Assembly: GCA_017451045.1 (NCBI GenBank)
Contig: JAFSSK010000079.1
Location: 1-36,493, forward strand
Reading direction: 5' to 3'
Length of the DNA: 36,493 bases
Source of the DNA: Clostridia bacterium
GTDB lineage: Bacteria; Bacillota; Clostridia; Oscillospirales; CAG-272
Shown: piece after piece, positions 1 to 36,493 of the stretch
How positions within the stretch are numbered: position 1 is the first letter of the stretch
How the letters are laid out: each line of letters begins with the position of its first letter
Notes under the pieces: generated by a model
Seen by the model: only the letters and a program-made list of their open reading frames with translations
Databases searched by the model: none
What the model was told of the DNA's origin: nothing
Made by a program: the position numbers and the translations under genes

Positions 1-56
1 CCGATGGTACCAATGTTAACGTGGGGCTTTGTGCGTTCGAATGTAGCCTTTGCCAT
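1..56 (-). CDS. tuf: Translation elongation factor EF-Tu, N-terminal fragment (cut by window edge)
   Basis: Only the first 18 codons are visible. They read MAKATFERTKPHVNIGTI, the conserved EF-Tu N-terminus that leads into the GTPase P-loop. EF-Tu delivers aminoacyl-tRNA to the ribosomal A site. The ATG at 54-56 is preceded by GGAGG (66-70) at 9-nt spacing, which settles the start. The gene lies 31 bp downstream of fusA on the same strand, with no terminator or promoter visible in the gap. It is therefore probably the last gene of the rpsL-rpsG-fusA-tuf (str) operon. The rest of the gene lies outside the window. Confidence 0.95.
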   Translation of the reverse strand, partial: MAKATFERTKPHVNIGTI

Positions 57-87
57 TTCAAATTTCCTCCGTGTTTTATTATTTTAA

Positions 88-2211
88 TTAATTGCTTTTC
101 CCGCGGACATTGACGATGTCCTGTGCGAGAGATTTCGGAACCTCAGCAAAGTGGCTCGGTTCCATGGAATACTGTGCGCGTCCCTGTGAACGTGAACGCA
201 AGTCCGTTGCGTATCCGAACATCTCGGAAAGCGGCACGAATGATTTGATCTCCGTGATTCCGATGCCCGGTTCCATAGACTGGATCTGGCCGCGGCGGGA
301 GTTCAGATCGCCGATGACGTCGCCCAGATAATCATCCGGGGTGATCGTCACGACCTTCATAATCGGTTCCGTCAGATAAGGATCGGCTTTCTTCATGGCT
401 TCCTTGAACGCCATCGAACCGGCGATCTTGAATGCCATTTCGGAAGAGTCTACCTCATGGTAGGAACCGTCATAAAGCGTTACTTTCACATCAACGACCG
501 GATACCCGGCCAGCACGCCAGCGTGCATGGCGCCTTGGATACCCTGGTTGACGGGTTCGATGAATTCTTTCGGGATCGCACCGCCCGTGACAGCGTTGAT
601 GAATTCATATCCTTTGCCCGGTTCATTGGGCTCGAGGATAATCTTGACATGTCCGTACTGACCAGCGCCGCCGGACTGTTTTCTGTACTTGCATTCATGG
701 TCGACCTTTTTACGGATCGTTTCCTTGTATGCAACCTGCGGCTTGCCGATGTTGGCCTCAACCTTGAATTCACGCAGCAGTCTGTCCACGATGATCTCCA
801 GGTGGAGTTCGCCCATGCCGGCGATGATGGTCTGTCCGGTCTCCTCACTCGTATAAGTGCGGAAAGTGGGATCTTCCTCAGCGAGCTTGGCGAGCGCGAT
901 GCCCATCTTCTCCTGTCCGGCCCGCGTCTTCGGTTCGATTGCCACGCGGATGACGGGTTCCGGGAATTCCATGGACTCCAGGACGATGGGGGCTTTTTCG
1001 TCGCAGAATGTATCGCCCGTCGTCGAGTATTTCGTCGACACGACGGCGGCGATGTCTCCCGCATGGCAGACGTCGATGTCCTGACGGTCATTGGCGTGCA
1101 TCTGCAGGATGCGTCCGAAACGCTCATATTTGTTCTTTGAGGAATTGTATACGTTTGTGCCGGTCTGAACTTCTCCCGAATAGACACGGAAGAAGCAGAG
1201 TTTTCCAACGAACGGATCGGTCATGATCTTGAAGGCCAGGGCGGCGAAAGGTTCGTCATCGGAAGGATGGCGTTCCTCCTCCTCGCCGGTCTTCGGCGCG
1301 ATCCCTTTGATAGCGGGCACGTCTGTGGGAGCAGGCATGTAATCGATGATGGCATCCAGCAGTTTCTGAACGCCTTTGTTCCGGTACGAAGTTCCGCATG
1401 TCACCGGCACGATCCTGTTTGCGATCGTTGCGGCTCTCAGTGCTTTCTTGAGTTCCGGGATAGTGATTTCGTCCCCGTTGCAGTATTTGTCAAAAAGCGC
1501 TTCATCCGTCTCGCAGATAGCCTCGACCATGGCGTCGCGGTATTCCTGCGCCTTGGCTTTCATGTCGTCGGGGATCGCCTCGACGCGCATGTCTTTTCCA
1601 AGGTCGTCGTAATACACGTCCGCCTGCATGGTCATCAGGTCCACGATCCCGCGGAACGACAGCTCCGAACCGATCGGAAGCTGGATCGGCACTGCATTCG
1701 CATGCAGTCTTTCCTTCATCATGTCGACGACATGGTAGAAGTTTGCGCCGTTGATGTCCATCTTATTGACATAGGCCATACGGGGCACCTGATACTTGTT
1801 TGCCTGTCTCCAGACAGTTTCCGACTGCGGCTCGACGCCGCCTTTGGCACATAGTACCGTTACGGCTCCGTCCAGGACGCGGAGCGAACGCTCCACTTCC
1901 ACGGTGAAGTCCACATGCCCGGGGGTATCGATAATATTGATTCTGTGCACATTGGCCTTAGCCAGTTCCGGATTGTCATGCAAGTCGGAGTGAGCCCAGT
2001 AGCAAGTCGTTGCAGCAGAGCAGATGGTGATGCCGCGTTCCTGCTCCTGGACCATCCAGTCCATCGTCGCAGCGCCATCATGCACCTCGCCTAGCTTGTG
2101 CGTCTTACCTGTATAAAATAATATTCTTTCGGTGGTGGTCGTCTTACCGGCGTCGATGTGAGCCATGATGCCGATATTACGAGTCCTTTCCAACGGATAT
2201 TCCCTAGGCAT
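88..2211 (-). CDS. fusA: Translation elongation factor EF-G
   Basis: This 707-aa ribosomal translocase hydrolyses GTP to move tRNA and mRNA after peptide transfer. Visible motifs are the P-loop AHIDAGKT (residues 17-24), switch I ([15 protein letters not shown], 58-72), DTPGH (95-99) and the NKMD guanine-specificity motif. Normal domains II-V follow, including the GQYGHVKI stretch of domain IV. The ATG at 2209-2211 has AAGGAG upstream at 7-nt spacing. The protein is slightly longer than the usual ~690 aa because about 15 residues (73-88, [15 protein letters not shown]) sit between switch I and [11 protein letters not shown]. Shorter insertions occur at this place in other bacterial EF-Gs. It lies between rpsG (30 bp away) and tuf (31 bp away) in the classical str order. 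Confidence 0.98.
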
Positions 2212-2241
2212 TGATTGTCTCCTTCAACCAAGAGCTGAAAA

Positions 2242-2712
2242 TTAATATCTGTAGTGTGCGAAAGCCTTGTTGGCTTCTGCCATTCTGTGGGTTTCTTCCT
2301 TCTTCTTGAAGGCGCCGCCCATGCTGTTTTTAGCATCCATGATCTCGCCAGCCAGTCTTTCGGCCATCGTCTTCTCACTGCGCTGTCTTGCGTAGCCTAC
2401 CAGCCACCGCAGACCGAGTGTCTGACGACGTTCCGGACGAACCTCCATCGGCACCTGGTAAGTGGAGCCGCCCACGCGGCGGGCTTTCACTTCCAGAACC
2501 GGCATGATGTTTTCCAGAGCAGTCTGGAAAGCCTCAAGCGGATTGGAGCCGTCCTTGGCCTCAACGATGGCAAAGGCGTCATAGACAATTGTCTGGGCAA
2601 CACCTTTCTTGCCATCATACATCACGTTGTTGATCAACTTTGTAACAAGTCTTGAGCCATACAACGGATCCGGCAATACATCTCTTTTGGATATAAAACC
2701 TCTTCTTGGCAC
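2242..2712 (-). CDS. rpsG: 30S ribosomal protein S7
   Basis: S7 is a primary 16S rRNA 3'-domain binder that organises the head of the 30S subunit. The 156-aa product begins with the canonical (M)[21 protein letters not shown] and ends [15 protein letters not shown], matching the family length exactly. The start is the GTG at 2710-2712. It has GGAGG (2721-2725) at 8-nt spacing and gives the family N-terminus. Longer in-frame readings from ATGs further upstream would translate through the ribosome binding site and add non-conserved residues. The gene is 165 bp downstream of rpsL and 30 bp upstream of fusA. In E. coli S7 represses its own operon by binding the rpsL-rpsG spacer. Whether that happens here is unknown, but this spacer does contain a hairpin and one arm of a long inverted repeat. 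Confidence 0.97.
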
Positions 2713-2794
2713 TTTACTTCCCTCCTTCATTAAAAATATGAAATCACAGGTACTCAAAAGCGAATTCTGTCAGCGCACCTGAGGTTTTATGTAA

Positions 2795-2817
2795 ATAAAC
2801 ATTAAAATTTACGAAAA
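2795..2817. repeat. Distal arm of long inverted repeat flanking rpsL
   Basis: On the plus strand, 2795-2813 reads ATAAACATTAAAATTTACG. This is the reverse complement, with one mismatch in 19, of 3319-3337 in the rpsL leader. In the minus-strand transcript the two arms could pair across the whole rpsL ORF. Four more pairs (one G-U) extend the match to 2817 and 3315. This arm lies in the rpsL-rpsG spacer. The pairing is inferred; the repeat itself is seen directly. Confidence 0.75.
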
Positions 2818-2852
2818 CGCTTCAGTTGTGCAGATTGCTTTATTCCCTTTAC

Positions 2853-2869
2853 GTGCGGTCAGACCGCAC
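2853..2869 (-). other. Intercistronic hairpin after rpsL
   Basis: GTGCGGTC and GACCGCAC are perfect inverted arms around one central base, 9 nt after the rpsL stop codon. As RNA this would fold as GUGCGG-UCUGA-CCGCAC. The 3' flank on the minus strand is GUAAAGGG, without a U-run, so it is unlikely to be an intrinsic terminator. It may protect the mRNA or form part of a ribosomal-protein binding site; that role is inferred. Confidence 0.6.
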
Positions 2870-2877
2870 CGCCCCGA

Positions 2878-3297
2878 TTACTTCTTTTTCTTCGGAGCCT
2901 TTGCGCCGTATTTGGAACGGCCCTGCATACGGTTCGCAACACCTTGCGCGTCGAGCGTACCGCGGATGATGTGGTAACGCACACCAGGCAGGTCACGTAC
3001 TCTTCCGCCGCGGATCAGAACCACAGAGTGTTCCTGCAGGTTGTGTCCGATGCCGGGGATGTAGGTGGTGGCTTCAAGTCCGTTCGTAAGTCTGACTCTT
3101 GCGATCTTCCGCATAGCAGAGTTCGGCTTCTTCGGGCTGGTGGTGGAAACTTTGGTGCAAACACCGCGTTTCTGAGGTGAAGACTTGTCCGTAGCCTTGT
3201 TTGTCAGAGAGTTGAAACCGTGCTGGAGCATCGGTGTCTTGGACTTGTAGACCTTGTCCTGGCGTCCCTGATGTACAAGCTGATTAAAGGTTGGCAT
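2878..3297 (-). CDS. rpsL: 30S ribosomal protein S12
   Basis: S12 lines the decoding centre of the 30S subunit and affects accuracy and streptomycin binding. The 139-aa product starts [20 protein letters not shown] and has the longer Firmicutes-type segment between residues 22 and 44. It contains the decoding-loop signature [12 protein letters not shown] (K56 and K57 intact) and [26 protein letters not shown]. The usual lysine of RVKDLPG is arginine here (R101, codon 2995-2997, CGT on the coding strand). At this position K-to-R gives streptomycin resistance in several bacteria. The ATG at 3295-3297 has GGAGG at 3310-3314, 12 nt upstream. A strong promoter lies at 3400-3428, so rpsL heads its own transcription unit. 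Confidence 0.98.
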
Positions 3298-3314
3298 TCT
3301 TCGTAGCGTCCTCC

Positions 3315-3337
3315 TTTCCGTAAGTTTTAATGTTTAT
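3315..3337. repeat. Proximal arm of long inverted repeat in the rpsL leader
   Basis: The coding (minus) strand reads ATAAACATTAAAACTTACG over 3337-3319, then GAAA up to the GGAGG ribosome binding site (3310-3314). It is complementary to 2795-2817 downstream of rpsL, with one C-A mismatch and one G-U pair in 23. Pairing would end exactly next to the Shine-Dalgarno sequence, which suggests translational control of rpsL or mRNA stabilisation. The function is inferred. Confidence 0.75.
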
Positions 3338-3399
3338 GCAGTCAAGTCCTTAAGACTACTACACTCATAACTGATAGTGTTTAAAACACAGTTCTTATT

Positions 3400-3428
3400 A
3401 TTGTAACAAGAAAAATGTTATTTGTCAA
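3400..3428 (-). promoter_or_regulatory. Promoter of the rpsL-rpsG-fusA-tuf operon
   Basis: On the minus strand there is a perfect -35 TTGACA (3423-3428), a 17-bp spacer, and -10 TACAAT (3400-3405). The predicted start is near 3393, giving a leader of about 95 nt. The initially transcribed region contains the inverted repeat GTGTTT/AAACAC (3377-3389). The promoter lies in the rpoC-rpsL gap, so the str genes can be transcribed separately from rpoBC. Confidence 0.9.
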
Positions 3429-3445
3429 TCCTGAATTTTTTTGCC

Positions 3446-3476
3446 CGGTCCGGCAGCCAGTGCAGCCGCCGGACCG
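3446..3476 (-). other. GC-rich hairpin just after rpoC
   Basis: CGGTCCGGC and GCCGGACCG form a 9-bp perfect stem with a 13-nt loop, starting 13 nt past the rpoC stop. Downstream in the minus-strand RNA comes GGCAAAAAAAUUC, an A-run rather than a U-run, so it does not look like a functional intrinsic terminator of rpoBC. It may partly attenuate transcription or protect the rpoC 3' end, leaving read-through into rpsL possible. Confidence 0.5.
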
Positions 3477-3489
3477 AACGGCGAGGTGA

Positions 3490-6400
3490 TTACATCGCGT
3501 CGTATACTTCGTCGTCGAGCACGGTGTGCTTGTCTTCATCCACGCGGCGGACATCGATATCCTTGTAGCATGTCATGCCTGTGCCGGCGGGGATCAGCTT
3601 ACCGATGATGACGTTTTCCTTGAGTCCGAGCAGTCGGTCCACTTTACCGCGGATGGCGGCTTCGGTCAGCACCTTGGTCGTTTCCTGGAAGGAAGCCGCG
3701 GACAGGAACGATTCTGTCTGCAATGCGGCCTTGGAGATACCGAGCAGCATGGGCTCGCCTTCCGCCAGCCTCAGATTCAGCTCGCCGTTGTCGATGCGCT
3801 CCTGAACCTTCTTGTTCTCTTCCTGGAATTCCGTCTGATCCACGACGGTACCCGTAAGGATATCCGTGTCTCCGCCGTCCTTGACCATGTATTTGCGGGT
3901 CATCTGACGGGCAATGATCTCGATATGCTTGTCGTTGACGTTACAATCCTGAGATCTGTACACCTTCTGGACTTCAGTGATCAGGTATTCGTAAACGGCA
4001 TCCAGTCCCTGGATCTTCATGATGTCCAGAGGCGCCTTGCTGCCTTCTGTCAGCGCATCGCCGATATTGACGTGGTCGCCGACGTGGACGGAGATCCTGG
4101 ATCCGTACGGAACCGTGAACTCTTCGACGGTGCCTGTCTGTTCGGATTCGATCTCGATCGTGACGGGCGTGTTGTTGTCTTGAATGGCGTCGACGATACC
4201 GGAATGGTTCGTGATGACTGCCGGCTTCTTCGGCGGACGCGCTTCGAACAGTTCCTCGACACGGGGAAGACCCTGCGTGATATCGGAGCCTGCGACACCA
4301 CCGGAGTGGAACGTTCTCATCGTCAGCTGGGTACCCGGCTCGCCGATGGACTGCGCCGCGATGATACCGACTGCTTCGCCGATCTGTACGGGATTGCCTG
4401 TCGCAAGGTCGGAGCCGTAGCAGTGCGCGCAGATGCCGTCCCTGGAGTTGCAGTGGAACACCGTTCGGATGCAGACTTTTTCGATGCCTGCTTTCACGAA
4501 GGCGTTGGCCTGATCGGCTGTGATCATCATATCGTCTTCCAGCAGCACTTCGCCGGTCTTCGGATCCACGACGGGTCCGAACGTGTAACGGCCGGTGATA
4601 CGCTCCTGGAGCGTTTCCAGATCCTTGTTGCCGTCGCCCGGGATCCTGCTGATCCAGTCGCCTTTGTCCGTGTCGCACTTCTCTTCGCGTACGATGACGG
4701 AGGAGGATACGTCAACGAGACGGCGCGTAAGATAACCGGAGTCTGCCGTACGGAGAGCCGTATCGGACAGGGACTTACGGGAGGAACGCGCACCCATGAA
4801 GTACTCGTGGATCTTCATACCTTCGCGGAAGTTGGATTTGATCGGGATCTCGATGGTCGTGCCGTTCGCAGCGAACATAAGTCCGCGCATACCGCCGAGC
4901 TGACGGAGCTGCTTGATGGAACCGCGGGCGCCGGAATCAGACATGATGTTGATCGGGTTCAGCGGGTCGAGACGGGACGTCAGCGCGTTCGTCACTTTGT
5001 CGACTGTTTCCTTCCAGACGGCAATGACGTTGTTGTAACGTTCCTCGTTGGATAGTTCGCCGCGCAGGTAGTGACGCGCGTACTTGTCTATCTTCTTCTG
5101 CGTTTCCTCAATGAGTTCCGACTTTTCAGGCGGAATGGAGATATCGTAAACGGAGATAGAGAGAGAGGCCTTCGTGGAGTAGTGGTAACCCTGCTCCTTG
5201 ATGGCATCCAGCATCGTCGCGCAGGTTGCGGGCCCGTGGATACGTATGCAGTTGTCGATGATCTTTCCCAGATCTCCTTTCTTGACCGTCGTGTCGACTT
5301 CCAGACGCAATTCGTTTTCCGGTTTGCTTCTGTCCATCAGGCCGAGGTCCTGCGGGATCGGATTGTTGAAGATCAGACGGCCGAGCGTTGTCACGATAAC
5401 GCCGCTTTTCTTGACGCCGTTGATCTCCTTCTCGACGCGGACTTTGATCTTGGCGTGCAGTCCGAGCAGACCGTCGGAGTACGCCATCATGGCCTCGTCG
5501 AAATTACGGTAGATATGATAGGAATAAACGGGATTTCCCTGTTCGTCCGTGATGGGGTTGCCGTTCTCGTCGACAGCCGGAACGCGGTCACCGGGTTCGC
5601 CTTCCTTCTCCATGGTAAGGTAGTAGGAACCGAGCACCATATCCTGTGTCGGAACGGTGACGGTCTTACCGTCCATAGGTTTCAGAAGGTTGTTGGCGGA
5701 AAGCATCAAAAATCTTGCTTCAGCCTGCGCCTCGGCGGAAAGCGGAACGTGTACCGGCATCTGGTCGCCGTCGAAGTCCGCGTTGAACGCCGTACACACC
5801 AGCGGGTGCAGTTTGATCGCGCGTCCGTCCACAAGGACGGGTTCGAATGCCTGGATAGACAGGCGGTGCAGCGTCGGAGCGCGGTTCAGAAGGACCGGGT
5901 GCTCCTTGATGACGTTCTCGAGCGCATCCCAGACATCGGGATGCACACGGTCAATCTTCTTCTGCGCGTCCTTGATGTTGGTGGCCTTGCCCATTTCGAC
6001 AAGACGCTTGATCACGAACGGCTTGAACAGTTCGAGCGCCATTTCCTTCGGCAGACCGCACTGATAGATCTTCAGGTTCGGTCCGACGACGATAACGGAA
6101 CGTCCGGAATAGTCGACACGTTTGCCCAGCAGGTTCTGACGGAAACGGCCCTGCTTGCCGCGAAGCATCTCGGACAGGGACTTCAGCGTCCTGCTCGATG
6201 CGCCCGTCACGGGCTTGCCGTGCTTGCCGTTGTCGATCAGCGCGTCGACCGCTTCCTGCAGCATGCGCTTCTCGTTGGTCAGCATGATCTGCGGGGTGTG
6301 GAGTTCCAGCAGCTTCTTCAGTCTGTTGTTCCTCGCGATAACGCGGCGGTAGAGTTCGTTCAAGTCGGAGGAGGCGAAGCGTCCGCCGTCGAGCTGGACC

Positions 6401-7131
6401 ATCGGACGGATGTCCGGCGGCAGCACGGGGATCACATCCAGGATCATCCATTCCAGCTTGTTGCCGGATTTGCGGAATGATTCGATGGCTTCCAGCCGTT
6501 TGATGATATGTACCTTCTTCTGTCCGGAAGATCTGGACAGTTCTTCCTTGAGCTGTCTGGACAGCTCCGGCAACTCCTCGTCAAGGCCGCGCAGCAGTTC
6601 CTTGATCGCCTCGGCGCCCATGCCGGTCCTGAAGCTGTTGCCGAACGCGTAGCGGTAGTCGGCGTATTCCTTCTCTGTCAGGACGTCGCCCTTCTTGAGC
6701 GAATCCACGTTGCCGGGATCCAGGACGATGTTCTGCGCGTAGTAAAGGACCTGCTCCAGCTGCTTCGGGGAGATATCCAGCGCAAGCGCCATTCTGGACG
6801 GGATCCCCTTGAAGTACCAGATGTGGGAGACGGGGCTTGCCAGTTCGATATGCCCCATGCGCTCGCGGCGGACCTTCTTGGTCGTTACATCGACTCCGCA
6901 CTTTTCGCATCTGACGACTTCCTTGCTGTGATAGTTTTTATATTTTCCGCAGAAGCACGCGCCGTCTTTCGTCGGCCCGAAGATCTTTTCACAGAAAAGA
7001 CCGTCCGGTTCCGCCTTCAGCGTCCTGTAGTTGATCGTTTCGGGTTTCTTGACCTCGCCGTATGACCAGTCCCTGATCATCTCCGGGGAGGCAAGACCTA
7101 TTCTTATCGAAGAAAATTCATGGTTTTCCAA
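3490..7131 (-). CDS. rpoC: DNA-directed RNA polymerase beta' subunit
   Basis: This is the 1213-aa large catalytic subunit of RNA polymerase. Visible features are the N-terminal zinc finger (Cys59, 61, 75, 78) followed by [23 protein letters not shown], and the active-site Mg-binding motif NADFDGDQ at residues 450-457 (Asp452, 454, 456). Bridge-helix/trigger-loop sequence ([25 protein letters not shown]) and the second zinc cluster near 887-905 ([18 protein letters not shown]) are also present. Length is close to the Firmicutes norm of about 1200. The start codon is TTG (7129-7131). It has GGAG (7141-7144) at 9-nt spacing, and the nearby ATG is in another frame. The gene follows rpoB by 39 bp, with which it is surely co-transcribed. 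Confidence 0.98.
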
Positions 7132-7170
7132 AATTATTCTCTCCTTACTATTTCGGTTTCAGTCAGCGAA

Positions 7171-10100
7171 TCAGTTGCCCGACTCATCGTCATATTCGTT
7201 TTCGAATTCGGAATCGTCGTATTGCTCTTCGTCTTCTTCCTCATCCACCAGTTCGTTGCCGCTTTCATCCATGTAGGTGTAGCCGCTGAATTCCTTCTCC
7301 TGCGTCATCACGTTGTTGCCGGTGGCTTCGTTGATGGCTTCGAGGATGGCCTTGCGGTTCCTTCCGGACGGTTCGTCATCGTTGCTGTATGCGGTCGAGA
7401 GATCCAGTTCCTCGCCCTTGTCGTTCAGCACCTGAACGTTCAGTGCGAGAGACTGCAGTTCCTTTACAAGGACCTTGAAGGATTCGGGCACGCCCGGCGT
7501 CGGGATGTTCTGACCTTTGATGATGGCTTCGTAGGCTTTTCTTCTGCCGTTGATGTCATCGGACTTGACGGTCAGGATCTCCTGCAGCGTGTATGCCGCG
7601 CCGTACGCCTCGAGCGCCCAGACTTCCATTTCTCCGAAACGCTGTCCGCCGAACTGAGCCTTGCCGCCCAGAGGCTGCTGCGTGACCATGGAGTACGGAC
7701 CGTTGGAACGCGCGTGGATCTTGTCGTCTACGAGGTGGTGGAGTTTGAGGTAGTACATGATACCGACCACAACAGGGTTGTCAAACCGCTCGCCTGTACG
7801 TCCGTCGAACACTTCCGACTTGCCGTCGCAGACTTTCAGCTTGTGATCCTGCTGCAGAGCAGCCAGGTATTCCTTGTTGTTTCTTTCCTCCGGGGTGAGC
7901 AGCCGCAGAGCCGGCTTCCCTTCCTCGTCGGTGATTTCCTCATAAAGATCTTTCGTTTCAGGATTTTCGAGCGGGAAGAGGTCGCGCCACAGGCCGGCCA
8001 TCTTGAGGCATTCCTGAATATCTTTCTCGTTGGCGCCGTCGAATACCGGCGTCATGATCTTCCAGCCCAGCCGCTTGGCGGCGATGCCGAGGTGAACTTC
8101 AAGCACCTGCCCGATGTTCATACGGGAAGGCACGCCCAGCGGGTTCAGCACGATGTCGAGCGGCGTGCCGTCAGGCAGGAAAGGCATATCCTCCGGTGGC
8201 AGGATACGGGACACGACGCCCTTGTTGCCGTGACGTCCGGCCATCTTGTCGCCCACGGAGATCTTACGTTTCTGCGCCACGTACACTTTGACGACCTTGT
8301 TGACGCCAGCGGGCAGCGGATCGCCGGCGGAATGGGAGAACACCCGGATACCGACGACTGTTCCGGCCTCGCCGTGAGGCATCTTGAGAGAGGTGTCGCG
8401 TGTTTCGCGCGCTTTTTCACCGAAGATGGCGCGGAGCAGCCGCTCTTCGGCAGTTAGCTCGGTCTCGCCCTTCGGCGTGATCTTACCGACCAGGATATCG
8501 CCGGCACGGACTTCCGTACCGATCTTGACGATACCTTCCGCGTCCAGATCCTTCAGCGCGTCGTCGCCGACATTGGGGACTTCGCGTGTGATCTCTTCCG
8601 GACCGAGTTTGGTATCGCGCGCTTCGTGTGTGTATTCTTCAATATGTAAGGATGTGTATACGTCGTCGCGCACCAGGCGTTCGTTCAGAAGGACGGCGTC
8701 CTCGTAGTTGTAACCTTCCCAGGTCATGAAGCCGATGAGCGCGTTCTTGCCCAGGGATATCTCACCGTTGCTGGTCGCGGGACCGTCTGCGATCACCTGT
8801 CCTTCCTCGACGCGCTGTCCCAGACGGACGATCGGTCTCTGGTTGAAACAGGTACCCTGGTTGGTTCTCTTGAACTTCAAAAGCTCATAGGTGTCTCTTG
8901 CGCCGTATTCGTTGAGGATGATGACTTTCGTCGCATCCACGTAGATGACTTCACCTGCGTTCTTCGCAAGAACGATGACGCCCGAGTCGACGGCGGCCTT
9001 GAATTCGATACCGGTCGCGACGATCGGAGAATCGTTGACCATCAGCGGGACGGCCTGCTTCTGCATGTTGGATCCCATCAGCGCACGCGAGTTGTCGTCG
9101 TTTTCAAGGAACGGGATCATGGCTGTCGCCACGGACACGACCATCTTCGGCGCGACGTCCATGTAGTCGACCTTGTTAGGCTGGACTTCTATGATCTCCG
9201 TCTTGTTCCTGACGGTGACTCTCTGGTTGAGGAAATGCCCTTCGTCATCCAGCGGCTCGTTGGCCTGCGCGACGATATAGTTGTCCTCTACGTCGGCCGT
9301 CATATACTCGACTTCCTCTGTGACGCGGCCGTTCGCCTTGTCGACCTTGCGGTACGGGGCTTCGATGAAGCCGTACTTGCTGATGCGGGCGTACGTGGAC
9401 AGGTAGGAGATAAGACCGATGTTCGGACCTTCAGGCGTTTCGATCGGGCACATGCGTCCGTACTGGGTGTAGTGGACGTCACGCACGTCGAAGGAGGCGC
9501 GGTCACGGGACAGACCGCCGGGGCCTAGCGCGGACACACGGCGTTTGTGCGTCATCTCGGCAAGCGGGTTGTTCTGGTCCATGAACTGGGACAGCTGGGA
9601 TGAACCGAAGAATTCCCTGATGGCCGTCACGATCGGACGGATGTTGATCAGCGACTGAGGCGTCAGCTTGTCGTTGTCCGTAGTGGCCATACGTTCCTTG
9701 ACGATCTTGTCCATACGGGTAAAGCCGATACGCATCTGGTTCTGCAGCTGCTCGCCCACGCAGCGGATCCTACGGTTGCCCAGATGGTCGATGTCATCGA
9801 GGCTGCCGACGTCATGCACGAGGTTGAGCATATAGCTGACGGACGCATAGATATCTTCTCTGGTAATGTGCTTGGGGCACAGCTCGTTGATGCGTGTCCG
9901 GCACATTTCCTTGATCTTGTCTTCGCACTGTTTCAGGCGGTCGGGGTTGAGGTCCTCTTTCGGCTCCTGCTCCGCTTCCCTGATGATATCGATCAGTACC
10001 CCGTAATTGCAGCGTTCTGCGACGCCGCAGTCCTCGAGCGAATACCCCAGGACGTATTCGGGTTCAATCGTATTGTTGGAAAGGACGGTCACGACGTTCC

Positions 10101-11130
10101 CGTTTTCCAGTTCGATCCTGACGCTGTTCACAGCGGCGTGCTCTATGTCGAGCGCTAGCTTGTCGGTGATGAGGTCCCCCGGTTCAGCGAGGATCTCGCC
10201 GGTAATGGTGCTGGTGATGACTTCTGCGGCCTTGTGACCCGCGATACGGGAATGGATCGCCATCTTCTTGTCGAACTTGTAGCGTCCGACGGGCTGGATG
10301 TCATACCTGCGGTTGTCAAAGAAATCGTTGTGGAGCAGCTGCTGCGCAGACTCGACGAGAACGGGTTCGCCCGGTCTCATCTTCTTGTAGACCTCCTTGA
10401 GGGCTTCGATGTGCGCGTCCGTGTTGTTGTTCTCGGCAAGGGTCTGGCATTCGTCGCGTTCGAAAGAGCGGACGAGTGCGTCCTCTTTTCCGAACTTTTC
10501 GAAGATATCCTCGGCCTTGTCGAATTCGAGCGCGCGCAGGAATATAGTAATAGGTACTTTTCTGGTCTTGTCGATCTTCGCGTTCATGCATCCGGAACCG
10601 TCGATATCGTATTCCAGCCATGCGCCGCGGTACGGGATCACCTGTGCGGAGAAAGTCTTCTTGCCCGCCTTGTCGATCTCGGAGTCATAGTACATGCCGG
10701 GAGAACGGACGATCTGGGAGACGATGACGCGCTCCGCGCCGTTGATGACGAATGTTCCTGTCTCGGTCATGATCGGCAGTTCGCCCATGAAGACATCATG
10801 CTGTTTGATCTCGCCTGTTTTCCTGTTCGTCAGTCTGACGCTCGCCTTCAGGGGAGCGGAATAGTTCACGTCCCTTTCCTTGCATTCCTCGACAGGGTAG
10901 TTGGGATGTTCGACATCCAGTTTATAGTCCACGAAATCGATCAGGAGGTCACCTGAGAAATCGGTGATTGGCGAAATGTCGCGGAGGACTTCGCCAAGTC
11001 CCTCTTCCAGGAACCACTTGAACGATTTTGTCTGGATCTCCACAAGATTCGGAAGCTCCATCGTGTAGTTGGATCGCTGGAAACTGACTCGCGTGTTCTG
11101 GCCCAGTTTCTGCTCTTTGACTTTGATCAT
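7171..11130 (-). CDS. rpoB: DNA-directed RNA polymerase beta subunit
   Basis: This 1319-aa subunit forms the catalytic cleft with beta'. The start is the ATG at 11128-11130 ([21 protein letters not shown]), with GGAGA at 11141-11145. An in-frame extension of 36 codons runs through the leader and lacks conservation. The rifampicin pocket ([11 protein letters not shown] from residue 509) keeps Q515, D518, H528, R531, S533 and L535, so no rifampicin-resistance change is seen. Downstream conserved blocks include [38 protein letters not shown] and [24 protein letters not shown]. It is longer than typical Firmicutes beta (about 1190-1250). About 55 extra residues lie around 1047-1103, and the C-terminal tail is very acidic ([20 protein letters not shown]). 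No rplL lies upstream; rpsT is divergent instead. Confidence 0.98.
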
Positions 11131-11255
11131 TGAAACATACTCTCCATTTCCAATACGTAAAGCCTTTTTTTGCCGCCAAAAATGCTGAAAAACGGCTGTT
11201 TTTGGGGCGTTTTCCGCGCAAAGGCGATTCAAAGGCAATTATAATGCAGTTTACA

Positions 11256-11284
11256 AGTATATCACAGATGTCAAGACATGTCAA
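11256..11284 (-). promoter_or_regulatory. Promoter of rpoBC
   Basis: On the minus strand there is TTGACA (11279-11284), a 17-bp spacer and TATACT (11256-11261). The predicted start is near 11249, about 120 nt before rpoB. The -35 region is duplicated 10 bp downstream (CTTGACATGTCTTGACAT), but the inner copy has no -10 at workable spacing. The leader contains a weak A/T hairpin (AAAAAC-AGCC-GTTTTT). Confidence 0.85.
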
Positions 11285-11447
11285 GCAGTTTTTCGGAACA
11301 TATTCGCGTACAAATTTTGCGAAGTTTTTCTGTGATAATTGTGCATATTGACCGTTTTTTGGCGGATCGCCGGGCAAAAATCTCCCGATGAACAGGAAAA
11401 AAGTTTTCAAATCCGTTTCAGACCGTAAAATTCTGAAAAATTTTGTG

Positions 11448-11476
11448 TTGATTTATGAGGCGAAGTGTGTTATTAT
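11448..11476 (+). promoter_or_regulatory. Promoter of rpsT
   Basis: TTGATT (11448-11453), a 17-bp spacer and TATTAT (11471-11476) place the start near 11483, about 80 nt before the rpsT start. It diverges from the rpoBC promoter. The 163 bp between the two -35 boxes (11285-11447) hold no supported gene. Confidence 0.75.
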
Positions 11477-11497
11477 ATTAAACTGTATCGGGTACAG

Positions 11498-11523
11498 CGT
11501 CTCAAACCCTCTCAGTTGGGACG
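11498..11523 (+). other. Hairpin in the rpsT leader
   Basis: CGTCTCAA (11498-11505) pairs with TTGGGACG (11516-11523) over 8 bp with one G-U, around a 10-nt loop ACCCTCTCAG. It lies in the 5' untranslated region, 24 nt before the GGGAGG site of rpsT. No U-run follows. A role in S20 autoregulation is possible but inferred. Confidence 0.5.
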
Positions 11524-11562
11524 TTCAACAATATACGTATTTTAAAAGGGAGGTAAAAGGTT

Positions 11563-11826
11563 TTGCCGAACATCAAATCAGCAAAAAAGCGCGTTAAAGT
11601 TTCTCAAACCAAAGCTTTGCAAAACAAGTCGTTCCGCTCTGCCCTCAAGACAGAGATCAAAAAATACGATGCAGCTCTCGCTGCCGGCGATATGGAAGCA
11701 GCCAAGGCCGCTTACAAAGCAGCAGTGAAGAAAGTCGATCAGGCCGCAGCAGCTGGTATCATCCACAAGAACGCAGCAGCCCGCAAAAAGAGTCAGTTCA
11801 CAAAGAAACTCAATGCCCTGGCATAA
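11563..11826 (+). CDS. rpsT: 30S ribosomal protein S20
   Basis: This small basic protein binds the 5' and 3' minor domains of 16S rRNA. The 87-aa product reads (M)PNIKSAKKRVKVSQTKALQNKSFRSALKTEIKK and ends HKNAAARKKSQFTKKLNALA, typical for the family (83-90 aa). The start codon is TTG (11563-11565), with GGGAGG (11548-11553) at 9-nt spacing. No ATG would preserve the conserved N-terminus. E. coli rpsT also starts with UUG, and this weak start is part of its autogenous translational control. The gene is monocistronic or reads weakly into the following cyclophilin gene past a terminator at 11851. Confidence 0.97.
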   Translation: MPNIKSAKKRVKVSQTKALQNKSFRSALKTEIKKYDAALAAGDMEAAKAAYKAAVKKVDQAAAAGIIHKNAAARKKSQFTKKLNALA

Positions 11827-11850
11827 CCCACCTGGCGGGTTTCAGTCAGT

Positions 11851-11884
11851 CACCGGCGGTTATGAAACTGCCGGTGATTTGTTA
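11851..11884 (+). terminator. Intrinsic terminator after rpsT
   Basis: CACCGGCGGTT-ATG-AACTGCCGGTG forms an 11-bp stem with one G-U pair, followed by ATTTGTTATAT. The U-rich tail is imperfect, so partial read-through into the gene at 11918 is likely. No other convincing promoter is seen for that gene. Confidence 0.7.
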
Positions 11885-11917
11885 TATATAAAAATGTAAC
11901 AAGGGAGATTTCCTTCT

Positions 11918-12601
11918 ATGAAACGTACTATTACCGTCGTGCTCGCACTCCTGTTAACCGTATGTTCCCTTTTGCTCGCAGTCTCTTGCGGCAAATCATC
12001 CACATCGATCGACCTGTCCAAGTGCTATACGAAGAAACTGGAACCGGTCTCTTATGAAACGGACTACGTCCAGTTCGAGATCGAAGGCGGCGCCTATATC
12101 GTCGTTCAGCTCTATCCAGAAATCGCGCCGATCACGGTCGCGAACTTCAAGTCTTTAGTCGCGTCCCATTTCTACGACGGGCTGACCTTCCACAGAGTGT
12201 ATCCCGGATTCATGATCCAGGGCGGCGATCCCGACGGAAACGGGACCGGCGGCGCCAGCACCAAGATCAAAGGCGAGTTCGCGCTCAACGGCGTGGACAA
12301 CACCATCTCCCACGTCCGGGGCGTCATCTCCATGGCCCGCAGTAAGGCCTATGACTCCGCCTCCAGCCAGTTCTTCATCTGCCAGGCAGACTGCAGTGCC
12401 TCTCTGGACGGGTCCTACGCTGCGTTCGGCAGGGTGATCGCCGGAATGGAAACAGTCGACGCCATCGTGTCCGTCCCCTGCAAGGTCAATCCCGTAACGG
12501 GCGAGACCAGGCGGGACAGCAAGGGCAACACCTATGGCACTTTCCCGATCGATCCCGTCACGATCACGGCTGTCACGTTCGTCTCGCCAGCCGGGAACTG
12601 A
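11918..12601 (+). CDS. Lipoprotein cyclophilin-type peptidyl-prolyl cis-trans isomerase
   Basis: This 227-aa protein has a signal peptide ending in a lipobox (LLLAVSC, Cys24), so it should be anchored to the outer face of the membrane. The mature part is a cyclophilin domain from about residue 45. The signature FHRVYPGFMIQGGDPDGNGTGG (about 91-112) carries the catalytic Arg and Gln, followed by SQFFICQ and LDGSYAAFGRVIAGMETVD. Cyclophilins isomerise Xaa-Pro bonds; an extracellular lipoprotein form probably helps exported proteins fold. The ATG at 11918 has GGGAG about 10 nt upstream. It lies 91 bp after rpsT and is followed by its own hairpin. The class is clear; the precise clients are not known. 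Confidence 0.93.
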   Translation: MKRTITVVLALLLTVCSLLLAVSCGKSSTSIDLSKCYTKKLEPVSYETDYVQFEIEGGAYIVVQLYPEIAPITVANFKSLVASHFYDGLTFHRVYPGFMIQGGDPDGNGTGGASTKIKGEFALNGVDNTISHVRGVISMARSKAYDSASSQFFICQADCSASLDGSYAAFGRVIAGMETVDAIVSVPCKVNPVTGETRRDSKGNTYGTFPIDPVTITAVTFVSPAGN

Positions 12602-12602
12602 C

Positions 12603-12626
12603 AGGGATAAATCCCTACTTTTCCTT
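12603..12626 (+). terminator. Terminator after the cyclophilin gene
   Basis: AGGGAT-AA-ATCCCT (12603-12616), effectively GGGA-UAAA-UCCC, is followed by ACTTTTCCTT. It begins 1 nt after the stop codon. The stem is short, so strength is moderate. Confidence 0.6.
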
Positions 12627-12683
12627 CAAAACAACGCACCCGGGAAGAAAATTGTAAACAAAATCTTTATAATTATAATCTTA

Positions 12684-12712
12684 TTGACATGATTTTCTCT
12701 GTGTGTTATGAT
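12684..12712 (+). promoter_or_regulatory. Promoter of the zinc-ribbon gene
   Basis: TTGACA (12684-12689), a 17-bp spacer and TATGAT (12707-12712) predict a start near 12719, about 55 nt before the ATG. A second TATAAT 5 bp further on is too far from the -35. The near-consensus boxes suggest strong expression. Confidence 0.85.
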
Positions 12713-12774
12713 ATAATAACCGTCCAGGGCAACCGGCTCTGAGACACTACGCATGATCAATAAGGGGAAAAACG

Positions 12775-13056
12775 ATGTACACAGACAAGACACTGGTCTG
12801 CAGGGACTGCGGACAAGAGTTCACTTTCACGGCAAGCGAGCAGGCTTTCTACGCTGAAAAAGGCTTCACCAATGAGCCTTCCCGCTGCAAAGCATGCCGT
12901 GATGCACACAAGGCACAGAGAAACAGCGGCGAACCGCGCAAAATGTACGATGTTGTATGCGCTGCTTGCGGTAATCCCTGCAAAGTTCCTTTCGAGCCGA
13001 AGGGCGACCGTCCTGTTTATTGCAGCGAATGCTTCAACAAACAGCGGCAGCAGTAA
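12775..13056 (+). CDS. Small double zinc-ribbon protein (CxxC-x17-CxxC domain)
   Basis: This 93-aa protein of unknown function has two putative zinc-binding units. The N-terminal one has CRDCGQEFTFTASEQAFYAEKGF followed by CKAC (a zinc ribbon with an FxxSEQxFYxxKGF core). The C-terminal one has CAAC, 17 residues including CKVPFEPKGDRPVYC, then CSEC. This matches the CxxC-x17-CxxC family found in many anaerobic bacteria and archaea. The ATG at 12775 is preceded by AAGGGG. It has a strong promoter, no partner gene, and a strong terminator, so it is a highly transcribed single gene. A nucleic-acid or ribosome-related role is possible, but nothing in the sequence proves it. Confidence 0.85.
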   Translation: MYTDKTLVCRDCGQEFTFTASEQAFYAEKGFTNEPSRCKACRDAHKAQRNSGEPRKMYDVVCAACGNPCKVPFEPKGDRPVYCSECFNKQRQQ

Positions 13057-13096
13057 GCGCTACATAAGGTCACGGTGAGCTGATCTTATAAAGACA

Positions 13097-13134
13097 GGCG
13101 GCAATCGCGATGATTGCCGCCCGTTCTTTTTTTT
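13097..13134 (+). terminator. Strong intrinsic terminator after the zinc-ribbon gene
   Basis: GGCGGCAATC-GCGAT-GATTGCCGCC is a perfect 10-bp stem followed by CGTTC and eight Ts (13127-13134). The convergent minus-strand gene ends at 13142. The reverse strand reads TGTCTTTAT after the hairpin, so it may also weakly stop transcription from that side. Confidence 0.92.
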
Positions 13135-13141
13135 GTTCCGT

Positions 13142-14041
13142 TCAGGATTTATGCCTCTTCCCCTGGTATCCGTGCGGAAGGTCCGGTCCGTCGAAAAACT
13201 CAAGACCGCCGCGGCACCGCTTGAGATAGTCGAGGCCGACCAGCTGGGAGGACCATTCCATGTCGTCGTAGTGGACAAGGTCGTGATACCCTTCGATATC
13301 GCAGCTGCCGCGGAACCCCGCATGCAGAAGGATCGTGAAAAGGTTTGCCCAGTTGCTGTCCCCGTATCCCGGCGTCCTGTCATAGCACCAGGGTCTGCCG
13401 CTGTGCAGGCCGTAATCCCTGATGAGATCCCTTGCCACCGTCGCGTCCTTGCCGTGCAGATGGATGACCTTGTGCGCGATACGCCGTAGCTGTGCCTCCA
13501 CGTCGACGAGTCCGTGCAGCTGATGGGCAGGTTCCCATTCAAGCCCCAGACGCGGGCTGTCGACCGCGCTGAACATCAGATTCCATGCGTCCTCGCAGAA
13601 AGCAATGTTCTGGTCGCACCGCCGCCATCCGCCACCGCAGTTCTCGATCGCAAGGCGTACGTCATGCTTCTCCGCCAGATCGACAAGGCCGGAGAACACT
13701 TCCTTGAACAGCGGGATGGCCGCCTCGACGCTGTCGCCGGACTTGGCGCCCGCGAACATGGATACGACGTCGCATCCGAAATCGTGCGCGTGGACGATGA
13801 GGTTCTTTATCCCCTTCAAAAGATCCTCGTCCTGCAGCGTATTACCGTATAGCCCCAGAGCGGCGATCGGTCTTCCATCCGCCTTGCCGAGCACTTTCTG
13901 CGCGAGCGCAGGAAGATCTCCGTTAGCATCTCCGGTACCGAAGGTCAGTTCATATGATTCGAATCCCTTCTCGTTCAGAAGGGGCATGCAGCGTTCCGCT
14001 ACCCCCGCCCCGATGAGCGTTCCAATCAGAATGTCAAACAT
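13142..14041 (-). CDS. Sugar phosphate isomerase/epimerase-like TIM-barrel protein
   Basis: This 299-aa protein belongs to the xylose isomerase-like / AP endonuclease 2 TIM-barrel superfamily. Likely metal ligands appear at strand ends: Glu133 (LAIENCGGG), Glu168 (LGLEWEPAHQ), the histidines of HLHGKD (about 194) and Glu near 250 (CDIEGYHD). Family members isomerise or epimerise keto-sugars or inositol derivatives with a divalent metal. The substrate cannot be read from sequence. The ATG at 14039-14041 has GGAGG (14049-14053) at 7-nt spacing. It begins 19 bp after rqcH and is the last gene of a three-gene operon. Because its neighbours are a phosphatase and a ribosome-rescue factor, context does not reveal its pathway. 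Confidence 0.85.
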   Translation of the reverse strand: MFDILIGTLIGAGVAERCMPLLNEKGFESYELTFGTGDANGDLPALAQKVLGKADGRPIAALGLYGNTLQDEDLLKGIKNLIVHAHDFGCDVVSMFAGAKSGDSVEAAIPLFKEVFSGLVDLAEKHDVRLAIENCGGGWRRCDQNIAFCEDAWNLMFSAVDSPRLGLEWEPAHQLHGLVDVEAQLRRIAHKVIHLHGKDATVARDLIRDYGLHSGRPWCYDRTPGYGDSNWANLFTILLHAGFRGSCDIEGYHDLVHYDDMEWSSQLVGLDYLKRCRGGLEFFDGPDLPHGYQGKRHKS

Positions 14042-14060
14042 TTTTAGTCCTCCTGTATGA

Positions 14061-15824
14061 TCAGTTTTCTTTTGCGGCCTCGATCCGTTCTTTGTCGGGC
14101 GTGACGTAGGCCGTCCGGTTGGTATGGTATATCACGAAACCGGGTCTTGCACCGGTCACTTTGTGCAGGTTCTTCACCGGCGTATAGTCCACCGGCACCT
14201 GACTGCCGCCTCTTGCGCTGGAGTAGTATGCGGCAATCTCCGCCGCCTGGGTGAATTCCTCCGTCTGCGGCTCGTCTTTCCCGCACAGCAGCACGACGTG
14301 CGATCCCGGCCTGTTCTTCACGTGGAACCAGTAATCCGTTTTTTCCGCCAGCTTGTGCGTGATGTGTTCGTTCTGCAGATTGTTCCTCCCGCAGAGGATC
14401 CTGTGGCCGCGGTCCGTCCTGAACGCCATATATTCCTGTCCGCTGTTCTTTGTGGCGGAGCAGGCGTTCTTCATCCTGGCGCCGTAACCGGAGCGGAACA
14501 GTTCCTCCCTGATCTCGTTCAGATCAGTCACGGTCTCTGCTCTTCCAAGTTCGTCCAGCACACTCTCGATGTAGGACAGTTCAACCTGTCCAAGCTCCAG
14601 CTGACGAGCCAATTCAACTTCGGCCTTCTTGCATTTCGCATACTTCTTGTACATTTTCTGCGCGTTGGCAGCCGGACTAAGCCGCTCGTCCAGTTCCAGC
14701 GTGACGGTTCCGTAGGTGCCGTCCTCGCGCCAGTCCTCGTAATCCGTGAGCGTCACGGTCTTTTCTTTATGACTGATCAGATGGATGTTCGCCGTGATGA
14801 GATCGGCCGCCTTTTTGTATTCGGCGCCGCGTGCGCATTCTTTGCGTTCCGCCGTCTGCAGTTCCATCTTCTTGACGAGCCTGCTTTTAGCGTGCGTCAG
14901 GATCTGCAGGATATCCGCCGCGCGCTGGTGGACCAGCTGGGCTCGGTCCCGGTCCTCATAGAAGCGGTCCAGAACGCTTCCCGCCCCTGCAGCGATCACG
15001 CGGCAGGGCCGCCCGTACTGCGTCAGGGGAAGGAACGAATACTCGACGGGTCCTTTGCCGTCCAGCACAAGGCACGGCTCGAATCTGCCGTTTTTAATGA
15101 GATCCGTCACAGCCAAAAATTCTCTTGCGAGTTTCTCTCCGTCGATCCGCCCTGACTCCTCGTCCGTTTTCCCGGCCGCCCGGAAGACGACCTCGCGGGA
15201 CAGCACCGGGGAGAAGCCCGAAAAGGTTTTTAAAAGCCATTTGTCTGCCGGCATATCGGCCGGGGCGTCCTTAAACGCTTTGATGAAAGACGGGCCGTCT
15301 TCGTTCAGCGGGTTCGTTTTATCCTGGGAGGGCGGCATCTCGTACTGCATCCCGGGCAGGACCTGGCGCAGCCTGCTGGTGGTGAAGTCCACGGGGCGAA
15401 GCGCCTGCATGACGGCGCCGGTCCCGTCCAGAAGGATCAGGTTGCTGTATCTGCCCATGATCTCCGCCACAAGGTATCTTGTCGACAGATATCCCATCTC
15501 GTCATGCGTCTCGAACTCGAGCCTTGCGACCCGTTCGAAATCAGGCTGCTCTACCTTCGTGAGTTTTGCGCCGGACAGGTATTTCCGCAAAAGGGTGCAG
15601 AACATGGGCGGCACGGAAGGGTTCTCCCGCGTCACTTCGGACAGACAGATGCGGGGCGTGTTCGACCCTGCGCTGATCAGCAGCTTCTTCGCGCCCGCCT
15701 GAGTCCGGAAGGAGAGGATGATCTCATCCTTCCCCGGCTGGTTGATCTTTTCGATTCTGGCGTCCCCGACCTGCTCCCGTATCTCGTGCAGGGCGGCAGC
15801 CATCATTCCCGAATCAAAGGCCAT
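14061..15824 (-). CDS. rqcH: Ribosome quality control factor RqcH (NFACT family)
   Basis: This 587-aa protein has the full NFACT layout: NFACT-N (1 to about 200), a helix-hairpin-helix part, a long coiled coil (about 300-430), and NFACT-R/DUF814 with GRNNLQNEHITHKLAEKTDYWFHVKNRPGSHVVL. Bacterial RqcH binds obstructed 50S subunits with stalled peptidyl-tRNA and adds C-terminal alanine tails that mark the chain for degradation. Older annotations call it a fibronectin-binding protein. The NFACT-N Asp-Arg pair needed for function in B. subtilis (D97/R98) appears here as Glu97-Arg98. The start at 15822-15824 lies 6 bp after the HAD gene stop with only a weak ribosome site, suggesting translational coupling. 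Confidence 0.95.
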   Translation of the reverse strand: MAFDSGMMAAALHEIREQVGDARIEKINQPGKDEIILSFRTQAGAKKLLISAGSNTPRICLSEVTRENPSVPPMFCTLLRKYLSGAKLTKVEQPDFERVARLEFETHDEMGYLSTRYLVAEIMGRYSNLILLDGTGAVMQALRPVDFTTSRLRQVLPGMQYEMPPSQDKTNPLNEDGPSFIKAFKDAPADMPADKWLLKTFSGFSPVLSREVVFRAAGKTDEESGRIDGEKLAREFLAVTDLIKNGRFEPCLVLDGKGPVEYSFLPLTQYGRPCRVIAAGAGSVLDRFYEDRDRAQLVHQRAADILQILTHAKSRLVKKMELQTAERKECARGAEYKKAADLITANIHLISHKEKTVTLTDYEDWREDGTYGTVTLELDERLSPAANAQKMYKKYAKCKKAEVELARQLELGQVELSYIESVLDELGRAETVTDLNEIREELFRSGYGARMKNACSATKNSGQEYMAFRTDRGHRILCGRNNLQNEHITHKLAEKTDYWFHVKNRPGSHVVLLCGKDEPQTEEFTQAAEIAAYYSSARGGSQVPVDYTPVKNLHKVTGARPGFVIYHTNRTAYVTPDKERIEAAKEN

Positions 15825-15830
15825 ACGCTG

Positions 15831-16652
15831 TTACCGGTCGAACAGCGCGCTGACCTCTGCCAGAGACGGGAACATGTAGTCCGGTTTGTCCGCCGGCGCG
15901 GCCTTTTCCACGTCCGCTTCCTTCGTTTCGCCCGTCAGGACCAGCACGGCAGTGACGCCGAATTTCTTGCCGATCGCGATATCCGTATACAGTCTGTCCC
16001 CGAAGAAAAGCATTTCCTCGCGGCTCTTTCCCGTCGCTTCGCAGATCATCTGCACCGTCTCGCCGTACGGCTTTCCGAAATAGACGGGGCTCACGCCGGT
16101 GGATGCCGTCACCGCGGCGGCGATGGCGCCGCTGTCCGGGATGAAACCGGTCTCGGTCGGGCAGTTGAAGTCCGGGTGGGTGGACAGGTATTCCGCACCG
16201 CCGCGTACCAGCCGGCATGCGTTGTCCAGCTTTTCGTACGTCAGGCTGGTGTCGAAACTCGTGATGACGATATCGGCTTTCTCCTCGTTCCCTTTCAGCA
16301 GTCTGATGCCCCTGGCTGCGAAATCGCGGCACAACTCGTCCGTTCCGACGAGATAGACGGTTTTCCCAGCACGGTGGCGCTGCAGGAACTCGACCGTCAC
16401 ATCTCCGGAGGTCATGATCTCGTCCGGCGTCGGATCGAAACCGAGGCGCGTCAGTTTCTGAATATAGAAGCCCTTGGTGTGGGAGGCATTGTTGGTAAAG
16501 AACATCACCTGCTTGCCCATCCTGCGGAGCTTATGGATGAAATCCACGGCAAAATCAAAGACATGTCCGCCCAGATAGATCGTACCGTCCATGTCGAAAA
16601 TGTATAGTTTCTTTTCAGTGATGATGCCTGTTTCTGGATTCTTGAAAGCCAT
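15831..16652 (-). CDS. HAD superfamily IIA (NagD-like) phosphatase
   Basis: This 273-aa cytoplasmic hydrolase has motif I FDMDGT (nucleophile Asp20, acid/base Asp22), motif II in FFTNNAS (51-57), the motif III lysine in FGKPYGE (about 190), and motif IV GDRLYTDIAIG (about 214-224). These are the marks of C2-cap HAD-IIA enzymes such as NagD and 4-nitrophenylphosphatase-like proteins, which dephosphorylate sugar phosphates or nucleotides. The natural substrate is unknown. The ATG at 16650-16652 has GGAGGGG upstream at good spacing. It is the first gene of the operon leading to rqcH and the epimerase-like gene, transcribed from a TATAAT promoter at 16690-16718. Confidence 0.92.
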   Translation of the reverse strand: MAFKNPETGIITEKKLYIFDMDGTIYLGGHVFDFAVDFIHKLRRMGKQVMFFTNNASHTKGFYIQKLTRLGFDPTPDEIMTSGDVTVEFLQRHRAGKTVYLVGTDELCRDFAARGIRLLKGNEEKADIVITSFDTSLTYEKLDNACRLVRGGAEYLSTHPDFNCPTETGFIPDSGAIAAAVTASTGVSPVYFGKPYGETVQMICEATGKSREEMLFFGDRLYTDIAIGKKFGVTAVLVLTGETKEADVEKAAPADKPDYMFPSLAEVSALFDR

Positions 16653-16689
16653 CTTTTTCCCCTCCGGAAAGACTCAAATCTTACAAGTC

Positions 16690-16718
16690 ATTATAGCATA
16701 TTCTTGTATTTTTTTCAA
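16690..16718 (-). promoter_or_regulatory. Promoter of the HAD-rqcH-epimerase operon
   Basis: On the minus strand there is TTGAAA (16713-16718), a 17-bp spacer and a perfect TATAAT (16690-16695). It interlocks with a divergent plus-strand promoter at 16704-16732, so the two cannot easily be occupied by RNA polymerase at once. Confidence 0.85.
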
Positions 16719-16732
16719 CCAGGTGATATAAT
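16704..16732 (+). promoter_or_regulatory. Promoter of the pantothenate kinase-alaS operon
   Basis: A weak -35 TTGTAT (16704-16709), a 17-bp spacer and a perfect TATAAT (16727-16732) predict a start near 16739. The leader is about 58 nt and holds no T-box-like structure, only a small GGC-AAAA-GCC hairpin. It overlaps the minus-strand promoter of the HAD operon. Confidence 0.7.
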
Positions 16733-16796
16733 AAGGAGTGTTACGTCGCAAGGCAAAAGCCGGGCGCAGCAGTCTGACACTGGAGGGTTACCGAGA

Positions 16797-17675
16797 ATGG
16801 GAGCAGAGCAAAACATAAAAACCGTCATCGGCATCGACGTGGGCGGCAGTTCGACCAAGATCGTCGGATTCCGCAAAAGCGGCAAAGCCGCGCCGGAACT
16901 GATCGAGCCGATCCTGGTGGAGGCGACGGATCCCGTCACGTCTATTTACGGCGCTTTCGGCAAATTCACGTCTTCCAATCACCTGCGCATCGAGGACATC
17001 ACCGGCATCATGATGACAGGCGCAGGGTCTTCCGTCGCAAAATCCTCCATCTTCTCGCTGCAGTGCAGCAAGATCTCCGAGTTCTCCTGCGTCGGGCGGG
17101 GCGGCCTGTTCCTCTCCGGACTCGACGAGGCGGTCGTGGTCAGCATGGGTACCGGCACGGCACTGATCCACGCAAAGAAGGAAAACGGGGCCGTCACCAC
17201 CAAATATCTCGGCGGTACCGGAGTCGGCGGCGGCACGCTGCTGGGCCTGAACAGAAAGATCCTGGGCGTCGACACCATCGACCACATCGAACAGCTTTGC
17301 GCCGAGGGCGATCTGAACAACGTCGACCTGCGGATCAAGGATATCGCGAAGAATCACGTTTATGACGGCATCAACGAAAACCTGACGGCGGCCAATTTCG
17401 GCAAACTGTCCGACCTGGCTACGCCCGGCGACATCTCGCTCGGCATCGCCAACATGGTCGCGGAGACGATCCTAATGGTGGCCGTGTTCGCAGCCAGAGG
17501 CCTTAACGTCGCCAACGTGGTCCTGGTCGGCAACCTGACGACGCTCTCCCCCATCCGGAACGTCTTCCAGAACCGGGACAATTCCTTCGGGCTCAACTTC
17601 ATCATCCCGGAAAGAGCGCAGTTCGGGACCGTCATCGGCGCCGCGCTGCAGGGCATTGAAAACACTGAAATCTAA
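16797..17675 (+). CDS. coaW: Type II pantothenate kinase
   Basis: This enzyme phosphorylates pantothenate, the first step of coenzyme A synthesis. The 292-aa product has the ASKHA-fold phosphate loop VIGIDVGGSSTKIVG (10-24), SMGTGTA (about 116), GTGVGGGTLLGL (about 140-151) and a C-terminal VVLVGNLTTLSPIRNVF segment. These are features of the eukaryote-like type II family known from Staphylococcus and some Clostridia. The ATG at 16797 has GGAGGG (16782-16787) at 9-nt spacing. An in-frame TTG further upstream overlaps the promoter and is rejected. Its stop is 20 bp from the alaS start, so the two form an operon. Type II enzymes are often insensitive to CoA feedback; this one was not tested. 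Confidence 0.9.
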   Translation: MGAEQNIKTVIGIDVGGSSTKIVGFRKSGKAAPELIEPILVEATDPVTSIYGAFGKFTSSNHLRIEDITGIMMTGAGSSVAKSSIFSLQCSKISEFSCVGRGGLFLSGLDEAVVVSMGTGTALIHAKKENGAVTTKYLGGTGVGGGTLLGLNRKILGVDTIDHIEQLCAEGDLNNVDLRIKDIAKNHVYDGINENLTAANFGKLSDLATPGDISLGIANMVAETILMVAVFAARGLNVANVVLVGNLTTLSPIRNVFQNRDNSFGLNFIIPERAQFGTVIGAALQGIENTEI

Positions 17676-17695
17676 AATTGAGGCATATAAAAAAC

Positions 17696-20344
17696 ATGAA
17701 ATGGACATCACTCAATGATCTGCGCGAGATGTACCTGAAATTCTTCGAATCCAAGGGTCATCTCCGCCACGAAAGCTACTCACTGATCCCTGAAGGCGAC
17801 AAGTCGCTTCTTCTGATCGTCGCCGGGATGGCGCCGCTGAAGAAATACTTCACGGGCGAAGCCGAACCGCCGCGCCGCCGCATGACGACGTGCCAGCGGT
17901 GCATCCGCACCAACGATATCGAGAACGTCGGGCACACGGCCAGACACGGCACCTATTTCGAGATGCTGGGCAATTTCTCCTTCGGCGATTATTTCAAGAA
18001 CGAGGCGCTGCCGTGGGCCTGGGAATTTTTGACCAGTCCCGAGTGGCTCGCCATCCCGAAGGACAGGCTCTACCCGTCCGTTTACGAGAAGGACGACGAA
18101 GCCTATGCCATCTGGCGGGACAAGATCGGCGTGCCGGAAAAGCAGATCGTGCGGCTCGGCAAGGAGGACAATTTCTGGGAGCACGGTTCCGGCCCCTGCG
18201 GCCCCTGCTCCGAGATCTACTTCGACCGCGGTGAGAAGTACGGCTGCGGGAAACCCACGTGCGGACCGGGCTGCGACTGCGACAGATTCATGGAAATCTG
18301 GAACAACGTGTTCTCGCAGTTCAACAACGACGGCAACGGCAACTATACGGAACTTGCGCAGAAAAACATAGACACCGGCATGGGCCTGGAGCGTCTGGCC
18401 TGCGTCATGCAGGGCGTGGACAGCATGTTCGACGTCGATACGATCCAGAACATCATCAAGGCCGTCAGCGACAAAGCCGGCGTGGCCTACCACCAGCAGG
18501 AAAAATCCGATATATCGCTGCGCGTGATCGCGGACCATATGCGCGCATCGTCATTCCTAGTGGCGGACGGAGTGCTCCCGTCCAACGAGGGACGCGGCTA
18601 CGTCCTCCGCCGTCTGCTCCGCAGAGCCTGCAGACACGGCCGTCTGCTTGGCATCAAAGGCGCCTTCCTGACAGATATCGTGGAAGTCGTAGCCAGGGAG
18701 AACGAATCGGCCTATCCCATGCTCAAGGAGCGCCTGGACTACATCAAGAAGGTCGTGGGACTTGAGGAGGAACGGTTCGACAAGACCGTGGAATCCGGCA
18801 TGGAACTGCTGGAGGCACTCCTTTCCGGCGCGGAACAGGACGGGACGAAGCTGCTGAAGGGCGAAGACGTGTTCAAACTGAGCGACACGTTCGGTTTCCC
18901 GCTCGACCTGACGCGGGAGATCGCCCAGGAGCGCGGCATCGCCGTCGACGAGGCGGGATACCAGGAAAAGCTTGCCGAGCAGAAGGCGCGCGCACGCGCG
19001 GCCCGCGGCAACATTTCCGGCTGGGACAACGCGGCCAAGGATATCCTTGCGGGACTTCCGAAAACGGAATTCAAGGGGTATGAGACGGACGAATGCGAAG
19101 CGGTCGTCAAGGCCATCATCCTGGAGGACGAGGACGGCGTTCAGAGCGTCGAGGAAGCCAGCGAGGGCGACGTTACCCTTGTGCTGGACAAAACGCCTTT
19201 CTACGGTGAAGGCGGCGGTCAGGTGGGCGACACGGGCCTTATCAGCCGCGGCAGCGACGTAAGGCTGATCGTCCGGGATACCAAAAAGACAGACGGTGTT
19301 TACCTGCACCTGTGCACGGTAGACGACGGCGTCGTCAGGGTCGGGGACACCGTTACGGCATCGGTGGATGCGGACAGAAGGAACGCCATCCGGCGCAACC
19401 ATTCCGGCGTCCATCTTCTCCAGGCGGCCCTGCGTGAAGTGCTCGGCAAGCATGTCGAGCAGTCCGGATCCTACGTCGACGACAACATTGCAAGATTCGA
19501 TTTCTCCCACTTTGCTCCGATGAGTGCGGAAGAAATCGCTAAAACCGAATCCATCATCAACCGCTACATCATGGCGTCCGTCCCGATCGTCACGGTGGAG
19601 ACTGACCCCGAGAGCGCGAAAGCGGCCGGCGCGATGGCTCTGTTCGGAGAGAAATACGGCAAGACCGTCCGCATGGTATCCATGGGAGACTTCTCCGTTG
19701 AGCTTTGCGGCGGTACCCACTGCACGAATACCGGAAACATCGGCCTCTTCCATATCGTCAGCGAAGCGTCCGTGGCGGCAGGCATCCGCAGGATCGAAGC
19801 CGTTACCGGCAACAACGTCCTGCAGCTGCTTTCCAGCAAGGACAGGCTGATTGCAGAGACCGCAAAGGAAATGAAGATCCAGAATGCGGCGGACATCGCC
19901 AGGAAAGCCGCTTCCCTGCAGGCAGACATCACAGGACTTCGGCACGAGGTCGAGGCGCTGAACGCCAAGATCGCCTCGTCGAAGCTGGAAAGTCTTGTGG
20001 CGGGCGCCGAGAAGATCGGCTCCGTCAGACTGATCACTGCCGCTTTACAGATGCCCCTGGACGTTATCCGCGCGCTGGCTGATCAGATCAAGGCGGACTA
20101 CCCCGATACGGTCGCCGTACTGGCGTCGGTCGGTCAGGACAAGCTCCAGTTCGTATCCGTGGCCGGTTCTGAAGCAGTCGCGGCAGGCGCGCACGCCGGA
20201 AAGCTTGTCGGCGCCGTTGCAGCCGTCACGGGCGGAAAAGGCGGCGGACGTCCGGACAACGCTATGGCAGGCGGCCAGGACCAGTCCAAGGTCGCACAGG
20301 CGCTGGCGCAGGCTGCGGACGTTCTGAACGGTCAGCTGAAATAA
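17696..20344 (+). CDS. alaS: Alanyl-tRNA synthetase
   Basis: This 882-aa class II enzyme charges tRNA-Ala and edits Ser/Gly errors. The catalytic core holds RRMTTCQRCIRTNDIENVG and motif 3 GMGLERLACV. The editing domain has the metal-binding HSGVH (about 569-573) and CGGTH (about 671-675). The C-terminal DHHA1-like domain ends with GGKGGGRPDNAMAGGQD. Length fits the family. The ATG at 17696 gives the usual MKWTSLNDLREMYLKFFESKGH start, with GAGG 12 nt upstream; an earlier in-frame TTG has no ribosome site. In many Firmicutes alaS is controlled by a T-box leader. Here it sits 20 bp after the pantothenate kinase gene and no T-box is seen. A strong terminator follows. Confidence 0.98.
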   Translation: MKWTSLNDLREMYLKFFESKGHLRHESYSLIPEGDKSLLLIVAGMAPLKKYFTGEAEPPRRRMTTCQRCIRTNDIENVGHTARHGTYFEMLGNFSFGDYFKNEALPWAWEFLTSPEWLAIPKDRLYPSVYEKDDEAYAIWRDKIGVPEKQIVRLGKEDNFWEHGSGPCGPCSEIYFDRGEKYGCGKPTCGPGCDCDRFMEIWNNVFSQFNNDGNGNYTELAQKNIDTGMGLERLACVMQGVDSMFDVDTIQNIIKAVSDKAGVAYHQQEKSDISLRVIADHMRASSFLVADGVLPSNEGRGYVLRRLLRRACRHGRLLGIKGAFLTDIVEVVARENESAYPMLKERLDYIKKVVGLEEERFDKTVESGMELLEALLSGAEQDGTKLLKGEDVFKLSDTFGFPLDLTREIAQERGIAVDEAGYQEKLAEQKARARAARGNISGWDNAAKDILAGLPKTEFKGYETDECEAVVKAIILEDEDGVQSVEEASEGDVTLVLDKTPFYGEGGGQVGDTGLISRGSDVRLIVRDTKKTDGVYLHLCTVDDGVVRVGDTVTASVDADRRNAIRRNHSGVHLLQAALREVLGKHVEQSGSYVDDNIARFDFSHFAPMSAEEIAKTESIINRYIMASVPIVTVETDPESAKAAGAMALFGEKYGKTVRMVSMGDFSVELCGGTHCTNTGNIGLFHIVSEASVAAGIRRIEAVTGNNVLQLLSSKDRLIAETAKEMKIQNAADIARKAASLQADITGLRHEVEALNAKIASSKLESLVAGAEKIGSVRLITAALQMPLDVIRALADQIKADYPDTVAVLASVGQDKLQFVSVAGSEAVAAGAHAGKLVGAVAAVTGGKGGGRPDNAMAGGQDQSKVAQALAQAADVLNGQLK

Positions 20345-20377
20345 CCCATATCGATCACACAGTCCCGATACAGAAAA

Positions 20378-20414
20378 CCCGGGCTGCGGCAATGCCGCAG
20401 CCCGGGCGCTTTTT
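20378..20414. terminator. Bidirectional terminator between alaS and the ABC operon
   Basis: CCCGGGCTGCGG and CCGCAGCCCGGG form a 12-bp perfect stem with a CAATG loop (20378-20406). On the plus strand CGC and five Ts follow; on the minus strand TTTTC follows directly. It serves convergent alaS (+) and the last permease gene of the sugar operon (-). Confidence 0.93.
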
Positions 20415-20422
20415 CTGCTATC

Positions 20423-21475
20423 TTACGATGCAGTCAGACCGGATCTTTCAATACCCTGTACTAAGAAGTTCTGCAGGAATACATACAGAATGACCAGCGG
20501 GAAAATGATTACCAGACCGCACGTGTTGATGATGGAAGAGTTGTACATATCCCATCCGGGCGATGCCTTGTACGCACGCGCAAGCGATTTCGGCGTGTCG
20601 ATAAAGTTGGTAAGCAGTTTGACCTTTGTGGAATTGAAGAATATTCCGGAATAGAATGTATCCGTCCACTGCCAGCAGAAGGCGAACAGGAATACCGTCA
20701 CCAGCATCGGGATGGACAGCGGAAGAATAATGGAGACAAACGTTCTGAGCGTATTGGAACCGTCGAGGTAGGCGGATTCCTCAAGCTCGTCAGGCAATCC
20801 TCTGAAGAACTGGCGCATTAAGAAGATGTACAAACCGTTCTTGAATGCCAGCCCCGTCAGCGACATGAGCATCAACGGCCAGAAGGTGTTGATCAGGTTT
20901 ATACCGCCGACCGCTTTCATGATCCCGGCCTTGGACAGCAGGTTGAATACACCGTAGATGTCGAAGAAACGGAATTTCATGAACATGGCGAAATGCAGTG
21001 TCCCGTGCGGAATGACCATTGTCAGGATCACCAGGATGAAAACGACCTTGTTGCCCTTGAACTTGAACTTGGCAAGTCCGTAGCCGATCAGGGCGCAGAT
21101 AAATGTCTGGATGACGCCTGCGGCCGTGGACAGGAAGAACGTGTTCATCAGTGAGCCTGCGTAGTTCAGCTCCGTCAGCACCCCGCGGTAGATCTCAAGC
21201 GAGAAGTGCTTGGGGATCAGACGCACCGTCGTATCAACAAAATCGGAGACCGACATAAAGGAGGCCGAGATCTTGGTGATGAACGGATACAGCACGACGT
21301 AGGAGATACCGATCAGCAGCACGAGTCTGAAGATCGTCAGAAGGATCTTCTGGAGGAAATACCAGTTTAAGAACTTGGCTTTGAGACGTTCCTTGAGAGG
21401 AGAACGGTCGAAGTCGACGCGGATTCTGTTTCTGCTCTCGCGTTTTACGCGGGGCTTGTTCATTTCAGCATTCAT
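20423..21475 (-). CDS. Carbohydrate ABC transporter permease, MalG/LplC type (second pair)
   Basis: This 350-aa inner-membrane permease has about six hydrophobic segments. The EAA loop LPDELEESAYLDGSNTLRTFVSIILPLS (about 225-252) contacts the ATPase. A basic cytoplasmic N-terminus of about 60 residues (KPRVKRESRNRIRVDF) is longer than usual. The start is the ATG at 21473-21475, with GGAGG (21484-21488) at 8-nt spacing; an in-frame TTG further upstream overlaps that site. It begins 17 bp after the partner permease and ends the operon just before the terminator. CUT1-type permeases work as MalF/MalG heterodimers, so it should pair with the product of 21493-22467. The substrate is not defined by sequence. 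Confidence 0.93.
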   Translation of the reverse strand: MNAEMNKPRVKRESRNRIRVDFDRSPLKERLKAKFLNWYFLQKILLTIFRLVLLIGISYVVLYPFITKISASFMSVSDFVDTTVRLIPKHFSLEIYRGVLTELNYAGSLMNTFFLSTAAGVIQTFICALIGYGLAKFKFKGNKVVFILVILTMVIPHGTLHFAMFMKFRFFDIYGVFNLLSKAGIMKAVGGINLINTFWPLMLMSLTGLAFKNGLYIFLMRQFFRGLPDELEESAYLDGSNTLRTFVSIILPLSIPMLVTVFLFAFCWQWTDTFYSGIFFNSTKVKLLTNFIDTPKSLARAYKASPGWDMYNSSIINTCGLVIIFPLVILYVFLQNFLVQGIERSGLTAS

Positions 21476-21492
21476 CTTCAAGTCCTCCCTTC

Positions 21493-22467
21493 TCAATCAC
21501 GCCTCTGGTAGAAGACGAACGCCGAGCAGATACCGGCGATAATGCCAACCACCAGGAAGATGATGAAGAAGTAAGTCCAGGCCATGGCCGAACTGATTTC
21601 CTCACCTGATTTCGAATAGGCATCGTTGATGTACATCATCACGATGTTGCTGTTCGTTGTGAAACTGTCAATGACCGTATAGATGGCATTGACCAGGATC
21701 ATGGGACTGATCATCGGGAAAGTGATCTTCCAGAAGGTTTCCCATGTGGTCGCGCCGTCTATCTTGCACGCCTCGTAAATGGCCGGGGAAATGCCCTGCA
21801 GGGCCGACAGGAATATCAGCATCTGCACGCCGGAGCGGTTGACCAGGTTGAATATGTTGTTGACCATCGTCACGACATATACCGCCAGGCCGCGTCCGAA
21901 CTGCATCATCTCGAAGAGTCTCTCGACTTCGAAAAGGCTGACAATTCCTTCCGTCACCTGCTGACCGGAACCGTCATCGATACCGGTGTTCTGCGTTTCC
22001 TCCAGATACTTGTTGACAAGGTCGTTGGCCTGCACGGTCTCCATGATACCCGTCGAAATGATGACGGGGACGAAGAAGATCGCACGGAACGCGGCGCGGC
22101 CCATCATTTTCTGATTGAGCAGTACCGCCATGAACAGTGAGAACACCAGGATCGCCGGGATCTCGAACGCCATGTTTGCCAGACCCGTCAGAAGCGTCTG
22201 AACGAATTCCGTATCCTTGAAGAATGCATCGTAGTAGTTGGCCCAGCCGACCCACTCTGTCGAGTAGCCGCCGCCCTGGATGATCGTGATCTCCTGGAAA
22301 CTCATCGTCAGGGAGTTCCAGACCATCGGTACGTAGATGCAGACAAACCCGAGAACAAACGGCAGAACGAAGAACCAGCCTGCACGCGCCTTACGCTTAT
22401 CCAGCGAGGCAATTCGTTTCTTCTTTGGTTTAGAAGCCGAATTCTGAAGTTTAACTTCCTGTGTCAT
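21493..22467 (-). CDS. Sugar ABC transporter permease, MalF/LplB type (second pair)
   Basis: This 324-aa permease starts with a basic cytoplasmic tail (KPKKKRIASLDKRKARAGW). The first membrane segment, FFVLPFVLGFVCIYVPMVW, is followed by a periplasm-side loop and the EAA loop SPAIYEACKIDGATTWETFWKITFPM (about 226-250). Compared with ordinary CUT1 permeases, it carries about 45 extra residues (about 146-190: NDLVNKYLEETQNTGIDDGS and following) between membrane segments. These may form an external lid or docking element. The ATG at 22465-22467 has AAGGAG upstream. An ATG 27 nt earlier overlaps the previous stop and lacks a ribosome site. It should form a heterodimer with the next gene product. 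Confidence 0.92.
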   Translation of the reverse strand: MTQEVKLQNSASKPKKKRIASLDKRKARAGWFFVLPFVLGFVCIYVPMVWNSLTMSFQEITIIQGGGYSTEWVGWANYYDAFFKDTEFVQTLLTGLANMAFEIPAILVFSLFMAVLLNQKMMGRAAFRAIFFVPVIISTGIMETVQANDLVNKYLEETQNTGIDDGSGQQVTEGIVSLFEVERLFEMMQFGRGLAVYVVTMVNNIFNLVNRSGVQMLIFLSALQGISPAIYEACKIDGATTWETFWKITFPMISPMILVNAIYTVIDSFTTNSNIVMMYINDAYSKSGEEISSAMAWTYFFIIFLVVGIIAGICSAFVFYQRRD

Positions 22468-22487
22468 AAGACTCTGTTCTCCTTTCC

Positions 22488-25400
22488 TTACCATTTGATG
22501 ATCACGAACTCGTTGGACGGGATCGTGTAAAGGACGCCTTCATACTCGATCTCAACGGAATATGAGTTGTAGTTCAGGATGATCGTTTTGTACGGAGCGT
22601 TGTCCACGCCGTTCTTGCCGCCGTAGGTAACGGCAACGATCTTGGCGTCATCCGCCTCATATTTGTTGAAGGCTATTTCCTCTTCGCCCTCTTCTCCGCT
22701 CTCACCGGAACCGGAATCGTCGGTTTCCGAAGGCGCTACGGAAGCGACATCACGCTCTTCAAGGCCGGTCGCGTATGCGTTAGCGTAAGCCTGTTCGAGA
22801 AGCGCGTTCAGCGTTTCAAGATCAGCTTCCAGCAGCGGCATCATCGCATCAACCTCAGCCTTGTAGTTGTCGACCTCGCTTCTGATGAACGGCAGGATGT
22901 CCTCGATGCCGTCGATCACTGCCACAGCGTCTGTGAGCTGCTGGTAGTTGGCCGGTACGCTCTTCTTATAGGAGAACGTCGAGGCGATCTCATCCATCGC
23001 GCGCTTGATCGCCTGCAGCAGTTTGGACTTCGCGCTGTTCATGTTGGTTTCAGCCCGCTGCTTCTCATAGGAGGTGGCAGTCGGCGAAAGATTGTTGTAA
23101 TCCGCCACACGCATCTTGTAGGTCTCGCCGTAAGTGACGATCTCGTTGACGTACGTCGTGGAGGAGGCTACTCTCTTGTCCAGGAACGCCAGTGCGGTCT
23201 CGGCCCATTCATACGACAGCAGCGCGTTCGCTCTGGCGTCGTTGACCGATTTGATCTTTTCAAACTGGCTGTTCTCGGCCGCAAGCCTTTCGGCTTCCAT
23301 GGCATCCAGGTAGGCCTGAAGCAGATCGTTCAGCGTCTCGTCTTCATCCGGGACACGATTTCCCTTGACGAATTCGTGGTTGATGATCAGCTTGGTCTGA
23401 ACGTCTTTGATCGCATCGTTTACAGTGTTGTAGGAAGCGATGACGTCTTCACGCCAGATGTCGTAGGAAATGGAGTAGTATTTGCTGTAAAGACCGAGGT
23501 CTTTCAGGATGGACGTGTTCCTGTAGGACAGGATGTAATACAGGGACGAACCGCTTTCGATCGCCTTCAGGACCGCATCCGTCATGTTCCCTTCCATGTT
23601 CGCGGCGGACCCGGCGTACTGCAGGTATCCGTGCGTGACGATCCCGAAGAACGGGACTTCCTTGGAAGCACGCGTGTATTTACTTGACGTCAGCGGCGCA
23701 TCCACGATGTAGTCGGTATAGGCCCATGTGTACAGGTTGCCGCCGTTCGTCATGACCGAGCTGTACTGCTCGTCGAAATAACTGAACGCTTTCTGAACGA
23801 ACTCCATGGAGTCGTTGCGGTTGTACGGTTCTTCGCTATCGAAGTCTGAGTTCAGAATATAACCCAGCGTGGAAACAGAAATGTTCGTCGCGCCCGTCTT
23901 CAGGTAATTCTTCGTCAGCTTGGTGTAGAACCGTTCGTAAACGCCCGGAGAGATCGCTATGTTCATACCGGTCGAGATGTAGGACTGGTATGACGGCGAG
24001 TACTCTCTGTACCGTCTGTATCTGTCGTTGATACCCTTGATGGCGTCGCGCTTGAGCGATACGCCGTCGAACGCGCCCGATTTGCACATCCAGACGAAGT
24101 CGAAGTCAGGATAGATGCCGAGGCTCGATCCGTCGCCAGCGGAGCTGACGGTGTCGGCGTAAGCCAGCAGTTTCTTGAACCCGGATTTCCCGCCGACGGA
24201 TCCGACCCATTTGAGCCTGTAGGCCATGGTCGAGATCAAACCGCCGTTCGTGAAGCCGGTCAGCTGGAACTTGACGTTGTTGATCCCTTCCGCTTTCAGT
24301 TCCTCGTACATCGTGATGATGTCCGTGAACGTCGTCAGCGGTTTCTTGACGTTGACAGGTACGGAGAGGATATGCTCCTCGTAATCCATCGCGCCGAAGG
24401 AATCGATGTAAAGCGGAATGTTTTCCGTCACATCAGTATCCGTCAGCCTTGTCAGGATTCCCTTGTTCTCAAGGTAGTTCCTGTAGGCCTGAGCCATCGC
24501 CACGTAATCCGTGGTGAAGTAATTGGTGAGCCCGGCGCTTTCGGCCTTGGTCTCGTCATGCAGCATGATGTAGCGGATGACGAAGTTGCCTGTGTATTTT
24601 CTGTTGGAACTCTGCGTCCAGGTCGTCGTTCCGGACACGGACAGCGAGTCGTTCATCCTGAACGTGTCTTTCGGCCTTGGCAGGAAGTACGTCATCATCG
24701 TGTTGTAGTCGCTGGTCGAGCCGGCATGATAGGTTGCCAGTTCCGCCATTGTCTCACCTTGCTCGATGATGGCGAAGAATCCTTTGTCTGTCTTGACCTC
24801 GGTGATATCGCTCAGAAGGATCGTAGACGAGTCGCCCGCGATCTTTTTCTTGAGATCGGCCAGATTCGTGGTCGTGGAGGAGTATACGTAATCGTCCTCC
24901 GTCCTTGTCTCCTTGCCGTTCTTGTCGGTCGTTGTCACTTCCGCCCGGTATGTATAGGACGTTGCCGTTTCACGGATACCGTAGACCGGATACCGGATCG
25001 CCCGCTGGTATTTGCCGGACAGCAGCGTATATGCGTAGTCCGTACCGTAGATCGGGTTTTTGACGGTCGTCGTCTGCGTGCCGTTCAGTTTCTCGTACTC
25101 GAACAGGGCGCCCGATCCGTCAGGATAGAAGTTATATCCGGGGTTGGCGCTGTTGCCTGCTCCGAAGTACGGCAGGATGCTGATCGACTCCAGCGTATAC
25201 AGCGAAGAGTTGAACCGGATACCGTTCGCCGGCAGACGCACGGTGAATCCGTCTTCGTTGATCGAGTACTCAAGCGCCATCTTGAAGACCGGGGAGACGT
25301 CCTGCGAGGAGTCGTATCCGACTTCGGCATGGTCGATCTCAAGCTGCTCGAACGTATACTCGGGCGCATATGTCTTGATAACGTTCTCAACGTCGTTCAG

Positions 25401-26153
25401 AAGCCTTGTGGTCGCCTTCTGGTCGAAGACCATCAGCGAGCCGACCTGCTCCAGAACCGGGAAACGCCTGATGGCGTCTTTCTTGAACGTATCGGAGGTT
25501 ATGACCTCCAGGTCGTAAACGACGTAACCCGACGTCAGTTTTTTGAACCAGAAGTTTTCACGTCCGCCCGGGAGCGCTTTCGCGACCGGGATAGCCAGGT
25601 TTTCCTCGAAGCTGGCGGTCGTGATCATACGGGGAACGAGTCGTCTGGAGTTTTCATCACCCATGATGTACTCCACACGGACGCCGTTCTTGATACGCTG
25701 GATGGAGATCTGCTCACGCAGGCAGGCTTCCTTGTAACTCGTGAAAGTCTTTTTCGCTCCGGACGTATCGATGAAGCGGACTAAGATCTGTGACAGGATC
25801 TCCTGCTTGGTCGTTTCCGAACCAATGGACGTCGCCACGTCGAACGGGTTGGACAGGAGGAATTCGCCTGTCTTCTCATCCTTGATGGCAAACTCGCCGG
25901 TGTACTGCTGGAAATACAGTGAGTAGTCGCCCTTCGTCAGGTAGCACTTCATTGTCGCCAGCTTGTCTTCGGCGCTCTTGTAACCCTCTTTCACATAGTC
26001 TTTTTCCGTCAGTGCCTTGTATGCTTCCGCCTCGATCTCCTCTTGGGTCTGTTCGGCAGCGAACGTCTGCGTCGTGAGGATCGCCGTAACGGAGCCGAAG
26101 ACCATGAGGCATGTCAGGAACACGGATAAGATTTGAATCAGTTTGTTTTTCAT
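22488..26153 (-). CDS. Large secreted DUF5696-type protein
   Basis: This 1221-aa exported protein has an N-terminal signal peptide (MKNKLIQILSVFLTCLMVFG, likely cut near TFAA-EQ). A beta-rich N-terminal half (about 60-500) includes YFQQYTGEFAIKDEKTGEFLLSNPFD. The middle (about 555-880) reads like a TIM-barrel (LENKGILTRL, PLYIDSFGAMDYEE, SLGIYPDFDFVW, TLGYILNSDFDSEEPYNRND, FFGIVTHGYLQYAG). A long helical part (about 920-1135), an acidic linker (SGESGEEGEEE) and a small beta domain ending YTIPSNEFVIIKW follow. It resembles DUF5696 proteins that recur beside ABC sugar transporters; similarity to glycoside hydrolase barrels is inferred. The ATG at 26151-26153 has GGAG at 9-nt spacing; another ATG 9 nt earlier touches that site. 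Confidence 0.85.
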   Translation of the reverse strand: MKNKLIQILSVFLTCLMVFGSVTAILTTQTFAAEQTQEEIEAEAYKALTEKDYVKEGYKSAEDKLATMKCYLTKGDYSLYFQQYTGEFAIKDEKTGEFLLSNPFDVATSIGSETTKQEILSQILVRFIDTSGAKKTFTSYKEACLREQISIQRIKNGVRVEYIMGDENSRRLVPRMITTASFEENLAIPVAKALPGGRENFWFKKLTSGYVVYDLEVITSDTFKKDAIRRFPVLEQVGSLMVFDQKATTRLLNDVENVIKTYAPEYTFEQLEIDHAEVGYDSSQDVSPVFKMALEYSINEDGFTVRLPANGIRFNSSLYTLESISILPYFGAGNSANPGYNFYPDGSGALFEYEKLNGTQTTTVKNPIYGTDYAYTLLSGKYQRAIRYPVYGIRETATSYTYRAEVTTTDKNGKETRTEDDYVYSSTTTNLADLKKKIAGDSSTILLSDITEVKTDKGFFAIIEQGETMAELATYHAGSTSDYNTMMTYFLPRPKDTFRMNDSLSVSGTTTWTQSSNRKYTGNFVIRYIMLHDETKAESAGLTNYFTTDYVAMAQAYRNYLENKGILTRLTDTDVTENIPLYIDSFGAMDYEEHILSVPVNVKKPLTTFTDIITMYEELKAEGINNVKFQLTGFTNGGLISTMAYRLKWVGSVGGKSGFKKLLAYADTVSSAGDGSSLGIYPDFDFVWMCKSGAFDGVSLKRDAIKGINDRYRRYREYSPSYQSYISTGMNIAISPGVYERFYTKLTKNYLKTGATNISVSTLGYILNSDFDSEEPYNRNDSMEFVQKAFSYFDEQYSSVMTNGGNLYTWAYTDYIVDAPLTSSKYTRASKEVPFFGIVTHGYLQYAGSAANMEGNMTDAVLKAIESGSSLYYILSYRNTSILKDLGLYSKYYSISYDIWREDVIASYNTVNDAIKDVQTKLIINHEFVKGNRVPDEDETLNDLLQAYLDAMEAERLAAENSQFEKIKSVNDARANALLSYEWAETALAFLDKRVASSTTYVNEIVTYGETYKMRVADYNNLSPTATSYEKQRAETNMNSAKSKLLQAIKRAMDEIASTFSYKKSVPANYQQLTDAVAVIDGIEDILPFIRSEVDNYKAEVDAMMPLLEADLETLNALLEQAYANAYATGLEERDVASVAPSETDDSGSGESGEEGEEEIAFNKYEADDAKIVAVTYGGKNGVDNAPYKTIILNYNSYSVEIEYEGVLYTIPSNEFVIIKW

Positions 26154-26174
26154 AGTTATCATCTCCTGTCCGTG

Positions 26175-28310
26175 TTACAATCGGTACTGAATCTCTTGCA
26201 CAATGTTGGTGATCAGACTGACCAGTTTGATCAGAAGCGTTGTGAAGAGCGTTGCGACAAACATGATGAACGCCATTCCGATGATCGTTCCCAGGATTGT
26301 GATCAGGTTCTTGCCGCCCAGGTAGTCGTGCGTGACCTGCAGTCCGAAGACCAGCAGCAGCCCCGCCCAGACATAGGACACGACATTCAGGAACGTGACG
26401 ATACCGGCTTCGCTTTCCGTCAGGAAGTTGGAAAGTATCGTGGAAGGAATGAGTATCAGTACGATCGGAAGCAGCGCGTAGCAGGAAGCGATGAAAATGT
26501 CTTTCAGGCTTCCTTCGCCGTCAAACAGCGTCGTCAGACACCAGTTGGCGAGCATGAACAGTCCCAGCGGCAGCACGACCGAAATGATGACAACCCAGAT
26601 CGGTGAGTGATTTCTGTAAGGATTGAACACGTATCCGCTGCCGACGTTCTGGTAGAAGAAGGCCAGGATCGTAAGTCCTAAGAACGTCAGGGCGGCGCGC
26701 ATGGAACCGCGTTTCTCATGTTTCAGGTCCCAGAAACCGTCGAACGGATGCATGATCACATGGAATCCGTAGTACAGTTCCTCGACATATTTTGTCTTCC
26801 TTCCTGCAACGGCCACGGCCGCGTTCACTTTGCCGACATGCTTGAGCGCCTTGGCGATCAGAACGATCACGATGATAAGGACCAGCAGGGTCAGCGGCAG
26901 CCAGGAGGCCATCCAGTCTTTACGGACCTCTTTGTAGGAATTGGACCAGTTCTTTGTTTCATAGGCGATCTCGAAGTATTGCATTGCCTGCTTGTAATCG
27001 CCTGCTCTGTAGTAAGCCTGACCGATACCGACGTAAGCCGCGTCAAAGTTGGAGTTGTGCTGAAGCACGCGCTTCCAGCATTCGATCGCGTAGTCGTAGT
27101 TCAGGTTGTTCTGCGCGGCGATGGCTTCCAGAAGAAGGTCGCCGTACTCGGTGCGCTCATAGACCATGACCGAAAGGTTCGATGAATCCAGCACCAGCAT
27201 CCTCGTGTCCTGGTAGGTAATGGCGCGGATCGTCGTGATGGATCCCAGCATGGACGTGTTGTCGCCGAAGGCGAACAGCAGGTTGCCGTCATAGTCATAT
27301 GTGTAGATCTTGCTTCGCTTGCTGTCGATGATGGACCATGTCTGCTCGGGACCGCAGGCCACGTCAACGATGGTTGACGGACCGAAGATCTCCTCGCTCG
27401 AAACGGTCGTATACTGGATCTCGCCTGCCGGCGGCCAGAAGCCGTTTCTTCTCATGATCTCGTCGCCCTTGGAGTTGAGCAGCTTGACGGGAAGATTCTT
27501 GCCGTCGGTCTGACCGGCCGTGATAGCGTCGGCAAGATCCTGCTCCTTGATGGACGATGTCGTCACATACAGGTTACCGTCCTGGTCAAGGGCGATATTG
27601 TTGAATTCGGTCGAGACGAAGGATTTCGTCAGCGCGCGCTGCTCTTCCGTCTGGAACCGTCTCCAGATGATCTGCCAGAAGGTGATAGAGACCGCCTGCG
27701 CGCCGATGAAGTTCTGGAAGTTTCCGTCTTCATCCAGCACGATGATACCCTGATAGGTGGAAGATGAAACCACATACAGACGGTTGTACTGGTCGACTGC
27801 CATCGCCACTGGTTTGTAGATGGCGTTGTTGTCGAACAGCGAACTCTCGGGAGCCTCCAGGATCCGCAGGTAGTTGCCTTCCCTGTCGAAGATCACGATA
27901 CGGCTGGAACCTGTATCGCAGACCCAGATCCTGTCCGAGCTGATGAAAACGCCCTGCGGCGCATTCAGGCTGTCCGGAACGCCCTGGTCGTTGATGAACT
28001 CCCCGATCGTCATCTTCAGTTTGAAATATCTGTCGAGGACCACGATCCTGTTGTTTCCGGTGTCCGCAATATATACGTTGTTCGCGTCGTCCGTGATCAG
28101 GTCGTTCGGCGTTTTCAGCGGTACTTCGAGGCCCATATAGGCTGAATCGACGCTCTGCTTGGCGGCATAGGCGTCAGGAGACCACTGGACTTCTCCGTCG
28201 ATCGAATACGTGTAGGTCTGATAGGCGGATGCGGCGCCGACTGTCAGCGGCACTACCATCAGGATCAGCAGTACGATGGCCAGGACGGAGATTAGTTTCT
28301 TTGCTCTCAT
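26175..28310 (-). CDS. NHL-propeller / TPR / YIP1 multi-domain membrane protein
   Basis: This 711-aa protein combines three modules. After a signal peptide (LISVLAIVLLILMVVPLTVG) comes an NHL-type beta-propeller (about 65-385) with repeats such as PNDLITDDANNVYIADTGNNRIVVLDR and PQGVFISSDRIWVCDTGSSRIVIFDR. One to two TPR units follow (about 390-453, NYDYAIECWKRVLQ and DYKQAMQYFEIAYE). A membrane helix (about 468-488) leads to a five-helix YIP1 domain beginning HPFDGFWDLKHEKRGS (about 520-700). The propeller and TPR should face outside. The ATG at 28308-28310 has GGAGG at 7-nt spacing, overlapping the preceding stop codon. Its place between ABC permeases and the DUF5696 gene suggests a scaffold, sensor or assembly role; the true function is unknown. 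Confidence 0.85.
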   Translation of the reverse strand: MRAKKLISVLAIVLLILMVVPLTVGAASAYQTYTYSIDGEVQWSPDAYAAKQSVDSAYMGLEVPLKTPNDLITDDANNVYIADTGNNRIVVLDRYFKLKMTIGEFINDQGVPDSLNAPQGVFISSDRIWVCDTGSSRIVIFDREGNYLRILEAPESSLFDNNAIYKPVAMAVDQYNRLYVVSSSTYQGIIVLDEDGNFQNFIGAQAVSITFWQIIWRRFQTEEQRALTKSFVSTEFNNIALDQDGNLYVTTSSIKEQDLADAITAGQTDGKNLPVKLLNSKGDEIMRRNGFWPPAGEIQYTTVSSEEIFGPSTIVDVACGPEQTWSIIDSKRSKIYTYDYDGNLLFAFGDNTSMLGSITTIRAITYQDTRMLVLDSSNLSVMVYERTEYGDLLLEAIAAQNNLNYDYAIECWKRVLQHNSNFDAAYVGIGQAYYRAGDYKQAMQYFEIAYETKNWSNSYKEVRKDWMASWLPLTLLVLIIVIVLIAKALKHVGKVNAAVAVAGRKTKYVEELYYGFHVIMHPFDGFWDLKHEKRGSMRAALTFLGLTILAFFYQNVGSGYVFNPYRNHSPIWVVIISVVLPLGLFMLANWCLTTLFDGEGSLKDIFIASCYALLPIVLILIPSTILSNFLTESEAGIVTFLNVVSYVWAGLLLVFGLQVTHDYLGGKNLITILGTIIGMAFIMFVATLFTTLLIKLVSLITNIVQEIQYRL

Positions 28311-28322
28311 TTCTTCTCCTCC

Positions 28323-29195
28323 TTAATCCTTCATACCGCTGGAGCCCATCGTCTCGATGATGTTGGACTGCGATATGACGAAGACCGCGATCGGGACCGC
28401 CATCATGATAACGAGCGATGCAGCCCCCGCGCCGGCACGTTTGATACCGCCCGCGAGTATCTGGGAGATCGCGTAGTTGAATGACTTGTACTGCTCCGAA
28501 TAGATATAAACGGAAGATCCGGCATTCCAGAGGCCCTGGAAACTGTAAATGATCAGGGTCAGCCAGGCCGGTTTGACCATCGGCATGGCGATCGTCCAGA
28601 AGATCCGCAACTCGCTTGCGCCGTCCAGCCGCGCGCTTTCCAGAACGGAGTCGTTCACGTTCGGGGCCATGAAGTTCTTCATCAGGGAAATACCCAGCGT
28701 GGAACCCCATGCGGGAATGATCAGCGCCCAATAGGTATCCAGCCAGTGGAACCAGGACATGATCAGGAAGCTCGTGATCGATGTAACGGTCGCGTTGAAC
28801 ATCAGCGACGTCCTGATGGACAGGAAGATGCCGATGCTGCCCGGGAATCTGATCTTGGCCAGCGCATAGGCTGCGAGAGAGGCCAGGAACAAATGTCCGA
28901 ACGTTCCGCCCACGGAAATGAAGATCGTGTTGAAAATATACCGGGAGAACGGAACCCAGGAGGTCTGCATCAATGTGAACAGATCTTTGTAATTCTTAAG
29001 TGTAGGACTCATTACCCAGAACTTCGGGGGGTACATCCACAACTCATCCAGCGGTTTCAGTGACTGGATAATCACGTAAAACATCGGGACGAACATGAAA
29101 GCGCCGAGTAAGCTCAGGATAACGGTAATGCCTGCATCACCGCCCGCGGAACGGGCCAGGACAACTCTGTGTCCTCTTGTTCTTAACCTAGCCAT
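28323..29195 (-). CDS. Carbohydrate ABC transporter permease, MalG type (first pair)
   Basis: This 290-aa membrane permease has about six hydrophobic segments (first: ITVILSLLGAFMFVPMFYVII). The EAA loop NDSVLESARLDGASELRIFWTIAMPM lies at about 180-205, the site that couples to the nucleotide-binding subunit. The start ATG at 29193-29195 lies only 3 bp after the stop of the partner permease. The only ribosome-site-like sequence is GCGGTGA over that stop, so translation is probably coupled. The N-terminus is short and basic (MARLRTRGHRVVLARSAGG). It pairs with the product of 29199-30152. The C-terminus carries the usual last helix and SNIIETMGSSGMKD. No ATPase gene is in the operon. Confidence 0.93.
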   Translation of the reverse strand: MARLRTRGHRVVLARSAGGDAGITVILSLLGAFMFVPMFYVIIQSLKPLDELWMYPPKFWVMSPTLKNYKDLFTLMQTSWVPFSRYIFNTIFISVGGTFGHLFLASLAAYALAKIRFPGSIGIFLSIRTSLMFNATVTSITSFLIMSWFHWLDTYWALIIPAWGSTLGISLMKNFMAPNVNDSVLESARLDGASELRIFWTIAMPMVKPAWLTLIIYSFQGLWNAGSSVYIYSEQYKSFNYAISQILAGGIKRAGAGAASLVIMMAVPIAVFVISQSNIIETMGSSGMKD

Positions 29196-29198
29196 AAC

Positions 29199-30152
29199 TC
29201 ACCGCCCCATTCTTGAGATTATTCTGGTGACCAGCAGGTTCGCGCCGATCATGATCAGGAACAGTATCACCGCGATGGTCGACGCGTAACCCATCTCATA
29301 CCTTCTGGAGCCGTAGTCCTCCAGATGATGCATGATGGTGTGCGCGCAGTAGTCCACCGAGGGGAACCCGCACAAAGCCGTAACGATCGCACCGAAGCCG
29401 AACGAACCCGTGATGGACATGATCGCGCCGAACATCAGCTGCGGCTTCATACTGGGCAAGGTGATGTACCAAAGCTCCTGCCACCTGTTCCGGATGCCGT
29501 CAACGGCTCCGGCCTCGTAGTAGGACCGGTCGATTCCCTGCAGACCGGCGATGAATGACAGGAACGCTGTACCCAGCGAGGTCCACAGTGAAACGATGAT
29601 GACCAGCGGCATGACCGTGATGGAGTTCTTGAACCAGGCGATAGGCGTCGTGATCACGCCCATTTCCAGGAGCAGGGCGTTCGCCCAGCCGTACGCGTCT
29701 GCCGAGAACAGTGTCTGCCAGATCAGGTAGACCTGGCCGGAGATCGACGGCGCGTAGAAAATCAGCGTCACGACGGCACGGATCTTCGGGGGGATCTCGT
29801 TGATGAACCACGCCACGAACAGAGACATCAGGTAGGACGTCGGTCCCACGATACCTGCGAAGATGAGCGTGTTCTTGCAGCAGATCAGGAAGATATCATC
29901 ATCGAAGAACAATGAGATATAGTTGCTGATGCCGATGAAGTTCGGCCATTCCATCATGTTGAAGTCCGTGAAGCTGAACACGACGGAAAGCGCTACGGGG
30001 AAGAATGTGAACAGTGTAAAGATCAGCATGTACGGCAGGATCATCAGGTATGCGACCCAGTTCCGCTTCATTTCTTTCAGAGTCCACTGCAGCCTCGTCA
30101 TATCCTTGCGGGATACGGCTACCGGTTTTGATTCAGAAGATGCATTTCCCAA
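29199..30152 (-). CDS. Sugar ABC transporter permease, MalF/UgpA type (first pair)
   Basis: This 317-aa membrane permease is typical of the CUT1 class. The first helix WVAYLMILPYMLIFTLFTFFPV is followed by a substrate-side loop with FTDFNMMEWPNFIGISNYI. The EAA loop DRSYYEAGAVDGIRNRWQELWYITLPSM lies at about 207-235. The start is TTG (30150-30152), with AAAGGAG just downstream of the solute-binding gene stop and 11-nt spacing. The nearest ATG is out of frame, and a later in-frame ATG (residue 18) has a poor site. It lies 20 bp after the solute-binding protein gene, the usual order for binding protein followed by permeases. Confidence 0.92.
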   Translation of the reverse strand: MGNASSESKPVAVSRKDMTRLQWTLKEMKRNWVAYLMILPYMLIFTLFTFFPVALSVVFSFTDFNMMEWPNFIGISNYISLFFDDDIFLICCKNTLIFAGIVGPTSYLMSLFVAWFINEIPPKIRAVVTLIFYAPSISGQVYLIWQTLFSADAYGWANALLLEMGVITTPIAWFKNSITVMPLVIIVSLWTSLGTAFLSFIAGLQGIDRSYYEAGAVDGIRNRWQELWYITLPSMKPQLMFGAIMSITGSFGFGAIVTALCGFPSVDYCAHTIMHHLEDYGSRRYEMGYASTIAVILFLIMIGANLLVTRIISRMGR

Positions 30153-30172
30153 AACTCAGTTCACTCCTTTCC

Positions 30173-33100
30173 TCAACTGTTTGCCTGCGCATATTGCAGA
30201 TACGCATTGTATGTGTCGCTAAGACACTTGGAGATGAAATACAGCAGCTGGTATTCCGTCAGGGACGAAATGCTGTAACCGCCGAACCTTGCCTCGGCAG
30301 ACTGCTGAGACACATACACGAAGTAGTCGTCCTCGGGGACGCTGCTGAGCAGCTTCATGATGGATTCAGAAGTCTGCTGCAGGAGCGTGACGTTCTTGTT
30401 CGCCAGCGCGTATTTCGCTTCTTCGATGTACTTGTCGTATTTGCCCGGAGCTTTCTGTGCGAGAGCCAGGTAAGCCTCGACGGCCTGAGACGTACGCTTG
30501 GCCGCCAGCGTCTGTCCGACTTCGAGCGTCTCCAGCTCGAACTCTTTCCGCTTACGGGAAATTTCCTTGTTAATTGTATTAATGTAACTCAAAAGTTCCG
30601 TGACCGGGTTCGCGTCCTTGCCGTAAGCCGCCAGGAATGCGAATTCGGTATACCGGTAGAGGATGTAGTAGCCGGGGTAGTTCGGGATGGCCGCCAGGTT
30701 GTTGAACTGCAGCATGATCTGCTCGTATTCGGCCGGCGTCCACGGCATCAGGGCCAGCGCGTCCTTGTTGGCTGTCGCCTGCTTTGCGGAGTCACCGATG
30801 ATGGCGACCATTTCCGTTGCGTACTCAGCCTGCGTTTCGGCGCTTGTGTACCAGCTGATGAATTTCCAGGACGATTCGATGTCGTCGCATCCCGTGATCA
30901 GGACGTCGGCGCCGACGGTCGAAATCACGCGGTTGTTGATGTTGCCGTTTTCATCCTTCGTTCCGGGGATCGGCAGGAACGTCCACAAGCCGTCGATTTC
31001 AGTCGCGAAAACCTTCAATTTATTATAAAGGCCTACGTAGTCGTTCAGCACGATCGGCATTTCACCGGTCCTGAAACGGTTCGACGCTTCGAACGAATAC
31101 GGGAAGGAATGCATGGTATACAGCTCTGTCAGCTGGTTGAATGCCTCAAGTCCCTTGGAGGAGTCAAGATTGATCCTCATGCCGCCGTCAGCGAACAGGT
31201 CGCCGTCGTTCTGGTACAGGAACGTGCAGTACTGGACCTGATACAGTTCGCTGCCGTAATCAAGCGGCACGCCGACTTCCATGTTGTTCGCCTCGAGGAT
31301 CGGCAGGGCTGCGTAAATATCGTCCCAGGTCTTCGGGATGTCGATCCCGAGCTTTGCCAGGACGTCCACGCGGACGAACATCATTTCGAACGTCTGCGTC
31401 TCGGGGAGTCCGTAATAGTGCATGACGTTGTACTTGTCCTCGATGCCGAGCACCAGCATGGCAGCGTCTGTAAAGCTTGTCGTGACCTGTGCGAATCCTT
31501 CCTGATTCTCGATCGGGATCAGCGCGCCACGGATGGCGTAGTTGATAACGTCCGTCGCGGAAAGTCCTAAGTAAACATCAGGTCCGGATCCGGACAGGAT
31601 GGACGGGAGCAGCGTACCTCCGGCGACCAGTTTCAGGTCGACAGCGATACCCGTGTTCGCCGTGAATCTGTTGGTGCACATGTTTCTAACGACCTGCGCC
31701 TGGTCACGACCGAGTGCGAGCCACGCTTCAATGGAAGCGCTTCCCTCTTTGTCGGATTCGGCCATGGCGCCGAGCGAGTTGTAATCGCGGAAGAAGCTTG
31801 CGAAGAAGCTCTTCATCTCATGCCAGAAGGCGACGAAGAAATTGGCGGACGCCTTCGGGAGCGGCTGTCCCGCGCCCTGGATCTGTATGTAGTCGAAATC
31901 AAGAGGCTGGTTTTTAACTTCGGTCAGGAAGGTGCCGAGCGTACCGATGTACGCTTTGAGGTTGGAAAGGTTGACGGCGATGTTGTCCTCGTCCGTGCCC
32001 ATCTTGTTCAGCAGCATCGAGATCTGGTCGAGGACCGCGGTCACGGTACTTGCCTGCCCTGCGACTTCCTTGAAGTAGGTGTTCATTTCGTTCAGCCTTC
32101 TCGCCTGGACGATCAGGTCCTTACAGGTCTGCGGCATGACGCGGTAGAAACCGTAGTCGCGGTACTGGTCGGGCGTCGTGCCTGTCAGCTTCAGGATGTT
32201 CAGGTAGTCGTCATTGATGTGATTCAGGATGTCCGTCGCTTCCTGCAGCAGCTCGCCCATGGAGCCGAGCGTCACTTCGAACTTGATCGTATACTTGACG
32301 CCCGCTTTGAAATAGAACTGATAATTGATATCATTGCCGTTTTCATCCTTGAGGCCGCCGTTCATGACGGTCGTCTTCCACTGCTCGGTATAGCCGAAGC
32401 GGATGGCGGTCGCCTCCTCGAACGGGATCCCGTCGTAGTAGCCGTCCTCGCCGGGAGCGAGGCCTTCACTGTAGATGTACAGGTTGCGGCATACGAACAT
32501 ACCGTCCAGAAGATCCTGCTTGAATCTTGCGACGATATCGTAAAGTCCCGCGGATGAGACGCTGAAGGAGTAGGAGATCGCTTTTCCGGGGGTCTCCCAT
32601 TTTTCGCCGCCGATCTGGTTGAGAACCGTACGGGTGACGTCAGACGGGGACATGGCTGCGTCGGATCTGTTTTCGATGGGGTATACCGTATTGGAAGAGA
32701 GCGAGGAAACATATTCGCCCTCGATCTTGACCAGGTCGGTCCCGGGCTGGGCAGAAGCGTATTTTGAGATATACTCCTGATATGTCAGCCGGTCGGTCGG
32801 TTTAGCCAATGTTATGGAGGAGATAGCCATCGGCTCGTTGATACCGGTCAGGGTTATCGTGTTTTCTCCCTTTTCGAAAACGAACTCGAACGGATCCGCA
32901 TAGATTCCGTCGATGTCGCGGATCGCGTAATCGCTCCAGACCGGGACCTGAACGGCCGACGGACGGAGTTCGTTATTGCTGATGTCGGTGGTCATGAACC
33001 GCAGTTTGAGTTCTTCGTTCAGATAGGAGCTGATCTCACCGGTCCAGAACTCCGGATAGGAATACTCGATGTAGGTCCCCTTCTCGTCCGAACCTTTCTG

Positions 33101-33685
33101 CGCCTCGATGCCGAGCTCACCGGCTTTCTGCAGGTAAGCGGCCGTCTCCGACTCCGCAACGTAGAGCTTGGCTTTCGCGTAGTCCAGCTCATAATTCTTC
33201 GGGAAAGTCACTTCAGACACCTCGGAGAAAGGCGTCTTTCCGTTGATCTTGATCTCACGTTCGATAGCCGCCGCTTTTGCAGCGACGGAATTATAGCGGA
33301 TGATCAGCGTATACCTGGCTCTTTCCGGCACGTTCACCTTGATCGTGATCTTGCCTGAACTCGGGGTATACACTGCCTGCTCGCCGTCGATCGTTACGAT
33401 CTCGTAGGCTGCATTAGAGCTGTCTGCATCAGCAACAAGCGCATCGACAGCGTTGACCGTGATATCGGCTGCTGCACGGCTGACCGACGCGTGCAACTGC
33501 AGATACTCCTTGTATGAGATCGCGCTGAGCTTGTCGACAAAATCTGCTATCGTCTTGGTCGAGACGGACGAGTTTGTCCCTGTGGTTTCTCCGCCTTCGG
33601 CGCTGACAGAAATCACAAAGCAGCCCGCCACCATAACCAGCGACAGCAGCAATGCAGGAATTCTTTTCAGTAAAGTTTTCCTCAT
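30173..33685 (-). CDS. Giant extracellular solute-binding protein with N-terminal carbohydrate-binding-like modules
   Basis: This 1170-aa surface protein leads the operon. Its signal region LLLSLVMVAGCFVISVSAEGG has a possible lipobox (VAGC, Cys22) and a possible type I cleavage site after VSA, so lipid anchoring is uncertain. Residues from about 75 to 450 look like two beta-sandwich modules (ITIKVNVPERARYTLIIRYNS; AISYSFSVSSAGLYDIVARFK). A helical part (about 500-610) and the linker FWHEMKSFFASFFRDYNSLG follow. A type-1 sugar-binding-protein domain (about 645-1040) contains LSGSGPDVYLGLSATDVINY, PKTWDDIYAALPIL and SSWKFISWYTSAETQ. Ordinary binding proteins have 420-550 aa. A charged helical tail closes it. 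The ATG at 33683-33685 has GGAGG 5 nt away. The ligand is unknown. Confidence 0.88.
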   Translation of the reverse strand: MRKTLLKRIPALLLSLVMVAGCFVISVSAEGGETTGTNSSVSTKTIADFVDKLSAISYKEYLQLHASVSRAAADITVNAVDALVADADSSNAAYEIVTIDGEQAVYTPSSGKITIKVNVPERARYTLIIRYNSVAAKAAAIEREIKINGKTPFSEVSEVTFPKNYELDYAKAKLYVAESETAAYLQKAGELGIEAQKGSDEKGTYIEYSYPEFWTGEISSYLNEELKLRFMTTDISNNELRPSAVQVPVWSDYAIRDIDGIYADPFEFVFEKGENTITLTGINEPMAISSITLAKPTDRLTYQEYISKYASAQPGTDLVKIEGEYVSSLSSNTVYPIENRSDAAMSPSDVTRTVLNQIGGEKWETPGKAISYSFSVSSAGLYDIVARFKQDLLDGMFVCRNLYIYSEGLAPGEDGYYDGIPFEEATAIRFGYTEQWKTTVMNGGLKDENGNDINYQFYFKAGVKYTIKFEVTLGSMGELLQEATDILNHINDDYLNILKLTGTTPDQYRDYGFYRVMPQTCKDLIVQARRLNEMNTYFKEVAGQASTVTAVLDQISMLLNKMGTDEDNIAVNLSNLKAYIGTLGTFLTEVKNQPLDFDYIQIQGAGQPLPKASANFFVAFWHEMKSFFASFFRDYNSLGAMAESDKEGSASIEAWLALGRDQAQVVRNMCTNRFTANTGIAVDLKLVAGGTLLPSILSGSGPDVYLGLSATDVINYAIRGALIPIENQEGFAQVTTSFTDAAMLVLGIEDKYNVMHYYGLPETQTFEMMFVRVDVLAKLGIDIPKTWDDIYAALPILEANNMEVGVPLDYGSELYQVQYCTFLYQNDGDLFADGGMRINLDSSKGLEAFNQLTELYTMHSFPYSFEASNRFRTGEMPIVLNDYVGLYNKLKVFATEIDGLWTFLPIPGTKDENGNINNRVISTVGADVLITGCDDIESSWKFISWYTSAETQAEYATEMVAIIGDSAKQATANKDALALMPWTPAEYEQIMLQFNNLAAIPNYPGYYILYRYTEFAFLAAYGKDANPVTELLSYINTINKEISRKRKEFELETLEVGQTLAAKRTSQAVEAYLALAQKAPGKYDKYIEEAKYALANKNVTLLQQTSESIMKLLSSVPEDDYFVYVSQQSAEARFGGYSISSLTEYQLLYFISKCLSDTYNAYLQYAQANS

Positions 33686-33719
33686 GGTCTCCTCCTGATG
33701 TTTCGTCCACCTTATACAC

Positions 33720-33743
33720 ACGCGTGAACGTGCGCTCACGCGT
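33720..33743. promoter_or_regulatory. 24-bp inverted repeat in the ABC-operon leader, candidate operator
   Basis: The arms ACGCGTGA (33720-33727) and TCACGCGT (33736-33743) are perfect, with an 8-bp centre. It lies about +40 to +63 from the predicted transcription start, between promoter and ribosome site. The GTGA...TCAC core with GC-rich centre resembles LacI-type operators, but it could equally act as an RNA hairpin. No regulator gene is in the window. Confidence 0.55.
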
Positions 33744-33789
33744 TAAAAACTATTTTCATATTATAATAAGTGGCTACAATACATCATGC

Positions 33790-33818
33790 ATTTTACCACA
33801 GTTAAAATATGATGTCAA
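33790..33818 (-). promoter_or_regulatory. Promoter of the seven-gene ABC operon
   Basis: On the minus strand there is a perfect TTGACA (33813-33818), a 17-bp spacer and TAAAAT (33790-33795). The predicted start is near 33783, giving a leader of about 98 nt. No terminator interrupts the seven genes down to 20423; gaps are 3-21 bp. Confidence 0.88.
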
Positions 33819-33867
33819 GTTCTTAGAAACGCGCCTTGCGCCGGGCAGATTTCCCGTTTTACGAACA

Positions 33868-33881
33868 CAGTCATATGACTG
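33868..33881. repeat. Perfect 14-bp palindrome upstream of the ABC-operon promoter
   Basis: CAGTCATATGACTG is perfectly self-complementary and centred about 90 bp upstream of the predicted start of the ABC operon. This would be a suitable place for a dimeric activator, but no family can be assigned. Confidence 0.4.
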
Positions 33882-34180
33882 CTTCTTGCGTTCTTTTGGC
33901 ACTTTTCCAGACGCACCTGTCACCGCTTCCGTCCTATCGGCAAGATATCCCCCGGAATCTGTACTTTTTCGACCGCTATCCGGCAGTTTTCGCCTCTTTT
34001 CCCGTGTCAACCTGCTGCATGGCGCGGTATGTTCATGCGCGGGCGGGATCATTCTGTTCCCATAAACCGGATCCGGCCGTGCAGGCTGTCTCGTTATTTT
34101 GCACAAAAACGGGCGCTCGTTTTCTACCGATCCGTCAAAATTATTATTTTGAAGAAAGAGGCGGATTTTTTGCTTGCCTA
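33882..34180. other. Intergenic region without a supported gene
   Basis: This stretch lies between the divergent ABC operon and the methyltransferase gene. Open frames on both strands are short, lack ribosome sites and encode unrecognisable proteins. The plus strand is pyrimidine-rich. The only structured element seen is the inverted repeat AAAACG/CGTTTT (34106-34123, 6-bp spacer), which could be a regulator site. Confidence 0.6.
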
Positions 34181-34209
34181 TTGCTTTTGCAGCCCCGTTT
34201 TGCTATCAT
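34181..34209 (+). promoter_or_regulatory. Putative promoter of the methyltransferase gene
   Basis: A weak -35 TTGCTT (34181-34186), a 17-bp spacer and TATCAT (34204-34209) place the start near 34216, 30 nt before the ATG. The -35 matches consensus at only three positions. Confidence 0.55.
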
Positions 34210-34245
34210 ATCCTCAACGACATTATTGCACGGAAGGACAGGGAT

Positions 34246-35475
34246 ATGCAGACAGGAAGACCGTATCAAACGGCTACAGTAACGGAAAAAGCGGAAGAGT
34301 TTTTACGGGGCGGACACGTATGGGTCTACGGCGAGGAGATCCTCTCGCTCACGAAACAGCCCCGTGACGGGGATATCGTCGATATCGTCTCCCAAAAGGG
34401 AAAATACCTCGGAAGCGGTTTTTTCAATAGCCGTTCGAAGATCCGGATAAGGACCGTCTCGAAAAATGCGAACGACCGCTTCGATGCAGCCTTCTGGGTC
34501 CGGCGCGTCGAGTACGCCGTCCGGTACAGGCAGAGCGTCATGGGAAAGAATCTTCCCGTATGCCGCCTCATCTTCGGCGAGGCTGACGGCTTCCCTGGCC
34601 TTGTCGCAGATCTGTTCGAGTCCCTTCTCGTCCTGCAGAACACGTGTCTCGGCACGGAGCAGCGCCTTGGAAAGATTGTTCCCCCGCTGCTTTCCGTCCT
34701 GTCCGACTGCGGTGTCGTCGTGGAGGCGGTCTACATGCGCAACGACTCTTCCATCAGGACGATCGAAGGGCTGCCGCAGGAAAGCGGATTCTGGCAGGGT
34801 GACGGGCTTTTGAACGACTACCCCTCCCCCGTTCTTATCACAGAAAGCGGGATCAAGTACGAACTGGACTACCGGGAAGGCCAGAAGACCGGTTTCTTCC
34901 TGGATCAGAAATACAATCGGCTGGCCATCCGCCCGATAGCCGCGGGAAAACGGGTGCTGGACTGCTGCACCCATACCGGGTCCTTTGCGCTTCACGCAGC
35001 GGCGGCGGGCGCTTTGAGCGTCGAGGCGCTTGATATCTCGCCGGATGCCGTCGAGGCCGCGCAGCGCAACGCGAAACACAACGGGCTCGAAGACAAGATC
35101 ACCTTCCGCGTGGCGGACGTGTTCGATTTTCTTGAGGACAAAGTGAAAAAAGGCGCCCGTGAATACGATCTCGTTATCCTGGATCCGCCCGCTTTCACGA
35201 AAAGCCGGGAAACACTGCGGAACGCCATCAAAGGCTACCTTGAGATCAACACCCTGGCCATGCGGCTGCTGCCGAAAGGCGGATACCTGGCCACCTGCTC
35301 CTGCTCGCATTTCATGACAGAGACCTATTTCAGGCAGATGCTCCACAACGCGGCGGCGGCCGCCGGCGTGTCGTTGCGGCAGGTGGAGGCCCGCAAGCAG
35401 GCTCCGGACCATCCGATCCTGTGGAACGTGCCGGAGACGGACTATCTGAAATTCTATATCTTCCAGATTGTCTGA
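34246..35475 (+). CDS. Class I SAM-dependent 23S rRNA (cytosine-5) methyltransferase, RlmI-like
   Basis: This 409-aa protein has an N-terminal PUA-type RNA-binding domain (about 5-80, HVWVYGEEILSLTKQPRDGDIVDIVSQKGKYLGSGFFN). A RlmI-like middle (YREGQKTGFFLDQKYNR) and a Rossmann methyltransferase domain follow. SAM motif I is VLDCCTHTGSFALHAA (about 236-251), motif IV is VILDPPAFTKS (about 312), and the CSCSHFM cysteines (about 351) suit an m5C mechanism. E. coli RlmI methylates C1962 of 23S rRNA; the same target is likely but not proven. The ATG at 34246 has GGAAGGA upstream. A TTG-started reading 24 codons longer overlaps the promoter and is rejected. It is monocistronic with a strong terminator. 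Confidence 0.9.
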   Translation: MQTGRPYQTATVTEKAEEFLRGGHVWVYGEEILSLTKQPRDGDIVDIVSQKGKYLGSGFFNSRSKIRIRTVSKNANDRFDAAFWVRRVEYAVRYRQSVMGKNLPVCRLIFGEADGFPGLVADLFESLLVLQNTCLGTEQRLGKIVPPLLSVLSDCGVVVEAVYMRNDSSIRTIEGLPQESGFWQGDGLLNDYPSPVLITESGIKYELDYREGQKTGFFLDQKYNRLAIRPIAAGKRVLDCCTHTGSFALHAAAAGALSVEALDISPDAVEAAQRNAKHNGLEDKITFRVADVFDFLEDKVKKGAREYDLVILDPPAFTKSRETLRNAIKGYLEINTLAMRLLPKGGYLATCSCSHFMTETYFRQMLHNAAAAAGVSLRQVEARKQAPDHPILWNVPETDYLKFYIFQIV

Positions 35476-35485
35476 CAAGACGACG

Positions 35486-35522
35486 ATACGGGGCGCCCCG
35501 CCGGGGCGCCCCGTATGTTTTT
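35486..35522 (+). terminator. Intrinsic terminator after the methyltransferase gene
   Basis: ATACGGGGCGCCCC and GGGGCGCCCCGTAT form a perfect 14-bp stem around GCC, followed by G and five Ts (35518-35522). On the minus strand no T-run follows, so the convergent alpha-galactosidase gene is not clearly terminated by it. Confidence 0.93.
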
Positions 35523-35532
35523 CAGGCTCTTA

Positions 35533-36493
35533 TTACTTTCTGGTCTTGAAATACAGCGTGAAAGATCTGGGGTCCTTGGTGGCCAGCGGCAGACCTGTCT
35601 GCAGCTGGACACCGCTGTACGCGCGGCCGGATTTCTGTTCCACGTATATCCGGTTCCTGACAGCCTGGAATTTGAAGTTGATCGTCTTCTCCTCGCAGGG
35701 GTGACGCTGCAGGAACGTGAACAGAATCTCTTTCTTGTCCTTGCTGATGAAGTAGAACGCGTAGTACGGGGACGTCATGGGAGACTCCAGCCTGTAAAGA
35801 TCCCCTTCCTTGATGAGATGCTCGTACTGCTTGTATTCGCTGATCTGTCTTGCGACCGTTTCCTTGACCTCGTCGGAGGCTCCAGGCATATCCATCTCGT
35901 AGCCGAGCATGCCGTTGATGGCCACGCGGAATCTGAAATCGAGCTCGTTCGGGTCTTCGCACACGTTGCCCGGGTTGGTCACGTGGCAGCTCATCACGCA
36001 GGGCGGGTACGCCAGGGTACTTCCGTGCTGGATGAATTCGCGCGCTTCGGGCGCGGTGTTGTCGCTCGCCCAGATCTGCGTGGAGTATTTCATCATGGCG
36101 ATGTCGTACCGTCCGCCGCCGCCGCTGCAGTTCTCGATCATCACGTTCGGATACGTCTTGCGGAACCAGCGATACAGTTCGTAGACGCCCATCATGTGGC
36201 GGAAGGAGACCTCGTCTTGCCGCTCGGGCGGGAGCGTCTTGGATCCCACGCCGCACAGGTGCCGGTTGCTGTCCCACTTGATGTAGTCTATATCGACGCC
36301 CGCGAAGGTCCTGGAGAAGGATTCCTTGAGGTATTCAAGCACTTCGGGATTGCAGAAATCAAGCACCAGCTGCGCGCGGCTCAGCAGCGCGGGTCTGTCC
36401 CCTGCCCTGAGCACCCAGTCCGGATGCTCGCGGTACAGATCGCTGTCCGGGTTGACCATCTCGGGTTCGATCCAGATGCCGAACTTCACGCCC
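35533..36493 (-). CDS. Alpha-galactosidase, GH36 family, C-terminal part (cut by window edge)
   Basis: The last 320 or so codons of a GH36 gene are visible; the 5' part is outside the window (the family is usually about 700 aa). Conserved blocks are VKFGIWIEPEMVNPDSDLYREHPDWVL, QLVLDFCNPEVLEYL and DYIKWDSNRH with the nucleophile Asp (codon 36271-36273). ENCSGGGGRYD and WASDNTAPEAREFIQHG follow, the latter with the likely acid/base Asp (codon 36061-36063). The usual SDxTDxxxR is SDNTAPEAR here, a small departure. A C-terminal beta domain ends the protein. GH36 enzymes remove alpha-galactose from raffinose-type sugars or galactomannan. No signal peptide can be judged. It is close to, but not in, the ABC operon. 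Confidence 0.92.
   Translation of the reverse strand, partial: GVKFGIWIEPEMVNPDSDLYREHPDWVLRAGDRPALLSRAQLVLDFCNPEVLEYLKESFSRTFAGVDIDYIKWDSNRHLCGVGSKTLPPERQDEVSFRHMMGVYELYRWFRKTYPNVMIENCSGGGGRYDIAMMKYSTQIWASDNTAPEAREFIQHGSTLAYPPCVMSCHVTNPGNVCEDPNELDFRFRVAINGMLGYEMDMPGASDEVKETVARQISEYKQYEHLIKEGDLYRLESPMTSPYYAFYFISKDKKEILFTFLQRHPCEEKTINFKFQAVRNRIYVEQKSGRAYSGVQLQTGLPLATKDPRSFTLYFKTRK

Follow-up and report, generated by a model that had tools for sequence, protein, structure and literature searches.

Several described systems bear on the locus presented here. YknW is a Yip1 protein that modulates the assembly of the ABC exporter YknXYZ in Bacillus (PMC4887032), and Yip1 proteins have also been found to accompany bacteriocin ABC transporters (PMC10707071). 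A review from 2019 described the function of prokaryotic YIP1-domain proteins as unreported and proposed that they have roles in the transport of hydrophilic solutes or as receptors (PMC6682643). With respect to carbohydrate uptake, the gpPULs of Roseburia and Eubacterium group a transporter, glycoside hydrolases and a regulator for each polysaccharide (PMC5320581).

The window, that is the whole stretch of 36,493 nucleotides analysed, comes from contig JAFSSK010000079.1 of a Clostridia bacterium. Like YknW, the protein studied here has a YIP1 domain and is encoded together with an ABC transporter. However, the partner of YknW is a MacB-type exporter, whereas here a sugar importer of the CUT1 type takes that place, and the YIP1 domain is accompanied by a large propeller-TPR ectodomain, either in the same chain or encoded next to it. 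Neighbours of the YknWXYZ type (a MacB-type permease, a membrane fusion protein and an ATPase) were not found, CUT1 permeases and a solute-binding protein (SBP) being present instead. The locus shows the features of a CUT1 importer, namely an EAA permease pair and a sugar-type SBP, and has in common with UgpAE, MalFG and MsmEFG with MsmX the EAA permease pairs, the lipoprotein SBP and, probably, an ATPase encoded elsewhere. Unlike the usual CUT1 operons, it contains two permease pairs, an SBP of 1170 aa and, in addition, the conserved NHL-TPR-YIP1 and DUF5696 proteins. Moreover, the gpPULs as described lack a hallmark protein comparable to SusC/SusD, whereas the loci discussed here can be recognised by an invariant core of four genes. 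Enzyme, transport and regulator genes do not occur together in the window as they do in a gpPUL: no regulator was seen in it, and upstream of the operon, beyond a methyltransferase gene on the opposite strand, the contig ends in a GH36 fragment. The system is a variation on the CUT1 importer and gpPUL theme and not a wholly new kind.

The eukaryotic YIPF/Yip1 proteins share with the present domain five membrane helices, an N-terminus on the inner side (predicted here) and a Y-x-phi-phi-P motif in the third helix. Their Rab/Ypt partners have no counterpart in this locus, where a propeller and a TPR, both predicted to be extracellular, are fused on.

The YIP1 protein and its operon

The fusion of an NHL propeller with a TPR and a YIP1 domain of five helices in one frame, put forward in the earlier note, is borne out by the 711-aa open reading frame, Pfam, a structural model and hydropathy (Table 1). 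The start of the gene is preceded by a strong Shine-Dalgarno sequence, aaggaggagaagaaATG. Pfam places the domains in the order NHL, TPR and Yip1, with 41.3 bits for NHL (PF01436; cut-off 20), of which only two repeats exceed the cut-off, and 51.1 bits for Yip1 (PF04893; cut-off 28.6), where residues 517-685 correspond to positions 2-171 of the 173 in the profile. The TPR matches at residues 425-450 are marginal (TPR_1 28.6 against 27.8, TPR_2 27.2 against 27), and the SGL profile scores 33.5 bits on the propeller. The AlphaFold2 model, computed for a single chain from an 82-row alignment, has a mean pLDDT of 93.7 and a pTM of 0.85. It shows a signal helix, the propeller, TPR helices at residues 388-448, a long helix with a membrane span and a helical YIP1 domain, with high confidence along the whole chain. 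A PDB fold search was run with the propeller as its only query; solved YIP1 structures were absent from its matches, which has no bearing on the YIP1 fold. The search matched residues 45-384 to the six-bladed NHL propeller 6d69 (Z 29.0, rmsd 2.8, 272 residues), and the propeller further resembles the extracellular NHL domain of PknD (1rwi, Z 25.3) as well as the propellers of SMP-30/gluconolactonase (3dr2, Z 23.6) and streptogramin lyase (2z2o).

Alignment-averaged hydropathy reveals the signal segment at residues 9-22, one transmembrane (TM) segment at 473-487 and, after residue 505, five YIP1 segments at approximately 542-553, 575-588, 610-625, 638-653 and 672-696. The signal peptide, the TM segment preceding the domain and a basic segment at residues 489-506 fit a predicted topology in which the N-terminus of the YIP1 domain is inside and its C-terminus outside, in agreement with the measured topology of eukaryotic YIPF proteins. 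The predicted cytoplasmic parts amount to one loop of about 45 residues and some short loops. Alignment conservation shows that the YIP1 motifs HPFDGFWDLKHEKRGS and Y-x-L-x-P are kept; in a 19-row alignment Y611, L613 and P615 are invariant, so that the third-helix Y-x-phi-phi-P motif is retained.

The gene belongs to a row of seven on the minus strand, in the order SBP, permease A, permease B, YIP1 protein, DUF5696, permease C and permease D, with intergenic gaps of about 20 bases or less, or small overlaps. A promoter-like site ahead of the row and a terminator-like hairpin behind it make a single 13.4-kb transcript likely. The placing of the YIP1 protein between two permease sets in the earlier note is right insofar as it lies between the pairs, with the qualification that DUF5696 also separates it from the second pair. 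The downstream neighbour of the operon is a convergent alaS gene. On the upstream side, an open reading frame at 34303-35478 (-) was discarded as a neighbour, being spurious and antisense to the PUA/SAM-dependent methyltransferase gene at 34174-35475 (+). No RNA elements were found in the window with Rfam. The approximately 650 residues preceding the SBP domain of the solute-binding protein recall carbohydrate-binding beta-sandwiches in sequence, with no Pfam match, and permease C seems longer than permease A between its membrane helices, which might provide a docking loop.

The EAA loop of importer permeases contacts the ATPase, and the EAA motif is kept in all four permeases. No ATPase gene is present in the operon of the window. 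Among 59 genomes of relatives, 49 have an orphan MalK-type ATPase (OB_MalK) above the cut-off, and the other 10 have none over it; in the genome of the window itself the OB_MalK hit falls below the cut-off. These assemblies are drafts. In Paenibacillus cellulosilyticus a ugpC gene heads the operon.

Table 1. Positions of the features of the YIP1 protein and its operon, in window coordinates
Feature	Position	Strand	Basis and remarks
NHL propeller-TPR-TM-YIP1 protein	26175..28310	-	711 aa, ATG start, stop within coordinates; ORF, Pfam, RBS, structure, fold matches
Signal peptide, residues 1-30	28221..28310	-	Hydrophobic segment 9-22, AXA-type end, low-confidence model dip at 23-25
Six-bladed NHL beta-propeller, residues 45-386, predicted extracellular	27153..28178	-	Pfam, AlphaFold2 model, fold matches
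TPR, two helical hairpins, residues 388-450	26961..27149	-	Pfam and model
51-residue helix with first membrane span, residues 452-502, TM ~473-487	26805..26957	-	Model and hydropathy
YIP1 domain, residues 508-711, five predicted membrane helices	26178..26789	-	Pfam and conservation
Large lipoprotein solute-binding protein	30173..33685	-	Pfam SBP_bac_1 in C-terminal half; start at 33685 with SD aggagg; lipobox VAGC
Permease A, UgpA/MalF type, EAA motif	29199..30152	-	
Permease B, UgpE/MalG type, EAA motif	28323..29195	-	
DUF5696 protein, GH129-like fold, predicted secreted	22488..26153	-	Pfam 438 bits; start with SD
Permease C, UgpA type, EAA motif	21493..22494	-	
Permease D, UgpE type, EAA motif	20423..21496	-	
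Promoter-like site TTGACA-17-TAAAAT upstream of operon	33790..33818	-	11/12 matches; consensus match only
Terminator-like hairpin past permease D	20377..20407	-	14-bp stem, T tail; consensus match only

Conservation of the operon and its core

Strong matches to the YIP1 protein were detected in 44 out of 59 genomes from within its family and order and in 26 out of 298 genomes sampled from the phylum, mostly uninterrupted and full length, encoded by a single gene or by two neighbouring ones; the weak matches in the other phylum genomes are other NHL propellers only. A chance joining of domains was ruled out by the uninterrupted full-length homologues across dozens of genera. The operon has no description in the literature searched. 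In the 120 loci examined, 80 named ones and 40 from other families, orders and classes, DUF5696 lies directly after the YIP1 protein on the same strand in 116; of the other four, two stop at a contig end, one has a broken DUF5696 frame and one a gap of 303 bp. The 80 named loci show the order SBP-permA-permB-YIP1 protein-DUF5696-permC-permD to the extent that their contigs cover it, as do most of the 40 distant ones. Had homologues lain mostly away from ABC sugar operons, this would have spoken against the link to the transporter drawn in the earlier note; instead, all the full-length homologues inspected belong to carbohydrate-ABC operons of this one kind.

The two proteins also match in their presence and absence. 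Out of the 298 phylum genomes, 25 have both, one has the YIP1 protein alone, none has DUF5696 alone and 272 have neither, and the corresponding figures for the genomes of relatives are 43, 0, 1 and 14. The lone DUF5696 among the relatives lies close to a contig end, starting about 250 bases from it. The lone propeller (genome G300, L173:7685-8536) is a remnant of 284 aa, also at a contig end and adjoined by unrelated CoA-transferase-like genes, in a genome with no DUF5696 match.

The SBP-permA-permB part of the operon is less constant. In distant loci it may be absent, moved or replaced, with an ordinary SBP often found after permD, whereas the YIP1 protein, DUF5696, permC and permD stay together. 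Among 19 paralogous loci of two multi-copy genomes, DUF5696 is present in all 19 and permC and permD in 18, compared with seven for permA/B; one of these loci has the order DUF5696-permC-permD-YIP1 protein. Distance correlations within the family of the window likewise group the propeller, YIP1, DUF5696, permC and permD apart from permA and permB, with values of 0.64 for propeller-permC, 0.58 for DUF5696-permC and 0.06 for DUF5696-permA; YIP1 is intermediate (0.59 with permC, 0.48 with permA). When only the distant loci are considered, such correlations fail to tell the two permease pairs apart. Mutual-information covariation over 106 paired loci (effective number ~92) shows the same trend at the level of modules. 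This number is too small for trustworthy residue contacts between YIP1 and the permeases, none of which were obtained, and the YIP1-permC covariation has a positive mean that could reflect shared history. The invariant, co-inherited core is propeller/TPR/YIP1-DUF5696-permC-permD.

In 16 of 61 tree rows the propeller-TPR-TM part and YIP1 are encoded by two adjacent, often overlapping genes. Eight changes between the fused and the split form are needed on the tree, at least three of them forced by well supported branches, and repeated fusion or fission of neighbours is long established as a sign that they are functional or physical partners. In Butyrivibrio fibrisolvens D1 the pair is split and lies between the permeases and DUF5696, under the annotations 'NHL repeat-containing protein' and 'YIP1 family protein', and Paenibacillus cellulosilyticus has the fused form, annotated as 'YIP1 family protein'; both are plasmid carriers, the former on pNP243.

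DUF5696 and the proposed role of the YIP1 protein

DUF5696, for which no mention was found in the literature searched, resembles the GH129 enzymes NagBb and ZgGH129 both in fold and in profile. The model of a 738-aa homologue (pLDDT 90.2) matches the two over its full length (Z 28.9 and 28.3, respectively), and the sequence-profile match between DUF5696 and GH129 has an E value of 1.8e-13. The catalytic aspartate of GH129 is D435 in NagBb and D486 in ZgGH129 (PMC5698469). In DUF5696 its counterpart would be expected at the end of barrel strand 4, a position taken from the strand order and not from superposition; there residues 507-508 are Ser-Pro, with a D+E frequency of 0.00 in 38 sequences; strand 5 has no conserved acid either, and the sole barrel acid kept in more than 85% is E635, before strand 8. 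A search for GH129 relatives in Bacillota genomes, for alignment of the catalytic residues, returned none, and the controls in the same search were also unmatched. As modelled, DUF5696 has apparently lost the catalytic acids of GH129 and probably binds glycan rather than cleaving it; the operon context thereby offers a likely role for the protein. In the family of the window (the window gene, L053, L055, L056, L067 and L077) the DUF5696 frames range in length between about 930 and 2070 aa and extend at the C-terminus past the GH129-like fold.

By genetic context, the assignment of the YIP1 protein to a carbohydrate importer system is well supported. The reading preferred here, at a probability of roughly 0.55, is that it serves a carbohydrate ABC importer of the CUT1 type as a membrane-anchored accessory subunit at the surface, holding the propeller/TPR and DUF5696 over permeases C and D. 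The signal peptide would put the propeller and the TPR outside; one predicted helix would then cross the membrane, and the five-helix YIP1 domain would lie in it with the N-terminus inside and the C-terminus outside. By analogy with YknW, the YIP1 domain may act as a tether or in assembly, packing beside the permease C/D pair and thus fixing the propeller/TPR above the translocation pore. The propeller and the TPR could in turn dock DUF5696, the solute-binding lipoprotein or both, and such a fixed surface station might capture oligosaccharides and pass them to the permeases, with import presumably powered by a shared ATPase of the MsmX/UgpC type encoded elsewhere. The suggestion in the earlier note that the protein organises the transporter fits this anatomy and the YknW precedent, except for an equal tie to both permease sets, since permA/B are missing from 12 of the 19 paralogous loci. 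Its suggestion of sensing found no such footing: the protein has no cytoplasmic output domain, and the regulators, where there are any, are separate LacI-type or two-component genes.

Sensing by an NHL propeller has been proposed for the kinase PknD, whose extracellular domain the present propeller resembles (1rwi, Z 25.3), and LacI-type or two-component genes lie near some of the loci, so a sensor that binds glycan outside, with YIP1 passing the signal through the membrane and so governing transcription or the activity of the transporter, has something to recommend it. Nevertheless, the YIP1 protein has no kinase, DNA-binding or other output domain and exposes only loops to the cytoplasm, the regulators are complete on their own where present, and its conservation goes with DUF5696 and permeases C/D and not with regulators, all of which makes the sensor unlikely. 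A role as an assembly or maturation factor that stays outside the working importer, and that folds, inserts or stabilises the permeases or delivers DUF5696 or the SBP to the surface, is slightly less improbable, given that TPRs and propellers are common scaffolds and that YknW was described as a modulator of complex assembly (PMC4887032). However, in multi-copy genomes each operon copy is paired with one YIP1 protein of its own, which suggests a dedicated and not a shared factor, and a lasting role at the surface is favoured by the large and conserved ectodomain.

Between these two in likelihood, and likewise improbable, stands direct transport, with the YIP1 domain itself as a channel or as a third transmembrane subunit for bulky oligosaccharides. 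The polar residues N589, E634 and H661 are conserved in the YIP1 helices, and the review cited above raises the possibility that the Yip1 proteins of prokaryotes serve as transporters of hydrophilic solutes or as receptors (PMC6682643). Against it, two canonical EAA permease pairs are already available in the operon. Moreover, we know of no YIP1 channel. An enzymatic propeller, working as a carbohydrate lyase or lactonase with TPR/YIP1 as a mere anchor, appears very improbable. The resemblance to propellers of the SMP-30/gluconolactonase and streptogramin lyase kinds (SGL 33.5 bits; 3dr2 Z 23.6; 2z2o) would fit an enzyme, but the best fold matches are binding propellers, and the conserved aspartates of the propeller (70, 83, 132, 173, 316, 329 and 375) recur with the NHL blade pattern, which makes a structural role likelier than catalysis.

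If the accessory-subunit reading is carried further, the YIP1 domain might be the obligatory membrane subunit of an unnamed class of surface glycan importers in Bacillota, composed of NHL-TPR-YIP1, a non-catalytic binder of GH129 fold, a permease pair and an SBP, present in at least ten copies per genome in some lineages and playing a part like that of SusC/SusD; this wider proposal is tentative and falls somewhat short of even odds. A large set of bacterial YIP1 proteins would gain one consistent context in carbohydrate import with fixed partners, and the core could become a hallmark for glycan-uptake loci in Bacillota, where no marker of the SusC/SusD kind has served (PMC5320581). The cultured carriers Butyrivibrio fibrisolvens D1 and Paenibacillus cellulosilyticus make bacterial YIP1 function testable.

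Substrates and copy number

The flanks of the distant loci hold genes for GH31, GH42, GH10, GH26, GH43, GH3, GH35, GH28, apiosidase and alginate lyase, along with extra SBPs and LacI-type regulators, and the locus of Butyrivibrio fibrisolvens D1 includes GH43, a kinase/regulator and a transporter. In multi-copy genomes, several copies lie beside differing enzymes (GH106 with pectate lyase, GH115, GH78, GH3, GH43, apiosidase and GH20), and the stretch read around other copies contains none. Because the polysaccharide enzymes that flank the copies differ, the gene neighbourhoods suggest glycan import with what may be a differing target for each copy. Three genomes of 2-3 Mb (G139, G120 and G098) encode 10 to 16 Yip1-profile proteins each, most of them in frames of 680-840 aa.

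Most of these 10-16 copies (for instance L174-L192) are full-length propeller-TPR-YIP1 proteins beside their own DUF5696 and permeases, an expansion that looks comparable to that of SusC/SusD. Csac_0297-0301 of C. saccharolyticus, a predicted glucomannan transporter, was considered as a possible member and set aside, as no sequence link was obtained. In Paenibacillus cellulosilyticus (L194:7897-29520), several LLM-class flavin-dependent oxidoreductases and an NADPH-dependent oxidoreductase are interleaved with SBPs after the operon, a set that is odd for a plain sugar locus, and the substrate in this organism may be an unusual one.
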